The notes beneath the pieces are model-generated. The model worked only from the letters and a program-made list of their open reading frames with translations, had not been told where the DNA came from and searched no databases. 64,000 nucleotides of DNA from positions 1 to 64,000 of the forward strand of contig NZ_RAPN01000005.1 of the NCBI RefSeq assembly GCF_003610535.1, in the 5' to 3' direction. This stretch comes from Mangrovibacterium diazotrophicum (lineage in GTDB: Bacteria > Bacteroidota > Bacteroidia > Bacteroidales > Prolixibacteraceae). Positions 1 to 64,000 of this stretch are shown piece after piece. Position numbers and translations under genes: made by a program. Positions within the stretch are counted from its first letter, which is position 1, and every line of letters starts with the position of its first letter.

Positions 1-1901
1 TCCGTTGCATTGAAGCTGTAGTCGATGTATTGAGTACAGTCATCCAGCCACATCACTTCACCCGCTACACCTGCCAGTGTGCCCGAGGTTTGTCCACCAA
101 CGCCACAGTTGTCCGTCCAGCTGGTGGTCACTTCTGACGGCCAATCCGGGTTACAACCATCCAGGGTCATGTCATCCATGTCGGCAATAACCGGTGCGGT
201 CATATCATGAATCGTGATAATCTGGCTCACTGAAGTCGTGTTACCACAAGCATCAGTATAAGTCCAGGTACGGGTAATGGTTTCCGGACAGCTTTGTCCG
301 TCAGACTCATCAACACCCAGCACTTCACCGCTGCCGTCACAGTTATCCGTCCAGCCCAACATACCTGCAGCCGGAACATCTACTGCACACTCGTAGGTAA
401 TATCACCAGGTACTTCAGCAAACACCGGAGCTACCGCATCAGGATAAACCGTAAAGGTTGCACCGCACGAATCCATCTTCCCGCAATAATCTACGGCCTT
501 GATCCAATGAGTTGCGGTGAAGCCGCAAGAAGCTCCCTCTGGAAGATCCTCCGGTAAATCATCTCCTCCCATTGTTACCGTAACCGGTTCGGTTGAATTT
601 CCGGTTCCTTCAACATAGCTAAATTGAACTCGCCAATTATCCCATTGTTCCTCGAGATCAACTTCAGCACAAGGCTCAAATTCAAGGTCGCCGGGGCAAC
701 TAACAACCGGTGGGTTACTTAGCACATTCACCTGCGCAGGCGGTCCGGGGAAGTCTTTTAATTCCGCAGTCCCGGATTCTCCTGAAGTCCGGGTGCGTGT
801 AAATACAGTTGCAATCCCAAAACAAGGATTAATAGTCTCATCGAAGAAAGCACTCAAGTTGATAGCCCCCTCGCACCATTGATTAATATCGTAATAGGGA
901 AGCATTCCGGTGTACCCGGCGCCTCCATTGGAACCGACCAAAGTTACCTGCTCTACATTTCCAAATGCAGGAAAATGCACATAGGTTTTCTCCGTGTTTA
1001 CTGTTGCGAGAATCGTTCCGTGAGGATAATCGGTAAATGGAACGTATTCATAAGTTCCACCAACATTCTGCCAAATCAGAACGATGACGTTCGCAACCGG
1101 CCCACCGTTTGTAAACTCAACGGTGACCAAAATATCTCCGGGAGTCCGTCCGCCTGTTGCAGCATCGGCTTCAGTTACAAATTTTCCATAATAATACCCG
1201 GCATTGTCCATTCCCAGGGTATCCATATAAAATGGCTTTTGCAGGAACTCGAAGTCGATATAACTACTACCATTCGTTACCTCGCGGTCAGCGGCCCAAG
1301 CCACCCACAGATCATCCGGATTACCTGGATTTCCGTCGATTCCGATAATGCTGGAATTACCACGGGTAAAAATTACACCAGCATTCTGAATCTCGTTTTT
1401 GTTCGGATTTGAGCCGACACCCCATTCATAAGTACTGGGGTTATCGTTAATCTTGTTTCTTCCGGTAAAAATCGTTGGATCCTTATTTGTAATATCATCA
1501 ACATACCGAACGACCGTGTAATCAGCCACGCCGGGAAAACTGTTTTCCGATACATCAAAATAAGGAGGATCAGCAATTGGCAAAATATCAAATACACCGC
1601 CGCCATCTCCGGGGTATACCTGATCCCAATAAAAAATATCTCCGGCAGTTCCATAATTTTGAGGAAACCCGGAGGTATTATCCGTAAGTCCAAATACGTG
1701 ATTCGCGTACGCGTTGCCGTCAATCGCCGTACCATTTGTCGGGGCCTGTACAGGAGCGATCCCCTGAATATTTCCCGTTGTTTGTGCGACCGATTTGTTC
1801 GGCATTACCATCGCCAGTAGAATCACCAAGAGTATAGGTACAGAAAAGCGCCAACAACCATAACTACTCTTTTTAGAGGTAGAGATGTAAACGTCTGTCA
1901 T
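1..1901 (-). CDS. Large secreted HYR/Ig-like repeat protein (N-terminal part; runs off the window)
   Basis: Reading leftward from an ATG at 1901-1899 the frame stays open to base 1, so at least 633 residues are present and the C terminus is missing. A basic start, a hydrophobic stretch (about residues 18-35) and an A-Q site form a signal peptide. After a roughly 350-residue unique N-terminal region come Cys-containing modules with phrases such as TDNCDGSGEV and TRTWTYTDACGNTTSVSQ, typical of HYR/Ig-like repeats in Bacteroidota surface proteins. Such proteins often end in a T9SS sorting domain, but that part is outside the window. Likely an adhesin or surface protein (inference). Confidence 0.75.
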   Translation of the reverse strand, partial: MTDVYISTSKKSSYGCWRFSVPILLVILLAMVMPNKSVAQTTGNIQGIAPVQAPTNGTAIDGNAYANHVFGLTDNTSGFPQNYGTAGDIFYWDQVYPGDGGGVFDILPIADPPYFDVSENSFPGVADYTVVRYVDDITNKDPTIFTGRNKINDNPSTYEWGVGSNPNKNEIQNAGVIFTRGNSSIIGIDGNPGNPDDLWVAWAADREVTNGSSYIDFEFLQKPFYMDTLGMDNAGYYYGKFVTEADAATGGRTPGDILVTVEFTNGGPVANVIVLIWQNVGGTYEYVPFTDYPHGTILATVNTEKTYVHFPAFGNVEQVTLVGSNGGAGYTGMLPYYDINQWCEGAINLSAFFDETINPCFGIATVFTRTRTSGESGTAELKDFPGPPAQVNVLSNPPVVSCPGDLEFEPCAEVDLEEQWDNWRVQFSYVEGTGNSTEPVTVTMGGDDLPEDLPEGASCGFTATHWIKAVDYCGKMDSCGATFTVYPDAVAPVFAEVPGDITYECAVDVPAAGMLGWTDNCDGSGEVLGVDESDGQSCPETITRTWTYTDACGNTTSVSQIITIHDMTAPVIADMDDMTLDGCNPDWPSEVTTSWTDNCGVGGQTSGTLAGVAGEVMWLDDCTQYIDYSFNAT

Positions 1902-2323
1902 AACTACATAAATTTAGATTTGATAGTGTTCAGTGTTGGCCCCGACTCAAAAACCAGTTATTAAAAATGAGCCCGAACCAATTACAAAACCTTAGGTTTG
2001 AACAAAAAAATTCCCTTAATCACAGGGAATCGCAATAGAGAGCAGCAGACCTCCAGCCTGCAAATCATAAAAAAAGGTAAGGGAAAACCCATAGGCGGTC
2101 AATCAGGAATCTTACGGATATTTTTCTCAGTAGAAGTGCCAATTGAATATTCACCAAAGCCGCATCAACAGCGACTTTGCAGTAGACCAAATCATTCAGA
2201 AAGAAAAAATAAGTGGAAAATTGAGAATGAAATTTTTCAGATTGGACTGACTGAATTAAATGATGGGGGAAGCCCCCAAGAAAGAACCGAAGAAAGCGTC
2301 AACTTGAAAATAGAATTTGCGCA
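1902..2323. other. Intergenic region upstream of the surface-protein gene
   Basis: About 420 bases with no convincing gene. An open frame at 1998-2327 on the plus strand has no recognisable protein features and overlaps the 3' end of the opposite gene, so it is not called. The region holds one copy of the GGAATYTTMCGGATA element (2106-2120), about 205 bases upstream of the start at 1901. Confidence 0.5.
2106..2120 (-). promoter_or_regulatory. Shared 15-bp upstream element, copy 1
   Basis: Matches GGAATYTTMCGGATA, which recurs at 3337-3351 and 4945-4959. It lies upstream of the minus-strand surface-protein gene. It sits inside a longer stretch (2099-2125) that is nearly identical to 3330-3355. 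A binding site for a LuxR/NarL-type regulator encoded nearby is an inference. Confidence 0.4.
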
Positions 2324-3187
2324 CTAAGGATTTACGCCCTTCACTTCGAACTCGACACTCGCGATGATCTCATCGCCGACCTTTGCCTCGGCTGTCACTA
2401 AAATGGTGTCTTTGGAAATATGTTTGCTAATCCGCCCCACGAAAGTGACAAACTCACCCGCAAATGCCAGCCTGTAAGCCCGAATAGTAGTGTACGGACT
2501 GATTAATTTCGAATAGCCGGGAATGTGTTTTTTGAAAAGTTCGAAACCGAGCTCACCGAATAAGTTACCGACCAGTGCCACGGGGAGAGCCGGGTATTGC
2601 CGGAAATGCCCTTCGCAATCATTCGGACGAATAACACCATAATCAGCCTTGAGACGATCACCTTCAAACACCAGATTCGTCAAGTTACGACGGTTTTTAT
2701 ACGGACTTTCAATGTTTTCAATTTCCTCCTCCACCTTGTTCTTCCCGTAAAATTTCGTAAAAATGGCAGGGCTCATAATCATGTACTCCACCTCGGCCGT
2801 GTACAGCAGTTCGTTGTGCTCGCCCAACAACTCTCCGTAAACTTTCCCCTTGCTTTTTTCGGCTAAAACCGGGATAGCATATAAATTCAGGTAGGGAGCA
2901 TCGTAAACCAAATCGCTTTTCCGATCGAGTATGGCGTGAATGGCCAAATAATAGTGCCGTTTCTTAAAGTGGAATCCCATTGCCAACACTATCGACCCCA
3001 AGATTGCCAAATGCCTGCCACATTCTGCGCCTCCAATCGGTCCGCCTTCATCCGGATTTAAATATTCATTGTAAATTTTTGCTTTCAATCCCCCATATTC
3101 CAGCAATTCCAGATCCTGCAAAATATTATAGGGTTCTTCCACCATGATCAACTGATCCAGTTTTATTTCAACTTTATTCTGATCCAT
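2324..3187 (-). CDS. Hypothetical protein, possible double-hotdog fold
   Basis: A 287-residue soluble protein without signal peptide or membrane segments. Two similar halves can be seen: each has a glycine-rich helix start (GGAECGRHLAILGS near residue 53 and ALPVALVGNLFGELG near 205) followed by strands ending in phrases like LVTAEAKVGDEIIASVEFEV. This arrangement recalls the double-hotdog fold of acyl-thioester dehydratases and thioesterases. No catalytic His/Asp set is evident, so the enzymatic role is unknown. It lies between the surface-protein gene and two response regulators and has a copy of the shared upstream element 150 bases before its start. The fold assignment is inference only. 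Confidence 0.5.
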   Translation of the reverse strand: MDQNKVEIKLDQLIMVEEPYNILQDLELLEYGGLKAKIYNEYLNPDEGGPIGGAECGRHLAILGSIVLAMGFHFKKRHYYLAIHAILDRKSDLVYDAPYLNLYAIPVLAEKSKGKVYGELLGEHNELLYTAEVEYMIMSPAIFTKFYGKNKVEEEIENIESPYKNRRNLTNLVFEGDRLKADYGVIRPNDCEGHFRQYPALPVALVGNLFGELGFELFKKHIPGYSKLISPYTTIRAYRLAFAGEFVTFVGRISKHISKDTILVTAEAKVGDEIIASVEFEVKGVNP

Positions 3188-3336
3188 GAATTACGAAAAA
3201 GGAATTAACAGCTAACAGCATTCAATCATAATATTCCGGCAGAAAACAGCGCGATCCGCCGACCAAAGAGGAGACCAACGTTCAATTACCACATAATTGA
3301 AAAAAAGATAGATGATTCAGCAGGGCCATTCAATCA

Positions 3337-3351
3337 GGAATTTTCCGGATA
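3337..3351 (-). promoter_or_regulatory. Shared 15-bp upstream element, copy 2
   Basis: GGAATTTTCCGGATA, the same element as at 2106-2120 and 4945-4959. It lies 150 bases upstream of the hotdog-like gene and 42 bases downstream of the response regulator stop. Confidence 0.4.
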
Positions 3352-3392
3352 TTTTATGTCGAAAAGAACACGCGCCAAAAAACAACTATTCC

Positions 3393-4046
3393 TCAAATAA
3401 TCAAATGATTGTGAAAAGCATACTTAACCATTTCGGCCGTCGACTTTAACCTCAATTTTGTCAGAATATTTTTTTTGTGCGTTTCCACTGTACGAGGGCT
3501 GATAAACAGTTTTTTGCCTATTTCTTTATAAGTTAACCCCTGGCAGAAGAGCTTCAGGATTGAGATTTCCCGTTCGGTAAGGGTATTTTTCTTTTTAAGA
3601 ACCAAGGCATTTCGCTTACCCGATGGCGAAATCTCCGCCAGCCATTTCTGCATTTCGCGCGGCAGATAGGTCGACCCCGAAATGATCTTTCGGATCGCAC
3701 ACTTCAGATCCTCCGGAGTTTCATTTTCGAACACGAAACCTTTAACTCCCAATTTGACGTGATCGGTGAAGCAATCCGAAAACTGCATGCTGGTCAGCAA
3801 AACAACCGGCAAATCCGGGTATCTCCGGATTACTCTGCGAATCAGGCGAATTCCGCCATTGTCGCAATGCAGAATGTCGAAGAGAAGAATATCCGGCGAT
3901 TTCTCTTCGATCTCTTTCAACAAATCGCTGATGGAATTTGCAGCCACGACAATTTCAAGTTGGTTTTGCTCAGCCAATACCGATTTCAAGCCTGAACTAA
4001 ACAGATTATAGTTCTCAAAAATCGCAATTCTCACAGGCCTTTTCAT
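3393..4046 (-). CDS. LuxR/NarL-family response regulator (degenerate receiver)
   Basis: 217 residues. The N-terminal receiver domain (about 1-125) keeps the phosphoacceptor Asp57 (LLFDIL) and a Thr in VVLLTS, but only one residue of the acidic pair is acidic (E11-N12), and the conserved beta-5 lysine is replaced (GFVFENE). The C-terminal GerE/LuxR helix-turn-helix (about 150-217) is intact: LTEREISILKLFCQGLTYKE, then SPRTVETHKKNI. No histidine kinase is adjacent. The next gene upstream encodes a paralogue with the same layout. Its own upstream region holds a double inverted repeat (4210-4249). It is probably a DNA-binding transcription regulator; control by phosphorylation is uncertain. Confidence 0.88.
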   Translation of the reverse strand: MKRPVRIAIFENYNLFSSGLKSVLAEQNQLEIVVAANSISDLLKEIEEKSPDILLFDILHCDNGGIRLIRRVIRRYPDLPVVLLTSMQFSDCFTDHVKLGVKGFVFENETPEDLKCAIRKIISGSTYLPREMQKWLAEISPSGKRNALVLKKKNTLTEREISILKLFCQGLTYKEIGKKLFISPRTVETHKKNILTKLRLKSTAEMVKYAFHNHLII

Positions 4047-4209
4047 GAATCAATCCTCCACTAAATTTGAATATACCACTAACTTTAAATTGTTCGCATG
4101 GAGTTAAATTGGGCCGGTATTGATTACTTGGTTTTTTCGGAATCTGTCACTTTTTCACCTGAGGGAGTCGATGGACAAGCAAGTTACGAAAACTGGCTAA
4201 GCGATTTCA

Positions 4210-4249
4210 ATCCGTAAAAAAACGGATAGCTATCCGTGATTTCACGGAT
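4210..4249. promoter_or_regulatory. Tandem inverted repeats of ATCCGT
   Basis: Two adjacent palindromes: ATCCGT, six A, ACGGAT (4210-4227), and ATCCGTGA, TT, TCACGGAT (4232-4249; 8-bp perfect arms). They lie about 165-205 bases upstream of the response regulator start at 4046 and just past the end of the second regulator gene. The half-site ACGGAT also occurs in the shared 15-bp element. A regulator operator is likely; a terminator is less likely because no T run follows on either strand. Confidence 0.5.
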
Positions 4250-4284
4250 TATTTGTAAACATTCGGATTGAAAATGGAGAAAAA

Positions 4285-4932
4285 TCAGTCAACAAGCTTC
4301 ATACGCATGGCATATTTCACCAGGTCAACAGGAGTAGACAAGTTCAACTTTTCGAGCAGGTTATTTTTGTGCGACTCAACCGTTCGCGGACTAATCGACA
4401 ATATATCGGCAATTTGTTTGTAGGAAAGTCCTTCGGCAATCAGCTTGAGAACCTGTTGCTCGCGCGGGCTTAAATCCAGTAACTCTTTTCCGGCATTGTT
4501 GGCTTTCTGAAGTCCTTCTAGTAATTTCTTCTCAAGTCTCCTTTCTGACATTTCAAAGTAAATCTCGCCGTTCAAAACACGGCTCATGGCCTCCAATAGA
4601 TTTTCCCAGGAATCCTCTTTCCATATCACAGCCCGCACGCCCATCATCACGGCATCCAATACCGCGCCTTCGCTTGCACCGATCGCCAATGCAACAACCG
4701 GAATATCGGGATGACCTCCCCTTAAAAAATTGAGTATGGAAAACACGTCGTCCTGAAGAAGGGTCAAATCCAATAGAACAATTTCCGGCACGTTTCTTTT
4801 AAACTCCGAAAAGAATTCAGCAGGTTTTGAAACCTCCCCAACCACCCTAAACCGCCCGTCGTTTTCGAACAACATTCCTAAGCCCTTTCGCAATATGTGG
4901 TTATCACCAGCAATTACGATCTCTTTATTCAC
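4285..4932 (-). CDS. LuxR/NarL-family response regulator (second copy)
   Basis: 215 residues with a receiver domain followed by a LuxR helix-turn-helix. Asp55 (IVLLDLTLL) fits the phosphoacceptor and the beta-5 lysine is present (AVIWKED), but the switch Thr/Ser is replaced by Ala (VVALAIG). The HTH region reads LSPREQQVLKLIAEGLSYKQ, then SPRTVESHKNNL. The start is GTG at 4932-4930, since an in-frame stop lies just upstream and GGAG precedes it by 4 bases. It is divergent from recR and paralogous to the regulator at 3393-4046. A copy of the shared element lies immediately before its ribosome-binding site, suggesting autoregulation (inference). Confidence 0.88.
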   Translation of the reverse strand: MNKEIVIAGDNHILRKGLGMLFENDGRFRVVGEVSKPAEFFSEFKRNVPEIVLLDLTLLQDDVFSILNFLRGGHPDIPVVALAIGASEGAVLDAVMMGVRAVIWKEDSWENLLEAMSRVLNGEIYFEMSERRLEKKLLEGLQKANNAGKELLDLSPREQQVLKLIAEGLSYKQIADILSISPRTVESHKNNLLEKLNLSTPVDLVKYAMRMKLVD

Positions 4933-4944
4933 AACTCCATGTAC

Positions 4945-4959
4945 GGAATTTTACGGATA
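4945..4959. promoter_or_regulatory. Shared 15-bp upstream element, copy 3
   Basis: GGAATTTTACGGATA, between the divergent response regulator (start 4932) and recR. A TACGGA half-site overlaps it at 4942-4947, so the site contains two direct TACGGA copies nine bases apart. Confidence 0.4.
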
Positions 4960-5001
4960 GGGTTTTAGACCCACTCGCTCAGAAAATACGATATTCTTGA
5001 G

Positions 5002-5029
5002 TTGAAATAGATTTCCATTATTAAATTTG
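5002..5029 (+). promoter_or_regulatory. Putative recR promoter
   Basis: TTG at 5002-5004 and TAAATTTG at 5022-5029, 17 bases apart, resembling the Bacteroidota -33/-7 pair. The spacing is slightly short. The recR start follows about 25 bases later. Confidence 0.4.
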
Positions 5030-5053
5030 AGCGCAACAAACACTTCCACAAAT

Positions 5054-5680
5054 ATGATGACAGAAAAATTTCCTTCCCGGCTGCTGGAAAATGCGGTGAA
5101 TGAATTCTCAAAATTACCCGGGATTGGAAGAAAAACAGCTTTACGATTGGTGCTCCATTTACTGAAGCAGGAGACGAACGATGTGGAAATTTTTGGGAAC
5201 AGTATCATTCAGGCAAGAACGGAAATCAAACATTGCAAAGTTTGTCACAACATATCCGATCATGACGTTTGCAACATCTGCAGCCAACCGGATCGCAGCG
5301 GCGAAATCATCTGTGTGGTAGAAACGATTCGCGACGTAATGGCCATTGAGAACACCCGGCAGTTTATCGGCTTGTACCATGTTTTGGGTGGAATCATCTC
5401 GCCGATGGACGGAATCGGACCTTCTGACCTGGAGATTAACTCGCTGGTTGAGCGTGTAAAAGAAGGCACGGTAAGTGAGGTTATTTTGGCGCTCAGCACA
5501 ACCATGGAGGGAGACACCACAAACTTCTACATTTATAAAAAGCTGAAAGACTACAACATCAAAATTTCAACCCTGGCCCGGGGCGTCTCGGTTGGTGATG
5601 AACTGGAATATGCAGACGAGCTCACGCTCGGTCGTTCCATCAAAAACCGACTCGACTTCGAAAGTTCGCTATCTCAATAA
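5054..5680 (+). CDS. recR: Recombination mediator protein RecR
   Basis: About 208 residues. RecR works with RecO (and RecF) to load RecA at gaps and stalled forks. The N terminus carries the helix-hairpin-helix with [17 protein letters not shown], followed by a four-cysteine zinc motif ([16 protein letters not shown]) and a Toprim domain ([14 protein letters not shown] and [11 protein letters not shown]). A longer frame starts at a TTG at 5027, but the tandem ATGs at 5054 and 5057 match the family's usual N terminus. The glycosyltransferase gene begins 7 bases after the stop, so they are probably co-transcribed. Confidence 0.95.
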
Positions 5681-5687
5681 GCTCAAT

Positions 5688-7637
5688 ATGAAGTTGTCCG
5701 TCATCATCGTTAATTATAATGTGAAGCATTTTCTGGAGCAATGTTTACGCTCCGTGACCGATGCGTTGACGGGAATTGACAGTGAGATTCTGGTTGTTGA
5801 CAACAATTCGGTTGACGGCTCCTGCCTGATGGTGAATGATAGCTTCCCAAAAGTCAAGCTGATAGAAAACAAAGAGAACACAGGTTTTTCGAGAGCCAAC
5901 AACCAAGCCATTTCCGTTGCCCGAGGCGAATACATTCTGCTGCTCAACCCGGACACACTGGTTGAGACGGACTGTTTCCGAAAATGTGTTGCTTTCATGG
6001 ACGAACATCCGGAAGCTGGTGGCTTGGGCGTGAAAATGATTGACGGCAAGGGCCATTATTTGCCCGAATCGAAAAGAGGAATTCCAACGCCGTGGGTGTC
6101 GTTTTGCAAAATATTCGGGTTGACGGCTTTGTTTCCTCATTCTCCCCGCTTCGCCGGATATTACCTCGGACATCTATCCAATACGGAAACCCACGAAGTT
6201 GAAGTTTTGGCCGGTGCCTTCATGCTGCTTCGGAGCGCCGCACTGCAAAAAGCGGGCTTGCTGGACGAGCAATTTTTCATGTACGGTGAAGACATCGACC
6301 TCTCCGTTCGAATTCGACAAAGTGGCTATAAAAACTATTACTTCCCCGAAACCAAGATTATTCATTATAAAGGAGAAAGCACAAAAAAAGGTAGTCTTAA
6401 CTATGTCAAACTGTTTTACAAGGCGATGCTCCTTTTTTCAAAAAAACACTTTTCGGGCCGGCAAAATCAACTCTTCAATTTCACCATTAACCTCGCCATC
6501 TATTTTCGTGCTTTGCTGTCTGTTGTCAGCAGAGTGGTTGCGGCAATTCTGCTGCCCTTGATTGACGCTTTAATCATCCTTCTCGGTTTTTACCTTTTGA
6601 TCCCCGTTTGGGAAACCTTTCAGTTTGAAGCCGATCATTTTCCGCCCGAATTCTTCAAGCTCGTAGTTCCCGGGTACACCCTTATCTGGATTGTGACATT
6701 ATTATTTTTCCATGCCTACCTGCGACCACTCTCAATCGGAAAGCTACTTCGCGGAATACTGGCGGGCGGTGTTCTGGTCATGTTGTTCTATTCATTCCTG
6801 AACGAGAACTGGCGTTTCTCGCGAGCTCTGATCGTACTGGGTACTTGCTGGAACCTGCTAATGCTACCACTAATCCGCTACTCATTAAGTAGTACTAAGC
6901 TTGGCATTTTTCGGATCAAAGGCTATCGAGCAAGTAAAATAGTTGTGATTGCCGGTACCGAGGAGGCTGAAAGAATCCTCAGCTTGCTGGAAAATTCAGA
7001 CTTCCGCTACGAGCTGACCGGGCTAATCGCTCCGGACAACAAAGTTCCCGGATCAATCTACTTGGGAAATTTCAGCCAAACCATCGAAATTATCGATATC
7101 CATCGGCCCGACGAACTGATTTTTAGCGGGAAAGATGTACCACCGGCCGAAATTATCGATTGCATGCTCGATCTGAATGACAAGAACATTCATTTTAAAA
7201 TTGCCCCACAGGAAAGTCTGTCGATTATCGGGAGCAGCTCGCCCAATGCAGCCGGAGAGTTTATCAACCTGAAGTCAAACCCGCTTTCAAAAAAAACGAA
7301 CCTTACATTGAAACGATTGCTCGACATCAAACTGGCAATCATACTGATCATCTTTTTTCCCGTCTTGTTTTTCAGCTTTTCGGATGTAAAAGGATTGATA
7401 AGAAATTGTCTAGCTGTTATTTCGGGTAAAAAAACATGGATCGGCTTTGCCAGCCCGATCAGTTCCGACATCCATTTGCCGAAGCTGAAACAAGGGGTAT
7501 TGACACCCTCTTCGCCATTCGAATTTCGATATTCAGCCGCGAAAATATTGGATAATGACCGTGTGTATGCCAAAAATTACCGAATTTTAACCGATCTGGA
7601 ATTGATATTCCGCAACTGGAAAATCCTGGGACAATGA
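5688..7637 (+). CDS. Glycosyltransferase family 2 fused to a WcaJ-like sugar-phosphotransferase remnant
   Basis: 649 residues from the ATG at 5688. Residues 1 to about 280 are a GT-A glycosyltransferase: MKLSVIIVNYN, VVDNNSVDGS, LLNPDT, and MYGEDIDLSVRIRQSGY followed by a late histidine. Several membrane helices follow (about 285-430), then a Rossmann-like segment (KIVVIAGTEEAERILSLLE), then a region resembling the C-terminal end of polyprenyl-phosphate sugar phosphotransferases (LKRLLDIKLAIILI, LPKLKQGVLTP, TDLELIFRNW). The basic and acidic catalytic motifs normally found between these are absent. It probably acts at the inner membrane in polysaccharide or glycolipid assembly; the C-terminal half may anchor or regulate. 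A frame upstream to 5592 overlaps recR and was not used. Confidence 0.8.
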   Translation: MKLSVIIVNYNVKHFLEQCLRSVTDALTGIDSEILVVDNNSVDGSCLMVNDSFPKVKLIENKENTGFSRANNQAISVARGEYILLLNPDTLVETDCFRKCVAFMDEHPEAGGLGVKMIDGKGHYLPESKRGIPTPWVSFCKIFGLTALFPHSPRFAGYYLGHLSNTETHEVEVLAGAFMLLRSAALQKAGLLDEQFFMYGEDIDLSVRIRQSGYKNYYFPETKIIHYKGESTKKGSLNYVKLFYKAMLLFSKKHFSGRQNQLFNFTINLAIYFRALLSVVSRVVAAILLPLIDALIILLGFYLLIPVWETFQFEADHFPPEFFKLVVPGYTLIWIVTLLFFHAYLRPLSIGKLLRGILAGGVLVMLFYSFLNENWRFSRALIVLGTCWNLLMLPLIRYSLSSTKLGIFRIKGYRASKIVVIAGTEEAERILSLLENSDFRYELTGLIAPDNKVPGSIYLGNFSQTIEIIDIHRPDELIFSGKDVPPAEIIDCMLDLNDKNIHFKIAPQESLSIIGSSSPNAAGEFINLKSNPLSKKTNLTLKRLLDIKLAIILIIFFPVLFFSFSDVKGLIRNCLAVISGKKTWIGFASPISSDIHLPKLKQGVLTPSSPFEFRYSAAKILDNDRVYAKNYRILTDLELIFRNWKILGQ

Positions 7638-8161
7638 ACCAACCTTCGCTTTCGTATGGTAACATCAGCCTTCGCCCTTTGGAGCCGGAGGATCTTGAAT
7701 TGTTATACCTGTGGGAAAACGATTCTTCAATCTGGCAGGTCAGCAATACGCTGGCTCCCTTTTCACGCTATATTTTAAGGCAATACATTGAAGAGTCGCA
7801 TCGGGATATTTACGAAACCAAACAACTTCGACTGATTATTGAGAACGAATCGGGAGATCCGGTTGGCGCCGTTGACCTTTTCGATTTTGAGCCTTTCCAC
7901 CAGCGTGCCGGTGTTGGCATTTTAATTTATGCAACTACTGACAGGCAAAAAGGATATGCCGCCGATGCACTGCAGCTAATGTGCCAATATGCCAAAGAGG
8001 TACTTGGATTGCACCAGCTTTATGCCAACATCGGAGCAAATAACCCCGCCAGCGTGGGACTCTTCGAAAAATCTGGGTTTCAACTTTCCGGAAGAAAAAA
8101 AGATTGGCTAAAATTGCTGTCCGGTCGAGTGGATGAATTCCTGTATCAAAAGATTTTATAA
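7634..8161 (+). CDS. GNAT-family N-acetyltransferase (RimJ/SpeG-like)
   Basis: 175 residues, with a single GNAT domain. LRPLEPEDLELLYLWEND opens the domain. GVGILIYATTDRQKGYAADA covers the acetyl-CoA-binding motif A region, and NIGANNPASVGLFEKSGFQ is motif B. This resembles the ribosomal-protein and spermidine acetyltransferase branch. The start overlaps the preceding stop (ATGA at 7634-7637), so translation is probably coupled to the glycosyltransferase. The substrate cannot be deduced. Confidence 0.88.
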   Translation: MNQPSLSYGNISLRPLEPEDLELLYLWENDSSIWQVSNTLAPFSRYILRQYIEESHRDIYETKQLRLIIENESGDPVGAVDLFDFEPFHQRAGVGILIYATTDRQKGYAADALQLMCQYAKEVLGLHQLYANIGANNPASVGLFEKSGFQLSGRKKDWLKLLSGRVDEFLYQKIL

Positions 8162-8623
8162 GCCGGTGATTGAAAGATCGGCGTACACGGGAATATCACG
8201 GAAGAACTGGTAATTTTTGGACTCAAAATCCACCTGGCAACAATAATGTTCCAAACCATTTGAAATAATCAGGAACGGCACTTTGAAGGTCAGATTGTAG
8301 CGGGCAATCTGATCAAAGGTTTTCTGCGTAATTTTCACTTCCGGCGCCTTGAACTCAACAATCAGCAGTGGATTTCCGTTTTTACCGTATACCAGCAAAT
8401 CGGCCCTAAACTGGTTCCCGTTCAATTTCAAGCCTGTTTCAATAGCCATCAGTGATGCCGGAAAAGCTTTCACTTCAACCAAATACCGAATAAAATTCTG
8501 TCGTACCCATTCCTCGGGTGTCAATACCAGAAACTTTTTCCTGATCTCATCAAAAATCTGGACTTTGGAATCGACTTGTTTGGTTCGGAATGAATATGAT
8601 GGTAAATTTAGCTGAGTAAACAT
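8156..8623 (-). CDS. Type I restriction-like PD-(D/E)xK nuclease-fold protein (HSDR_N_2 type)
   Basis: 155 residues starting at the ATG at 8623-8621; a longer frame to 8662 begins with a non-ATG codon. The core shows FRADLLVYGKNGNPLLIVEF and then K-A-P-E, a D...ExK nuclease-fold signature, as in the N-terminal domain of HsdR. No methylase or specificity subunit is nearby, and this standalone single-domain form is common in Bacteroidota. Its role is unknown, possibly a housekeeping nuclease or nucleotide-binding protein. It overlaps the acetyltransferase gene end by 6 bases, convergently, and is divergent from the AMP nucleosidase gene. Confidence 0.8.
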   Translation of the reverse strand: MFTQLNLPSYSFRTKQVDSKVQIFDEIRKKFLVLTPEEWVRQNFIRYLVEVKAFPASLMAIETGLKLNGNQFRADLLVYGKNGNPLLIVEFKAPEVKITQKTFDQIARYNLTFKVPFLIISNGLEHYCCQVDFESKNYQFFRDIPVYADLSITGL

Positions 8624-8640
8624 TTTAACGATGCAATTTG

Positions 8641-8648
8641 TATTTTTG
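8641..8648 (+). promoter_or_regulatory. Putative -7 box for the AMP nucleosidase gene
   Basis: TATTTTTG fits TAnnTTTG, 65 bases before the ATG at 8713. No clear -33 TTG lies at the right distance. Confidence 0.3.
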
Positions 8649-8712
8649 TGCATCCGCTCCAAAAAGCGGAGTCAAACATGCCTTCAAAATTGCAAAAATA
8701 TATCCATTGTAC

Positions 8713-9483
8713 ATGAAGACAAAGAAAGAGATTGTAGACAATTGGCTTCCCCGCTATACCGGTAGAAAATTAGAAGATTTTGGTGAATACATTTTATTGA
8801 CGAACTTTCAACTGTACGTCGATATGTTTGCCGAAAAATTCAATGTTCCGGTGATCGGCGAAGAAAAAAATATGCCCAGCGCGTCAGCTGAGGGAATGAC
8901 AATCATCAATTTTGGGATGGGTAGCCCCAATGCTGCCACCGTGATGGATTTGCTCTCAGCTATTATGCCCAAAGCGGTTCTGTTTTTGGGAAAATGCGGC
9001 GGATTGAAGAAAAAGAACAAATTGGGAGACTACATCCTCCCCATTGCAGCTATCCGCAGCGAGGGAACATCCAATGATTATCTGCCTGCCGAGGTCCCGG
9101 CATTACCGGCGTTTAACCTGCAACGGGCCGTTTCAACAGCCATCCGCGAAAATGCCATGGACTACTGGACTGGTGTGGTTTACACAACCAACCGACGCGT
9201 TTGGGAGTACGACGAACGTTTCAAAAAATACCTGAAAAAGACGCGGGCAATGGCTGTGGATATGGAAACGGCAACCATTTTCACCGTGGGTTTTGCCAAC
9301 CAAATACCAACCGGGGCACTTCTGCTTGTTTCGGACCAACCCATGATTTCGACCGGCATAAAAACTGATGCCAGCGACCAGCGCGTAACCACCAATTTTG
9401 TGGAAAAGCACATCAAAATTGGCATTGATGCTTTGGTTGAAATCAAAACAAACGGGCGATCGGTGAAACACCTGAAGTTTTAA
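8713..9483 (+). CDS. amn: AMP nucleosidase (short Bacteroidota form)
   Basis: 256 residues of the nucleoside phosphorylase superfamily; AMP nucleosidase hydrolyses AMP to adenine and ribose 5-phosphate. Visible signatures are GMGSPNAATVMDLLS, FLGKCGGLKKKNKLGDYILP, AVDMETATIF (substrate-binding Met-Glu) and LLVSDQPM with the conserved Asp. It lacks the extra N-terminal domain of the E. coli enzyme, as is usual for this phylum. The ATG at 8713 was chosen because the longer frame begins with TTG at 8638. The holA gene follows after 18 bases. Confidence 0.88.
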   Translation: MKTKKEIVDNWLPRYTGRKLEDFGEYILLTNFQLYVDMFAEKFNVPVIGEEKNMPSASAEGMTIINFGMGSPNAATVMDLLSAIMPKAVLFLGKCGGLKKKNKLGDYILPIAAIRSEGTSNDYLPAEVPALPAFNLQRAVSTAIRENAMDYWTGVVYTTNRRVWEYDERFKKYLKKTRAMAVDMETATIFTVGFANQIPTGALLLVSDQPMISTGIKTDASDQRVTTNFVEKHIKIGIDALVEIKTNGRSVKHLKF

Positions 9484-9501
9484 ACCCTGCAAAAGCAACT
9501 T

Positions 9502-10500
9502 ATGACCTTTGAAGATATTCTGAACAACCTGAAGAAAAAAATCTATCACCCCATTTATTTCCTGATGGGTGAAGAGAGTTATTTTATCGACCAAATTTCG
9601 GATTACATTAACCAGCATGTGCTCACTGACGCTGAAAAAGGCTTCAATCAACACATTCTGTACGGAAAGGACACGGATATTGACACCATCATTACCTACG
9701 CGCGCCGGTTCCCGATGATGTCCAGCCACCAGGTAATTATTGTCCGCGAAGCTCAGAACATCAAGAAGATTGAAGAGTTGGAATCCTATGTGAAGAATCC
9801 GCTGAACTCGACGATCCTCGTATTAAATTACAAATACAAAACAATCGACAAACGCAAAACCTTCAGCAAGTTGATCGGTCAGAAAGGCGTTTTGTTCGAG
9901 TCGAAAAAGATTTACGACAACCAGCTTCCCGACTGGATCAAACGGTACCTGGCAACGCGCAACTACACCATTGTTCCGCAAGCGTCGATGTTGCTGGCCG
10001 AATACCTGGGCACTGATCTGAGCAAGGTTTCCAACGAGCTTGATAAATTAATTATCAGCCTGCCGGAAAATTCTCAAATCACGCCGGATCACATTGAAAA
10101 GAACATCGGGATCAGCAAAGATTACAACATTTTCGAGCTGCAAAATGCGTTGGGCGAGCGTAACGTACTGAAGAGTAACCAAATCATCAACTATTTTTCA
10201 GCAAACCAAAACGCGAACCCTTTTCCGCGAACAATTTCGAGTCTTTACCAGTTTTTTATGAAGATACTGACCTACCATTTTTTGGAGGATAAATCTCAAA
10301 ACGCTGTTGCCTCGAGCCTCGGAGTACATCCGTTCTTTGTCAAATCATATATTGCTGCTGCAAAGCAATATCCAATCCGAAAAGTAGTTGAAATTATATC
10401 AACGCTGCGCGATTTCGACATGAAATCGAAAGGACTCGGAAATGTTTCGTCCAGCGCCGGTGATTTGCAGAAAGAGATGATTTATAAAATCTTACACTGA
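9502..10500 (+). CDS. holA: DNA polymerase III subunit delta
   Basis: 332 residues. HolA opens the beta sliding clamp within the clamp-loader complex. The N-terminal domain has IYFLMGEESYFIDQI, the degenerate P-loop region typical of HolA, then YARRFPMMSSHQVIIVREAQ (clamp-contact region) and LAEYLGTDLSKVSNELDKL in the AAA+ lid. Length and order fit the family. It is followed 7 bases later by the rhomboid gene. Confidence 0.93.
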   Translation: MTFEDILNNLKKKIYHPIYFLMGEESYFIDQISDYINQHVLTDAEKGFNQHILYGKDTDIDTIITYARRFPMMSSHQVIIVREAQNIKKIEELESYVKNPLNSTILVLNYKYKTIDKRKTFSKLIGQKGVLFESKKIYDNQLPDWIKRYLATRNYTIVPQASMLLAEYLGTDLSKVSNELDKLIISLPENSQITPDHIEKNIGISKDYNIFELQNALGERNVLKSNQIINYFSANQNANPFPRTISSLYQFFMKILTYHFLEDKSQNAVASSLGVHPFFVKSYIAAAKQYPIRKVVEIISTLRDFDMKSKGLGNVSSSAGDLQKEMIYKILH

Positions 10501-10507
10501 CAATTTT

Positions 10508-11116
10508 ATGACATTATACATCATTGCTGCTACCTGCCTTGTTTCAATCATGGCATTCAGCCGCCCCGATCTGATTGAGAAGCTGCAGTTCAATGCCAGC
10601 AAGATCGTCCACGAGCGCCAGTATTACAGGCTGGTTTCCCATGGCTTTGTTCATGCCAACTGGGAACACCTGATCGTGAATATGATTGTACTGTACTCCT
10701 TTGGCCGGGCAATCGAGTTGTACTTTGGCTACACCTACGGCAGAATGGCCAATGCCTACTTCCTGATTTTATATTTCGGAGGCATGTTGGTGTCCAATAT
10801 TTACGCGCTCATCAAACACCGCAACGACTACTACTACAATGCCGTTGGTGCATCGGGTGCTGTTTCGGCTGTTTTGTTTGCCGCCATCTTTTTCGATCCC
10901 TGGGATATGATTTACTTTTTCGGAATCATACCGACTCCGGGAATTGTGTTCGCTGTTTTATACCTGGTTTATTCGTATTACATGAGCCGCAAACAAAAGG
11001 ACAATATCGCCCACGACGCCCACTTTTTGGGAGCGCTTTTCGGCTTCATTTTCCCGATTCTGCTTAGACCGGACAATTTCCAGTATTTCATCGACAAACT
11101 CTTTCGGGTTCTCTAA
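10508..11116 (+). CDS. Rhomboid-family intramembrane serine protease
   Basis: 202 residues, about six membrane helices. Catalytic features are visible: HANWEHLIVNM (oxyanion-site region), GASGAVSAVLFA with the catalytic Ser in GxSG, and HDAHFLGALFGF with the catalytic His. It would cleave membrane-protein substrates within the inner membrane; targets are unknown. It is placed in a likely holA-rhomboid-aminotransferase transcription unit. Confidence 0.92.
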   Translation: MTLYIIAATCLVSIMAFSRPDLIEKLQFNASKIVHERQYYRLVSHGFVHANWEHLIVNMIVLYSFGRAIELYFGYTYGRMANAYFLILYFGGMLVSNIYALIKHRNDYYYNAVGASGAVSAVLFAAIFFDPWDMIYFFGIIPTPGIVFAVLYLVYSYYMSRKQKDNIAHDAHFLGALFGFIFPILLRPDNFQYFIDKLFRVL

Positions 11117-11136
11117 TCCGTTCAAAGCAGAAAGCC

Positions 11137-11952
11137 ATGGCTTATTTCCTTTACAACGGAAACTTTCATTCCGCCGACGAAACTATTTTTTCGCCAATAG
11201 CGCTGAAACAGTTTCTGTTTGAGGATCAGTTGAGGGTTATAAAAAGCCGGTTTCTGTTTTGGGATGAACACCTACAGCTATTGCAACTGCACTTTAAGTT
11301 GTTTAATCTGAAAGTTCCGGCAATTCTCGAAAACGAAGGGAAAGAGTTGAAACGACAAATTGAACGCAGCATCACAAAAAACAAGTATTTCCACAGCACA
11401 CTGGTTCGGATCTCCTTTTTTAAAAGGGAAAAGCAAATTGACTATCTGATTGAACTTGTACATAAAAAGGAATCCGCTTATGTTTTCAATCCCTCCGGTT
11501 ATGCTTTGGCACCATTTACAGGAATCACAAAGTCCGACTCGCCGCTTTCAACACTTGCATCCGGATCCAGAAAACTGTGGGAAATGGCCAATGCGCATCA
11601 GGATGATCCTGACACCAAACCAATCCTACTGGATGGCAATCTGCAGGTCCTGGAAACTCCGGGCTCAAATATCTATTTGATCAAAGATCAAACCGTTCGG
11701 ACGCCAAGCCCGTTGAGCGGCGCCTATCTCAACCCAGCAAAACGCATCATTAAAAAAATTGCAGAGAATTTTGAATTGAAATATTGGGAAGACGATGCAA
11801 TTACACTTGAAGACTTGGAAGAAGCAGACGAAGTTTTTCTGGCTGACGATTTGAACGGCGTACAATTTATCCGAGCTTTTGGACCCAAAAGATATTTCCG
11901 AAAACAAGCGACGGCCATCGCCGACGAGTTCAACCGCCTATTAATTCATTGA
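11137..11952 (+). CDS. Class IV PLP-dependent aminotransferase / aminodeoxychorismate lyase-like
   Basis: 271 residues. The C-terminal half has family phrases: LLDGNLQVLETPGSNIYLI, TPSPLSGAYLNPAKR and LEEADEVFLADDLNGVQFI, as in branched-chain or D-amino-acid aminotransferases and PabC. The PLP-binding lysine is expected before this region, where SGSRKLWEMANAH is found; whether its Lys is the catalytic one is unclear. PabC-type folate synthesis is one possibility. The 3' end overlaps the opposite yqgE gene by 12 bases. Confidence 0.8.
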   Translation: MAYFLYNGNFHSADETIFSPIALKQFLFEDQLRVIKSRFLFWDEHLQLLQLHFKLFNLKVPAILENEGKELKRQIERSITKNKYFHSTLVRISFFKREKQIDYLIELVHKKESAYVFNPSGYALAPFTGITKSDSPLSTLASGSRKLWEMANAHQDDPDTKPILLDGNLQVLETPGSNIYLIKDQTVRTPSPLSGAYLNPAKRIIKKIAENFELKYWEDDAITLEDLEEADEVFLADDLNGVQFIRAFGPKRYFRKQATAIADEFNRLLIH

Positions 11953-12534
11953 GGGATTTTCGGGGAAATGCTCCCACATCAGGTATTTGCCGCCGATTTC
12001 GCGAACGATATTCAGCCACATTTTTTTGCGGCTTTCCACATCCATCACATTTTGTTCCTCGATCTCGGAGACGAGCCAACTATTTTCTTCCAGTTCCTCT
12101 TCCAGCTGTCCGCCATCCCATCCGGAATAGCCCATAAAGAACCGCACATCGCCGGGCTTCACCATGCCCAACCTAATTTTATTTTTCAGTTCCTCGAAAT
12201 CGCCACCCCAATAAAGGTTTTCTTTGATGTGGATACTGCCGGAAATCTCATCACCGAGCGAGTGAATGAAATAAATAGAGTCGGTACTTACAGGCCCGCC
12301 AATGTAAATATCAGCTTCAAAATCAGGGAAATCTGGAATAATCTCGGTAATTGGATAATCCACTTTCTTATTTAAAATAAATCCGACAGCACCCTTGTCG
12401 CTGTGTGCAACCAACAAAATCACGGACCGGTTGAAATAGCTTCCGGGCAAAAATGGTTCTGCAACCAAAATTCTCCCCTTCTTTGGCTCTACATGATTCG
12501 TCTCTATTTTAAATATGTTGATATTCAGCTTCAT
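11941..12534 (-). CDS. YqgE/AlgH family protein (UPF0301)
   Basis: 197 residues. Family signature: KKGRILVAEPFLPGSYFNRS, then VGFILNKKVDYPI, IYIGGPVSTDSIYFIHS and VRFFMGYSGWDGGQLEEEL. The molecular function of YqgE is not established. It is convergent with the aminotransferase gene, sharing 12 bases at the 3' ends. Confidence 0.93.
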   Translation of the reverse strand: MKLNINIFKIETNHVEPKKGRILVAEPFLPGSYFNRSVILLVAHSDKGAVGFILNKKVDYPITEIIPDFPDFEADIYIGGPVSTDSIYFIHSLGDEISGSIHIKENLYWGGDFEELKNKIRLGMVKPGDVRFFMGYSGWDGGQLEEELEENSWLVSEIEEQNVMDVESRKKMWLNIVREIGGKYLMWEHFPENPSMN

Positions 12535-12679
12535 ATTCCGAAATCAATTTAAAGAAAAAGTTTTGATATATCAAACACTAAAAAGCGGCGATTCACACAA
12601 ATCTTTCAAGATTTACAATTTTATAACCCTTTGGTTACAAAATCCACACATAAAAATGATGGGGAATGAGAATACCTGA

Positions 12680-12976
12680 CTATTCGACAATTATGAAAAC
12701 ATCTTCGTTTTCTTTGTGCATCAGGAATTGCTCGCGGGCGAATTTTTCGAGGTTTTTCTGGTTGGTTTGAAGCTCTTCAATTTTCATCTGATCTGCTTCA
12801 ATCTTCTCTTCCAGTATTTCTTTCTGCTCAATCAGCTGCTCCAGTTTATGCTTGTTTTGCATGTGTTGCACCAAGTTATGTTCGTTGATCAGGAGAATAT
12901 AAACAAGAAAAAGCACCGTTGCGATGCCCCATTTTGTCAGTAAATTTTCCCGAATCCATTTTGGTGTTTTCAACAT
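12680..12976 (-). CDS. DivIC/FtsB-like septum formation protein
   Basis: 98 residues from the ATG at 12976-12974 (the longer frame starts with TTG at 13000). There is a short cytoplasmic N terminus, one membrane helix (WGIATVLFLVYILLI) and then a long coiled coil (about residues 45-75: KLEQLIEQKEILEEKIEADQ). This matches FtsB/DivIC, which bridges FtsQ and FtsL in the divisome. It follows pruA on the same strand, but a terminator lies between them. Confidence 0.85.
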   Translation of the reverse strand: MLKTPKWIRENLLTKWGIATVLFLVYILLINEHNLVQHMQNKHKLEQLIEQKEILEEKIEADQMKIEELQTNQKNLEKFAREQFLMHKENEDVFIIVE

Positions 12977-13019
12977 AGTTGCGCGATTGTTACCCGACAA
13001 AAGTAATCAGTCTGGAAAC

Positions 13020-13050
13020 AAAAAAAAAGGAGATGAATAAAATCATCTCC
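13020..13050 (-). terminator. Rho-independent terminator after the P5C dehydrogenase gene
   Basis: An 8-bp perfect stem (GGAGATGA at 13029-13036 with TCATCTCC at 13043-13050), a 6-base loop and, on the minus strand, a run of nine T (13028-13020). Confidence 0.85.
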
Positions 13051-13074
13051 CCTATCTGAAAATAAATTCTTAGT

Positions 13075-14712
13075 CTATTCCTGATCCGGCATAAAGTTCG
13101 GGTACAGATAATCTTTCGGCGAAACGAAAGTTTCTTTTACGGTCCGAATTGATGTCCAGCGAAGCAGGTTGAAAACAGATCCTGCTTTATCGTTGGTACC
13201 CGAACCTCGTGATCCGCCAAATGGTTGCTGACCTACAACTGCTCCGGTTGGTTTATCGTTGATGTAAAAGTTTCCGGCTGAGTTTTCCAGGAACTTCGCC
13301 ATCTTTTCAATATTATATCGGTTTTGCGAGAAGATGGCACCGGTAAGCGCATAGATTGAAGTCTTGTCCAGCACTTTCATGGTCTCGTCCATTTTTTCAT
13401 CTTCGTAAACGAACACCGTCAACACCGGTCCGAAGATTTCTTCAACCATGGTTACATAGTCCGGCTTCTTTGCCAAAATCACCGTCGGCTCAACAAAATA
13501 GCCAACCGACTTATCGCAACCGCCGCCAAAAATGACTTCCGCATCCGGGCTCTTCTTTGCACCATCGATGTAAGCTGCGATCTTATCGAACGACTTCTCA
13601 TCGATTACAGCATTTACAAAATTGGTGAAATCTTCAACCGGCCCCATTTTTACGGTAGCCAGCATTTTGCCGAAGCGCTCTTTTACTTCGTCCCAAATGC
13701 TCTCGGGCACATAAACCCGTGAGGCAGCAGAACATTTTTGTCCTTGGTATTCGAATGCTCCACGCAACATGGCTACTGCCAGACTTTGCGGATCAGCAGT
13801 TGGATCGGCAAAAATAAAGTCCTTACCACCAGTTTCACCCACAATGCGCGGATACGACTTGTACTTGTAAATATTTTCGCCAATGGTTTTCCAAATGCGT
13901 TGGAAAACTTCGGTTGAACCGGTAAAATGAATTCCGGCAAACTCAGCATGATTGAAAATCACATCACCCGCAACCGGTCCAGAAACATGCACCAGGTTAA
14001 CTACACCAGCCGGCAAACCAGCTTCGCGCAACACTTCCATAATAACAGCTGCCGAGTAAACCGCAGTGTTCGAGGGTTTCCACACCACCACATTCCCCAT
14101 CATGGCCGGAGCAGATGGCAGGTTTCCGGCAATTGCCGTAAAATTGAACGGCGTCAGTGCAAACACGAATCCTTCCAACGGACGATATTCATTGTAGTTC
14201 CAGATCCCCGCAGCCGATTCCGGTTGAATCTCGTAGATCTCGGTCATACATTTCACACCGAAGCGAAGGAAGTCGATGATCTCGCAAGCTGAGTCAATCT
14301 CGGCCTGGAAAGCATTTTTACCCTGCCCCAACATGGTTGCGGCGTTCATCTTGTCGCGGTACGGACCAGCGATCAAATCAGCTGCCTTCAGGAAAATAGC
14401 AGCACGGTGCTGCCAGCCCATGTTCGCCCATTCCTTCCGGGCTTCCAAGGCGGCATCAATCGCCATCTGTACGTGCGATGCATCTCCTTCCGAAAAATAT
14501 CCCAGTGTATGTTTGTGATCGTGCGGCGGAGCAATCCGCTTGCGACGGTCGGTCGTTACTTCGTTACCACCAATCACCATTGGCAATTCCATTTCAACTG
14601 ATCTCATTTCGGCCAGCTTGGCCTGCAATTTTTTCCGTTCGTCCGAGCCCGGAGCATAAGTTCTCACAGGTTCGTTTTTTGCTACCGGTACGTTAAAAAT
14701 TCCTTTTGGCAT
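13075..14712 (-). CDS. pruA: 1-pyrroline-5-carboxylate (L-glutamate gamma-semialdehyde) dehydrogenase
   Basis: 545 residues of the ALDH superfamily; it oxidises glutamate semialdehyde to glutamate with NAD+, the second step of proline breakdown. Visible features: WKPSNTAVYSAAVIMEVLRE (NAD site), HFTGSTEVFQ, VGETGGKDF (general base Glu) and EYQGQKCSAASRVYVP with the catalytic Cys. The length fits the monofunctional family. The partner proline dehydrogenase is encoded at 60476. It is followed by a strong terminator. Confidence 0.95.
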   Translation of the reverse strand: MPKGIFNVPVAKNEPVRTYAPGSDERKKLQAKLAEMRSVEMELPMVIGGNEVTTDRRKRIAPPHDHKHTLGYFSEGDASHVQMAIDAALEARKEWANMGWQHRAAIFLKAADLIAGPYRDKMNAATMLGQGKNAFQAEIDSACEIIDFLRFGVKCMTEIYEIQPESAAGIWNYNEYRPLEGFVFALTPFNFTAIAGNLPSAPAMMGNVVVWKPSNTAVYSAAVIMEVLREAGLPAGVVNLVHVSGPVAGDVIFNHAEFAGIHFTGSTEVFQRIWKTIGENIYKYKSYPRIVGETGGKDFIFADPTADPQSLAVAMLRGAFEYQGQKCSAASRVYVPESIWDEVKERFGKMLATVKMGPVEDFTNFVNAVIDEKSFDKIAAYIDGAKKSPDAEVIFGGGCDKSVGYFVEPTVILAKKPDYVTMVEEIFGPVLTVFVYEDEKMDETMKVLDKTSIYALTGAIFSQNRYNIEKMAKFLENSAGNFYINDKPTGAVVGQQPFGGSRGSGTNDKAGSVFNLLRWTSIRTVKETFVSPKDYLYPNFMPDQE

Positions 14713-14897
14713 ATTTTATTATTATAATTATTATTGCATTATAATTCTGTTAACCCTTGATCCACAAATCTAAATATTCGCCAAAACCTAATCCATAATA
14801 AAAATCAGCTTTCAAAAATTGTGGGTATTATATGCCCGATAAAAAATCAACAGGAACTAAAAAGTATTATATTTAGACGCATATTTTAAGTTCATAC

Positions 14898-16982
14898 ATG
14901 CAGGAACCAAAAACTCATTTGATCTCAAAAATATTTTCATTTAACCCGAGCGAAGAGAAGCGAATACGAATTGGTCTTTACCTGGTTTATCTTTCCGGTA
15001 TTGTTTTCAGCCTTTACAGTTTTACTGCCACATTGGCTGGTAGCCTGAAGTACTCGTGCATCCCGGGTGATGCATCGCTGCTGGCCATGTCGGTCATCGG
15101 CATCTATTTTTTGCGTGCCAACAAAGTATCCGGCGCAATCAACACGCTTTTCCTGATTGTACTGCCGATGTACTTTTATTTCATTTCAGCTCCTTACGCA
15201 ATCATGCCGATTCACCTGACGATACCGTTCACTTTGTGGACCGCAATCGGCTGCCTCGTTTTACTGTTATTCTTCAGCAACAACCGCCGCAAAATCACTG
15301 TTTTTTTCTTGCTGGCACTCTGTGTCCTGGCCGTTCACGTTTGGGATTCGAACAGGATTGATCAACTCACATCCTTTTATTGGAATGCCAATGAGTTTGT
15401 TTTGAATCCGATTATTGTGCTCTCAACTGCTTACATTATCTGTTTTATCACGGCCTGGAGTTTCGAACTGAACATGAAGGAACTGCGCGAAAAAGCAGAA
15501 GAAACGGAGAATGAAATCACGCAAACCCTGCGGCAACTGCAACATGGTTACTTGTTGCTCAAAATCAACCGCGACGAGATGGGAAGTGCTGTCAACATGG
15601 AAGTTCGAAAAGTAAACCTGGCTTTCGAAAACCTTTTTAAAGTGAATGCTCGGGAAGTGAAGAATGTCGACGCCGACGTGATTTTCCCGAAGATTTTCAG
15701 AAATTCATTCGATTGGAATAACTTCTTCTTATTCTCGAAAAAAAATAAAACTGAATTTTTTGTCGAGCATCTCAACAAGTGGGTCGAGTTGACCACCCTT
15801 TCTCCCAAGAAAGATTACATCGCCTGCCTGTTTCACGATATTTCATCCAAGCAAAATACCATTGTCAGCCTGAAAGAAAGCCGAAAGCGGTACAAAGTTT
15901 TGCTGGAAGCCATTCCCGATTTGTTTTTCATTATCGACAAGGATGGAATTTACGTTGACTTTGCGATTAAAGACTCTGAAGTGATCCAGATCAACGCAGA
16001 CGACATTATTGGGAATTCAATTTTCGAAGTTGGTTTTTCGGAGAAGATGTCGCGAAAAATCTACCAGTTTATTCAGGACGCTATTCGCTTTGATTCAATA
16101 GAGACGATTGAATATGCTTTGGAAGTTGAAAAAGGGACAGCAATGTTCGAGATGCGGATTGCCAAGCTGGATGACAACTCAGTGATCTCGATTGCACGGG
16201 ATATTACCAAACGAAAAATGGCCGAAATCCGATTGGAAGAAGCCAAACAAAAAGCGGAAGAAGCAGACCAACTGAAATCCGCTTTCCTTGCCAATATTTC
16301 ACACGAAATCAGAACACCGATGAATGCCATCATTGGCTTCTCGCGCATGATCGGATCACCCGATTTCGACCTGGAAGAAAAGAACCGGTTCATCGACATC
16401 ATCATCAGCAACGGGCGCCTACTGATGGAAATGATCAACGACATGATCAGCATTTCAAAAATCGAGAGCAAGCAGGTTGTTGTGCACAAGGGATTTTGCA
16501 AAATCAACGACATGATGGTCGATCTGTACCGCGAGTACAGTATGGAAGTGAGCAACAAGCCGGTTCGCATGAAACTGAGTAACGAGAATGCAAATCCCAA
16601 ATTTGGCGTAACAACCGACCGCTATTTGCTCGGTGAAATCCTGAAAAAACTCATCGACAACGCCATCAAATTTACCCACGAAGGTGAAATTGAGTTTGGC
16701 TACCAACTTTTGGACAAAACCCGCCTGAAGTTTTTTGTTCGTGATACCGGTATCGGGATTGAAAAGCAAAACCTGGAGCGTATTTTCGACCGCTTTCACC
16801 AAATCGACAACAAGAAGTCGCGCAAGTACGAAGGAACCGGACTTGGACTGGCTATCGCCCAGCACTACGCTGTTGTTTTGGGTGGAAAAATTGAAGTGCA
16901 GTCGGAAGTTGACAAAGGCTCAACTTTCTGGTTTACTATTCCTTTTGAGAATGGCGATGGCATGCTGAAAGTCGTGCGCTAG
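14898..16982 (+). CDS. Membrane-bound PAS sensor histidine kinase
   Basis: 694 residues. The first 190 or so form about six membrane helices, followed by a coiled coil (MKELREKAEETENEI), a degenerate PAS-like segment, and a clearer PAS domain (ending VISIARDITKRKMAE). The kinase core has the HisKA H-box (FLANISHEIRTPMNA), N-box (LIDNAIKFT), G1 (VRDTGIGIE), F-box (IFDRFHQ) and G2 (GTGLGLAI). No receiver domain is attached. No response regulator is adjacent; the orphan LuxR regulators at 3.4-4.9 kb are possible partners (speculative). It overlaps the opposite plug-protein gene by 4 bases. Confidence 0.92.
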   Translation: MQEPKTHLISKIFSFNPSEEKRIRIGLYLVYLSGIVFSLYSFTATLAGSLKYSCIPGDASLLAMSVIGIYFLRANKVSGAINTLFLIVLPMYFYFISAPYAIMPIHLTIPFTLWTAIGCLVLLLFFSNNRRKITVFFLLALCVLAVHVWDSNRIDQLTSFYWNANEFVLNPIIVLSTAYIICFITAWSFELNMKELREKAEETENEITQTLRQLQHGYLLLKINRDEMGSAVNMEVRKVNLAFENLFKVNAREVKNVDADVIFPKIFRNSFDWNNFFLFSKKNKTEFFVEHLNKWVELTTLSPKKDYIACLFHDISSKQNTIVSLKESRKRYKVLLEAIPDLFFIIDKDGIYVDFAIKDSEVIQINADDIIGNSIFEVGFSEKMSRKIYQFIQDAIRFDSIETIEYALEVEKGTAMFEMRIAKLDDNSVISIARDITKRKMAEIRLEEAKQKAEEADQLKSAFLANISHEIRTPMNAIIGFSRMIGSPDFDLEEKNRFIDIIISNGRLLMEMINDMISISKIESKQVVVHKGFCKINDMMVDLYREYSMEVSNKPVRMKLSNENANPKFGVTTDRYLLGEILKKLIDNAIKFTHEGEIEFGYQLLDKTRLKFFVRDTGIGIEKQNLERIFDRFHQIDNKKSRKYEGTGLGLAIAQHYAVVLGGKIEVQSEVDKGSTFWFTIPFENGDGMLKVVR

Positions 16983-18286
16983 TTCATCGAGGTCAACTGT
17001 TGAAAACCAACCAGCTGATCATATCTTCCTGAAAGTCCGCGGTAATACACGTAAATCTGGTAATCATTTTCCGTTTCGTAAAAACTGCCTTCCAGTACCG
17101 ATTCGTCTATTTTGTGATCACCATTATCAACGTAAACGTATTCGTAGTTATAATATCCTTGTTTCAGCAAGAGCGTTAGTTCATATTCCTTCGTCTTGTC
17201 ATTCCAGGTCATTGCCGTTTCCGGCCCGGTTTTCCAATCGCTTAAAGCGCCGAACACGTGCACTGAACCGCCGACCAATGGCACCGGAACGGCAAGTGAA
17301 AAATGCACAAATCCATAATCGCATTCCGTATCCGGATCCTGCACTTCCCGATCCTGGCTCTCAATCCGATATTTCCCGTTCATTTCGCGGTAGAAAAAGT
17401 ATTTCTTATTCGATCGCAACTCGTCTTTTGCGAGCGTGACGTGATAGTATTGATCAAACTGACCAATCGCATCAACATTTTCGCCGTTGTATTGCCATGA
17501 GCGTATATCGAAGTAGCGATACTCATTTCCGCCCGGAAATACATTCTCTTTGTCGTAATCGTAAACCAGCTCATTTTTGCGAACGAAAATCGGCTGCAGT
17601 CCTTTTATTCCCGTATCCCAGCAATTGTTTTTCATCACCACCACTTTAATTTCTTTAAACGGGTCATCCAGTTTTAATTGCGCTGGAAAAACACTGAAAT
17701 CAACTTCCTGGTTGTCGCCTTTATACGGATCGAAGGTGGCGCGCTTCACCTGGCCAGTCACCTGCACTTTGGGATCGAGCACATAAAACCTTCGGCTTAA
17801 GACCGGCTTTTCACGGTCGTTTCCTTCGTACACCTGCAACACGTAATTGCCCGAATAGCGAAGCTGTACGCGATCATTCGGAATCAGCAACTGGTAATTG
17901 CTGTACTGCATGGTTGTATTGAAACTTAGCGCATAATCGTCAATCGGGTTTTCGAAAAAGCCTCCCAGGTATTCACTTTGAATTAAGAAAGATTCGTGCC
18001 AGTCAGCATCGCACTGTATGATGGTATAACTGTAACTTTTGGAACCACCGGAAAGGTCATCAAACTTCAGCAACAACTGTCCGTCACTCCCAAGGTTCAG
18101 GATGGGCAAAGCCAGTTGATCGTCATTTGGAAACAGCTGAACCGACTTAATATCGGGGTTGAAAACGGCATCTTCGAAGTAAGTATCGCCAGCCGATTGA
18201 GCCGAAGAATTTAATGAAAAGATAACGCATCCGAATAGCTGTAAAAAAACACGTAAAAAAGCTGATTTTGACTGAAAACAAGGCAT
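16979..18286 (-). CDS. Type IX secretion system plug-domain protein (DUF5103)
   Basis: 435 residues with a signal peptide ending near SSAQS. The N-terminal part reads YFEDAVFNPDIKSVQLFPND, then SYSYTIIQCDADWHES and LRYSGNYVLQVYEGND, matching the DUF5103/Plug domain, a periplasmic component that closes the T9SS translocon SprA in gliding Bacteroidota. The remainder is beta-rich. It supports the presence of T9SS in this organism and fits the large secreted protein at 1-1901. It is divergent from nqrA. Confidence 0.88.
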   Translation of the reverse strand: MPCFQSKSAFLRVFLQLFGCVIFSLNSSAQSAGDTYFEDAVFNPDIKSVQLFPNDDQLALPILNLGSDGQLLLKFDDLSGGSKSYSYTIIQCDADWHESFLIQSEYLGGFFENPIDDYALSFNTTMQYSNYQLLIPNDRVQLRYSGNYVLQVYEGNDREKPVLSRRFYVLDPKVQVTGQVKRATFDPYKGDNQEVDFSVFPAQLKLDDPFKEIKVVVMKNNCWDTGIKGLQPIFVRKNELVYDYDKENVFPGGNEYRYFDIRSWQYNGENVDAIGQFDQYYHVTLAKDELRSNKKYFFYREMNGKYRIESQDREVQDPDTECDYGFVHFSLAVPVPLVGGSVHVFGALSDWKTGPETAMTWNDKTKEYELTLLLKQGYYNYEYVYVDNGDHKIDESVLEGSFYETENDYQIYVYYRGLSGRYDQLVGFQQLTSMN

Positions 18287-18395
18287 AATTGAACGCTTTT
18301 AGAGATCATCAACCAACATGTTTCAGGAACTGTTCACCGAGTTTATAGTTCATGTGAATCAATCGGTTGATCTGCCTCAAGTTTATAAACAAAGA

Positions 18396-18427
18396 TTGTG
18401 AAAAGTTTTTAATAATATTTACATTTG
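18396..18427 (+). promoter_or_regulatory. nqr operon promoter
   Basis: TTG at 18396-18398, a 21-base spacer, and TACATTTG at 18420-18427, matching the Bacteroidota -33/-7 consensus. The nqrA ATG follows 35 bases later at 18463. Confidence 0.65.
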
Positions 18428-18462
18428 CTACCCATAAAAAATTAACACAACAAGGGATTACA

Positions 18463-19815
18463 ATGTCAAAGCATTTTAAACTAAAACGCGGATTGGATAT
18501 CCGGTTAAAAGGTGCTGCCGAAGCCACTCTTGAGGTTGCTCCAGCCCCTGTAACCGTAGCCCTTAAGCCAATCGATTTTCCAGGCTTAACTCCAAAATTA
18601 AGTGTGAAGGCTGACGCCCAGGTAAAAGCTGGTGATGCCCTGTTTTTCGACAAATACAATCCTGAAATTTTATTTACTTCTCCGGTGAGCGGAACCGTTA
18701 AGGCGGTGAATCGCGGAGAGCGTCGTAAAATTCTGGAAGTAATTGTTGAAGCAGACGGCAAAAACGAATTCGTTTCGTTCTCACAAGCTGATCCCCTGAA
18801 ACTGTCTCGGGAGAAAATTACAGAACAGCTGCTTACCTCCGGCCTGTGGCCATTCTTCAAACAACGTCCTTACGGCACTTTAGCCAAACCTAGTGATCAA
18901 CCAAAAAATATTTTCATCTCGGGATTTGATTCCAGCCCTTTGGCACCTGACTATGAATTTATTTTTAAGAACGACATTTCTGCTATCCAAACAGGGATCA
19001 ATGCACTGAGCAAACTGACTGACGGTAAAGTTTACTTCGGTCTTCCAGGCAAAGTATCCAACAGCATTTTTGCTGGTTTGAAAAACGCAGAACTGAATAC
19101 TTTCAGCGGCCCTCACCCGGCTGGCAACGTTGGTATTCAAATTCACAAAGTTGCTCCGGTCAACAAAGGTGAAGTTGTTTGGACAATCTCTGTTCAGGCT
19201 GTTGCCTTCATCGGCCGCCTGTTCGAAACCGGAAAACTTGATCTGAGCAAAACCATTGCTTTAGCCGGTTCTGAAGTTAAAGCACCAAAATACGTAAAAA
19301 CAATCCAGGGAGCTTTGGTTGGTAGCCTTGTAAAAGGTAAAACCAAACAAGAAGGCAACGAACGGATCATCAGCGGAACGGTTCTTACCGGAACCAAAGT
19401 TGAAGCCGACGACTACCTTGGATTCTACGACCAGCAAATTTCCGTTATTCCGGAAGGCGACCATTACGAGTTTATGGGTTGGGCCGAACCTGGTTTCGGA
19501 AAATACTCTGCTTCAAAAGCATTCTTCTCCAGTTTATTCCCGAAAAAAGAATATGTATTGGATGCCAACATGAACGGTAGCGAACGTGCTTACGTTGTAA
19601 CCGGCCAGTACGAAAAATTCTTACCCATGGATATCCTGCCGGTTTACCTGATCAAAGCGATCCTGGCAAACGATATCGACAAAATGGAACAACTCGGTAT
19701 TTACGAGGTGGTAGAAGAAGATCTTGCCCTGTGTGAATATGCTTGTACTTCGAAAATCAAAGTACAGGAAATCTTGCGCCAAGGTCTTGATGTCATGGTA
19801 AAAGAAGTGGGATAA
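18463..19815 (+). CDS. nqrA: Na+-translocating NADH:quinone reductase subunit A
   Basis: 450 residues from the ATG at 18463; a longer frame from 18367 would cover the promoter. NqrA is the peripheral cytoplasmic subunit of the Na+ pump, implicated in quinone binding. Visible family phrases: HFKLKRGLDIRLKGAAEA at the start, LFFDKYNPEILFTSPVSGTV (biotinyl-like domain) and GPHPAGNVGIQIHKVAPVNK. First gene of a complete nqrABCDEF operon with gaps of 6-29 bases. Confidence 0.96.
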   Translation: MSKHFKLKRGLDIRLKGAAEATLEVAPAPVTVALKPIDFPGLTPKLSVKADAQVKAGDALFFDKYNPEILFTSPVSGTVKAVNRGERRKILEVIVEADGKNEFVSFSQADPLKLSREKITEQLLTSGLWPFFKQRPYGTLAKPSDQPKNIFISGFDSSPLAPDYEFIFKNDISAIQTGINALSKLTDGKVYFGLPGKVSNSIFAGLKNAELNTFSGPHPAGNVGIQIHKVAPVNKGEVVWTISVQAVAFIGRLFETGKLDLSKTIALAGSEVKAPKYVKTIQGALVGSLVKGKTKQEGNERIISGTVLTGTKVEADDYLGFYDQQISVIPEGDHYEFMGWAEPGFGKYSASKAFFSSLFPKKEYVLDANMNGSERAYVVTGQYEKFLPMDILPVYLIKAILANDIDKMEQLGIYEVVEEDLALCEYACTSKIKVQEILRQGLDVMVKEVG

Positions 19816-19844
19816 CAGAACGATTGCTTTAAAAAAGAAATTCA

Positions 19845-21008
19845 ATGAAAGCGATAAGAAATTTTTTCGAAAACACAAAGCCTCATGTACAGAAGGGCGC
19901 CAAGTACCATTGGTTGCACTCTACGCATGATGCGCTATTTACGCTATTCTTCGTACCGAAGAATACCTCAAAGTCGGGAACACATATCCACGACTTTATC
20001 GACCTGAAAAGAACCATGGGTATTGTTGTACTCGCCTTGGTTCCGGCATTGCTATTCGGAATGTATAACGTCGGTTACCAACACTTCGGTGCGTTGGGTG
20101 AGTTGGCAACAGCTTCATTCTTCGACCTGTTCCTGTTTGGTTTGCTGAAAGTTCTTCCGATTGTTGCCGTATCGTACATCGTTGGATTGGGTATCGAATT
20201 CATTTTCGCCCAATACCGCGGTCACGAAGTAAACGAAGGTTTCCTGGTATCGGGTCTGTTGATCCCGATGGTTATGCCGGTAAACACGCCGCTTTGGATG
20301 ATTGCCATCGCCGTTGCCTTTGCTGTAATCTTCGGTAAAGAAGTTTTCGGTGGTACTGGTATGAACATCTGGAACCCGGCTTTGGTAGCCCGTGCATTCC
20401 TGTTCTTTGCTTACCCGGGACAAATGTCAGGTGATTCTGTTTGGATCTCTGCGTCGGGTATTGAAAAAGCTGTTGACGGTTTCACCGGTGCTACTCCAAT
20501 GGCATTGGCTGCTGCCGGACACACCGACGCACTGAACACATGGAACGCATTCGTAGGTTTAATTCCCGGATCAATTGGTGAAACTTCAACCATTGCCATC
20601 CTGATCGGTGCCCTTGTGCTGATCGTTACCGGAATCGGAAGCTGGAGAATCATGTTGTCAACCGTAGCTGGTGGATTGTTCATGGGTATCCTGTTGAACA
20701 TCTTCGCCGGCGACAACGCTTACATGGCTCTTCCGTTCTACGATCACCTTATTATTGGTGGTTTTGCTTTTGGTGCTGTGTTTATGGCAACCGACCCGGT
20801 TTCTGCTGCACAAACAGTAAAAGGAAAATGGATCTACGGATTCCTGATTGGTGTATTGGCCATCCTGATTCGTGTGGTAAACCCGGCTTATCCGGAAGGA
20901 ATGATGCTGGCCATTTTATTAATGAACACCTTTGCACCGCTGATTGACCACTATGTTGTTGAAGGCAACATCAAACGGCGGTTGAAACGGGCAAAAGTAA
21001 ATGTTTAA
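19845..21008 (+). CDS. nqrB: Na+-NQR subunit B
   Basis: 387 residues, about ten membrane helices. NqrB forms the core of the Na+ channel and carries a covalently linked FMN. The flavinylation motif is visible as DGFTGATPMALA, in which the Thr receives FMN from ApbE. GTGMNIWNPALVARAFLFFA and FMATDPVSAAQT are conserved parts of the NqrB/RnfD family. The lipoprotein ApbE needed for attachment is encoded at 37541. Confidence 0.96.
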   Translation: MKAIRNFFENTKPHVQKGAKYHWLHSTHDALFTLFFVPKNTSKSGTHIHDFIDLKRTMGIVVLALVPALLFGMYNVGYQHFGALGELATASFFDLFLFGLLKVLPIVAVSYIVGLGIEFIFAQYRGHEVNEGFLVSGLLIPMVMPVNTPLWMIAIAVAFAVIFGKEVFGGTGMNIWNPALVARAFLFFAYPGQMSGDSVWISASGIEKAVDGFTGATPMALAAAGHTDALNTWNAFVGLIPGSIGETSTIAILIGALVLIVTGIGSWRIMLSTVAGGLFMGILLNIFAGDNAYMALPFYDHLIIGGFAFGAVFMATDPVSAAQTVKGKWIYGFLIGVLAILIRVVNPAYPEGMMLAILLMNTFAPLIDHYVVEGNIKRRLKRAKVNV

Positions 21009-21026
21009 CCTACAAAGACTACGATA

Positions 21027-21722
21027 ATGGACAGGAATAGTAATGTTTATACATTTATATATGCCTCGGTAATGGTTATCCTGGTTGCTGCGATCCTTTC
21101 GTTTGCAGCTTTCAACCTGAAGCCATTACAATCGAAGAATGTTGAAACGGAGAAAAAACAAAACATTCTCGCTTCTGTAAACATCGCAGCAACTGCTGTC
21201 GATGCCGAACAGATTTACTCCGAGAAAATTGTCAACTCATACATTGTGAACGCGAAAGGTGAAAAAATCGATGGAGACGCCTTTACGGTTGACATGAAAA
21301 AAGAACGTGCCAAGAAAGTCGAAGATCGCCAGTTGCCGGTTTTCGAATGCGAAATTGACGGAAGCATCAAATATATTCTGCCACTTTACGGAGCAGGTCT
21401 TTGGGGACCAATCTGGGGATATATTTCAGTGGAAAGCGATATGAACACCATTTACGGTGCGACTTTCGACCACCAGGGTGAAACTCCTGGATTGGGTGCC
21501 GAAATCTCAACCAAAGCATTCCAGGAACAATTCAAAGGCAAAACGATCTTTGATAACGACGGCAAGTTCTACTCGATCATTGTTGCCAAATCAAACGAAA
21601 CTGCACCTGCTGAACACAAAGTAGATGCTATTTCGGGGGGTACCATTACTTCTAAAGGTTTGCAGGCAATGGTACTTGAAGACCTGAGTGCATACAAAGC
21701 ATTTTTCAACCAGAAAAAATAG
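21027..21722 (+). CDS. nqrC: Na+-NQR subunit C
   Basis: 231 residues with one N-terminal membrane helix (VYTFIYASVMVILVAAILSF) and a periplasmic FMN-binding domain. The ApbE target motif appears as ISGGTITSKGLQAMV, with the second Thr as the FMN acceptor. LPLYGAGLWGPIWGYISVE and GETPGLGAEIS are conserved in NqrC. NqrC passes electrons to NqrB. Confidence 0.96.
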   Translation: MDRNSNVYTFIYASVMVILVAAILSFAAFNLKPLQSKNVETEKKQNILASVNIAATAVDAEQIYSEKIVNSYIVNAKGEKIDGDAFTVDMKKERAKKVEDRQLPVFECEIDGSIKYILPLYGAGLWGPIWGYISVESDMNTIYGATFDHQGETPGLGAEISTKAFQEQFKGKTIFDNDGKFYSIIVAKSNETAPAEHKVDAISGGTITSKGLQAMVLEDLSAYKAFFNQKK

Positions 21723-21728
21723 AAGAAG

Positions 21729-22379
21729 ATGAGCGACAAAGAAGCATTATTTTCAAAGAAAAACCTGGGTCTGCTAAGCAACCCGCTTAACAGCAATAAC
21801 CCGATTACCGTTCAGGTTTTGGGTATCTGTTCGGCGCTGGCGGTTACAGCCCAGTTGAAGCCTGCAATTGTTATGGCCATTGCCGTAACTGCCGTTGTGG
21901 CTTTCGCCAACGTAATTATTTCGCTTTTGCGTAACACCATCCCGAACCGGATTCGAATCATCGTTCAGCTGGTTGTTATTGCTGCTTTGGTAATTCTGGT
22001 TGACCAGGTATTGAAAGCTTTCGTTTACGACGTAAGTAAGCAATTATCCGTATTCGTAGGTTTGATTATTACCAACTGTATCCTGATGGGTCGTTTGGAA
22101 GCCTTCGCTTTAGGTAACAAACCATGGCCCTCATTGCTCGATGGTATCGGTAACGGTGCCGGTTATGGTGCAATCCTGGTTATTGTTGGTTTCTTCCGCG
22201 AACTGCTGGGTTCAGGTAGCTTGTTTGGTTACAAACTGATTCCTGAAAGCTGGTACATCGCCAACGGTGGTTTCTACTCAAACAACGGTATGATGATTTT
22301 GCCTCCAATGGCTTTGATTACCGTTGGTGCGATCATCTGGGTTCAGCGCAGTAAAAACCGTAAACTAATTGAAGACTAA
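21729..22379 (+). CDS. nqrD: Na+-NQR subunit D
   Basis: 216 residues, six membrane helices of the NqrD/RnfE family. [20 protein letters not shown] at the start and [19 protein letters not shown] (with the Cys involved in the intramembrane Fe-S cluster shared with NqrE) are visible. It begins 6 bases after nqrC. Confidence 0.96.
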
Positions 22380-22405
22380 TTCAGAAATTCAATCAAAGAT
22401 ACGAT

Positions 22406-23023
22406 ATGGAAAATTTGATAAATATATTCGTCAAGTCGATCTTCATTGAAAACATGGTGTTCGCATACTTCCTGGGTATGTGTTCTTACCTTGCTGTTTC
22501 AAAATCGGTGAAGACCGCTGCCGGTTTGGGTGCCGCTGTAATTTTCGTTTTGGCGATCACACTGCCGGTAAACTACCTGCTCGAAACAAAAGTTTTGAGA
22601 GAAGGTGCCTTAACCTGGCTTGGACCTCAATTTGCAGATGTTGACCTGAGTTTCTTGTCTTTCATCATGTTCATCGCTGTTATCGCATCAATGGTACAGT
22701 TAGTTGAGATGGTTGTTGAGAAATTTGCTCCGGTATTATACACCCAATTAGGGATCTTCCTTCCGTTGATCGCTGTGAACTGTGCCATCCTCGGTGGTTC
22801 GTTGTTCATGCAACAAAAAGCGTTCAACAACATCGCCGAAGCTACTACTTACGGTGTTGGTTCAGGTATTGGTTGGTTCCTGGCAATTGTAGGTATTGCA
22901 GCTATCCGTGAAAAAACCCGCTATTCAAACGTACCGGCCCCATTGCGTGGTCTGGGTATTACGTTTATCATTACCGGATTGATGGGGATTGCTTTCATGG
23001 GATTCATGGGTATTAAACTTTAA
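22406..23023 (+). CDS. nqrE: Na+-NQR subunit E
   Basis: 205 residues, six membrane helices; paralogous in fold to NqrD (RnfA family). [20 protein letters not shown] holds the conserved Cys, and [18 protein letters not shown] holds the second. NqrD and NqrE together coordinate an Fe-S centre in the membrane that takes electrons from NqrF to NqrC. Confidence 0.96.
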
Positions 23024-23042
23024 TCTGTAAAAATTGAGGACT

Positions 23043-24314
23043 ATGATATTATTAGCAGCTCAATCAACAGTTATCCTAACCAGTGTAATCATCTTCTTGT
23101 TGATGATTGTTCTGTTGGTGGGAATCCTGTTGTTTGTCAAAAAGAAATTGACGCCATCGGGTTCTGTTAAGGTGAACCTTAACGATGGTTACATGGAAAT
23201 TGAAACGGAGCCGGGAAGTACGTTGCTGTCAACTTTGAGCAACAACAAAGTAATCCTGCCTTCAGCTTGTGGTGGTGGTGGTACCTGTGGTATGTGCCGT
23301 TGCCAGGTTGAAGAAGGTGGTGGTTCTATTCTTCCTACCGAAACCGGTTTCTTTACCCGTAAAGAACAAGCCGACAACTGGCGTCTTGGTTGCCAAGTAA
23401 AGGTAAAAGAGGATATGAAAATCCATATTCACCAGGAAGTTTTGGGTGTAAAAAAATGGGAATGCGAAGTTGTTTCGAACAACAACGTGGCCACTTACAT
23501 CAAAGAATTCGTGGTGAAATTGCCCGCAGGCGAAACATTGGATTTCAAATCAGGTGGTTATATCCAGATTGATGTTCCGAAGATTGACGTGGACTTTAAG
23601 GACATGGACGTCGACGCAGAATATCGTCCGGAATGGGAACAATTTGGTTTGTTTGACCTGAAAATGAAAAACCCGGAACCAACGTTCCGAGCGTACTCAA
23701 TGGCCAACCACCCTGCAGAAGGAAACATCATCATGTTGAACATCCGTATTGCTACGCCTCCGTTCGACCGTGTAAATGGTGGTTTTACCAAAGTAAACCC
23801 AGGGGTTTGTTCTTCGTTCATCTTCTCGCGCAAGCCGGGTGACAAAGTAACCATCTCGGGTCCTTTCGGTGAATTCTTCCTGAAAAATAACGACAGCGAA
23901 ATGATGTTCATCGGTGGTGGTGCCGGTATGGCGCCGATGCGTTCTCACTTGTTCCACTTGTTCCACACCGTGAAAGAAAGCAAGAAAAACGTGACTTTCT
24001 GGTATGGAGCCCGCTCTTGGAGAGAAGTATTCTACCACGACCAGTTCATGGAAATCGAGAAAAACTTCCCGAACTTCAAATTCCATTTGGCTCTTGATAA
24101 AGCCGATCCGGAAGCTGACAAACTGGGTATCGAATACAAAGTTGGATTCGTTCACAACGTGATTTACGACAACTACCTGCGCTCGCACGAAGAGCCGGAA
24201 GAAATCGACTTCTACATGTGTGGACCACCGATGATGAACGCGGCAGTACAAAAAATGTTATACGATTTGGGTGTACCAAACGAAAACGTACTGTTCGACG
24301 ACTTCGGAAGCTAA
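23043..24314 (+). CDS. nqrF: Na+-NQR subunit F (NADH-oxidising)
   Basis: 423 residues. One membrane helix at the start, then a plant-type 2Fe-2S domain (PSACGGGGTCGMCRCQV with a later Cys in WRLGCQV), an FAD domain (FRAYSMANHP) and an NADH domain (MMFIGGGAGMAPMRSHLFH, FYMCGPPMMNAAV). It accepts electrons from NADH. The start is ATG at 23043, preceded by GAGGA; the frame upstream begins with TTG at 23034. Last gene of the operon, followed by a terminator. Confidence 0.96.
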   Translation: MILLAAQSTVILTSVIIFLLMIVLLVGILLFVKKKLTPSGSVKVNLNDGYMEIETEPGSTLLSTLSNNKVILPSACGGGGTCGMCRCQVEEGGGSILPTETGFFTRKEQADNWRLGCQVKVKEDMKIHIHQEVLGVKKWECEVVSNNNVATYIKEFVVKLPAGETLDFKSGGYIQIDVPKIDVDFKDMDVDAEYRPEWEQFGLFDLKMKNPEPTFRAYSMANHPAEGNIIMLNIRIATPPFDRVNGGFTKVNPGVCSSFIFSRKPGDKVTISGPFGEFFLKNNDSEMMFIGGGAGMAPMRSHLFHLFHTVKESKKNVTFWYGARSWREVFYHDQFMEIEKNFPNFKFHLALDKADPEADKLGIEYKVGFVHNVIYDNYLRSHEEPEEIDFYMCGPPMMNAAVQKMLYDLGVPNENVLFDDFGS

Positions 24315-24331
24315 TCCCTTCAATATATCTG

Positions 24332-24363
24332 AAAAAGCTGTTCTGCAAAGAGCAGCTTTTTTT
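24332..24363 (+). terminator. Terminator of the nqr operon
   Basis: Stem AAGCTGTTCT / AGAGCAGCTT (one G-T pair) with a GCAA-type loop, followed by a run of T, 18 bases after the nqrF stop. Confidence 0.8.
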
Positions 24364-24474
24364 ATGCCTTTTAGTTTGGCCTTTATTTGGATTGAATAAC
24401 AATAAACAGCGTTTGGTAGGGTTTTTCCTGCCAGCTTAGGATATGCTGTAAACAAAGTCAAAATCAATCCATTT

Positions 24475-24858
24475 ATGATACGGACACCCTACTCCAAAGT
24501 GCTGGCCCTGCTGTTCATATTGACAGTAATTAGTTTAAAGGGACTAGCATGCGAAATTGAATTTACCGTTGGCGGCGAGAAGAAGGTATACAGTGCAGGC
24601 GACGTCGTCATCGTTGAACTGACCGTTGTCAATACGCACCGCGATTGTCACGAAAATATTGATGATGCCAAAATTATGGCCGACGGTTGCAAAATAGCGG
24701 CAGCCACTCCCTGGAAAGAAATTAAACCCGGCACCTACACCCGCAAACTGAAAGTCGTTGTGCTCCCCGGCAACGACATCGAATTCCAGATTGCCTGCAA
24801 ACGAACCTGCGACAAGGATGGCGGTTTCGGAAAGATAACATTGCAAAAGAAATCCTGA
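24475..24858 (+). CDS. Small secreted protein, first gene of the Fe-S operon
   Basis: 127 residues with a signal peptide (ALLFILTVISLKGLACE). The mature part is beta-rich and has five cysteines. It shares a pattern with the protein at 28482-28910: F-x-V-G-(x)4-[YF]SAGD/E-x(4)-V-x-LT. This suggests two copies of an Ig-like periplasmic domain bracketing the operon. No known family was recognised. Gene order and 18-base spacing to the next gene suggest co-transcription. Confidence 0.75.
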   Translation: MIRTPYSKVLALLFILTVISLKGLACEIEFTVGGEKKVYSAGDVVIVELTVVNTHRDCHENIDDAKIMADGCKIAAATPWKEIKPGTYTRKLKVVVLPGNDIEFQIACKRTCDKDGGFGKITLQKKS

Positions 24859-24876
24859 TCCCTAAAGCTTTTCGTG

Positions 24877-26202
24877 ATGAAGAAACCAGGGATCAAATCG
24901 TTACTCTCCTCAGTTGCACTTTTGCTACTCCAGGCTCAAGCGGCTTTGGCCAGTCTACCTGCAAACGGAATAAGCAGTTGTGCGGACTGTACTGCCTGTC
25001 CGGAAAGCTCAGGTGGAATAATCAGTTTGCCGTTTAGCGAATTTCCGTTTTTGCTATTGGTCGAAGTGGTTGTGATTTTTCTCCTCTTCCGCAGCAACAA
25101 GCTGAAAAAAACTTTTTGGGTACTGGGCCTGACTTTATTCATTGGTTTATCGGTAAGTGTTGCCGGACAAATACAGAATGGTGAAAAACAAACCGCGATC
25201 CCCAATGATACAACTGCTGAAACCACACTCTCGATTGTTGACACAACGACTTCAGAAACATTCAGCGACGATGAATTTGTTGCTGTTGATAGTGATGAAT
25301 TCCAAAGCATCGACAATTCGGACGAGTTTGTGACAGCCGATGGCGATGGAGACTTCCAGGAATTCATTGAGGAACCGGCACCTGATCAACTGATTGACGA
25401 CAACGAAATCACATCGCTGATCCGAACGATCATTGCCCTTTTTATGACCGTAATCGCCGGATTTGCCTACACCCGATTCAAAGGTCGAAAGCTTCGCTTT
25501 CTGATCCTTTTAGCTTCACTGATCTACCTCGGTTTTTACAGTTCTGCCTGTCCCTGCATGATTTCCAGCTTTCAGAACCTGATTTTGATTTCGCTCGGCG
25601 AGCCCACCCGATGGGTAACATTGATCTGGTTCCTCGGGTTATTGCCAATCACTTATATCTTCGGAAAAGTCTGGTGCGGATGGGTTTGCCACCTTGGCGC
25701 GCTGCAGGAATTCATTTATCGTCCCGGCCTGTTTAAAGGTCTTCAAAGCGTAAAAGCACAACGCGTGCTAAAGATTATTCAATACATTGCGTTAATTGCC
25801 TTGGTCCTTCAGCTTCTCATCACCCGCACCAACCTGTTCATCAAAATCGATCCGTTCAAGGTCGCTTTCAACTTGTTCTCCGTGAATATTACCGGCTACG
25901 TTCTGCTGGCAATTTTACTGATCAGTTCACTGCTCATTTACCGGCCTTTCTGCCGCGCGATCTGCCCAATCGGCTTAGTACTCGGCTGGATTGAAAAAAT
26001 ACCGGGAGCTTCGCGTTTGCAAATCACACCATCGTGCAAAAGCTGCAAACAGTGTGTGAAAGTTTGTGATTCGAATGCCATTTCATCCTGTGACGGACAA
26101 TATATCATCGACCAGGAGAATTGTATCCGCTGTGGGAATTGCCTGGATACCTGCCGCTTCGATGCCGTTGAGAAGAATAGAAAATCAAGAAAAGAGAAAT
26201 AG
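24877..26202 (+). CDS. NapH/NosR-like membrane ferredoxin with acidic periplasmic-type linker
   Basis: 441 residues from the ATG at 24877. A signal-like N terminus is followed by a Cys cluster (CADCTAC, near residue 36), two membrane helices, and a long acidic linker rich in DEF repeats (about 130-170). The C-terminal half has about five helices with paired motifs typical of NapH/NosR/CcoG proteins (KVWCGWVCHLGALQE and YRPFCRAICPIGLV), then two [4Fe-4S] motifs: CKSCKQCVKVCDSNAI and CIRCGNCLDTCRFDA. Such proteins move electrons between quinol and periplasmic partners. Here the likely partner is the polyferredoxin two genes downstream (inference). Confidence 0.85.
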   Translation: MKKPGIKSLLSSVALLLLQAQAALASLPANGISSCADCTACPESSGGIISLPFSEFPFLLLVEVVVIFLLFRSNKLKKTFWVLGLTLFIGLSVSVAGQIQNGEKQTAIPNDTTAETTLSIVDTTTSETFSDDEFVAVDSDEFQSIDNSDEFVTADGDGDFQEFIEEPAPDQLIDDNEITSLIRTIIALFMTVIAGFAYTRFKGRKLRFLILLASLIYLGFYSSACPCMISSFQNLILISLGEPTRWVTLIWFLGLLPITYIFGKVWCGWVCHLGALQEFIYRPGLFKGLQSVKAQRVLKIIQYIALIALVLQLLITRTNLFIKIDPFKVAFNLFSVNITGYVLLAILLISSLLIYRPFCRAICPIGLVLGWIEKIPGASRLQITPSCKSCKQCVKVCDSNAISSCDGQYIIDQENCIRCGNCLDTCRFDAVEKNRKSRKEK

Positions 26203-26206
26203 ATTC

Positions 26207-27475
26207 ATGAGCAAAATCAAAACCATCATCATAGCGCTGCTTTGCTTCTGGACATCACATAGCTTTGCGCAATGGGAATGCCGGAGCCACCTGGCCAGCA
26301 ACCTGAAACCACTGTACGAGAATTCGAACCTGAGCTGGGCAGCCGAACTGGAGGCCAGTGGCGGCTACCTCACAAACAGCTATATCGGTAACGGCATGGC
26401 TTTCCTCGGAGCAGACCTTACCTTTAACCGCGTGCAGTTTTATGCAGAAGGAGCCTACAAATACTGGTACAACCAAGACCTCGACCTGGATGAAACCTTC
26501 ACCAAAAGCCGCTTTGGCTTGCGCGAATTGTCAGCCAGCTACTTCTCTAACAATTTCAACCTTCGGCTTGGGCTGCACCAAATCCAGGCTGGCGATTTCT
26601 TCCTGCTAAATGAAAGAGCATTGGGCGCAAGTTTCAATTATTCGGCATCGAACACCAAATTGGTGCTGGCAACCGGAACCGTTACCAAAGACTTTTCGCG
26701 AAACGGAATATTTTGCTCAACGGCCTATATTTATGACATTGTACCGACCCGAACGCCAACGGCCGGAACTGATTTTGGCGAAACCAACTTCGCTACCCTC
26801 TCTTTTCAAAAAGACCTTTCGCACAAACCGACAAAAGCATCAAGCTCGTCGGAGGATGAGTTTGAAACCTTTGATGAGTTCACCGATTTTGATGAAAGCT
26901 CGAAATCAAATCCATTTGGATTCGCTTCCTATGGCGGAATCATCTACAGCGAATTCGGATCATTCTACGACAATCCGCTGATTGATTTCGGGTTGAATAC
27001 AGCGATCAACCTCGGCCCAATCGGTACAGCTAAAGCTGAAGGAATTTACCAATTGGGAAACGACAACAAAGCCTGGATTCTTTTTGCACAGCTGGAAAAG
27101 GAATTTCAATCCAAATCGGGCAACCTGACAACCTTGCAAGCAACTTACCTCACCAAACATGATATTGGCGAATCGACAGCCAGCCTCCCCCGTTTTTCAA
27201 ACCTGATCCTCGGCGAAGTATTTCGCATGGATCTGGTGGATTTGCCGTTGATTAATGCGTCGCTCAAACAACAGTTTACCAACAGCGAGCTGAGTTTTAA
27301 ACTTCAATACACGCAACAGCTGAAAGCTGAACAGCTGAAAGAGCTTGACTTCTCGGTTGGCAAGTTCTACCTCAAAAAACATTTGAGGTTAACCGCAATA
27401 ACCGGGGTCATGAATTCAGATGATTTAAACGAGTGGGCAAAACTTGCCCGCCTTGAAATGAGAGTATTTTTCTAA
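26207..27475 (+). CDS. Predicted outer-membrane beta-barrel protein with acidic DEF insert
   Basis: 422 residues from the ATG at 26207; the frame extends upstream to 26066 but overlaps the previous gene. A signal peptide ends at SHSFAQ. The rest is made of alternating amphipathic strands with aromatic girdle residues and a terminal Phe (LEMRVFF), as in outer-membrane barrels. Residues about 211-235 form an acidic loop (SSEDEFETFDEFTDFDESS) like the linker in the preceding protein. Co-occurrence in an Fe-S operon suggests a porin-like sheath or metal/substrate channel. No known family was recognised with certainty. Confidence 0.75.
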   Translation: MSKIKTIIIALLCFWTSHSFAQWECRSHLASNLKPLYENSNLSWAAELEASGGYLTNSYIGNGMAFLGADLTFNRVQFYAEGAYKYWYNQDLDLDETFTKSRFGLRELSASYFSNNFNLRLGLHQIQAGDFFLLNERALGASFNYSASNTKLVLATGTVTKDFSRNGIFCSTAYIYDIVPTRTPTAGTDFGETNFATLSFQKDLSHKPTKASSSSEDEFETFDEFTDFDESSKSNPFGFASYGGIIYSEFGSFYDNPLIDFGLNTAINLGPIGTAKAEGIYQLGNDNKAWILFAQLEKEFQSKSGNLTTLQATYLTKHDIGESTASLPRFSNLILGEVFRMDLVDLPLINASLKQQFTNSELSFKLQYTQQLKAEQLKELDFSVGKFYLKKHLRLTAITGVMNSDDLNEWAKLARLEMRVFF

Positions 27476-27487
27476 AAACACGACGAT

Positions 27488-28501
27488 ATGGAAAAGAGTA
27501 ATCGCAGAAAATTTATCCGTCAATCCTTGTTACTCGTCGGAGCAGCAGGCCTGACATCCCATTTTTTAAGTTCTTGTGATGCCGATTTCTACAAAGGCTT
27601 GCGGGTAATTACCGACGATTGCACCTCGTGCGGCGATTGTCTTGAAGTGTGCGAATACGAAGCGATTTCGCTGGAAGAAGCCGTTTATACTATCGACAGC
27701 AACACCTGCACCGAATGTAAGCAATGTGTCAGCGTTTGCGATGTTGCTGCCATATCAATTCCGGGAGTGACCTACACCATTAGCTCCAGCAAATGCACTG
27801 CCTGCGAAAAGTGTGAAGATGCCTGTCCCGAAAACGCCATCACCATTGATGCCGCGGCATCGGTGAGCAGCTATTCCATCACTAAAAGCAAGTGCGTTGG
27901 CTGCGGCGATTGTGTTACGGCCTGCCAAAACGAAGGAAATGCAATTAGCTATGTTGTATCTGTTTATTCTGTGGGCAGCAATTGCCACGGCTGTGTGCAA
28001 AAATGCTCCTCGGCCTGCAACTACGGTGCCATCTCGAAGGTGAATAACAAATCATCTATCAGCACCTCCGCCTGTGTGAAATGTGGCAAGTGCCTCTCAG
28101 CCTGTCCCCACAACGCCATATCAAAAGCCTACGTGACAATCAGCTCTTCAGCTTGTACAAATTGCGGAGCCTGTTACACCGCCTGTACCCACAGTGCGGT
28201 GAGTAAAAGTACAACCGGCAGTACGACAAAAGTTACCACCATCGATCAAACCAAATGTACGCAATGCGGCGATTGCTATGCTGTTTGCGGCGAGGATGCC
28301 ATCGTTGAAACGACAAGTGGTGTTGACACGCCGACTATTGACACCAGCCTTTGCACCGCCTGCGGAGCCTGCGTGTTGGCATGTTCCGAAGTGAATGCGA
28401 TTGATGTTGAGAGCAGCCCGGCGGTAATTGATGAAGCCAGCTGCATGATTTGTGGAAAATGTATTACCGTTTGCCCGTATGATGCGATCGAATACGTTTA
28501 G
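27488..28501 (+). CDS. Tat-exported lipoprotein polyferredoxin with ten Fe-S cluster motifs
   Basis: 337 residues. The N terminus combines a twin-arginine signal (NRRKFIRQSLLLVGAAGL) with a lipobox (LSSC, Cys near residue 30), so it should be exported folded and lipid-anchored. The remainder holds ten four-cysteine motifs: nine CX2CX2CX3C and one CX2CX3CX3C (CHGCVQKCSSAC). They are separated by Ser/Thr-rich strands at roughly 30-residue spacing. If all are filled, the protein carries up to ten [4Fe-4S] clusters, enough to form an electron wire. No catalytic domain is visible. It begins 12 bases after the barrel gene; neighbours on both sides are also envelope proteins. Confidence 0.9.
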   Translation: MEKSNRRKFIRQSLLLVGAAGLTSHFLSSCDADFYKGLRVITDDCTSCGDCLEVCEYEAISLEEAVYTIDSNTCTECKQCVSVCDVAAISIPGVTYTISSSKCTACEKCEDACPENAITIDAAASVSSYSITKSKCVGCGDCVTACQNEGNAISYVVSVYSVGSNCHGCVQKCSSACNYGAISKVNNKSSISTSACVKCGKCLSACPHNAISKAYVTISSSACTNCGACYTACTHSAVSKSTTGSTTKVTTIDQTKCTQCGDCYAVCGEDAIVETTSGVDTPTIDTSLCTACGACVLACSEVNAIDVESSPAVIDEASCMICGKCITVCPYDAIEYV

Positions 28502-28910
28502 CACTGCCTTCCGAAAACTAGCCCTTTCACTCCTGCTGATCGGACTGGCTGGATTAACGGATTCGGCCCTTGCGCAAAGTTCGAAGACCAAAAATCCGAT
28601 CCGGTTTTCGTTTGAAATTGTCGGCAACCGGAAAGACGCTTTTTCTGCAGGTGAGACAATTGATGTCAGACTTACTGCAATTCAATTGGACCGATCTTGT
28701 ACACAGGGAATCGAGAAGACACGAATCTTTCTAAAAGGTTTGAAATCGATTCACCAAAATTCGTGGATCGAAAATAAAGATGGAAGTTGGGAAAAAGTCA
28801 TCACAGTACTGGTCAACGAAAAGGGCAAAGAGCTACAAATTACCGCCTACCACGAAAGTGACGCGGGCAAAACTGTTGAAATCTTCAACCTTAAAAGAAA
28901 AGAATCATGA
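28482..28910 (+). CDS. Small secreted protein, paralogue of the first gene of the operon
   Basis: 142 residues from the second of two tandem ATGs (28479, 28482). The gene overlaps the polyferredoxin end by 20 bases in another frame. It has a signal peptide (ALSLLLIGLAGLTDSALAQ). The mature domain (FSFEIVGNRKDAFSAGETID) resembles the product of 24475-24858, but without its cysteines. A beta-sandwich periplasmic accessory role is possible. Its stop overlaps the start of the permease gene (ATGA). Confidence 0.75.
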   Translation: MRSNTFSTAFRKLALSLLLIGLAGLTDSALAQSSKTKNPIRFSFEIVGNRKDAFSAGETIDVRLTAIQLDRSCTQGIEKTRIFLKGLKSIHQNSWIENKDGSWEKVITVLVNEKGKELQITAYHESDAGKTVEIFNLKRKES

Positions 28911-29929
28911 GCTTCATTCAATCAATAGAAATCCCGAAACGACAGAATAACGGAATCAATATTCCCAAAATAGCAATCTGGTTCATCCTCGCAGTTTTGC
29001 TGGTCGACACTATCTATTCGAGCTGGTACGGCATTCATTACAATACCCGCGAAAAATGCGCAATCTACAAATTTCTGCCATCGTGGCTGTTTCTGATCAA
29101 CGAATACCTGCTGGAATTGTTCCTGGTGGTAGTTGCCGGAACCTTTGCCGGCACCCTAACAGAGAAATACTTTACCAAATACCGCAAGTTCATTCCCAAA
29201 ACTCAGTTGAGCGCTTTTGTTTACGCGTCGGTCATCCCTGTCTGCTCGTGCAGCGCCATTCCCCTGATTGAATCGATGAAAAGCAGGCTCCCCCTGCGCA
29301 CCATCATCACTTTTGTGATTGCGGCTCCCCTGCTAAACCCCTACATCATCTTTCTTTCTTATTCCGTACTGGGTATTGAATACGGCAGCCTTCGGATTCT
29401 GGGATCATTCATTGTTGCCATCGCTGTCGGCTTGGTTGTGGATCTGGCCTACCACCGGATCGGCAAGCCTGAAATTGGCATTTACAAAAGTTGCGACACG
29501 GCCTCCTGCGGCGCGGTAATCGGGAAAGACGTTTACCGGAAAACATGGGTACTCGTAGGTAAAATAGCGCCCTATATTCTGATCGCCGGTATTTTGGGCT
29601 TGCTGTTTGAGCTAACCGGCCCTTTAAAACTGATCGACCAGTTGCCATTGAGCGGAGGGATCACCAGCCTTATTTTGCTCACCGGAATCGGAACGGCTAT
29701 CTACCTTTGCAATGGTGCCGACATTCTGTTCCTGGCGCCAATCCTCCAGTACACCGATCTTGGCATGGGCGATGCTTTGGCATTTTCCCTGAGTTCAACG
29801 GCTGTTTGTGCCAGCTCCATTATCATGCTTTCGCGCTTTTTAGGTAAAAAACTCACCTTCGTTCTCACCGCTGCAACCATCGTCATGATCCTCATTTTTT
29901 CCTTTGCTGTCAATTTTATTCTCCAATAA
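28907..29929 (+). CDS. COG0701 (UPF0718/DUF318) permease
   Basis: 340 residues, about eight to ten membrane helices. The family's conserved cysteine motif is present in PVCSCSAIPLIESMKSR, followed by FVIAAPLLNPYIIFLSY. A second Cys pair occurs in a loop (KSCDTASCGAV). Some relatives (ArsP) export trivalent organoarsenicals, while others have no known substrate. The 4-base overlap with the preceding gene shows it belongs to the Fe-S operon. Substrate unknown. Confidence 0.88.
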   Translation: MSFIQSIEIPKRQNNGINIPKIAIWFILAVLLVDTIYSSWYGIHYNTREKCAIYKFLPSWLFLINEYLLELFLVVVAGTFAGTLTEKYFTKYRKFIPKTQLSAFVYASVIPVCSCSAIPLIESMKSRLPLRTIITFVIAAPLLNPYIIFLSYSVLGIEYGSLRILGSFIVAIAVGLVVDLAYHRIGKPEIGIYKSCDTASCGAVIGKDVYRKTWVLVGKIAPYILIAGILGLLFELTGPLKLIDQLPLSGGITSLILLTGIGTAIYLCNGADILFLAPILQYTDLGMGDALAFSLSSTAVCASSIIMLSRFLGKKLTFVLTAATIVMILIFSFAVNFILQ

Positions 29930-30029
29930 TTTGAATGACCAACGAGCAATTCTAGATTTAATCAGAACCAATACTTTCACACTTACAAAAATTAACAAGT
30001 TAAATGAAAGGCGATTAGATTTGATTTAT

Positions 30030-30037
30030 TAAGTTTG
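30030..30037 (+). promoter_or_regulatory. Putative -7 box for the L,D-transpeptidase-like gene
   Basis: TAAGTTTG fits TAnnTTTG, 17 bases before the ATG at 30054. No clear -33 partner. Confidence 0.3.
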
Positions 30038-30053
30038 CGACAGTTGGAATTGT

Positions 30054-30743
30054 ATGAAGAGAGTAAGCTTATTTTTCGCGCTATCACTAGTAATTATTGT
30101 CATTCCGTCGATTCTTCACCGGGGAAAGAAGAATTCGGAGGGGACTGCGTTTGCTATCGAATCAGTTGATTCGTTGTACGTGCAGTACACGGCCCTTAAT
30201 TTGAACGGCAAACTTCCGTACGAAGTTTTTGTCCGGGCAATGGAGGGTTTCCGGAACTTTCATTTCAACAATAACCATATTCTGACGATTGTTGACTTTA
30301 CAAAATCGTCGGTAAGCAAGCGCTTTTTTGTGATTGACCTGAAAGCAAACAAATTGCTGTTCGAATGTTTGGTTGCCCACGGAAAAAATTCCGGGATCGA
30401 CTTCGCTCAACATTTTTCGAACACGGAACAATCCCTGATGAGTAGTCCCGGTTTTTACACCACCGCCGAAACTTACCAGGGCAAACATGGCTATTCGCTC
30501 CGTCTGGATGGATTGGAAAAAGGAATTAACGATCGTGCACGAGCGCGGGCAATTGTGATTCACGCAGCGGATTACGTGAGCGAACAATTCATCCAACGCA
30601 TGGGACGTTTGGGACGAAGCTGGGGATGCCCCGCTTTACCTCCGAGTTTGAACAAGGAAATTATCGATTCCATCAAAAACGGAAGCTGCCTGTACATTCA
30701 CACCAACGACAAGTCGTACCTGGCAGACTCGCCGGTGAATTGA
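30054..30743 (+). CDS. Murein L,D-transpeptidase catalytic domain protein (YkuD_2 type)
   Basis: 229 residues with a membrane anchor or signal at the N terminus. FVIDLKANKLLFECLVAHGK opens the catalytic domain. IVIHAADYVSEQF supplies the conserved His and GRSWGCPALP the catalytic Cys. It would act on peptidoglycan stem peptides in the periplasm. It is convergent with a second, larger L,D-transpeptidase gene 11 bases away. Confidence 0.88.
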   Translation: MKRVSLFFALSLVIIVIPSILHRGKKNSEGTAFAIESVDSLYVQYTALNLNGKLPYEVFVRAMEGFRNFHFNNNHILTIVDFTKSSVSKRFFVIDLKANKLLFECLVAHGKNSGIDFAQHFSNTEQSLMSSPGFYTTAETYQGKHGYSLRLDGLEKGINDRARARAIVIHAADYVSEQFIQRMGRLGRSWGCPALPPSLNKEIIDSIKNGSCLYIHTNDKSYLADSPVN

Positions 30744-30754
30744 TCTTCCGCATC

Positions 30755-32455
30755 CTATTTCCGTTTCACGGCTTTCTGCGCTGCATTTAGTTCTGCCAAC
30801 ACCTTGGCATCGCGGCTGTATATATCGTTAAAAAAGCCGACGCCATTGCCTTCATAATAACCAGCCGTCAGGTACAGCAGCAAAACATCAATTTCTTTCT
30901 CTGGAAATACACGTTGGGTTTTTCGGGTCTCGATCACCGAATCAATTTTCTGCCGGTTCCATTCACTGCCCTCCAGTAATATTGCCGCCAAATCGAGCGG
31001 GTTTTGCGTGCGAATACAGCCGTGGCTAAACGCACGATCCTGCTTCTCGAATAAACTTTTCGAGGGTGTATCGTGAAGGAAAATAGCATATTTGTTCGGG
31101 AAAATAAACTTGACTTCGCCCAATGAATTGCCCTTGCCCGGCTTTTGACGGACCGTGTAGGGGAAGTTGCCAACGCGGACTTGACTTCGGTCAATTGAAT
31201 TAATAGGTACAAGGTTGCCACTCTGATCTATCAATTCGAAATTGTTGCGTTCCAGGTAAGTTGGATCCGACTTGATATGTGGAATGACGCTGCTTTTGAG
31301 GATTGAATACGGAACGGTCCAGGTTGGATTAAACTCTATATAATTTAATCGGGATTTAAAAACCGGTGTCTTGGTGTAGGTTCTCCCCACCTGCACATTG
31401 GTCGTAAACCGTATCGCACGATCCTCGATATAATAAGCTTTGAATGCCGGAATGTTGACGATGATGTAGCGATCAGTCAGGTCTGACACCACCCAACGCA
31501 GGCGTTCCAGGTTGACCCGCAACTTCGAGATCCGATCCTCAACCGATTCGTTTAAAGCCTGAAAAGTTGTCTTCCCGATAACACCATCCGCAGTCAGCGC
31601 ATTTTTCTGCTGAAAAGCCTTCACGTCATTCATCAACACGTCATCATAAACTGTACTTTCCATTTTACCGGTATCGGTCAACTCGCCTGTTTTTTGAAGA
31701 CGCTCCCGAATCAACGGAACGCGTTTATCATCCTCTCCCGGCTTTAACACCTGGGCATCAGCTATCTTTTTCCATCCGCCATTCAATGCCAGGGGTTGGT
31801 ACTCTTCCAGCAAATCCATCAACTGACGGTACAATTTCATATCCGGTCGCAGGTTGTGCAAAGCATCTGCCACGGTTCCGTTTGCGATTGCTTGCTCCAA
31901 CTTGTTAGGTGCATCTTCTTTAAAACCTCGGAAACTATAATTCCAGTGCGGATCCAGCGACTCCGGATCAACCTTTCCTGCCATTAAATGATATGCGTAC
32001 AACAGAACGGCGTCCGTCATCAAAATATCGAAGCCGGCCACCCAGGCATAATCAATTTCCTGTCCGGCGGGCCTGTCGCGAATCATCTCTACAAGCTTGC
32101 GAATTGCATCAGCATGGTAGTCGTTGGGCAGCAGTCCATCCTGCCAGGCGTCGTGAAGCGCATCAACGGCATCCATCAGCGTTTGGTAGTTACCCCAAGC
32201 CGGACGATAATCCCTGTTTTTATAGAATTCGGGAAGAACGGAATCCGAATAAACCGTCTCTCCTTCTATCTTCAGCGAATGCCCGTCCGCCATTTTCGTG
32301 ATCACGTCACGAATCCAAAAACTAATCTTATCGGGATTTGAATACACTAAATCATGAGCCTTTCGGTTGTCTTCAGCCTTCGACTGAGCCACTACAATTT
32401 GAACTCCCAATAAAAAAATGGCGAGAATGAACAAGGCGCGAGAATGAATTTTCAT
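30755..32455 (-). CDS. L,D-transpeptidase, YcbB/LdtD-like
   Basis: 566 residues with a signal peptide (ALFILAIFLLGVQIVVAQ). After a helical scaffold domain comes a peptidoglycan-binding motif (DVKAFQQKNALTADGVIGKT, near residue 280) and a YkuD catalytic domain with IFLHDTPSKSLFEKQDRAFSHGC followed by IRTQNP (conserved His, Ser, Cys and Arg). The order scaffold, PG-binding, YkuD is that of LdtD/YcbB, which makes 3-3 cross-links in peptidoglycan. It is convergent with a smaller YkuD_2 protein. Confidence 0.92.
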   Translation of the reverse strand: MKIHSRALFILAIFLLGVQIVVAQSKAEDNRKAHDLVYSNPDKISFWIRDVITKMADGHSLKIEGETVYSDSVLPEFYKNRDYRPAWGNYQTLMDAVDALHDAWQDGLLPNDYHADAIRKLVEMIRDRPAGQEIDYAWVAGFDILMTDAVLLYAYHLMAGKVDPESLDPHWNYSFRGFKEDAPNKLEQAIANGTVADALHNLRPDMKLYRQLMDLLEEYQPLALNGGWKKIADAQVLKPGEDDKRVPLIRERLQKTGELTDTGKMESTVYDDVLMNDVKAFQQKNALTADGVIGKTTFQALNESVEDRISKLRVNLERLRWVVSDLTDRYIIVNIPAFKAYYIEDRAIRFTTNVQVGRTYTKTPVFKSRLNYIEFNPTWTVPYSILKSSVIPHIKSDPTYLERNNFELIDQSGNLVPINSIDRSQVRVGNFPYTVRQKPGKGNSLGEVKFIFPNKYAIFLHDTPSKSLFEKQDRAFSHGCIRTQNPLDLAAILLEGSEWNRQKIDSVIETRKTQRVFPEKEIDVLLLYLTAGYYEGNGVGFFNDIYSRDAKVLAELNAAQKAVKRK

Positions 32456-32737
32456 ACGCTTGACGGTTTTAAAATAGGAAAGTAGAACTATCGAATCACA
32501 TTTTATTCAATTTATGGAATGCGCTATACAAATACAACAAGCACCGGACATTTTATCATTAATAAATCTCCCAAGAGTACTTTCGTCCAGAGCTTTTCAC
32601 ACGAACGCCTTTCCCAACCAACCTTTAGTATTTCTAAAATTTGAATCGCCTTTTGAAACAAATTCACTCAATTTCTTGTAATTTTTGAAATACAAAAGAC
32701 CCCAAAAGTGTTTCCTCGAACTACTAAAATACACGGT

Positions 32738-33352
32738 ATGGAAAAAAGTAAATTTGAGGCTACTTTCTCGCGAAACAAGTTTATTGAGCGTCTTTCCCGA
32801 ACAAACACCTATGCAGCCGTAAGTACTTATATTGTTATTTCGGCCCTGAGTTTTGCTTTCGGATTCGGCAGACTGGAGATGACACTACTCGCAAAACTCG
32901 GATTGCTCCTGTTTGGCCTGCTACTTTTCTCACTCGCGGAATACCTGATCCACCGATACGTTTATCATTTCGCAAAGATAGGGCCCTTCCGAAATCCGGC
33001 GTACGAATTGCACGACTTTCACCATCACCACCCGAAGGACAAAAAGAGGCTGGCCATGCCGATACCGGTTGCTATTTTAGTCGCACTGTTTCTGCTGAGT
33101 ATTTTCTGGCTTTTAGCAGGCAAGCTCGGCCTACTCTTGTTTTCGGGATTCATGTTGGGCTACGCCGGCTATTTGTTCTTGCATTATCTTATCCATATCA
33201 TTGGGCCAGTCAATCCAATTATGAAATACCTTTGGGTTCATCATTCAGTCCATCATTTTAAAGACGACCATCGTGCGTACGGCGTGTCGTCGCCCTTGTG
33301 GGACTGGGTTTTCCAGTCGATGCCGACCAAAGAACAAACCAATTTTAAATAG
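32738..33352 (+). CDS. Fatty acid hydroxylase / sterol desaturase family protein
   Basis: 204 residues from the ATG at 32738 (the longer frame begins with GTG at 32708). Four membrane helices and histidine clusters that bind a di-iron centre: LIHRYVYHF, HDFHHHHPKD, LHYLIHIIG and HHSVHHFKDDH. It would hydroxylate a lipid or carotenoid in the inner membrane using O2; the substrate is not deducible. Confidence 0.88.
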   Translation: MEKSKFEATFSRNKFIERLSRTNTYAAVSTYIVISALSFAFGFGRLEMTLLAKLGLLLFGLLLFSLAEYLIHRYVYHFAKIGPFRNPAYELHDFHHHHPKDKKRLAMPIPVAILVALFLLSIFWLLAGKLGLLLFSGFMLGYAGYLFLHYLIHIIGPVNPIMKYLWVHHSVHHFKDDHRAYGVSSPLWDWVFQSMPTKEQTNFK

Positions 33353-33389
33353 TACTGCAAATACAAAACCGCTTTAATAAAATAACACG

Positions 33390-33743
33390 ATGACAAAACT
33401 CTTTTTGATCAAAGCTGATTTCACAGATCCGAATGCCGACACTGAAGGCAAGCGTTACTTTTGCCCCTCTTGCGCTACCGTTAAGGGAGCGTTGAGTTAC
33501 TACCCCGAGCTGGAAGAAAAGCTGGACGTCGAGTATGTCGATTTCAAACGGCCCCGCCCAGCAATTATCGACTTGATTGGTGAAGAAAACCAAAGTTGCC
33601 CGGTTCTGATTCTCGACGAGGGTGCCAAACCAGTTTCCGGAAACATCGAAGTGAAATCCGCTAATGGTAAACTGTTTATCAATGAAACCGACGACATTTT
33701 AAAATATCTCTCGGAAACATTCGGCATCGGATATCCGCACTAA
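33390..33743 (+). CDS. DUF3088 family protein
   Basis: 117 residues, soluble. LFLIKADFTDPNADTEGKRY, a CPSC motif (FCPSCATVKGALSYYPEL) and RPRPAIIDLIGEENQSCPVL match the DUF3088 family, which has a thioredoxin or GST-like N-terminal fold. Function is unknown. The CxxC would allow redox chemistry or metal binding, but this is inference. A terminator follows. Confidence 0.85.
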   Translation: MTKLFLIKADFTDPNADTEGKRYFCPSCATVKGALSYYPELEEKLDVEYVDFKRPRPAIIDLIGEENQSCPVLILDEGAKPVSGNIEVKSANGKLFINETDDILKYLSETFGIGYPH

Positions 33744-33767
33744 TAAGTTAAAGGACAGCCACCAAAT

Positions 33768-33801
33768 AAAAGAGCCGCATCCTTCGGGATACGGCTCTTT
33801 T
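33768..33801. terminator. Bidirectional terminator
   Basis: Stem AAAGAGCCG / CGGCTCTTT with an inner ATCC/GGAT and TTCG loop (C-A mismatch between). A and T runs flank it, so it can serve both the DUF3088 gene and the opposite yebC gene. Confidence 0.85.
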
Positions 33802-33820
33802 CTGTATAATTTTCAACGCT

Positions 33821-34531
33821 CTATGCAATGTTGGTGAAGACGTGCTGCACATCGTCATCTTCTTCGATCTTGTCCAGCAGTTTTTCAATGTCTTCCAATT
33901 GTTCGTCGGTAAATTCAACCGGAGTGGTAGGAATACGCTTCAAAATTGCTTTTGTAACATCAATTCCTTTATCTTCCAGCGCTTTCGACAATGTTCCGAA
34001 ACTGGTGTAATCGCCGGTTGCGTAAACAACGCCTTCTTCCTCTTCAATTTCTTCCAAGCCGGCATCAATCAATTCAAACTCGAGCTCTTCAATATCAATC
34101 GCGTCGGTTTTTTCGAATTCGAAAACAGCTTTACGCGAAAACATAAACTCAAGTGAGCCAGTTGGCACCAAGCCACCACCCGACTTGTTGAAATATGATT
34201 TCACGTTGGCAACTGTACGCGTTGTGTTGTCGGTAGCACATTCCACAAAAACCAAAACGCCATGAGGACCTTTTCCCTCGTAGTTAACTTCAGTATAATC
34301 CGAGGCATCTTTACCCGCCGCACGCTTGATGGCCGAGTCGATGTTGTCTTTCGGCATGTTCTGAGCTTTGGCGTTCTGAATTGCAGTACGCAACTTCGCA
34401 TTCATGTCCGGATCTTGTCCGCCTTCTTTGGCAGCCATGGTAATGGCTCTCGATAATTTTGGAAAAATTCGGGACATATGGCCCCAACGTTTTTCTTTTG
34501 CAGCCCGGCGGTATTCAAATGCTCTTCCCAC
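33821..34531 (-). CDS. YebC/PmpR family transcriptional regulator or translation factor
   Basis: 236 residues. [20 protein letters not shown] and [20 protein letters not shown] followed by [20 protein letters not shown] are diagnostic of YebC. The start is GTG at 34531; the encoded N terminus matches the family, so this start is favoured. YebC proteins have been linked to transcription control and to translation of proline-rich stretches. It is convergent with the DUF3088 gene. Confidence 0.93.
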
Positions 34532-34590
34532 GGTGATATATTATTTAAAGTGAATGACTTTTTTAACGGTGCAAAAATAAAAAATACTTC

Positions 34591-35916
34591 CTAGTCACAG
34601 ACAATTTTTCCATTAAAATCGAGTCTGAGTACCCGCTTCTTTGGAATCGTAAAATAGAAATCGGATCCTGCACCATATTCGCTTGAGAACCAAATGATCC
34701 CTCCCATCTTTTCAACCAGCTTTTTCGATAGCGGTAAACCAAGCCCGATCCCCCGTTCCAAAACATTTGATCGGTTTTGTCCCTTCACGAAGGGTTCGAA
34801 AATAGTTGCCTGATCTTCCTGCTTTATTCCGGCTCCGGTATCCTTCACCCAAAATACCAATTGATGCTCTTCTTCCCGCACTCCATATAAAACTTCTCCG
34901 TCTTCGGTGTAGCGTAAGGCATTGGATATCAACAAACGCAAAATTTGTTTGATCCTGTTTTGATCGATACTCTGAATATTGGATTTGAGGTATAACTCAT
35001 ACTTCAATTCGACGGCTCCGGACTTCTCGTCCAATATAATGTGACTAACGTAATCTTCAATCTCCTTAAACGTATTTTCAAGATCGACGTCTGTGCGCCG
35101 GATTATCAGTTCATCAACATTCAATTTCGAATAATCGACAATGTCTTCCAGCAAATGCAGCAAGGTGCGGCCATTCAGGTCAATCAGCTTATGAATTTCA
35201 TCCAAATCCTCTCGCGAATACTCTTCTTCAGCGATCATTGTCGTAAAACCGGCAATCACATTTAAAGGTGTACGCACTTCGTGTGATAGATTCGCCAAAA
35301 AGGCTGCTTTCAGTTCGTCGGCTTGTTTCGCACGCTGGTATTGCGTGATGTAATTTTTCTTGATGTAATGGACCAACGCAAAAATAACAAGCAGGGTTAA
35401 ACCGGTCCCCATGTAAGCATTAACGACTCTTGTTTCTTCACTGCTGCTGTGATTCAGGAACTGCGGAAAACTGAATTCCAGGTAGAATAAAATTCCCAGG
35501 TTTACAGCCATCAGTAACAATAGAAACTTCATATATTTTTCATGCCAAATCAGCATAAAAAAGATATAAACACCGATAATCAGCGCAAGAGAAGGGCCTT
35601 CGGAACCGAAACTCCAGTACCAGCCGAGGTTGTAAAACAAAACCGACAGTATTGAAATAAACTGAATGATGCGCTGATGAAAATGCCCGGCCCTGGCAAT
35701 ACCAAAACAGGTATAAGCAACCACAGCAAACACACCGGTGAGTACTCCCATTTGCTTTAAACCGATACAAAAATTACAAATGGACGAAATACTTAAAATT
35801 ACAGCAACCACCAGACAGCCCAAAATAGCCAACCGGTGCTCGAAAGGACTGTCTCTGTAATTTCCGAATACGATTTTACGCGAAAAGCGACAGCCGCAAA
35901 AAGGATTAAATGCCAC
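34591..35916 (-). CDS. Membrane sensor histidine kinase (tandem paralogue 1)
   Basis: 441 residues. Five to six membrane helices span about residues 30-185. They are followed by HisKA (FLANLSHEVRTPLNVIAGF), N-box (LISNALRYTEDG), G1 (VKDTGAGIKQED), F-box (IFEPFVKGQ) and G2 (GIGLGLPLSKKLVEKMGG). There is no extracytoplasmic sensor domain. The start is GTG at 35916 with GGAGAGG a few bases upstream, and its N terminus lines up with the paralogue at 36093-37376. It has no adjacent response regulator. Confidence 0.92.
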   Translation of the reverse strand: MAFNPFCGCRFSRKIVFGNYRDSPFEHRLAILGCLVVAVILSISSICNFCIGLKQMGVLTGVFAVVAYTCFGIARAGHFHQRIIQFISILSVLFYNLGWYWSFGSEGPSLALIIGVYIFFMLIWHEKYMKFLLLLMAVNLGILFYLEFSFPQFLNHSSSEETRVVNAYMGTGLTLLVIFALVHYIKKNYITQYQRAKQADELKAAFLANLSHEVRTPLNVIAGFTTMIAEEEYSREDLDEIHKLIDLNGRTLLHLLEDIVDYSKLNVDELIIRRTDVDLENTFKEIEDYVSHIILDEKSGAVELKYELYLKSNIQSIDQNRIKQILRLLISNALRYTEDGEVLYGVREEEHQLVFWVKDTGAGIKQEDQATIFEPFVKGQNRSNVLERGIGLGLPLSKKLVEKMGGIIWFSSEYGAGSDFYFTIPKKRVLRLDFNGKIVCD

Positions 35917-36092
35917 GTTACCTCTCCTTCCCGAATAGGATATAGAAATGAAGTTAGTGAGTCATCGTCGATGATAACCACCAATGCCCCAACAATTCCC
36001 GATTTCCCGTTCCCTTTAAATTAGTTTTAGACTCCCTGATCTCAACACTAGTTCACAGTTGCTAACTCCATTGTAGCCATTTGTAAATGAGC

Positions 36093-37376
36093 TTACTTCG
36101 GAATAGAAAAATAGAACTCCGATCCCTTCATATACTGAGAATGAAACCACATGTCTCCCTCCATGCGCTCCACCAGCTTCTTTGCCAAAGACAAGCCAAC
36201 GCCGACTCCACGTTCGATGGTGTTGTCCCGGCTTTGGAATTTTACAAAAGGATCAAAAATTTTATCTTCATGCTCGGGTTTAATCCCAAGCCCACTGTCT
36301 TTCACGTAAAATACATATTGGTGCTTCTCTTCGTAGCAACCAAACAAAATCGTTCCTGAATCGGAAAACCGACATGCATTGCTGATCAGGCATCGAAGTA
36401 CCTGGGAAATCCGAGATGCGTCGACATTGATGATAAAGTCACTCAACTCGAGCTTATATTGAATGGCAATATCTTCTTTTTGCTCAATGGCCACAATGTA
36501 GCTGAATTCTTTCTCCAGCTCCCTGAAAATACGTCTCAAATCATATTCTCTTGTATTAATCTCCAGTTGACCGATTTCCAGTTTCGACAAATCAATCATG
36601 TCTTCAATCAGGTACAACAGCTGTCGCCCGTTCATGTCAATTACCTTGTGAATTTTGCCGAGATCCTCGTCGCTGTAGTTCATCTCCGGAATCATGGAGG
36701 TAAAGCCTGAAATCACATTCAGCGGAGTACGCACTTCATGCGAGAGGTTTGCTAAAAAAGCGGTTTTCAACTGGTCCGATTTCTTTGCCCGATCGTATTG
36801 ATGCTCGTAATTTTTCTTAATTGAAATAGTCATGATAAACGTGAGCACCAACGCAAAAACGTTACCTGAATACACATCAATAGTCCGTGTTTTCACATCC
36901 ACGTAATGGCCGGTCAATGTCGGGAAATAGTATTCGAGGACAAACAATACCAGCAAATTTGTGGCACACAAAGCGATCAGCAGGAAGCAGTTCTCTCTCT
37001 TCCAAATTAGAATGAAGAAGATATAAATACCGATAATGATACTTAAGGTCGGACCGCTACTTCCAAAATTAAAATACCACGACATGTTGTAAAAGACAAT
37101 CGCTATTACAAAAATGGCGTGAATTAACCATCTTGGAAAAATTCCAAACCGGGCTGTCAGGAAACAAAACGAGGACAACAAACACAATCCCAACGTCACA
37201 AGCCCCATATCATAGAGGCCAGTCATAAAATTGAAAAGTGTTGCAAATACAGTTACTAATGCTACAGTGAAACAACCGATTATCGTCAACCGCTGTTCGA
37301 AAGTCCCGTCCTTAAATGTTCCTAAAACAACCTTCCCTACCATATCGTTAAATCGACGAGGAAAATTGTAACTCAT
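36093..37376 (-). CDS. Membrane sensor histidine kinase (tandem paralogue 2)
   Basis: 427 residues with the same architecture as its neighbour: integral membrane N-terminal part, HisKA (FLANLSHEVRTPLNVISGF), N-box (LISNACRFSDSG), G1 (VKDSGLGIKPEH), F-box (IFDPFVKFQ) and G2 (GVGVGLSLAKKLVERMEG). The two proteins align along their entire length, so they arose by tandem duplication. The gap between them is about 176 bases, so each may have its own promoter. The signal and partner are unknown. Confidence 0.92.
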   Translation of the reverse strand: MSYNFPRRFNDMVGKVVLGTFKDGTFEQRLTIIGCFTVALVTVFATLFNFMTGLYDMGLVTLGLCLLSSFCFLTARFGIFPRWLIHAIFVIAIVFYNMSWYFNFGSSGPTLSIIIGIYIFFILIWKRENCFLLIALCATNLLVLFVLEYYFPTLTGHYVDVKTRTIDVYSGNVFALVLTFIMTISIKKNYEHQYDRAKKSDQLKTAFLANLSHEVRTPLNVISGFTSMIPEMNYSDEDLGKIHKVIDMNGRQLLYLIEDMIDLSKLEIGQLEINTREYDLRRIFRELEKEFSYIVAIEQKEDIAIQYKLELSDFIINVDASRISQVLRCLISNACRFSDSGTILFGCYEEKHQYVFYVKDSGLGIKPEHEDKIFDPFVKFQSRDNTIERGVGVGLSLAKKLVERMEGDMWFHSQYMKGSEFYFSIPK

Positions 37377-37511
37377 AAGCGCGTAAATACAAAAGGGGTT
37401 TTAACCATTTTGAGAGGCATGAAAATAGAAAAATTACAATATAATGACAAACTGCAGGGAAAATAAAATTCAATTATAAATCTCATGCTACGCCACATTT
37501 CTTTTTCATTA

Positions 37512-37519
37512 TATCTTTG
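37512..37519 (+). promoter_or_regulatory. Putative apbE -7 box
   Basis: TATCTTTG, an exact TAnnTTTG match, 21 bases before the apbE ATG at 37541. The -33 region is not clear. Confidence 0.4.
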
Positions 37520-37540
37520 CCTCTCAAAATCCATCCGGTT

Positions 37541-38557
37541 ATGAAATCGAATATCAAAATCCTGTTTTTTCTGTTCTGCGTAACGCTGGCATCGTGTAGT
37601 AAGAAAGTAGATTATATACACAACGAAGGTCAGATTTTCGGAACAACTTATCACATAACCTATCTCAACCCGAAAGGCGAAGACCTGCACGACGGAATTA
37701 AACAAACCATGGATGAGCTGAATCAATCTTTATCAACCTACGATCCCAATTCTGTTATTTCCAAGGTAAACTCGAACCAGCCGGTTGAGCTCGACTCCTT
37801 TTTCACAACGGTATTTAAAAAGGCTGAAAAAGTCTCGGCGATTACCGACGGCGCTTTCGACATTACCGTGGCTCCCATGGTGAACGTTTGGGGCTTTGGA
37901 TTCAAGAATAAAGAAAATGTGACAACCGAACTGGTTGATTCGCTGAAACAGCTGGTTGGTTACGAAAAAGTAAAGTTGGTGGATGGGCAGATCGTTAAAC
38001 AGCATCCCGGCACCATGCTCGACTGCAGCGCCATTGCCAAAGGCTACGGAGTTGATGTGGTTGCCGCATACATTCGCAACCAGGGATGTAAAAACTATAT
38101 GGTCGAAATTGGTGGTGAGGTAGACGCCTTCGGAGTCAATCCAAAAGGAAAACCTTGGAGCATCGGCATCAGCAAACCCGACGAAGACAGTTTCTTCAAA
38201 GAACAGCAACTGCAAGCCATCGTAAATTTAAAAGATAAGGCTTTGGCCACTTCCGGAAACTACCGCAACTTTTATGTTGAAGGTGGTAAAAAATATGCCC
38301 ACACCATCGATCCGCACACCGGCTACCCGGTGCAGCACAGTCTACTTAGCACAACAGTACTGGCCGACAGTTGTATGACTGCTGACGCTTTTGCAACAGC
38401 CTTCATGGTTTTAGGATTGGAAAAATCGATTGAAATTGCGAATGCCGTTCCGGATATCGAAGTGTATTTTATTTACGGCGACGAGGAAGGAAACTACAAA
38501 AGTTATTTTTCGGATGGTTTCAAATCGTTGATTCAGGAAGACTACACCCAGAAATGA
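37541..38557 (+). CDS. apbE: FAD:protein FMN transferase, lipoprotein
   Basis: 338 residues from the ATG at 37541. A lipoprotein signal ends LASCSK. The family motifs are present: IFGTTYHITY, DITVAPMVNVWGFG, DCSAIAKGYGVDVVAAYI, MVEIGGEVDAFG, TSGNYRNFYVEGG, and YAHTIDPHTGYPV followed by ADSCMTADAFATAF (FAD and Mg2+ binding). ApbE attaches FMN covalently to Thr in NqrB and NqrC, both encoded in this window. It is separate from the nqr operon and has its own promoter-like box. Confidence 0.94.
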   Translation: MKSNIKILFFLFCVTLASCSKKVDYIHNEGQIFGTTYHITYLNPKGEDLHDGIKQTMDELNQSLSTYDPNSVISKVNSNQPVELDSFFTTVFKKAEKVSAITDGAFDITVAPMVNVWGFGFKNKENVTTELVDSLKQLVGYEKVKLVDGQIVKQHPGTMLDCSAIAKGYGVDVVAAYIRNQGCKNYMVEIGGEVDAFGVNPKGKPWSIGISKPDEDSFFKEQQLQAIVNLKDKALATSGNYRNFYVEGGKKYAHTIDPHTGYPVQHSLLSTTVLADSCMTADAFATAFMVLGLEKSIEIANAVPDIEVYFIYGDEEGNYKSYFSDGFKSLIQEDYTQK

Positions 38558-38563
38558 CATAAA

Positions 38564-38592
38564 AAAACCGGGTATTAACAGCTACCCGGTTC
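38564..38592. terminator. Terminator hairpin containing a stop codon
   Basis: A 9-bp perfect stem AACCGGGTA (38567-38575) with TACCCGGTT (38583-38591). The minus strand continues into seven T, terminating the gene at 38575-38823. The 5' arm and loop are formed by that gene's last codons, including its TAA. On the plus strand it may also serve apbE, though the T run is weaker. Confidence 0.8.
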
Positions 38593-38823
38593 ATCTTTTA
38601 TCAGCGATAATTGTTTAAAACTTAATTCTTTTCGCGCCGCTGCCTGCTCCATCTTGTCGTAGGTCTGTGCGCAGGTAACTCCCCGTGCTTTCATGTTTTC
38701 GTTTGCACCGATATGCAAATTGGGAAATTCACCTTTTTTCTCCAGCAGGATTTTGATAGCCAACCCACTAAATGCAATTGCCATCAAAACAACTGCCACT
38801 CCTAATACTAATAAGAAATTCAT
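38575..38823 (-). CDS. Small membrane protein near apbE
   Basis: 82 residues with one N-terminal membrane helix (FLLVLGVAVVLMAIAFSGLAI), then a conserved-looking cytoplasmic stretch (FPNLHIGANENMKARGVTCA) with a single Cys, and a Cys at the C-terminal end. It is convergent with apbE. A link to flavinylation or NQR assembly is possible from position only. The stop codon lies inside a terminator hairpin. Family not recognised with certainty. Confidence 0.7.
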   Translation of the reverse strand: MNFLLVLGVAVVLMAIAFSGLAIKILLEKKGEFPNLHIGANENMKARGVTCAQTYDKMEQAAARKELSFKQLSLIKDEPGSC

Positions 38824-39014
38824 GTTGTTACCCTTTCTTTTACGGGCACAAATTTAATCAAAAACAGTTTGATTTTACCGGCGACCGTTGATAAAGAAAC
38901 AAATGACAAAAGGACTTGTTTGCACTTGCGCAAAAGAAGCCCGTACCGAACATTCGTTTTTCCGAACATTCTTCCTAATTTTAAGGAATCCGTTTATACC
39001 CAAATTTCAACACT

Positions 39015-39395
39015 ATGGATAAACATGTTCGAATTATCGCCATCCTCTACCTGGTACTGAGCTGCCTCGGCCTGCTGACAGCCGTCTTCCTCCACTATAT
39101 TCTAAACCTGGCAGGTGCTTTTTCTGACGATCAGGATGCCAGCCTGGTACTTTCGATTGTGGCTAATGTAATCACAGTAATCCTTGTTGTGTCAGCCATT
39201 CCCGGAATTCTTGGCGCACTCGGACTAATGAAATTCAAAGAATGGGCGCGAATCCTGATGATTATTATTTCGATTATCAGCCTGCTAAACTTCCCGCTTG
39301 GGACAATCCTGGGTGTGTACACCATCTGGGCGTTAACTCATCGCGAAACCCTCCCCCTGTTTTCGCCTGAAACTCCGGAAAAAACCAATTCTTGA
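39015..39395 (+). CDS. Small integral membrane protein
   Basis: 126 residues with four membrane helices (about 7-28, 45-65, 70-90, 90-108) and a short charged tail. No motif suggests a function. Its stop codon overlaps the TTG start of the acylphosphatase gene (TTGA at 39392-39395), so the two are probably translated together. Confidence 0.75.
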   Translation: MDKHVRIIAILYLVLSCLGLLTAVFLHYILNLAGAFSDDQDASLVLSIVANVITVILVVSAIPGILGALGLMKFKEWARILMIIISIISLLNFPLGTILGVYTIWALTHRETLPLFSPETPEKTNS

Positions 39396-39673
39396 GCAGC
39401 CGTAAACGATATCATCTCGTTGTCATTGGGCGCGTACAAGGTGTCGGGTTCCGCTACTATGTGCGTCAAAAAGCCAACGAGCTCAACCTGGGTGGATGGG
39501 TGCGAAACAAAATGGATGGCAGTGTTGAAATTGAAGTTGAAGGACACGAGGACACCGTCCAAATTTTCATCGATCATGTAAAACTCGGCAATGGCTACAG
39601 CCGTGTCGATCGTATTTTTAATTCCGAGCTTCCCGGCCTGGAAGCCTACCAGTCCTTTTTTGTGAAGTACTGA
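39392..39673 (+). CDS. acyP: Acylphosphatase
   Basis: 93 residues. GRVQGVGFRYYV holds the catalytic Arg and GGWVRNKMDGSVEIEVEG the catalytic Asn, the two key residues of the family. It hydrolyses carboxyl-phosphate bonds such as acetyl phosphate. No ATG exists before the core, so the start must be the TTG at 39392, which overlaps the preceding TGA by three bases. This supports translational coupling. Confidence 0.92.
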   Translation: MSSRKRYHLVVIGRVQGVGFRYYVRQKANELNLGGWVRNKMDGSVEIEVEGHEDTVQIFIDHVKLGNGYSRVDRIFNSELPGLEAYQSFFVKY

Positions 39674-39775
39674 ACTTCGATTTTTCCAGCATCCCGCTTT
39701 TGTTTGTGGCTTTGCAACAACATTGCCAACAAATGTCCGTTATTCACCACGAGTAACACTTCCAACTGAGACCAC

Positions 39776-41197
39776 ATGAACTACCACATGAGCCCCGAAC
39801 AATTTCGGGAAGAAGGAAAAAAACTGATCGACTGGATTGCCGATTATTACGAACAAGTTGAAAAGTACCCGGTGTTATCGCAAGTTCAACCGGGAAATAT
39901 TACCAAACAGTTGCCGAATAATGCACCTGAAAAAGGTGAAGAATTTTCGACCGTAATGAAAGACGTCGAGCAAATTATCATGCCGGGTATCACGCACTGG
40001 CAGTCGCCCAACTTTTTTGCTTATTTCCAATCCAACAATTCGTTTCCTTCTATTTTGGGAGATCTGCTTTCGTCGGGGCTAGGCGTGCAGGGTATGCTGT
40101 GGGCAACAAGCCCGGCCTGCACCGAGCTGGAAACCCGGGTAATGGATTGGTTGGTCGATTTGAAGGGACTTCCGAAACATTTTAAAAGCACCGAAAACGG
40201 GGGCGGCGTCATTCAGGACACGGCTTCGAGCGCGGTACTGGCTGCTCTGCTGGCTGCACGCGAACGGAAAACGAACTTTGCCTGCAACCAAACAGGCGAC
40301 AACTCAGGCCTTGTCGCGTACATTTCAACACAAACGCACTCGTCGGTAGAAAAGGGGGTGAAAGTGATGGGCTTGGGAACCGATCGTCTGCGCCGTATCG
40401 AAGTAGACAGACATTTCGCCATGCGTCCAGACTTGTTGGAAAAGCAAATCCAACAGGACCTTGAAGCCGGCTTGAAACCATTTTTCGTCTGCGCCACGAT
40501 CGGAACGACTTCATCAAATGCGGTGGATCCGATTGAAGCAATTGGACGCGTTTGTCGGCAGCACAGCATTTGGCTACATGTTGACGCCGCCATGTCGGGA
40601 ACAGCAGCACTTCTACCCGACTACCGGCAATATTTTGAAGGTCTGGAACTGGCCGACAGCTACGCCTTCAACCCGCACAAATGGATGTTTACCAATTTCG
40701 ACTGCGACTGTTTTTGGGTAGCCGACAAGGCAGTGCTGATCAAAACACTCAGCATTCTTCCGGAATACCTGAAAAATGAAGCAACCGAAAAAGGGGCCGT
40801 TATTGACTACCGCGACTGGCACGTGCAGCTCGGACGTCGTTTTCGCTCGCTGAAACTTTGGTTCGTGTTGCGACACTACGGCGCCGAAGGATTGCGTTAT
40901 CACATCAATCAACATATTGAGCTCACGCAATTGTTTACCGAATGGGTGAAAGACTCTGATGATTTCGAATTACTGTCTGAACCGCCTTTTAACCTGGTTC
41001 TGTTTCGACATACCAAAGGCAACGAGTTCAATAAATACTTGATGGACTGCCTCAACAAAGACGGAAAAATTTACCTGACGCACACTGTTCTGAACGGCAC
41101 TTTCTGGTTGCGCATGAGCATTGGGCAGACGCAAACGGAAGAGCGCCACGTGCAGGAAGCATGGCGACTAATCAAGGAAAAAGCGGAAACGCTATAA
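39776..41197 (+). CDS. PLP-dependent group II amino-acid decarboxylase (aromatic amino acid type)
   Basis: 473 residues. Family features: HWQSPNFFAYFQSNNSFPSI near the start, TSPACTELETRVMDWL, HVDAAMSG (PLP-binding Asp) and FNPHKWMFTNFDCDC with the PLP-linked Lys. The sequence resembles aromatic-L-amino-acid, tyrosine or tryptophan decarboxylases. Products such as tyramine or tryptamine are therefore possible, but substrate choice cannot be read from the sequence alone. Confidence 0.88.
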   Translation: MNYHMSPEQFREEGKKLIDWIADYYEQVEKYPVLSQVQPGNITKQLPNNAPEKGEEFSTVMKDVEQIIMPGITHWQSPNFFAYFQSNNSFPSILGDLLSSGLGVQGMLWATSPACTELETRVMDWLVDLKGLPKHFKSTENGGGVIQDTASSAVLAALLAARERKTNFACNQTGDNSGLVAYISTQTHSSVEKGVKVMGLGTDRLRRIEVDRHFAMRPDLLEKQIQQDLEAGLKPFFVCATIGTTSSNAVDPIEAIGRVCRQHSIWLHVDAAMSGTAALLPDYRQYFEGLELADSYAFNPHKWMFTNFDCDCFWVADKAVLIKTLSILPEYLKNEATEKGAVIDYRDWHVQLGRRFRSLKLWFVLRHYGAEGLRYHINQHIELTQLFTEWVKDSDDFELLSEPPFNLVLFRHTKGNEFNKYLMDCLNKDGKIYLTHTVLNGTFWLRMSIGQTQTEERHVQEAWRLIKEKAETL

Positions 41198-41210
41198 CAC
41201 GAAATAGCAC

Positions 41211-41244
41211 AAAAAAAGCCTCATTGCCGGATAGCAAGAGGCTT
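41211..41244 (-). terminator. Terminator for the qorB-like gene
   Basis: Stem AAGCCTC / GAGGCTT with inner TTGC / GCAA and one bulged A. On the minus strand a run of seven T follows. It lies between two convergent genes. Confidence 0.8.
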
Positions 41245-41269
41245 CGTATTTTCATGGCTTTGTTGACGC

Positions 41270-42112
41270 TTACAGTGCTTTGGCCACAACATCGGCTAAA
41301 GGCGTGGTTGGCCGGCCAATCAATTTCGACAATTGTTTTTCACCGTCGAACAAATCGTTTTTCGATGCACCTGTGTCCCAACTGGCAATCGCTGCAGCCA
41401 GGAAGTCAGGTAGCCCAAAACTTTTCAGGATCTCCGCGTAAGTTTCTTCAGGTAAATTATTGTAAGGAATATCTTTTCCCGCTTGGCTGGAAATTTCGGC
41501 AGCCAAATCCTTTAGCGTATAGCTTTCGTCGCCTGCCAGTTCGTACACTTTTCCTTCGTGCCCTTCGCCCGAAACAACCACAGCAGCCGCTTCTGCAAAA
41601 TCGGCACGGGCAGCCGATGAAATTTTACCGTCACCCGCGCTGCCAATGAATGCACCTCCGGCCAATGCGCCAGCAATAGAACCGGTATAGTTCTCGGTAT
41701 ACCATCCATTACGCAAAATGGTGAAGGCAATACCCGACGCTTTCAACGCTTCCTCTGTTGCAACGTGTTCACCCGCCAGGCTCAGCGACGATTTGTCGGC
41801 ATGCAATAAACTGGTATAAACAATCCATTTCACACCTGCCTCTTTCGCTGCAGCAATCACATTCTTGTGTTGCTCCTCGCGTTTACCTACTTCATTACCA
41901 GAAATCAACAGCAGCTTATCAATTCCGCTAAGCGATTTCACCAAGCTCTCCGGTTTCATGTAATCAAACTCGCGCGCTTCAACTCCAAGACCGGCTGCTT
42001 TTTCCGGCGTCCGCACCAAGGCTACAATCTCTTCACTGCTCACTCTTTTTTTCAACTGTTCAACGACTAGCTGGCCCAATTGACCTGTCGCTCCTGTAAT
42101 TCCAATTTTCAT
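41270..42112 (-). CDS. qorB: NAD(P)H:quinone oxidoreductase, QorB/NmrA-like
   Basis: 280 residues. MKIGITGATGQLGQLVVEQL is the dinucleotide-binding motif. LILRNGWYTENY-like and GKVYELAGDESYTLKDLAAE segments fit the QorB (YtfG) branch of atypical short-chain dehydrogenases. It is divergent from an HxlR-family regulator, the same arrangement as qorB/qorR in E. coli. Probably reduces quinones or reactive electrophiles. Confidence 0.88.
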   Translation of the reverse strand: MKIGITGATGQLGQLVVEQLKKRVSSEEIVALVRTPEKAAGLGVEAREFDYMKPESLVKSLSGIDKLLLISGNEVGKREEQHKNVIAAAKEAGVKWIVYTSLLHADKSSLSLAGEHVATEEALKASGIAFTILRNGWYTENYTGSIAGALAGGAFIGSAGDGKISSAARADFAEAAAVVVSGEGHEGKVYELAGDESYTLKDLAAEISSQAGKDIPYNNLPEETYAEILKSFGLPDFLAAAIASWDTGASKNDLFDGEKQLSKLIGRPTTPLADVVAKAL

Positions 42113-42293
42113 GGTTAATTCTGTTTTCGTGTTTATAATTTGATTTCTACTTGCTATCTATTCGTTCTTTAATTACTTTTGGTAAGTCAAAGGTATTTGG
42201 TTAGTAACTAAAAAACAAGAACGTACGGGAAGGTTATCCGGTTACCAAAAAGTTAGAAATACTTATTTGCAACGATTTACAAGGAAGATAAAA

Positions 42294-42656
42294 ATGAAAA
42301 ATTATAATAACGTTGAAAATTGCCCGGTCCGCAATGTGATTGACCGGATTGGTGACAAGTGGTCGATGCTTGTTTTACTGGTGTTGGAAGAAGGTGAAGT
42401 GATGCGTTTTTCGGAGATTCACAAAACCATTGAAACCATTTCGCAGAAAATGTTGACTGTTACTTTGAAAGCACTCGAAGCCGACGGTTTGGTTAGCCGC
42501 ACTGTTTACCCGCAGATTCCGCCTAAGGTTGAATACCAGCTGACTGAACGCGGCAAAAGCCTGTTGCCTCATCTGCACAGCCTGGTCGGCTGGGCGGTTG
42601 ATAACATGGTTAACATCAAGCAATCAAGGAAGGAATATGCTGCAGAGTTGAGCTAA
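42294..42656 (+). CDS. HxlR-family transcriptional regulator
   Basis: 120 residues from the ATG at 42294, with AAGGA upstream; a longer frame begins with TTG at 42267. ENCPVRNVIDRIGDKWSMLV is the HxlR signature, including the Cys that can sense electrophiles or oxidants. TVTLKALEADGLVSRTVYPQ is the winged-helix part. It is divergent from the qorB-like gene and probably controls it, as QorR does (inference). Confidence 0.92.
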   Translation: MKNYNNVENCPVRNVIDRIGDKWSMLVLLVLEEGEVMRFSEIHKTIETISQKMLTVTLKALEADGLVSRTVYPQIPPKVEYQLTERGKSLLPHLHSLVGWAVDNMVNIKQSRKEYAAELS

Positions 42657-42682
42657 ACTATTCATCTTGTAATGAAAACACG

Positions 42683-43258
42683 TTACGAACCGCCGCTTAT
42701 GCGTTTTCTCATCCGGCTCAGCGAGACAGGCGTAATACCCAAATAAGAAGCAATGTGGTATAGTGGCACCCGTTGAAACAGGTCCGGACGGCTGTCCAGC
42801 AGTTTAAGATACCGCATCTCGGGACTCATCTTTTTAAAATCGTCCAAGGTGTCTTGCTTTTGCGACAACAGTTCGCCACTCAGGTTAACAACCATCGCCC
42901 CCAGCTTTGGTACTTTATTCATCAATTCCCTGTTTCTCTCTTCGTTCCCAAGGGCGATAACACAATCTTCCAGGCAGGACAAATAGTAGGATGAAGGTTC
43001 CTTCATTAAATAGCTGACCGGATTAATCGTTTGATTTTCTGTAAAAAACTCCGTGGTTTTATCTTCCCCGTCAACGAGGTAATAACTACGCACACAGCCT
43101 TGCAACACAAAATAACAATCTTTTGCCCGTTCGCCCTCCGACAAGAGCACCGTGCCTCGCGGATAAAAATTAATCAGGTTCTGCGACTTGATAATGTCAA
43201 TTTCCTCTGGAGTTAGCGATACATATTGAGAAATGAATTCGATAATTTTTTCATCCAT
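42683..43258 (-). CDS. Crp/Fnr-family regulator
   Basis: 191 residues. The cyclic-nucleotide-binding-like beta barrel (about 20-120, with GTVLLSEGERAKDCYFVLQG) is followed by a dimer helix and a helix-turn-helix (VPLYHIASYLGITPVSLSRM). The canonical Fnr Fe-S cysteines are absent. Bacteroidota have many such regulators with unknown ligands. It is convergent with the HxlR gene, 26 bases apart. Confidence 0.9.
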   Translation of the reverse strand: MDEKIIEFISQYVSLTPEEIDIIKSQNLINFYPRGTVLLSEGERAKDCYFVLQGCVRSYYLVDGEDKTTEFFTENQTINPVSYLMKEPSSYYLSCLEDCVIALGNEERNRELMNKVPKLGAMVVNLSGELLSQKQDTLDDFKKMSPEMRYLKLLDSRPDLFQRVPLYHIASYLGITPVSLSRMRKRISGGS

Positions 43259-43397
43259 AGGGGTTTCGTGCTGATACTGACATTTCCAAACAATCGGTCT
43301 CCCTAAATGTTTCGGCGCCTTCCTATTAGAGACATAAAAAAATATCGGTGTTTTTTGCTTCTTATCTTAAGTTAAGGAAATCAGACAAAGCACCCTC

Positions 43398-43405
43398 TAA
43401 TTTTG
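43398..43405 (+). promoter_or_regulatory. Putative -7 box
   Basis: TAATTTTG fits TAnnTTTG, 31 bases before the ATG of the outer-membrane protein gene at 43437. No convincing -33 element. Confidence 0.3.
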
Positions 43406-43436
43406 TCTTCATAAGAATTAACAAAATCAATCTGAT

Positions 43437-44078
43437 ATGAAAACAAAAACTGTCAATCGAAAATGCTTTATCTTTTTATTTCTTCTTTTAACGTTAGTCG
43501 CTGTTAGCTTTTCACTCAGCGCACAGAACATTTCAGAAACCGCTAAAGGCGATACAATCCGGAAGGAGAAAACCTTCAAACAATCGATCAACCTTTGTCC
43601 GATTGCTCCCGCCTTTGGGATCTTTTCAATCAACTACGAGCGCCTGTTAACAAACCATCACGGGTTGATGATTCGGGCCGACTATGAATCTGTTCCGAAC
43701 AACTATTCTGAAGCGAATATCAATGTTAGCGGTAAGGCAGCCATCCTCAATTATCGCTACCACGTGAAAGGAGGCCTTCAATCTTGTTTTATCGGTGCTT
43801 TTTCGCGCTACCGCATTTATAATGGGGACGGTAATTTAAACGAAACTGATTTCGATTTCAAGCTCTCGGAAGTTACCATCGGACTAAATGCCGGCAAACG
43901 CTGGATCCTGAAAAACGGGCTAAATCTCAACATGGCTCTTGGCTACGGGGTTTTCATGGATCACCTAAACACCAAAAACACGTCACCCGACGTATTGGAA
44001 TCAATCAGTCAATTTCAAAAAGAGTATGATCTGTACAATGGATTCTTCGGCGAGCTTTCCATCGGCTATGCATTTTAA
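43437..44078 (+). CDS. Outer-membrane beta-barrel protein (DUF3575-like)
   Basis: 213 residues with a signal peptide (FLLLTLVAVSFSLSAQ). Strands such as INLCPIAPAFGIFSINYERL, AAILNYRYHVKGG and LNMALGYGVFMDHL, and a C-terminal Phe (LSIGYAF), indicate a small barrel. The layout resembles DUF3575 proteins. Function unknown. Confidence 0.78.
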   Translation: MKTKTVNRKCFIFLFLLLTLVAVSFSLSAQNISETAKGDTIRKEKTFKQSINLCPIAPAFGIFSINYERLLTNHHGLMIRADYESVPNNYSEANINVSGKAAILNYRYHVKGGLQSCFIGAFSRYRIYNGDGNLNETDFDFKLSEVTIGLNAGKRWILKNGLNLNMALGYGVFMDHLNTKNTSPDVLESISQFQKEYDLYNGFFGELSIGYAF

Positions 44079-44146
44079 GTTTGAATCTATTTGGGCTGAT
44101 GCAACTTTGAACGACATCAAATCGAAAGGAATTATTTAGGCTGGAA

Positions 44147-46639
44147 TTACAGCCCTTCCTTTTCGATCAAGCCATCCAGGTATTCGATCTGCGCCTGCAT
44201 CTGGTCAACCATCCTGCCGTCTTCCTTATTTTTCTCCTTCACTTTTTTCAGCTCCAGAATCTGCTCATCGGTGTAGGTTGAAATCTCGGGAATCCAAGCT
44301 GCCGCCTGATTCCGAAGCTCCAGCGCGAATTGCATTCCCTTCTCAAAATTCGCTGGGTTGTCAACCCGCTCGAGGTAGTGCATATAGTTTTTATAACTTC
44401 TGAGTTTCTCACCAAAGCTTTGCGCACTAAGCATGGCATAAATAGTATCGAAATCAGCATCTGTTTTGGTCAGAAATTCCGCTCGCTGAACAGCGATTTT
44501 CAGTGCCCCAAGCGCATCATCCTGCAATTTCGGCAACAAGGCCAGTCCTTCCTTTTCATCCAAATCGAGCAAGGCCTGGTAGGCTGCACCTGCTACAGTG
44601 TAGGATGAATCTTCCACACATTGAACAAACAGCGCCTTGTACTGATCGTCTTTCCGGGTTGCCAGCAAACTGAGTGCAGCTGCCTTTGCATACTTCGACG
44701 GATCGCTTTCTGCGATCTTTCGGATTTGGGCGAAAAGTTCTGCCGGTGGGTCAAGCTCCAACAAACCTGTCAGCACCGTCGTTCTGATCCGGTAACTTTG
44801 ATCCTCCAGTGTCGCACGAATCAAATCAACATTCTTTTTATCCATCGGTTGTGTCAGCGCGAACTCAGCCGCCTCCCGGCGATCCACGTAGTTTTTCGCA
44901 TGTTCGTATTGAAACACAAACTCATCAAAGGATTTATGATCCTCTTTATTGGCGAGCAAGACCTTCCTGGCATCGAAATTTATGAGATCAGGCTTTGCTG
45001 AAACATCGAACACCAGGGTATCCGATTGGCCGTCGATCCATCTGAAATACGAATTAATTTGATCTCCCTCATAAACATCAATCCACACCGGGAACTTAAA
45101 CAGCTGTGTCGTCTGTTTCTGGCTGACATAAACGATCGCCTGTTTTGCCGATTCGTTGTAGCCATAGCTGATGTCCAGGTGCGGGTGACCAGCACCGAAG
45201 TACCACTGGGAGAAGAACCAGCTTAGATCTTTCCCGCTGACATCCTCAAAAGCCTGTTGCAGTTTACGGGCATTTCCCGTTCCGAAACTATTTCGTTCCA
45301 GGTAAGTTTGCAGCGATTTGTAGAAAGCATCTTCACCCAGAAAATCGCGCAGCATATTCAGGATCGCTCCTCCTTTGTTGTAACTTACCAAGTCGAATAC
45401 ATCCTCGCGCTGTGCATAGTAATGGCGCACCAAAGGTTTGACAGTATCATTCGCATTTTCCAGGTAGCGGCTTCGGCTGGCATAGGCATAGCCCATTCCT
45501 TCGTCAGCCCCATAGCGGTGTTCCTGCCACATGATTTCGCTGAAATCGGCAAAACTCTCATTCACCGTAATATTACTCCAGCTTTCAGTGGTCACCAGGT
45601 CACCAAACCACTGGTGAAACAGCTCATGGGCAACAACCGGCTCCCATGTATTTCCGTCGGCCAACTGGCGGGCATTCAGGCGACCACCATCGCCATGCAA
45701 AGTGGCAGTGGTATTTTCCATCGCCCCGCTCACATACTCACGGGCCGTCATCTGCGAATATTTGTCCCAAGGGTAGTCTACGCCAAGCTTCTCAGAGAAA
45801 AACTTAATCATCGCGGGGGTTTCGCCAAAGGTGCGAAGCGCGAATTCTTTGTAGGGCTTCTCCACATAATAAGAGATTTCCCGCCCCTCGTAGGGCTTGT
45901 CTTTCACAATAGCATAATCGCCAATGCCAATAAAAAAAAGATAAGGAGCGTGTGGCTGAGTCATTTCCCAGGTGTCGGTCCAGCTGCCATCACGGTTATT
46001 CTTCGACTTTGTCAACAGACCGTTGCTGAGGCTCACATAATTCTCCGGAACTCTCACCATAAACTTGGTTGTTGCTTTCTGATTGGGTTTATCGATGATC
46101 GGAATCCAACCGCTGTTACTCTCTGTTTCTCCCTGCGTCCAGATCTGTGTCGGCATATCCTTATCTTCCCCGGTTGGGTTGATAAAATACAATCCTTTCG
46201 CCTCAACGATAGCGGCACTTCCGGCCTCCTTAATTTTATTCGGATTAGCCGTGTACTCGATGTACAACGTATATTTTTCTTTCGCTGAATAAGTCCGCCC
46301 TAGCTCGACGGTTAACTGCAGACTGTCGTACCGATATTCCAAAGGCGTGTTTTGCTTTTCACCAACCAGCTCCACCTTGTAAAAGTCCATGCACTTGGCG
46401 TCCAGCACTACGCTGTCAACCGGATAAAAATGAGGCTTCAATGTCAGCCATTCCTTTCCGTTCAGTTGGGATTTGGAGTAGTCGAAGCGAGCATCCAGCT
46501 CCACATGAACCATGTCGTTCACTTTCTCCGCGGTGGTGCGGTAAATTGTTTTCCAGGAATCATCGGGAGCGGTTTCCTGCGAGAAAACAGGAAAATTCAG
46601 CAACAGCAACGCAAAAAGCAAAAGGTAATTTTTCTTCAT
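44147..46639 (-). CDS. M1-family metallopeptidase (aminopeptidase N-like) with HEAT-like C terminus
   Basis: 830 residues with a signal peptide (LLLFALLLLNFPVFSQ). The exopeptidase GAMEN motif is present (YVSGAMENTTATL), followed by the zinc site HELFHQWFGDLV and the downstream Glu in VNESFADF. The C-terminal part contains helical HEAT-like repeats (SKYAKAAALSLLATRKDDQ). It is a periplasmic or surface zinc aminopeptidase, presumably used to degrade peptides. Confidence 0.93.
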   Translation of the reverse strand: MKKNYLLLFALLLLNFPVFSQETAPDDSWKTIYRTTAEKVNDMVHVELDARFDYSKSQLNGKEWLTLKPHFYPVDSVVLDAKCMDFYKVELVGEKQNTPLEYRYDSLQLTVELGRTYSAKEKYTLYIEYTANPNKIKEAGSAAIVEAKGLYFINPTGEDKDMPTQIWTQGETESNSGWIPIIDKPNQKATTKFMVRVPENYVSLSNGLLTKSKNNRDGSWTDTWEMTQPHAPYLFFIGIGDYAIVKDKPYEGREISYYVEKPYKEFALRTFGETPAMIKFFSEKLGVDYPWDKYSQMTAREYVSGAMENTTATLHGDGGRLNARQLADGNTWEPVVAHELFHQWFGDLVTTESWSNITVNESFADFSEIMWQEHRYGADEGMGYAYASRSRYLENANDTVKPLVRHYYAQREDVFDLVSYNKGGAILNMLRDFLGEDAFYKSLQTYLERNSFGTGNARKLQQAFEDVSGKDLSWFFSQWYFGAGHPHLDISYGYNESAKQAIVYVSQKQTTQLFKFPVWIDVYEGDQINSYFRWIDGQSDTLVFDVSAKPDLINFDARKVLLANKEDHKSFDEFVFQYEHAKNYVDRREAAEFALTQPMDKKNVDLIRATLEDQSYRIRTTVLTGLLELDPPAELFAQIRKIAESDPSKYAKAAALSLLATRKDDQYKALFVQCVEDSSYTVAGAAYQALLDLDEKEGLALLPKLQDDALGALKIAVQRAEFLTKTDADFDTIYAMLSAQSFGEKLRSYKNYMHYLERVDNPANFEKGMQFALELRNQAAAWIPEISTYTDEQILELKKVKEKNKEDGRMVDQMQAQIEYLDGLIEKEGL

Positions 46640-46706
46640 ATCGGTTAATTATGGAAAGACAGTTCTTCTGATTCTTTTTATTACTCCACGCGCGAGCAAG
46701 CCTACC

Positions 46707-47450
46707 CTATTTCAGCAACTCATACAAAAACAGAAGGGTGTGATTCCAGGCACGTTTGGCCATCACTTCGTTGTACTCACCCGATGCCGGGTTGGTAAAC
46801 GTGTGTCCGCAATTGGCATAGGTAATGATCTGCCAATCGGCACCGCCTTCGTTCATCTCTTTCACCAGGTTGGCGTAATCTTCTGGTGTCACCGAACGAT
46901 CTGCGGCCGGGTTTTCCACCAATATTTTTGTTTTAATCGGTGCGTTTTCACGCTCCGGTGCTTTATACAAACCGCCATGGATAGACACAACGCCTTGCAC
47001 ATCAAATCCACCACGAGCCGTTTCCAGTGCCCCGGTTCCTCCAAAGCAATAGCCAATCACGGCAATTTTCTCCGGGTTGGCACCAGCCTTTTTCAACTCA
47101 TCCAGTGCCAGGCCAATTCGCTTTTGGTAAGCTTTATAATCTGTTTTGTATTGGGTGGCTATCTTCGCCGCCGCGCCGTTATCGGCCGGGATGTTTCCTT
47201 TTCCGTAGATGTCGGCAACGAAAACAATGTAGCCCTGCTCCTCCAGGTTCAAGGCGGCTGTCCGTGCTTCATCATCAATCCCCTTCCAGGCCGGAAGAAT
47301 TAAAACGCCGGGAAGTTCTTCCCCGACATTGGAAGTCACAAGTCCATTCAACTCCTGATCGCCATCGGCGTATTGAACGGTCTGAAGCGATTGTGCTCCT
47401 GTTATTCCGATAAATCCCATAAATGCTAAAATGGTGCAAAGAATTCTCAT
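46707..47450 (-). CDS. Dienelactone hydrolase family protein
   Basis: 247 residues with a signal peptide (LAFMGFIGITGAQS). Alpha/beta hydrolase fold: the nucleophile Cys is in GYCFGGTGALE, the acid region near AADRSVTPEDY, and the His in NCGHTFTNP. The Cys-Asp-His triad is that of dienelactone hydrolase. The secreted location argues against the classical chloroaromatic pathway, so the substrate is unknown. Confidence 0.9.
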   Translation of the reverse strand: MRILCTILAFMGFIGITGAQSLQTVQYADGDQELNGLVTSNVGEELPGVLILPAWKGIDDEARTAALNLEEQGYIVFVADIYGKGNIPADNGAAAKIATQYKTDYKAYQKRIGLALDELKKAGANPEKIAVIGYCFGGTGALETARGGFDVQGVVSIHGGLYKAPERENAPIKTKILVENPAADRSVTPEDYANLVKEMNEGGADWQIITYANCGHTFTNPASGEYNEVMAKRAWNHTLLFLYELLK

Positions 47451-47556
47451 GGTCTGAACGATTTGGTTAAACGGAATCCGGCGACTGGTGGTTCGTTTTG
47501 CCGGCTTATCCTACTTTAACATCCGACAAGCATTCGGGTTTTACCGAACAGGCAAT

Positions 47557-48360
47557 TTATTCGCTTTCTGATGTCTGCCGACGAATATAACCGGCCACAT
47601 CAACCATCGGGGCTACCCAAATATCGCATTCATTGTCGTGCAGGTAGCGAATTAACGCCCGGTGTGCCTCCAACGACACATTCAGGTCGTGACCACCACC
47701 AACGCCATGAAACAAAAAGACCAGCAAGCTTCCGCTTTCTTCCGCCTGTTTCACCAGGTCGATCATATACTCCGCCGAATGCCCGATAATCGGGTAAGCT
47801 CGAATATCGTCCAGGTTAACCTGATTAATGGTCTGCAAAGCGGGAACAACACCCCGCGCCCCGGCAAAGTCATCTTTCAGGAAATCGTAAAAGGCAACTG
47901 TGTCAATCATCTTGTCGCCGCAGGGAAAGGCAAAGCTGCGCTCTGTCTTCCCGTCGATCGCCTTCAGCAAGGTATTCATGACTTTAATTTCGTTCACTGC
48001 TCTCGCCACCGAATACCGGCTCAAATCATTTTCCGCCGATACCCACGAGCGCCCTTCCAGCTGTCCATCGCAGGGATGATTCAAACTGTGGTTTCCCAGC
48101 TCGTGCCCCTCGCGGGCAGCTTCGCGCCATTCGGGGAGCCGGTCGTTCAGGGCCGGGGCATTGCCAACGACATAAAATGTCCCCTTCAATCCAAGCGAAT
48201 CAAGCGCGGGGATCACATTGTCGAGGTGGACATCCAAGGCATCATCATAAGTCAGCACAACGGCACATCGCTTGCCGTTCCACTCACCGGTTTGCTGTGC
48301 TTTTGCCATCGGGGAAAACATCAGGGAGACCAGAATTGGTAAGATTAATCTTCGTTTCAT
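47557..48360 (-). CDS. Polysaccharide deacetylase family protein
   Basis: 267 residues with a signal peptide (LPILVSLMFSPMAKAQQ). NodB-homology motifs: VVLTYDDALDVHLDNVIPAL (catalytic Asp and metal Asp), and HELGNHSLNHPCDG (metal-binding His pair). Probably removes N- or O-acetyl groups from an exported or dietary polysaccharide. Confidence 0.9.
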   Translation of the reverse strand: MKRRLILPILVSLMFSPMAKAQQTGEWNGKRCAVVLTYDDALDVHLDNVIPALDSLGLKGTFYVVGNAPALNDRLPEWREAAREGHELGNHSLNHPCDGQLEGRSWVSAENDLSRYSVARAVNEIKVMNTLLKAIDGKTERSFAFPCGDKMIDTVAFYDFLKDDFAGARGVVPALQTINQVNLDDIRAYPIIGHSAEYMIDLVKQAEESGSLLVFLFHGVGGGHDLNVSLEAHRALIRYLHDNECDIWVAPMVDVAGYIRRQTSESE

Positions 48361-48440
48361 TATTTGACTACTTATTCATTGGGTTGTTGTTAGTCCTAAA
48401 AATAAGAATTAGCGCCCAATGAAACGAAGATTGAGCGACT

Positions 48441-48803
48441 TTAAATAGCGCGAAACCCTTGATTTCTGGTTCTATTTACCGTCGCCAGTTTAAGCGAAAC
48501 GCCAACTGCCAAAATCAACGAAAGCACCATCATTGCAATTGACACGATGTTGATTGTTTTTAATTGGCTCAGCACCTCTCGATTTTCGTCACTGCTAATT
48601 CCAAACTGAGCTGTCAGGCTTTCCAAATTCTCCAGGTAAGCGATGGTTTCGCCCAGCATCAAAGGTCTGCCAGCTGCATCCGTTACAGTTATTTGCAATT
48701 TCGGATCGATGTACGATTTGAAATATTTCAGGTAGACTCCGCCAGCTAAGCCGATAATTGCAACAAATAAAATCAAAGTAAAAAGGGGCTGTCGTAGTAT
48801 CAT
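48441..48803 (-). CDS. Hypothetical membrane protein with two helices
   Basis: 120 residues: an N-terminal helix (LFTLILFVAIIGLAGGVYL), a short extracytoplasmic beta domain (ITVTDAAGRPLMLGETIAYL) and a second helix (VSIAMMVLSLILAVGVSL). Nothing known was recognised. It begins just before the TPR metallopeptidase-like gene ends, 11 bases away, on the same strand. Confidence 0.65.
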   Translation of the reverse strand: MILRQPLFTLILFVAIIGLAGGVYLKYFKSYIDPKLQITVTDAAGRPLMLGETIAYLENLESLTAQFGISSDENREVLSQLKTINIVSIAMMVLSLILAVGVSLKLATVNRTRNQGFRAI

Positions 48804-48814
48804 TATTTGGGTAA

Positions 48815-49867
48815 TTATTGGTTGAATTTATTTTCCGTTTCAGAAATCAGTTTGTCCAGTTCGTCGCCAAATACAGCCTGGGCATTTTCGTAAGTCTGGT
48901 TGGGAAAGAATGCCAAAAACTTGTCCTTGCCGAAGCGGTCCAGCAATTCTCCGACAAAAAAGCCGGAAAGCGGGTAAGTCAACTCCGTCGGATACTTTCG
49001 GAAATCAGTCCAGATATCCTTCAAATTAACGGGTTGCTTATTCGCTGCAATCCAATCCAGCACCTGTTGCTCCTCATTTCGTGCTGAAAGATCAAAACAA
49101 ACCGCTGTTCCTTCATTGATTAAGCCGGTACGCAGCAGCATCTGTCTCGAACTGTTCGAGATCACATGAGTCATCTCGTGCCCACGGGTTTGTTCAAAAT
49201 GCGAATGAACAAGGCAATACTCCGGTCTCGCAAAGCCCAGATCCGCACCAAACACACGCTTGGCATCTTCCCGGGAATTCCACACAAAAAAATCGATCTT
49301 CTTCGAAATCGTGCTGTTAAAAAACCGGTTGATTTTCACAAAAGCTGCTTCCCGCGATTGCATGAAGGCTTGCATCTGCGTCTCCTCCATGTCCTGAAAG
49401 TGGAATCGGATGTGTTCTGTTTCCTGAATTGTCCAGGTGGCGAAAAAGTCATCGCTGCCCAAAATCAATGACAATCGACGGGCAGCCCGGGTCGCATTTT
49501 GGGTGGCATTCAGCTCGATACAAGCCTTCAGAGCGATTTTTGACTGTTCATATTCTCCAATTCGGTAGTAACATGAACCGATGTCCGCCAAGGCCCAGGC
49601 TTTCCGCCACGATCCGGTATTCCCGATAACAAATTGCAGGTGAGGAATCGCCTCTTTACTGTCTCCCGTAGCGGTTAGCGAACGCCCCAGAACTACCTGT
49701 CCATCCACATTCGAGGAATCGTTGGCCAAGATTTCCCTGGCTTTGACAATCGCCTGATCAAACTGTTTCGATACAAACAGCTGGTTCAATTCATCTACTT
49801 GTGGGTTTTGAGCATTTGCATACAGGGCGCATACGAACAGCAAAAAGGCTACTGAAAAAAATTTCAT
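48815..49867 (-). CDS. TPR protein with HExxH metallopeptidase-like domain
   Basis: 350 residues with a signal peptide (FLLFVCALYANAQNP). The first 140 residues form TPR-like repeats (LGRSLTATGDSKEAIPHLQF). The C-terminal half has RGHEMTHVIS, a HExxH zinc site, and a following Glu in LINEGTAVCFD, the gluzincin pattern. Probably a secreted or periplasmic zinc peptidase. Substrate unknown. Confidence 0.8.
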   Translation of the reverse strand: MKFFSVAFLLFVCALYANAQNPQVDELNQLFVSKQFDQAIVKAREILANDSSNVDGQVVLGRSLTATGDSKEAIPHLQFVIGNTGSWRKAWALADIGSCYYRIGEYEQSKIALKACIELNATQNATRAARRLSLILGSDDFFATWTIQETEHIRFHFQDMEETQMQAFMQSREAAFVKINRFFNSTISKKIDFFVWNSREDAKRVFGADLGFARPEYCLVHSHFEQTRGHEMTHVISNSSRQMLLRTGLINEGTAVCFDLSARNEEQQVLDWIAANKQPVNLKDIWTDFRKYPTELTYPLSGFFVGELLDRFGKDKFLAFFPNQTYENAQAVFGDELDKLISETENKFNQ

Positions 49868-49896
49868 TCGGTTGGTTGTTATTGGTTTTTAGTCGT

Positions 49897-50298
49897 CTAC
49901 ATCAATACAAATTCAATGGTCTTAAAACTCATAAAAGCGAACAGCAGCACAATCACGACTTTCGCGAGACGAATGATCCGGGTTCCGGTTGTGTAAAGCC
50001 GGGCGGCATTGCTTTCGGTTACTTTCACCAGATAGTTGAAGTGATGCGGATACCGATTCAGAATAGTCAGGCCCAAATAAATAAGCAAGCCAACGCCAGG
50101 TAACAGCCAAATCATTCCCCGGCTGCCATAGGCATCTACTTCACCAAGCGCATTAAAGTGTGTGGGGATTTCGGCCGGCAGGTACCGATAAAAATAGAGG
50201 GGTAAAGCAATTAATGCGAATAGTCCAACTGCGCCCAAAGCCTCTACAAAGTAATCCAGCAGGCTTCGTTCAATGTGGATCCGGGGTCGTTTGTTCAT
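49897..50298 (-). CDS. DUF1648 membrane protein
   Basis: 133 residues with three membrane helices. LPAEIPTHFNALGEVDAYGS is the DUF1648 signature, as found in SdpI-like immunity and related membrane proteins. Here it stands alone, without the usual C-terminal SdpI domain. Function unknown. Confidence 0.8.
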   Translation of the reverse strand: MNKRPRIHIERSLLDYFVEALGAVGLFALIALPLYFYRYLPAEIPTHFNALGEVDAYGSRGMIWLLPGVGLLIYLGLTILNRYPHHFNYLVKVTESNAARLYTTGTRIIRLAKVVIVLLFAFMSFKTIEFVLM

Positions 50299-50353
50299 GT
50301 TGGTTTTGGTTTACTGACATGATTCAAGGAGACTGTTGACTTCCTCTCTCCCA

Positions 50354-51112
50354 TCAGTTGTTGTGCTTCTTCTTTTTACTCTTTTTCGGATTGTCTTTCA
50401 AGTTCTCTTCCAAGGCTTTCAGGCCATCGGGGCCGAACATCCGCTTCACAGCATGCTCGATGTTGAAATACAGGTGCTGACAACTTTCGGGGTCATCATC
50501 CCAGGCAATGCCGAGGATGTCGTGAAAGTTGCCGTTGGCATCGCTGCCCGAGCCCATAAAACAAATTTTTCGGTGAAAAGCCAGGCGGATAATCCACTGG
50601 CCATCGGCAGGAGACAGTGCGAACCACGAGCTTTCCATCGACTGGCCATCGCCTGAGGCGAGGTCGCTCATGGCCACCAGGTCGAAACGGTCGAAATAAG
50701 GCTGGGCCTCGTCACTTCGCCCCAGTTGATCCAGGGCAAATCCTTTTTCGCGGTTAGCCAGCAGGCTGAAAGGATTATTGCCCAGCAAGCTATCGCATTT
50801 CTGCAGCGCCTCAGCAAACTTTCCTTGTTCGTTTAAGTCCCAAATGGCGTTCTCCAGCTCCATATCCTGGTACGGCCAATAGTGCTCGTTATCGGTGTAG
50901 CCAATTTGCAGGGCAATCATTTCCATATTGGTCAGGGTGGTGTCGGCAGCCTGAAAACGCGGAAACAGCCGGCTATATGCAAAAGCGGATGAATCGATTT
51001 TACTCTGTTCCAGCAGGCGCTGGTAATCGCGTTGGTAGTCGAAGTCGATGTGCAACTGGGCGCTGGCCCAATGGGCAAGCAGGAGGAGCAATACAAGCAG
51101 GAGTGGTTTCAT
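50354..51112 (-). CDS. DUF4919-like secreted protein
   Basis: 252 residues with a signal peptide (LLLVLLLLLAHWASAQ). Helical repeat region with the phrase FSLLANREKGFALDQLGRSD, then a beta-rich end containing QHLYFNIEHAVKR, and a lysine-rich tail. Resembles DUF4919. Role unknown. Confidence 0.75.
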   Translation of the reverse strand: MKPLLLVLLLLLAHWASAQLHIDFDYQRDYQRLLEQSKIDSSAFAYSRLFPRFQAADTTLTNMEMIALQIGYTDNEHYWPYQDMELENAIWDLNEQGKFAEALQKCDSLLGNNPFSLLANREKGFALDQLGRSDEAQPYFDRFDLVAMSDLASGDGQSMESSWFALSPADGQWIIRLAFHRKICFMGSGSDANGNFHDILGIAWDDDPESCQHLYFNIEHAVKRMFGPDGLKALEENLKDNPKKSKKKKHNN

Positions 51113-51161
51113 GAGGTTGATTTTTTATTCGTAATTTCCTTTTCTATCGAGTCCGTTCGGT

Positions 51162-51629
51162 TCATTCGTTTCTCCACCTGATTTTCACCGCCGATAATTT
51201 ATCCAGTTCCAGCCGGATAGCCGGTAGTTGTTGAAAACCGTTTTTCAGGTAAAAAGCCAGGGGCGACCGGTAAGGCTCGCCATTGCTTTTATGATCATTT
51301 TCGTGGTCGGCAACCCAACCGTTGAGCTCCGACGCATTGGTTTTGGCCAGATCCAGCATCTGTGTTCCCAATCCTTTTTCCTGCAGCGCCGAGTCGATGA
51401 TAATTGCAAACCACCTTTCGCCATCCCGCTTAAAATCGAAGTACCAGCCACGAATCCTCCCCACTTCATCGATCATCAAAATATGAGATTGCCCCGGCAA
51501 GGCATCAAGGTAGCGGTCGAAATCTGCCAGGCTCGCGTAATTCAGCTTTGCCGGATATTCCCGGTTCCAAAGCAGACGGATTTCACTGCGCTCTGCTGCC
51601 GTTAACTGTTTTTGATGTCTGAATTTCAA
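51162..51629 (-). CDS. GNAT-family N-acetyltransferase
   Basis: 155 residues. IIDSALQEKGLGTQMLDLAK contains the acetyl-CoA-binding Q/RxxGxG/A loop (QEKGLGT), and YRSPLAFYLKNGFQ is the motif B region. No ATG precedes the fold; the TTG at 51629 is the likely start, though the exact start is uncertain. Substrate unknown. Confidence 0.82.
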   Translation of the reverse strand: MKFRHQKQLTAAERSEIRLLWNREYPAKLNYASLADFDRYLDALPGQSHILMIDEVGRIRGWYFDFKRDGERWFAIIIDSALQEKGLGTQMLDLAKTNASELNGWVADHENDHKSNGEPYRSPLAFYLKNGFQQLPAIRLELDKLSAVKIRWRNE

Positions 51630-51729
51630 GGGTGATGCGATTTGTTAAAAGGAACAAAATTATGTCTCAAAAATTAAGCCATTTCAGCCTTGCTTCTTAG
51701 ACGAGCTATAAAGATTCGTCGGAATCGGC

Positions 51730-52110
51730 TTATTTTAATATGAAAAATGTTCTGAAACTGACTAGCGTTGTATCGGGTTTGATTTTGAAAGTTACCAACC
51801 GGTCAAGCGGACCGCCGTTGGTATAGTAGCCTGCGCCGAGTCTTTCCATTTTCCCATCGGCACGAGTGAACTCCAGCACGTACTGTCCGTCACCGGCATT
51901 CGCTTTCATAGACAGGAAACCCGATAGCTGTTCACCAGCCCGGATGCTGTCGAATTCGGCAACTTCCAAACGCTCGCTTGTCGATAGCCTGACATCGGTA
52001 ATGGTGGTAATCAATTTGTTCTTAATACGAAAGTCGATCCCTTTTTCTTGCCGATGCGGCAAACAGGCAGTCATTGCCAGGATCAGGAGTAGCAGGTGTA
52101 GTTTTTTCAT
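51730..52110 (-). CDS. Putative lipoprotein
   Basis: 126 residues. The signal LLLLILAMTACLPH has a lipobox Cys (MTAC). The rest appears to be a single beta-rich domain (RIKNKLITTITDVRLSTSER). Unrecognised. A palindromic repeat lies directly upstream of its start. Confidence 0.65.
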   Translation of the reverse strand: MKKLHLLLLILAMTACLPHRQEKGIDFRIKNKLITTITDVRLSTSERLEVAEFDSIRAGEQLSGFLSMKANAGDGQYVLEFTRADGKMERLGAGYYTNGGPLDRLVTFKIKPDTTLVSFRTFFILK

Positions 52111-52134
52111 TTCTTTAAGACTAATTATTGCTCT

Positions 52135-52169
52135 GATTGACCGGATGACTTGGAGTCACCCGGTCAATC
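52135..52169. repeat. TGACCGG palindrome, copy A
   Basis: 16-bp arms GATTGACCGGATGACT and AGTCACCCGGTCAATC with a TGG loop and one G-T pair. The same core appears at 52654-52688 and 56062-56097. It lies between the lipoprotein gene and a small membrane-protein gene. Confidence 0.7.
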
Positions 52170-52194
52170 CATGAAACGTCAGCCAATTATTTAA

Positions 52195-52353
52195 TTATTC
52201 CTGGGTTTGCTCTGATTGAAAAGGCTTACCATTGTAGCCGTCTTGAAATGCCTGGACATTGCGATCCCAGTCAATAACGAACTCGATCAATAAAATGGCG
52301 AATGCGCCCAGCACAAAAAAGAGCAGGTCGCGTTTTTTAAGGTTTAATTTCAT
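52195..52353 (-). CDS. Small single-helix membrane protein (52 residues)
   Basis: ATG at 52353-52351 and TAA at 52195-52197. A lysine-rich start (MKLNLKKRD) is followed by one membrane helix (LLFFVLGAFAILLIEFVI) and an acidic or polar tail (FQDGYNGKPFQSEQ). The F-x-D-G-Y tail recalls small Bacteroidota membrane proteins of unknown function. It is too short for many gene callers; no ribosome-binding site is obvious. Confidence 0.55.
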   Translation of the reverse strand: MKLNLKKRDLLFFVLGAFAILLIEFVIDWDRNVQAFQDGYNGKPFQSEQTQE

Positions 52354-52415
52354 GTTTGTTTATTTTGGGTGGTTAAAATTTAGTTGTTGTTTGGTGCTAC
52401 CTCACGATTATACCT

Positions 52416-52589
52416 TTAGCTGAACACGATGCAAAAAATGACTACGCCAACTATAGCAACAAGAAACACCCAGGTGAGTGGTTGCCCGAAATTAAGTGTC
52501 CACCCATCTCTTGGGTAGGGCCTGGGAATTAATAATCTCGAATCTTTCTTGTCCTTAATTAATGGATCTTTCCAAATCGACGATTTCAT
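52416..52589 (-). CDS. DUF5808-like small membrane protein (57 residues)
   Basis: ATG at 52589-52587, TAA at 52416-52418. The N-terminal part includes WKDPLIKDKKDSRLLIPRPY and then GWTLNFGQPLTW, as in DUF5808 domains, followed by one C-terminal helix (VFLVAIVGVVIFCIVF). DUF5808 is usually found with DUF1648 in larger proteins; a separate DUF1648 gene lies at 49897, so the domains occur here as individual genes in one neighbourhood. Confidence 0.65.
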   Translation of the reverse strand: MKSSIWKDPLIKDKKDSRLLIPRPYPRDGWTLNFGQPLTWVFLVAIVGVVIFCIVFS

Positions 52590-52612
52590 GTTTTTTTTAT
52601 TTTTGGTTAGTC

Positions 52613-52645
52613 TTAATCGGCACGGATTACAAATCCGCGCCAGCG
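52613..52645. repeat. 33-bp REP-like repeat, copy 1
   Basis: Identical to 53215-53247. It contains a hairpin with GGC-CGGATT and AATCCG-GCC arms around ACA (one A/C mismatch). The two copies are direct repeats bracketing the DUF2007 gene. Confidence 0.75.
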
Positions 52646-52653
52646 AGATGCTA

Positions 52654-52688
52654 AACTGACCGGGTGACTCTGAGTCACCCGGTCAGTT
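52654..52688. repeat. TGACCGGG palindrome, copy B (17-bp perfect arms)
   Basis: AACTGACCGGGTGACTC (52654-52670), one T, then its exact reverse complement (52672-52688). Lies downstream of the DUF2007 gene on the minus strand, between its stop and the first REP-like repeat. No long T run follows, so it is not a classical terminator. Confidence 0.8.
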
Positions 52689-52721
52689 CGCCACGCGAAA
52701 GGATTCGCGCAGCAGCAGGGG

Positions 52722-53165
52722 TTATCCTTTTTCATATTTCCATTCTTTTCCGCAATCGAAACATTGGTAGCCCGCTTTGAAAATGGGGAAGATGGCGCCG
52801 AGCAGGAAGTACACCACAACCACCAGGATGTTTGGGTCTCGCTTTTTGGCGATATTCCGCGATTGGCAATACGGGCAAAGCGTTTTATCGGTTAAGCGAT
52901 CCGGACGGATGAGTTCCATTTTACTTGCTTCGTCCTTGCTCACAATGTAGCCTCCGCGCTCCAGCAGTTCGGTTGCGGCTTCTATTTCCGCTTCCGGCAC
53001 CAGGAGCTTCACCCCACCAATGGCATTCGAGTAAAAACTATTGACCTGCGCCGTTAACTCATCGACAACAATCACCATGATCTCGTTCGACTCCAGGTAG
53101 GCTTTCGCCATATGCGCTTCGTGCGGATAAGTGAAGGTGAGTATTGTTTTCCATTGGTGTCCCAT
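52722..53165 (-). CDS. DUF2007-domain protein with zinc ribbon
   Basis: 147 residues. KTILTFTYPHEAHMAKAYLE and IGGVKLLVPEAEIEAATELL match DUF2007 (a ferredoxin-like fold once called a signal transducer). CPYC (residue ~116) and CFDC near the end form a Zn-ribbon on either side of a membrane helix (NILVVVVYFLLGAIFPIF). Function unknown. Flanked by two identical 33-bp repeats. Confidence 0.8.
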   Translation of the reverse strand: MGHQWKTILTFTYPHEAHMAKAYLESNEIMVIVVDELTAQVNSFYSNAIGGVKLLVPEAEIEAATELLERGGYIVSKDEASKMELIRPDRLTDKTLCPYCQSRNIAKKRDPNILVVVVYFLLGAIFPIFKAGYQCFDCGKEWKYEKG

Positions 53166-53214
53166 TTTTCTCTGTTTAGCGTTTGTTTAAAATGGAGTTT
53201 TAATCTCGTTAAGT

Positions 53215-53247
53215 TTAATCGGCACGGATTACAAATCCGCGCCAGCG
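53215..53247. repeat. 33-bp REP-like repeat, copy 2
   Basis: Identical to the copy at 52613-52645 and in the same orientation. It marks the left edge of the AT-rich segment 53268-54712. Confidence 0.75.
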
Positions 53248-53278
53248 GGTGCTTTTTTTTATTGTTAGCATTAGTTAT

Positions 53279-53743
53279 TTAATTTATTATAAATCGAAAG
53301 AGTACAGTCGTTCCAATTCCAAGTACTACTGAGATTAATAAATTTTTCCCCCAATCAATTACTGTTTTAATATGAAAGTAATTTCGTGTTAGGCTTGTAT
53401 TGATTAAAATGATTACAAATATTGGGAAAACCAACATTGTCCAGTTATAATAAAATTGCTTTCTCAGCAGAAAGAATAGGCCAATTGAAAAATACGGTAG
53501 AATCGACACTAGTATATACCCAATGTTTTTCCTAAAGCAAAGTCCAACTAAACCAATTACGGTTACAATATCTTCTATGAATAGACCTCGGTGCCATAGA
53601 GCAATAAAATCAGAATGACTAATAGGGAAGCTATATGCTATTTTGATGGCTTCAATTTCTGATTTCACCATGGTAAGTACTTTCATAAGATAAAGTACAC
53701 CAATAAACACGATTATTCCATATGTAAGTTTCTGTCTGTTCAT
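53279..53743 (-). CDS. Hypothetical four-helix membrane protein in AT-rich insert
   Basis: 154 residues, with four predicted membrane helices (about 7-23, 52-70, 75-92, 98-115) and a last one near the C terminus. No family was recognised. Codon use is strongly A/T-biased compared with neighbouring genes, a sign of transfer. The gene starts directly after an attC-like structured element (53748-53883), as a gene cassette would. Confidence 0.65.
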   Translation of the reverse strand: MNRQKLTYGIIVFIGVLYLMKVLTMVKSEIEAIKIAYSFPISHSDFIALWHRGLFIEDIVTVIGLVGLCFRKNIGYILVSILPYFSIGLFFLLRKQFYYNWTMLVFPIFVIILINTSLTRNYFHIKTVIDWGKNLLISVVLGIGTTVLFRFIIN

Positions 53744-53747
53744 AATT

Positions 53748-53883
53748 AATGTAAACGGTCTCGGCTATGGGCAGTGGCGGATTGCGTGCGACTTTCCGTT
53801 CGGCAGAACGCGAAAGTCAGTGCGGGAATCCGACGCTCGAACACGAGCATCCACCCGCCATTGCCTATGAGCCATTGTTAGGC
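53748..53883 (-). other. Integron attC-like structured element
   Basis: On the minus strand the element begins GCCTAAC (53883-53877, fitting RYYYAAC) right after the gene at 53891-54700. Long imperfect arms GGCTCATAGGCAATGGCGG and CCGCCACTGCCCATAGCC pair with an unpaired C, as attC bulges do. Inside are two more hairpins (ACTTTC...GAAAGT and GCTCG AACA CGAGC). The far end is GTTTACA, a degenerate GTTRRRY. Size (about 135 bases) is within the attC range. No integrase is in the window. Confidence 0.55.
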
Positions 53884-53890
53884 AAAGTAT

Positions 53891-54700
53891 TTATTTCTTA
53901 AAGTCTGATAATATAAAATCAATATTTTTCATTGCCTGTTCAATTTTCTCTTTTGTTTCTTCGTTTTCTTTTATCTCTGGTTTAAGACTTTCTTTTATGG
54001 TCAAGTAATCAAGTTCAAAGTATTGTTTAAATCCAATCATCATTATTTGAGATAATAATAATTGACAATGAGATTTAAGTCTTTCGATGTCTGATTTAAA
54101 CTCCTCACTTTCAATTTGAATCTTTTTATTAGGGTCTGAATATTTAAAATCTAATATAATTGGTTCTTTTACAGGATAACCATCCCAATGCTTAATACAG
54201 TTTGAAATGTAATTTATGCGTTCAGTAATTGGAAATAAATGATGAGATTTGAATATATTAATTTTGAATTCTTTTTTACAATAGTCTTCAATACTCATAA
54301 GATTATTTTCATCATTCAATTCCTTAAGCAGAAAATTTACTGCGTCAACTAAACTCTTTAAATAAGATTCATATTTATGAAACAGTCCTACGTAGCCAAG
54401 CCTAATTGTTTCATAAAGATTATCCTTTAATTCGTCTTTAGAAATATTTATTAAATGCTTATATTTTGATGTTTTTACTTGGTTCCAACTGTCAACTATT
54501 GATTTATTAGATGCTGGAATATAATAATTTAGAAAAAGAGTTTGAAAATTTTCTAACTCTGATGACGATTTTACAATTAAGTCAAAAAGTCTTCTACCTT
54601 CCTCTGATTCTTGAAGTATATTAAAGTTTTTAATCTTAGCAAAACTTTCAGAAAGTCTTTCTATAAGAACATCGATTGTATTTATGTGTCGTTTCTTCAT
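53891..54700 (-). CDS. Hypothetical helical protein in AT-rich insert
   Basis: 269 residues, mainly alpha-helical, very Lys/Ile/Asn-rich, without signal or membrane segments. The stretch RINYISNCIKHWDGYP resembles the R-x(4,6)-H motif of HEPN-type RNases, but this alone is weak. The gene is flanked by GTTAGGC 6 bases before its ATG (minus strand, 54712-54706) and GCCTAAC shortly after its stop, the boundaries expected of an integron cassette. Strong AT bias suggests foreign origin. Could be a cassette-borne defence or stress protein (inference). Confidence 0.6.
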   Translation of the reverse strand: MKKRHINTIDVLIERLSESFAKIKNFNILQESEEGRRLFDLIVKSSSELENFQTLFLNYYIPASNKSIVDSWNQVKTSKYKHLINISKDELKDNLYETIRLGYVGLFHKYESYLKSLVDAVNFLLKELNDENNLMSIEDYCKKEFKINIFKSHHLFPITERINYISNCIKHWDGYPVKEPIILDFKYSDPNKKIQIESEEFKSDIERLKSHCQLLLSQIMMIGFKQYFELDYLTIKESLKPEIKENEETKEKIEQAMKNIDFILSDFKK

Positions 54701-54764
54701 ATTTTGCCTAACTAGTCTATAACTACACCCACGAGTGTTGTTATTTCATTTATATCCGATTAAA

Positions 54765-54806
54765 AGGTGTTGTTATCCCTCCGAAATCGGGGGTATAACA
54801 ACACCT
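54765..54806. other. Strong hairpin with GTGTTGTTAT arm
   Basis: AGGTGTTGTTAT (54765-54776) pairs perfectly with ATAACAACACCT (54795-54806), with further pairing inside around CCGA/TCGG. The GTGTTGTTAT arm is repeated at 54735-54744, where it is part of a second hairpin (ATAAC...GTTAT, 54719-54744). Confidence 0.7.
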
Positions 54807-55034
54807 CTCTATTTAATTCCCTAATTTATCATTTTTCATAATCAAACTATTCAATCTTATGTCTAAAGTGATTCTGAATTGGCTTTTGATCCCCTTTCAA
54901 AAAACAAGGCCGGTAGTCTCAACAGCTGTGCTGATCGGTCCCATGTTCCGGCCTTGGTCTTACGACTATAATTACTCCACTTGCTGGTGGCTTTTTATCT
55001 GTTTTCTCAGCAATTTGCCTGGGTACAGAGCTTC

Positions 55035-55307
55035 TAACCCACTTTTTTAAGGCGCTAACCTGGGGTACGGAGCTTCGAACCCACTTTTTTGAGGCGCTAA
55101 CCTGGGGTACGGAGCTTCGAACCCACTTTTTTGAGGCTCCAACCTGCTTTTTTAAGTCTCTAACCCGGGTTAGAAGGTCGCTAACCTACTTTTTTGAGTT
55201 CCCAACCTGGGTTAGAAGGTCGCGAACCCGGGTTAGAAAGTCTCGAACCTGCTTTTTTGCCTCGCCAACCCGGGTTGGAAAGACTCGAACCTGCTTTTTT
55301 AAGCTTC
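55035..55307. repeat. Array of 13 phased 21-bp repeats
   Basis: Thirteen consecutive units, each exactly 21 bases. All begin with one variable base then AACC, and all end in C. The middle varies among three classes: GGGTTAGAAGGTCG-like, T/C-x-CTTTTTT-x-AG-like and TGGGGTACGGAGCTT. A diverged unit may precede the array (55014-55034). The classes alternate without fixed order. No plausible protein is encoded. Confidence 0.85.
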
Positions 55308-55344
55308 TCCCCCACCGCTAAAACCCGGCTCTGGAGCAAATAAG

Positions 55345-55380
55345 GAAAAAGGCCCCGCCTCCGGAGAGGACGGAACCTTC
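55345..55380 (-). terminator. Terminator of the 107-residue protein gene
   Basis: On the minus strand the stem pairs AAGG, CCG and CCTC arms around a short loop and runs into five T, 17 bases after the stop codon at 55397. Confidence 0.75.
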
Positions 55381-55396
55381 ATTAAAAGAGCCCAAA

Positions 55397-55720
55397 TCAA
55401 TTATTTCGGAACTGGCGTAATTTGTGCACCAGCTCATTGTCTTTACCCAACAAGCCTTCAATCAGGTTTACCAGCGACGAGGCATCGTCGTAGGCCACTT
55501 TCAGTGTTTCCTGCGAAAGCCTGGTTGCTTTCAGCGACTCGGCCTGTGCTTTTTGCTGCGCTATTTCGGCCGCATTGGCCGCTTCGTACTCACTGCCAAG
55601 CTGGCTCACACGGTTGGCCGGGTCGAATCCGGCAGCCGTTAAAGCAGCTGCTTCATCCGTCACCGTGGACTTCACATGGTTGATAAAATCGCGTTTTTCT
55701 TTTTCGTTGAGGTTTGCCAT
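55397..55720 (-). CDS. Hypothetical 107-residue helical protein
   Basis: No signal or membrane helix; composed of charged helices rich in Ala, Gln and Glu (MANLNEKEKRDFINHVKSTV; AAEIAQQKAQAESLKATRLS). A coiled-coil or helical bundle is likely. No family was recognised. Base composition is normal for the genome, unlike the AT-rich insert. It has a good terminator and lies next to the 21-bp array. Confidence 0.65.
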   Translation of the reverse strand: MANLNEKEKRDFINHVKSTVTDEAAALTAAGFDPANRVSQLGSEYEAANAAEIAQQKAQAESLKATRLSQETLKVAYDDASSLVNLIEGLLGKDNELVHKLRQFRNN

Positions 55721-56125
55721 AATTATAAAGTTTAGTTAAACAAATCCCACTTGGGGCTTTAGCAATCGTCTCGAAATCGTGTGCTGATTTTAATCGGTGG
55801 TAAGTGCGGCCTGCTTGTTGTGCCCATCTCCGAAAAGCTGCGCGGGCACAGTGATCTCTCGTGAATCCTACCTCGTCGTTATTCCGTCAATCCTTCCCGG
55901 TTTCAGCAACCGGTTATTCCTGTACTTCTTAGCGACAGCAAGTTAACATGGGATAATCAAAACATCATTATTTGTTCAATAGAATTTCACGAACGAATGG
56001 TTTTGAGGGGTCTATCCCCCCTGTTTACCATACGAAGGAGCTAAATTGGGAGCATAAAACAAACTGACCGGGCAACTCTACAGCCACCCGGTCAGTTCCG
56101 ATCTTCTAAATTTCGAAGCCGGGGA
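55721..56125. other. Intergenic region with palindrome copy C
   Basis: About 400 bases without a credible ORF. The only structure recognised is the palindrome at 56062-56097, just downstream of the SDR gene. Confidence 0.5.
56062..56097 (-). terminator. TGACCGGG palindrome, copy C; probable terminator of the SDR gene
   Basis: AACTGACCGGG (56062-56072) pairs with CCCGGTCAGTT (56087-56097). On the minus strand it follows the SDR stop and leads into a T-rich stretch (TTTGTTTT). It belongs to the same repeat family as 52135-52169 and 52654-52688. Confidence 0.65.
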
Positions 56126-56893
56126 TTACAGCATCATGCCACCCGACACTTCAATGCGCTGGCCGTTGATCCAGCCGCCTTCCGGGGAGCAAAGGAAAGC
56201 CACCACCCCACCAATATCGGCAGGAAGGCCCACGCGTCCCAAGGCTGTTGCGCCAGCCACCTGCTTGTTCACCTCCTGGTTGTCGCGAACATGTCCACCG
56301 CCAAAGTCGGTTTCAATGGCACCGGGAGCCACCGTGTTGGCTGCAATACCGCGCGCACCAAGTTCTTTGGCGAGGTAACGGGTCAGCACCTCAACAGCGC
56401 CCTTCATGCTACCATAGGCCGAAGAACCGGGGAACGAAAAGCGCGCCAGCCCCGACGAAATATTGACGATCCGCCCACCATCGTTCAGGAAAGGCAGGGC
56501 TTTCTGGGTGAAGAAGAATACGCCCTTCAGGTGAATATTCATCACGGCATCGAAATGCTCCTCGGTGGTTTCGGCAAAAGGAGCATAAAGCGCTGTTCCG
56601 GCATTGTTGATCAGGAAATCGAAATTGGGTGTACCGTAGGCCTCGGTTAGGTATGCCGCCAATTGTTGGTAAAAGGCGTCGAACGCGCTCACCTTGGAGG
56701 TGTTTAACTGAAAGGCTGCTGCCTGCTGTCCCAACTCCTGAACCTGCGCAATTACTTCGTCGGCTTTTTCGCGGTTGCTGTTGTAAGTAATCACTACATC
56801 GATTCCCTTTTTGGCCAAATTGATAGCCATGTCGCGCCCTAAACCGCGGCTTCCGCCGGTTACCAGGGCAATTTTTGTTTTTGTCTCTGTCAT
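56126..56893 (-). CDS. Short-chain dehydrogenase/reductase
   Basis: 255 residues, classical SDR: ALVTGGSRGLGRDMAINLAK (NADP-type glycine motif, with Arg), LINNAGTALYAP, INISSGLARFSFPGSSAYGSM with the catalytic Ser, Tyr in SAYGSMK and Lys, and EGGWINGQRIEVSGGMML at the end. It is followed upstream (on the same strand) by an AraC regulator that may control it. Substrate unknown. Confidence 0.92.
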   Translation of the reverse strand: MTETKTKIALVTGGSRGLGRDMAINLAKKGIDVVITYNSNREKADEVIAQVQELGQQAAAFQLNTSKVSAFDAFYQQLAAYLTEAYGTPNFDFLINNAGTALYAPFAETTEEHFDAVMNIHLKGVFFFTQKALPFLNDGGRIVNISSGLARFSFPGSSAYGSMKGAVEVLTRYLAKELGARGIAANTVAPGAIETDFGGGHVRDNQEVNKQVAGATALGRVGLPADIGGVVAFLCSPEGGWINGQRIEVSGGMML

Positions 56894-57036
56894 TGTTTAT
56901 TGTTTCTAAACTGTTTTCATTCGATGATGCACGAAGCATCGCCTGTTTGTTTTCGACAGGACAAAGTTGAGACAAAACAACGGATTGAATTTTGCAAGCA
57001 ACAAAGCATTCCTTGCAAAATTCAAACAATGCGACT

Positions 57037-57972
57037 TTAAGCGCGGAAAGCGACCGGGGTCACGGATGTTTGCCGTTTGAAGAAATTGGAGAAGTGCGCC
57101 ACCTCTTCGAAGCCCAGGGCATAGGCAATCTCGCTGATGTTCCAGTCGGTTTGCTTCAGCAGGATTTTGGCTTCCTGCACAATGCGGCTGCCAATAATAT
57201 CGGTGGTTGTTTTCCCGGTGCTTTCTTTCAGCACTTTATTGAGGTGATTGACATGAATGGCCAGGCGTTCGGCGTAATCCTTGGCGGTACGCAGGCTAAG
57301 GCGCTGCGAGCCCGACTCGATGGGAAACTGCCGCTCGAGCAACTCCACAAACAAAGAAACAATGCGTTGCGACGCATTTTGAGACGAATGCAAACTAGCG
57401 GCGGGCTGCATCTTTTGGCCGTAATGAATGAGTTCGAGCACGTAGTTGCGCAGCAGGTCGTACTTAAACTCGTAATCCGAAGCAATTTCCTTTTTCATCT
57501 TCCGGAAAACCAGCGCAATCTCGTCGGCATCCTCATCGCTCAGCTCAAACACCGGGTATCCGCCCGACTTAAAAATCGGCAGCTCGTCGATCATCACCCC
57601 GCTTTTGTTTTTCACCAGGAAAGCATCGGTAAACACACAGAAGGTACCGGCCTGGTTTTCATCTTCCGGAATCCAGTGATAAGGCACTTTGGGCGTACCG
57701 AACAGGAGGGCGTTCTTTTCAACCTGGATCACCTTGTCGGCATATTCGGCCCGATTGCGGCCACGAATCAAACTGATTTTGTAGTAGGAACGACGACTGT
57801 AGGGCATTGGGGCTTGGCGCTTCACCGAGCGGATGGTTTCGGCTACATCGAACACATTGAAATGCCCCACGTCCTTGTTGATACCGGACGGCAATAATTC
57901 CTGAATGTCGCGGCCGGTAAAGGCGGCTGCTTCGCGGTAAAACTCGTCGAGCGATGTGTTTCGAATATCCAT
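57037..57972 (-). CDS. AraC-family transcriptional regulator
   Basis: 311 residues from the ATG at 57972 (the longer frame begins with TTG at 57996). The N-terminal part is a cupin-like ligand domain (AEYADKVIQVEKNALLFGTP). Two helix-turn-helix units end the protein, with HVNHLNKVLKESTGKTTTDI and WNISEIAYALGFEEVAHFSN followed by FFKRQTSVTP, as in AraC/XylS regulators. It lies 143 bases upstream of the SDR gene on the same strand and likely controls it. Confidence 0.9.
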   Translation of the reverse strand: MDIRNTSLDEFYREAAAFTGRDIQELLPSGINKDVGHFNVFDVAETIRSVKRQAPMPYSRRSYYKISLIRGRNRAEYADKVIQVEKNALLFGTPKVPYHWIPEDENQAGTFCVFTDAFLVKNKSGVMIDELPIFKSGGYPVFELSDEDADEIALVFRKMKKEIASDYEFKYDLLRNYVLELIHYGQKMQPAASLHSSQNASQRIVSLFVELLERQFPIESGSQRLSLRTAKDYAERLAIHVNHLNKVLKESTGKTTTDIIGSRIVQEAKILLKQTDWNISEIAYALGFEEVAHFSNFFKRQTSVTPVAFRA

Positions 57973-58059
57973 ATCGGTGCACCCTTCAATTTGCAAAATT
58001 CAAAGGTACAAATTATCCGGCAATCTAATTCAGCACACGAGAATCGGATAAACTACTGC

Positions 58060-58257
58060 TTAGTTATCGCGTTGAGCCGGTTTTCGTGCCAACAGATAAC
58101 TGAAAGAGGCAAACAGCAGAAATAGAATGACAGAACCCGCCAGATAACCAAAACCGTAGTCGGTTAAGCGGCTAAAGTCGTACCACAAAATACGAAAAAT
58201 GCGGATGAACAGGATAAGGGAGAGGACAATGCAAAAAATCAATGCTATTCGTTTCAT
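58060..58257 (-). CDS. Small two-helix membrane protein
   Basis: 65 residues. Helices at about 4-22 and 38-57 joined by WYDFSRLTDYGFGYLAGS; basic C terminus. No family recognised. Confidence 0.55.
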   Translation of the reverse strand: MKRIALIFCIVLSLILFIRIFRILWYDFSRLTDYGFGYLAGSVILFLLFASFSYLLARKPAQRDN

Positions 58258-58329
58258 AATTGCGTTGAAAAAAAAGCTGCCCGGAAAGACGGGGTCTTAT
58301 CAGAAAGGCAAGTTGATCATCATTGCCAA

Positions 58330-58392
58330 TTTACCCCTCCAAACCTCCCCTAAAGGTGAGGCTTAATTCCCTTCAGGGGATTTAGGGGTAAA
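58330..58392. repeat. 63-bp imperfect palindrome of TTTACCCCT type
   Basis: The outer arms TTTACCCCT and AGGGGTAAA pair, as do CCCCT and AGGGG inside. This resembles an intergenic repeat that I recall from many Bacteroidota genomes; identity with a named family was not checked. Confidence 0.6.
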
Positions 58393-58466
58393 ACAGATTA
58401 GGAGTTGCTTACAAGCCGACATTCAAAGAAACGTAACTCCAACTTCCCGGACAGCCATTGCTATTC

Positions 58467-58763
58467 TTATTTCTTTACTGTTGTGGTTGTCGGGGTGTAG
58501 ATCCCGAAGGTAATCGCTGAAATAAGACCGTTGACAAAGGTCTGGCGAGTAAACACCTCGTAATTTTCAGCACCGCCAGCCATTGCTTTGCTGTCGGAAA
58601 CACCAACCGGAGCAAGACCATAAATTACATAGTGATTCCACTGGGTTACCTGACTGCTTCCCTGTGCTCCATCGCCAACAACGCTGGTGTAGCTGTAGCA
58701 CGAAGTCAATAACAGACCGCATAACAATGATGCTCCCATAGCTTTCAAGAATCGTTTTTTCAT
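58467..58763 (-). CDS. Bor-like lipoprotein
   Basis: 98 residues. MGASLLCGLLLTSCYSYTS gives a lipobox Cys. The conserved middle (SQVTQWNHYVIYGLAPVGVS) and C-terminal part (RQTFVNGLISAITFGIYTPT) resemble the Bor/Iss family of outer-membrane lipoproteins first known from phage lambda. Function unknown. Confidence 0.75.
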   Translation of the reverse strand: MKKRFLKAMGASLLCGLLLTSCYSYTSVVGDGAQGSSQVTQWNHYVIYGLAPVGVSDSKAMAGGAENYEVFTRQTFVNGLISAITFGIYTPTTTTVKK

Positions 58764-59058
58764 AGTAATCGTTTGATTAGTTTTCCTACTCGTTTGGCTT
58801 TTCGGAATTCGCCCCGTTTTAAAAGGTGGTTTCTGGCCTCCACAACCTGCCCGGCAATTATCCGGCAGATCTATTTGAAGATGTCTTTAATCTACTCGCT
58901 AAGGCAAACCGTGCCCAAAAATAAAGCTCAACAGCGAACGATTGCCTTATTCAAATTACGCCAAATTATGTTGCCACGGATTATTTCTGCAAGGAATTTG
59001 ATGAACGAATACCTTTCGCTGTTTGAAACCATTGTTTGGCTTTACGAGAAGACAAATT
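58764..59058. other. Intergenic, nothing clear
   Basis: Nearly 300 bases. Short plus-strand frames exist, but their proteins show no recognisable features. No strong repeat or hairpin seen. Confidence 0.4.
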
Positions 59059-59391
59059 CTAGTGTTTCTTCGCATGCTCCTTTTTTTCCTGTTTGTCTCG
59101 GTGCTGCTTGACGCGGTGCTCGTAAAAGGCATTGACCAGGCCAAACAGGATGCCAATGCCGGTGAGAATGTAAACGATGGTGAATGCTTTGCCCAAAACC
59201 GTATGGGGTGAAAAATCACCGTACCCCACCGTACTCAGCGTAATGACGGAAAAGTAGAATGAATCGAACCAATGCCAGCCTTCTACAAAATGGTAGAAAA
59301 CAGTTCCGGTTCCAAGAACCGACAAGGTGGAAATGGTAAGGGTGCGATAGCTTTTGACTTTCAAAAAAGCGATGATATTATTAAACAGCAT
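59059..59391 (-). CDS. Two-helix potassium channel subunit
   Basis: 110 residues. Two membrane helices flank the pore loop with the K+ selectivity filter (FSVITLSTVGYGDFSPHT). The tail is short and highly charged (HRDKQEKKEHAKKH), and there is no RCK or ligand domain. KcsA-like tetrameric channel in the inner membrane. Confidence 0.92.
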   Translation of the reverse strand: MLFNNIIAFLKVKSYRTLTISTLSVLGTGTVFYHFVEGWHWFDSFYFSVITLSTVGYGDFSPHTVLGKAFTIVYILTGIGILFGLVNAFYEHRVKQHRDKQEKKEHAKKH

Positions 59392-59523
59392 GCGGATGAG
59401 AAGATTTGGGAGTTAGTAGCTTCAATTTACGATTTTTTTTAACGCCCGAACATCGCTGTTGACTACGCTAAGTCCTAAACCTCAAGCCCCGACATCCAAA
59501 AGTGTATTTCCAAAAGTTTGGGG

Positions 59524-59551
59524 CAAAAAAAATCCGGGCAAAACCCGGATC
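59524..59551 (-). terminator. Terminator of the ompH-like gene
   Basis: 7-bp stem ATCCGGG / CCCGGAT around CAAAA, with eight T on the minus strand, 26 bases after the stop at 59578. Confidence 0.85.
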
Positions 59552-59577
59552 TTTTAATAAGCTATCGTGTAAACGTG

Positions 59578-60174
59578 TTATTTCGCTTCTTTGGCGTATT
59601 GCTTGTTCATTGCTTCCAACACTTCTTTGGTAATGTTGTGAGCGTCGTCGCCAATCAGAATACCGCTTGAATTGAAGATGTAAGCGTATTTCTTGGTTTT
59701 GTTGAAGTCTTTCAGGTAAGCCATCAAGCTGTCAACCAATTGTTGGTTGTTGGCATTTTGCATTTCAGCCAATTTTGACGACAATTCCTGATCCAGTTTC
59801 AAAATTTCCTGTTCTTCGTTAACCAAGCGATCGCGTTCCTGTACGGCACGTTCTTCAGTCAAAAATCCACCACGTTGCAGTTTTTCCTGGAAAGCAGCGG
59901 CTTGCTCTTCAAATTTTGAACGGCGAGTTGCATATTCTTTTGTGTAAGCTTCCTGGTTTTTGGTGAACTCATCGTGTAATTGCTGAGCCAAATCGTAATT
60001 CACAATCAGGGAGTCAACTTTTACATAGGCGATTTTAAGATCGGTCAACTGAGCCGGACCTTCTACCAAAACATCACCGGAGGCAGCGCTTTTACCTGAT
60101 GTAAAATGCAACACATAAATAACGATAACTGCAACTACTAAAACGATGTTTAAGATCAATGAAGAATTTTTCAT
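59578..60174 (-). CDS. OmpH/Skp-family periplasmic chaperone
   Basis: 198 residues from the ATG at 60174; a GTG start at 60195 is also possible. A membrane-anchor or signal helix (LILNIVLVVAVIVIYVLHF) is followed by KIAYVKVDSLIVNYDLAQQL and a long coiled coil (YATRRSKFEEQAAAFQEKLQ), then the C-terminal KKYAYIFNSSGILIGDDAHN. OmpH/Skp proteins keep unfolded outer-membrane proteins soluble in the periplasm. Confidence 0.9.
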   Translation of the reverse strand: MKNSSLILNIVLVVAVIVIYVLHFTSGKSAASGDVLVEGPAQLTDLKIAYVKVDSLIVNYDLAQQLHDEFTKNQEAYTKEYATRRSKFEEQAAAFQEKLQRGGFLTEERAVQERDRLVNEEQEILKLDQELSSKLAEMQNANNQQLVDSLMAYLKDFNKTKKYAYIFNSSGILIGDDAHNITKEVLEAMNKQYAKEAK

Positions 60175-60475
60175 GCGTATTTGTTTGTTTTTCACAGGAA
60201 ATCAGGCGTGTAAATTTCAGCACATCCCTCTCTCCACAATTTTCATTCTTTTTTCTTAGTCGATTAATCGGAGCCAAAAATAAAAATTTAAAATTAGGAA
60301 AACGTCCAATAGCTGAATATTTTTTCGGTAGAAGTTAAATAACATCTTCGTTTTTGAAACCTGCGAAAAATCATAACAATCGGCTGATAAACATCATTGA
60401 AGAAAGGCCTTTCGTGATCGTATTTTTATCAGGTGAGTTAGATAAACCAAAAACCGATTTACAAGATAAACGAAG
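60175..60475. other. Divergent intergenic region between ompH-like and proline dehydrogenase genes
   Basis: A minus-strand CAAAAATA (60275-60282; TATTTTTG read leftward) may be the -7 box of the ompH-like gene. The rightward promoter candidate for the proline dehydrogenase gene is listed separately. No other structure seen. Confidence 0.4.
60397..60428 (+). promoter_or_regulatory. Putative promoter of the proline dehydrogenase gene
   Basis: TTG at 60397-60399 and TATTTTTA at 60421-60428, 21 bases apart. The last base departs from the TAnnTTTG consensus. The start codon is at 60476. Confidence 0.4.
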
Positions 60476-61387
60476 ATGATAAACAAACTAATTGCCCACG
60501 TGCTTCCGTACATGCCCGAGAAATTGATCTGGCAATTTTCGAAGCGCTATATCGCAGGTGAAACCATGGATGATGGTATTTCGGTTGCCCGCCAACTGAA
60601 CGCAGAAGGCGTCATGGTAACCATTGACCTGCTGGGTGAGTTTATAACCAAGCTGGAACAGGCGGAAGAAAATAAAAACCAATACCTGGACATTATCGAA
60701 CGCTTTTGCGCCGAAAACATAAAAGGTAATTTCTCGCTGAAACCATCGATGTTTGGTTTGTTGCTCGACACGGAAGTTTGTTACCGTCATGTTCGCGAAA
60801 TCGTGCAAAAAGCCGCCGCTTGCAACAGCTTTGTTCGCATCGATATGGAAGATTCGCAATGCGTTGATCCGGAGATCGACATATTCCAGCGACTGAAGAA
60901 AGAATTCTCCGGCCACGTTGGCCTGGTGATGCAAGCTTACCTCCGCCGCACGCTGAATGACCTGGGACAAATGGCACAAATGCCATCAAACGGTCATCCG
61001 CTGAACTTCCGTTTATGCAAGGGTATTTATGTTGAACCGGCGCAGATCGCCTACAAAGAATACCAATCGGTTCGCGACCACTACCTCGAGGATTTGGAGT
61101 ACATGTTTAAGCACAATATGTATGTGGGAATTGCCACCCACGATAAATACCTGGTCGAGGGAGCCATGGAGCTGATTGATCGCTACAGCATTCCAAAGGA
61201 TATGTACGAGTTCCAGATGTTGTATGGCGTTACACCGGAACTGCGCAAATCAATCGTTGACCGCGGCCACAAAATGCGGGTTTACGTTCCATTCGGAAAA
61301 GAATGGTTCGGTTACTCCACCCGTCGCCTGAAAGAAAATCCGAAAATGGCCAGCCATATTATAAAAGCATTGTTTTTTAGGGGTTAA
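60476..61387 (+). CDS. putA: Proline dehydrogenase
   Basis: 303 residues; a monofunctional FAD-dependent enzyme that oxidises proline to 1-pyrroline-5-carboxylate and passes electrons to quinone. FSLKPSMFGLLL, FVRIDMEDSQCVD, LVMQAYLRRTLNDL and RLCKGIYVEP follow the PRODH barrel, and FGYSTRRLKENP carries the substrate-binding Arg pair. The second enzyme is encoded at 13075-14712. A strong terminator follows. The symbol is used for the monofunctional PRODH form. Confidence 0.93.
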   Translation: MINKLIAHVLPYMPEKLIWQFSKRYIAGETMDDGISVARQLNAEGVMVTIDLLGEFITKLEQAEENKNQYLDIIERFCAENIKGNFSLKPSMFGLLLDTEVCYRHVREIVQKAAACNSFVRIDMEDSQCVDPEIDIFQRLKKEFSGHVGLVMQAYLRRTLNDLGQMAQMPSNGHPLNFRLCKGIYVEPAQIAYKEYQSVRDHYLEDLEYMFKHNMYVGIATHDKYLVEGAMELIDRYSIPKDMYEFQMLYGVTPELRKSIVDRGHKMRVYVPFGKEWFGYSTRRLKENPKMASHIIKALFFRG

Positions 61388-61395
61388 TTTAGAAT

Positions 61396-61435
61396 AGGGT
61401 AATGGAGAGAAGTTGGTTTCTCTCCTACCCTTTTT
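61396..61435 (+). terminator. Terminator of the proline dehydrogenase gene
   Basis: GGAGAGAA (61404-61411) pairs with TTCTCTCC (61418-61425), extended by AGGGT/ACCCT, followed by five T. Confidence 0.85.
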
Positions 61436-62003
61436 AAAGTTTTAAGATCAATTCGTCCAAACTGCGCTTTGGCACGTGGTGAACACCCTCTTCGTCGCGC
61501 CAGTACTTAAAATCACCGTCTTTCATCTCTTCCAGCACCACTTCCTCTACCGGTTTGCCCAAAGCAATCACCATCAATAATTGGTACCGTTCCGGAATCC
61601 GGAACTCCTGTTGTACCGCTTTTTTATTCACCGAAGCAATCATACATCCGCCATAACCAGCCTCAACAGCACCCAGCAAAATACTCTGGGCTGCAATACC
61701 ATCGTCGCAAAAATAGTTGGTTGCAATTTCCGTGTCGTTTACTATTATAATATAAGCTGAAGGGCGCTCACCCGATTCAGGGCCTTTCCAATCTTTCAAA
61801 TAACCGGCCCACCCTAAATGCGGGAATAAACGATCGCAATCTTCCTGTTGAAACAATGGAATATATTTCAACGGCTGGGCATTTCGTCCGCTGGCTGAAA
61901 AGCGAGCCAGCTCAATCCAATCGGTCAATTGGTCTGCTGTAATCCGGGCACTTTCATCAAAGCGGCGGTAGCTGCGGTTACGAAGAATCAAATCTCTAAG
62001 CAT
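61434..62003 (-). CDS. Nitroreductase-family FMN oxidoreductase
   Basis: 189 residues. ILRNRSYRRFDESARITADQ and SASGRNAQPLKYI are the FMN-binding N-terminal motifs. GIAAQSILLGAVEAGYGGCM and VIALGKPVEEVVLEEMKDGD complete the fold. It reduces nitroaromatics, quinones or similar with NAD(P)H; the native substrate is unknown. It is divergent from the GntR gene. Confidence 0.9.
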   Translation of the reverse strand: MLRDLILRNRSYRRFDESARITADQLTDWIELARFSASGRNAQPLKYIPLFQQEDCDRLFPHLGWAGYLKDWKGPESGERPSAYIIIVNDTEIATNYFCDDGIAAQSILLGAVEAGYGGCMIASVNKKAVQQEFRIPERYQLLMVIALGKPVEEVVLEEMKDGDFKYWRDEEGVHHVPKRSLDELILKL

Positions 62004-62067
62004 GTGGTTTTTCTTTCAATATTACAAAAAGCATTTGTTTGAAATAAATGGTTTCAACGAACTTTTG

Positions 62068-62093
62068 TATGTTTGCATAACAGAACAGAACAC
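62068..62093 (+). promoter_or_regulatory. GntR gene promoter and possible operator
   Basis: TATGTTTG (62068-62075) fits the -7 box and is followed at once by CAGAACAGAACACC (62081-62093 region). The same AGAACAGAAC repeat follows the -7 box of the xylulokinase promoter, suggesting a GntR operator at both. Confidence 0.45.
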
Positions 62094-62103
62094 CTAACAA
62101 CTT

Positions 62104-63099
62104 ATGAGCAAATTCAAATTCCAGATCGATCCGCTTTCAAGCCAACTCAAATTTCAGCAACTGGTTGACTCTGTCATTGACGCTATCAGTGAAAACCGCC
62201 TGCAAATTGGCGATATTCTACCTTCGGTTAATCAGCTGGTAAAAGAAAGTTCACTCTCGCGCGACACGGTTTTTAAAGCCTATGCCGAATTAAAAAACCG
62301 CGGGATTGTGGAATCGGTACCCAACAAAGGCTATTTTATTGCCAAAGCGACCACCAAGGTGTTTTTGTTTCTCGACACATTTAAAGCTTACAAAGAAGTG
62401 CTGTACGGTTCGTTCCTGGATAATCTGCCCGAAAACTTTTCAGTCGATCTGCACTTCCATCATTACAACATCGACATCTTCGAGAAGATTATCACCGAAA
62501 ACATTGGCCGGTATACCAAATATATTGTGATGAATTTTGATCACGAACGCGTGCCGGAGATCATCAAGCAGATCCCGCCATCGAAACTGTTGGTAATCGA
62601 CTGGGAGGTACACACTGTTCCGGAGGCCTCGACCATATACCAGGATTTTGGCCAGAGCTTGTACGATGCGCTGTGTAGTGGCCTTGATTTGATCAAAAAA
62701 TACAGGCGCTTTGTCTATCTCTATCCGGAATTTACCTACCACCCGGTCGAGTCCATCGTTTATTTCGAGAAATTCTGCAAAGACAATTTCATTCCGTATG
62801 AAATATTGAAAAACTCGAAAAAGCTCGATGTGAAGGCGGGCGATTTATACCTCATGGTCAGCGACCGAACCCTATCGCGTTTCCTCGATCAGTGTGCTGA
62901 TCGCAACCTGATAATCGGGCAGGATGCGGGGGTAATTTCGTATAACGAGACACCGATGAAGAAATACGTCAAGGACGGCATCAGCGTCATCTCCACCGAC
63001 TTCGAACTCATGGGCAAAAAAGCAGCAGAAATCGTAACAAGCGGAGAATCAATCCATTTAAAAATAGACACTCACTTAAAGGTTCGGGCTTCCATGTAG
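62104..63099 (+). CDS. GntR-family regulator with periplasmic-binding-like ligand domain
   Basis: 331 residues. The winged helix-turn-helix (about 1-75: LQIGDILPSVNQLVKESSLS; YAELKNRGIVESVPNKGYFI) is joined to a LacI-like sugar-binding domain (IVMNFDHERVPEIIKQIPPS; DGISVISTDFELMGKKAAEI). This architecture is typical of Bacteroidota regulators of sugar use (XylR- or AraR-like). It precedes a xylulokinase gene, so xylose or xylulose is a likely effector. Confidence 0.9.
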   Translation: MSKFKFQIDPLSSQLKFQQLVDSVIDAISENRLQIGDILPSVNQLVKESSLSRDTVFKAYAELKNRGIVESVPNKGYFIAKATTKVFLFLDTFKAYKEVLYGSFLDNLPENFSVDLHFHHYNIDIFEKIITENIGRYTKYIVMNFDHERVPEIIKQIPPSKLLVIDWEVHTVPEASTIYQDFGQSLYDALCSGLDLIKKYRRFVYLYPEFTYHPVESIVYFEKFCKDNFIPYEILKNSKKLDVKAGDLYLMVSDRTLSRFLDQCADRNLIIGQDAGVISYNETPMKKYVKDGISVISTDFELMGKKAAEIVTSGESIHLKIDTHLKVRASM

Positions 63100-63130
63100 A
63101 CATTTGTGCTCTACAACACAAAAATTCAGC

Positions 63131-63182
63131 TTTGAAATCGTCAACCGACCATCTAAATTTGCAGAACACATCAGAACAGAAC
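63131..63182 (+). promoter_or_regulatory. Xylulokinase promoter with AGAACA repeats
   Basis: TTTG (63131-63134), 19 bases, TAAATTTG (63154-63161): a full match to the Bacteroidota promoter. Directly after it come AGAACA repeats (63162-63182), shared with the GntR promoter region. Confidence 0.65.
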
Positions 63183-63219
63183 GGACAAGAACACTTTTAA
63201 CCACTAATACAACTTAAAC

Positions 63220-64000
63220 ATGTACCTACTAGGATTCGATATTGGCAGTTCTTCGGTGAAAGCCTCCATCATAAACGGGGATTCCGGAGAGTGTCTGGCC
63301 TCAGCTTTTTACCCTAAACAAGAGATGAAGATGACCGCCATCCAGCCGGGATGGGCAGAACAGGAGCCCGACCAATGGTGGGCGAACCTGAAACTGGCGG
63401 TTGCTGAGATCATGGATAAATCGAAGGTTGATCCGACAGCAATTGACTCAATCGGTATCTCGTACCAGATGCACGGATTGGTTGTTGTGGATAAAGACCA
63501 AAACGTTTTGCGCCCATCCATTATTTGGTGCGACAGCCGTGCTGCGGCCATCGGCGATAAAGCCATGAAGGAGATTGGCGAGCAAAAATGTTTGGAGAGC
63601 CTGCTGAACTCACCGGGTAACTTCACCGCTTCGAAGTTGAAATGGGTGAAAGATAACGAACCGGAATTGTACGCTAAGATTGATAAAATTATGCTGCCGG
63701 GCGACTACATCGCCATGAAACTGAGTGGCGAAATCAAAACAACTGCCGGCAACCTGTCGGAAGGTATTCTTTGGAACTTCAAAGAAAACTCGGTTGCTAA
63801 AATGCTGATCGACTACTACGGTTTCGAGGAAAGTTTTATTCCCGAGATTGTACCAACATTCTCGGTTCAAAGCGTGGTCAACGAAGCAGCAGCAAAAGAA
63901 CTGGGGCTGGCACCTGGCATCAAAATCAGCTACCGCGCCGGCGACCAACCCAACAATGCCTTATCATTAAACGTGCTTAACCCGGGCGAAATCGCCACAA
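63220..64000 (+). CDS. xylB: Xylulokinase (FGGY family), N-terminal part; cut by window end
   Basis: At least 260 residues from the ATG at 63220; the frame is open to the last base. LLGFDIGSSSVKASI is the phosphate-binding loop of FGGY kinases. GISYQMHGLVVVDKDQNVLR and SIIWCDSRA fit xylulokinase, which phosphorylates D-xylulose for the pentose phosphate pathway. The C-terminal domain lies outside. Xylose isomerase and transport genes would be expected downstream. Confidence 0.9.
   Translation, partial: MYLLGFDIGSSSVKASIINGDSGECLASAFYPKQEMKMTAIQPGWAEQEPDQWWANLKLAVAEIMDKSKVDPTAIDSIGISYQMHGLVVVDKDQNVLRPSIIWCDSRAAAIGDKAMKEIGEQKCLESLLNSPGNFTASKLKWVKDNEPELYAKIDKIMLPGDYIAMKLSGEIKTTAGNLSEGILWNFKENSVAKMLIDYYGFEESFIPEIVPTFSVQSVVNEAAAKELGLAPGIKISYRAGDQPNNALSLNVLNPGEIAT

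Follow-up and report, generated by a model that had tools for sequence, protein, structure and literature searches.

The electron conduits known to cross the outer membrane of Gram-negative bacteria rely, to our knowledge, on multihaem cytochromes. The porin–cytochrome conduits (MtrCAB, Pcc and Ext of Geobacter) genetically tie an outer-membrane barrel to a multi-cofactor carrier, and the barrel of the Mtr and Pcc conduits has about 26 strands. Chains of tandem 4Fe-4S motifs carry electrons in the methanogen polyferredoxins MvhB/VhuB and FwdF. At the inner membrane, NapH, with four transmembrane domains and its Fe-S clusters on the cytoplasmic side, is paired with the Tat-dependent periplasmic protein NapG (PMC5449189), and NapH-like proteins are used in a modular way in extracytosolic electron transfer, where they commonly serve periplasmic oxidoreductases (PMC8238504). 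The open-access literature that we searched, which took in few subscription journals and no preprints, contained no outer-membrane conduit made of Fe-S clusters alone and no mention of DUF5777.

We analysed a stretch of 64,000 nucleotides from Mangrovibacterium diazotrophicum (hereafter, the window), in which an earlier note had described six tightly spaced genes, at positions 24475–29929, following a complete nqr operon. The six ORFs, here called g1–g6, do sit there, all on the forward strand, separated by 15 (g1–g2), 4 (g2–g3) and 12 (g3–g4) bases; the start of g5 then overlaps the end of g4, and g5 and g6 share an ATGA overlap. This series of short gaps followed by overlaps makes it likely that g1–g6 form one transcription unit. 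The upstream nqrABCDEF genes (18466–24314, forward strand) encode the Na+-translocating NADH:quinone oxidoreductase, with NqrA–F all scoring above their NCBIfam cut-offs. The operon is a neighbour that feeds the quinone pool and lies outside the module proper; it also adjoins the module in L008 and L009, two genomes that share the window's GTDB genus, and Rnf takes its place in L017 and L071. A hairpin resembling an intrinsic terminator, its stem of 14 pairs leading into a run of T, lies between nqrF and g1 (24331–24362, forward strand), so that the six-gene operon looks like a transcription unit of its own. Terminator-like sites are no commoner in this region than in shuffled sequences. None of the six proteins contains a CXXCH haem motif, the nearest approach being CGWVCH in g2, which is a CX3CH motif, and all visible redox sites of the module are Fe-S, as the note had proposed. 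Multihaem-like CXXCH arrays are present elsewhere in the same genome, and the organism is not haem-poor. The genes probably constitute a so far undescribed module by which some Bacteroidota move electrons from the inner to the outer membrane through Fe-S clusters only, and on balance we favour the reading that it exports electrons in the manner of NapGH, dispensing with haem and reaching as far as the outer membrane.

The resemblance to NapGH lies in the combination of a membrane ferredoxin, carrying CX3C motifs and cytoplasmic 4Fe-4S sites, with a Tat-exported periplasmic polyferredoxin. The first of these, g2 (24874–26202, forward strand), matched the Pfam families Fer4_5 (E = 1.7e-15) and Fer4, in keeping with its description as a NapH/NosR-like membrane protein. 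It has the multi-TM NapH core, and hydropathy and the positive-inside rule place its CX3CH and CX3CP motifs, together with two C-terminal 4Fe-4S ferredoxin motifs, on the cytoplasmic side; the motif cysteines are invariant in an alignment of 12 relatives. The protein scored far below the cut-offs of both NapH models (72.9 bits against 213.05 for TIGR02163, and 61.0 against 234 for NF007013). It differs from NapH in that the first CX3CP is replaced by CX3CH, and in possessing a CPCM motif on the periplasmic side and an acidic, DEF-rich periplasmic tail. An N-terminal CX2CX2CP motif is also present.

The second component, g4 (27488–28501, forward strand), is a Tat-signal lipoprotein polyferredoxin, with the twin-arginine signal NRRKFIR, the lipobox FLSSC and nine Fer4 stretches detected by Pfam (E = 2.4e-49). 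Of its 41 cysteines, one belongs to the lipobox and the other 40 make up ten 4Fe-4S motifs, the number given in the earlier note, and the motifs follow one another at 27–34 residues, a spacing like that of electron-transfer proteins. As in NapG, a twin-arginine motif and 4Fe-4S repeats are encoded alongside the NapH-like protein, but g4 has ten clusters (2 to about 22 in relatives) and a lipobox, and the module as a whole, unlike NapGH, adds a barrel and Ig-like proteins and lacks a nitrate reductase. The best PDB sequence matches of g4 were the solved polyferredoxins MvhB and FwdF, to which it is homologous, although g4 differs from the methanogen proteins in being an exported lipoprotein with an expandable array. 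The number of clusters among the polyferredoxins is 2, 10, about 16, 20 or 22, the array being able to grow to either side of an unchanging middle segment, and Tat and lipoprotein signals are found in 14 long and two short versions. The 2-cluster form occurs in otherwise complete six-gene operons; for its origin, repeat scores bore out a strict deletion with conserved ends only in part. The flavinylated NapH-like systems (PMC8238504) share with the module a modular NapH-like core and an association with DUF2271 proteins bearing a type IX secretion tail, seen near two of the module loci, but here the carrier is an Fe-S polyferredoxin, and Pfam found no FMN-binding domain in the six genes.

The remaining genes of the core encode proteins for which searches of Pfam, NCBIfam and PDB sequences returned no family, as was also true of g5. 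The AlphaFold2 model of g3 (26207–27475, forward strand) is an 18-stranded beta-barrel (mean pLDDT 75.6, pTM 0.73) with periplasmic termini, and it aligned to the solved structure of AlgE (VIA-align) with a Z of 25.8 and an rmsd of 3.2 Å over 315 residues. The outer-membrane barrel foreseen in the earlier note is predicted to be an 18-strand porin fold of the OprD/AlgE type, alike in predicted fold and strand number but with no common sequence family; we know of no electron-transfer role for OprD or AlgE barrels. The product of g1 (24475–24858, forward strand) is a secreted protein of 127 amino acids, modelled by AlphaFold2 (pLDDT 84.6) as a beta-sandwich whose fold matches are generic Ig-like domains, and found in nearly every related locus. 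Its three invariant cysteines, at the mature N-terminus and in HRxC and RxC motifs, have the same spacing in 22 g1 proteins. A match to Cupin_2 (17.6 bits against a cut-off of 27.2) was rejected as due to chance.

DEF motifs are enriched in the g2 tails of 10 of the 12 proteins (p of 0.004 or less), and an acidic DEF loop lies between strands 8 and 9 of g3, on the periplasmic side as in g2. The DEF motifs of g2 and the barrel co-vary (Spearman 0.69, n = 19), which suggests docking of one with the other; in L013, a genome that lacks an orthologue of g2 and has just a distant NapH-like protein, the barrel has lost its DEF loop. Adaptin-ear domains, which bind short acidic-aromatic peptides, were among the fold matches of g1, giving the idea that g1 binds DEF, but we make no such claim because these matches are generically Ig-like.

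The main survey covered 294 genomes of the same order as the window. The g2 gene was found in 22 of these, the barrel in 15, all of which have g2, and the polyferredoxin in eight, all of which have the barrel; hypergeometric probabilities that ignore relatedness are 3e-20 for the barrel within g2-positive genomes and 5e-12 for the polyferredoxin within barrel-positive genomes. The nesting holds even where the genes are unlinked (G536 and G495). Samples drawn across the phylum (394 genomes) contained the module only in the window's own genome, so that its distribution is visible at the level of the order and not of the phylum-wide samples. A plasmid search found no barrel, and a weak barrel match at 24% identity (G015/L006) was dropped because its neighbours are unrelated. 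The module is conserved, strictly nested and spread far beyond close kin, and to that extent the expectation that the genes are conserved together was borne out; a fixed set of six it is not, the polyferredoxin being variable and g5 and g6 accessory genes present in some loci only. All six genes are present in Mangrovibacterium lignilyticum, a named isolate. Several genomes retain g1, g2 and the barrel with no long polyferredoxin detected (a short 2-cluster ferredoxin elsewhere would be missed), and in those genomes the polyferredoxin is not essential to the job of the barrel. This counts against an exporter, as do six genomes that have g2 with neither barrel nor polyferredoxin, and L013, which has the barrel and polyferredoxin in the absence of a g2 orthologue.

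In the mechanism that we infer for the electron flow, the docking and the final acceptor, g2 would take electrons from membrane quinol, a donor assumed from homology, or from a low-potential donor, and move them across the inner membrane. The lipoprotein polyferredoxin, once reduced by g2, would relay them along its 4Fe-4S chain to the outer membrane and work with the barrel, delivering the electrons to an acceptor that lies at the barrel, within it or past it. Through the DEF motifs of the g2 tail and g3 loop, the components in the two membranes would dock with each other, either directly or via g1, which may be a common soluble or scaffold partner, while g5 and g6 would be an optional add-on that moves a small solute.

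A more demanding arrangement is a true Fe-S conduit across the outer membrane, in which the barrel would take in the polyferredoxin, or provide its docking site, and the polyferredoxin would feed extracellular acceptors, much as MtrAB does but with 4Fe-4S clusters. The polyferredoxin was found without the barrel in none of the 294 genomes, and conservation is higher at the lumen-facing than at the lipid-facing positions of g3 (entropy 1.50 against 1.97 bits), both of which favour such a conduit. So do the acidic residues that follow the lipidated cysteine in several polyferredoxins and, in G694, a gene directly downstream of the polyferredoxin, whose DUF2271 product bears a type IX sorting tail and which counts in favour of the exporter as well. 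The acidic residues resemble the surface-export signal (LES) of Bacteroidota, K-(D/E)2, Q-A-(D/E)2 or S-D-D-like (PMC5080379), and are clear in L013 (CKDDW) and L020 (CRKEDS), but the window's own CDADFYKG is a weak signal and L035, L075 and L084 have none. The estimated lumen of g3 is about 22–26 Å, roughly the width of one ferredoxin domain, compared with 36–46 Å for barrels of 26–28 strands, and the two invariant mature cysteines (C24 and C169, numbered from the residue after Met) may, if oxidised, link the N-terminus to extracellular loop 4 and so plug that lumen. Barrels with no detected polyferredoxin, or with one of only two clusters, also argue against threading. Of the conduit envisaged in the earlier note, the absence of any polyferredoxin without a barrel in the survey stands, but the smaller barrel, like the replacement of the cytochrome by a haem-free lipoprotein, sets the module apart from the porin–cytochrome systems, and we consider a threaded conduit unlikely. 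The broader proposal, that a 4Fe-4S wire of adjustable length and an 18-strand barrel bring respiratory electrons to the cell surface in Bacteroidota and in some Fibrobacteres or Kapabacteria with no need of multihaem cytochromes, is doubtful.

The accessory genes raise a different explanation, that the module handles a metal, a metalloid or a compound of sulfur by reducing it, with the barrel as substrate channel, reduction in the periplasm and inner-membrane transport by an ArsP_1 permease or, elsewhere, an MMPL transporter. As had been noted from the sequence, g5 (28482–28910, forward strand) is a secreted paralogue of g1, found by the g1 profile (E = 2.3e-13) and retaining one of its three invariant cysteines, and g6 (28907–29929, forward strand) is a COG0701-type permease, with an ArsP_1 domain (PF03773, 81.8 bits against a cut-off of 32.3) and a CSC motif. 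It resembles ArsP, SaoE and SO_0444 in these two features but falls below the NCBIfam equivalog cut-offs for SaoE (55.8 against 325) and SO_0444 (40.4 against 300). The permease occupies the same position in L008, L009, L080 and L082, and its occurrence with g5 in two separate module clades speaks for solute handling, as do a TetR gene and an MMPL transporter in another clade (L016 and L070; the MMPL-like ORF of L072 is truncated), the genes for a DUF2202 protein and a receptor with a TonB plug that lie downstream in L010 and L011, and the likeness of the barrel to the substrate-specific porins OprD and AlgE. However, most loci with barrel and polyferredoxin have no permease, no substrate gene is common to the loci, and the reduction of a diffusible solute does not need 10–22 clusters; we regard this explanation as improbable. 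Least likely is that the module, in the manner of NapGH, supplies electrons to a periplasmic reductase whose gene lies at another locus, with the barrel incidental. NapH-like systems commonly have such partners (PMC8238504) and g2 stands alone in six genomes, but no recurrent reductase adjoins any of about 30 loci, and it is with the barrel, not with a reductase, that the polyferredoxin is associated.

The haem-free exporter extended to the outer membrane thus remains the reading that we prefer. The module is a concrete candidate, scattered widely, for a route made of Fe-S clusters alone, and the phylum concerned is important in the gut and in sediments. If the electrons do leave the cell, extracellular electron transfer in these organisms would escape any genome survey that relies on multihaem cytochromes as its sole marker; should they stay inside, the module still represents an unnamed family of envelope electron-transfer systems, in which the number of clusters in the polyferredoxin varies about tenfold.

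The six genes proposed in the earlier note as a haem-free, Fe-S-only electron path across the envelope were confirmed on the plus strand at 24475-29929, with gaps of 15, 4 and 12 bases followed by overlaps. Pfam assigned g2, the membrane ferredoxin, to the NapH/NosR-like Fer4_5 group, g4, the polyferredoxin, to tandem Fer4 proteins and g6, the permease, to ArsP_1; no Pfam family was found for g1, g3 (the barrel) or g5. CXXCH is present in none of the six proteins, in keeping with the haem-free proposal, and the two small secreted proteins are indeed related, g5 being a divergent copy of g1, which has a predicted Ig-like fold and occurs at nearly every locus. The operon had been placed just after nqr: nqrA to nqrF do lie directly upstream, but are set apart from it by a hairpin followed by a T run. 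Directly 3' of the operon are two convergent L,D-transpeptidase-like genes (30054-32455), the first of which (30054-30743) matches YkuD_2.

Modelling of g3 with AlphaFold2 and 15 homologues gave an 18-stranded barrel (mean pLDDT 75.6, pTM 0.73), and its closest solved structures, AlgE and the OprD/Occ porins (Z about 25, rmsd about 3 Å, about 310 residues), are without exception outer-membrane barrels of 18 strands, supporting the predicted outer-membrane location. Apolar outward and polar inward positions alternate along the strands, with the inward positions more conserved (mean entropy 1.50 versus 1.97 bits). If the termini are in the periplasm, as they are in AlgE, then so would be the acidic loop joining strands 8 and 9, and loops 7-8 and 13-14, which are long and conserved, would lie outside or fold into the lumen. 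Two Cys residues are invariant, in QWEC near the mature N-terminus and FC in loop 7-8, and are the only ones in several barrels; the simplest reading is a disulfide, which would join the N-terminus to an outer loop inside the lumen, where the model is of low confidence.

The Tat motif, lipobox and ten cluster motifs of g4 were all found, the motifs being spaced by 27-34 residues as in tandem bacterial ferredoxins. Because g4 aligns to the solved polyferredoxins MvhB and FwdF, electron-transfer distances between its clusters are plausible. Relatives have 10, about 16, about 20 or about 22 clusters, and the long ones are highly regular, a fixed centre being flanked by an arm of 29-residue repeats on its N-terminal side and one of 35-residue repeats on its C-terminal side. 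At L035:4368-7921, an Omp85-superfamily barrel gene starts within that of a 723-residue lipoprotein polyferredoxin with about 22 clusters, g1-g2-g3 being on a separate contig of that genome. At L121:5297-6088, a 10-cluster polyferredoxin is followed directly by a DUF2271 protein that has a tail for type IX sorting and whose TGPT differs from the flavinylation motif [S/T]GA[S/T]. At L013:11185-13799, the end of the polyferredoxin gene is overlapped by a gene for a DcuC-family carrier.

A scan of genome contigs gave 15 related loci in Bacteroidota, including one Fibrobacteres and one Kapabacteria MAG; the relatives include many MAGs. The complete set recurs in L008 (a Sunxiuqinia MAG) and L009 (Mangrovibacterium lignilyticum), genomes of the window's own genus, but other loci vary in content. 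Variant A is g1-g2-g3-polyferredoxin. Variant B (L080, L082) is of the six-gene type with a two-cluster ferredoxin of 109-133 residues; g1 was seen in L082, and the region upstream of g2 in L080 yielded none. Variant C (L016, L017, L069-L072) is g1-g2-g3 with no long polyferredoxin, often with TetR and MMPL genes or beside Rnf; in its g2, PGI or CPG stands where the CPC motif has been lost, and CGWxCY mostly replaces CGWxCH. The order at L016:7773-13736 and L070:2131-9123 is TetR, g1, g2, barrel, MMPL transporter, with no polyferredoxin. Variant D lacks the barrel; it has g2 and sometimes g1. One such locus (L083:107-3703) has g1 and g2 flanking a DUF5777 barrel, a small CXXCH lipoprotein and a DUF2271 protein that has both a TGAS motif and a tail for type IX sorting, possibly a flavin/haem version of the same idea.

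In an order-level sample of 294 genomes, g2 was found in 22 (with a sharp E-value gap), the barrel in 15 and the polyferredoxin in eight, absence here meaning absence of a long one, as genome searches cannot tell the two-cluster type from ordinary ferredoxins. The barrel set lies within the g2 set, and the polyferredoxin set within the barrel set; the respective chance probabilities of 3e-20 and 5e-12 assume independent genomes and ignore the phylogeny relating them. One genome, G536, has all three on different contigs, and on the g2 tree several clades have lost or reduced the polyferredoxin. L013, with g1, barrel and polyferredoxin, is an exception; its genome yielded no g2 orthologue, and nothing closer than a remote NapH-like protein (E = 1e-34).

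Acidic-Phe repeats (DEFxxFDEF-like) occur in both the g2 periplasmic tail and the barrel periplasmic loop, and those in g2 are enriched over shuffled sequences. Their counts in the two proteins correlate (Spearman 0.69, n = 19, uncorrected for kinship), and the barrel has few or none where g2 is tailless (L010, L011) or absent (L013). This suggests that g2 and the barrel dock, directly or through g1. The N-terminus of g2 (24970-25010) carries, facing the periplasm, the half-ferredoxin-like CX2CX2CP sequence SCADCTACP, possibly an extra metal or Fe-S site; several relatives have other Cys-rich forms there.

By homology to NapGH (PMC5449189), g2 would pass electrons to the exported ferredoxin, whose lipid anchor would attach it to a membrane, the outer one being the likeliest, to which its genomic dependence on the barrel would also link it. 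A surface-export signal can follow the lipid Cys (PMC5080379); it is clear in some g4 homologues and weak in the window. On balance, we favour transfer from g2 to a lipid-anchored ferredoxin, most likely at the outer membrane and tied to the barrel. That electrons go on to cross the outer membrane seems unlikely, as a ferredoxin domain would be a tight fit in the barrel, whose lumen may be plugged and which persists where no long polyferredoxin was detected. Handling of metal(loid)s or other solutes by the module, which would agree with the permease and the MMPL variants, is also doubtful, many loci having neither. Elsewhere in the window's own genome, a dense array of CXXCH pairs (G000:C1:107061-109639) probably represents at least one multihaem cytochrome gene, so that besides the favoured transfer from g2 to an anchored ferredoxin the organism may also possess a route based on haem.
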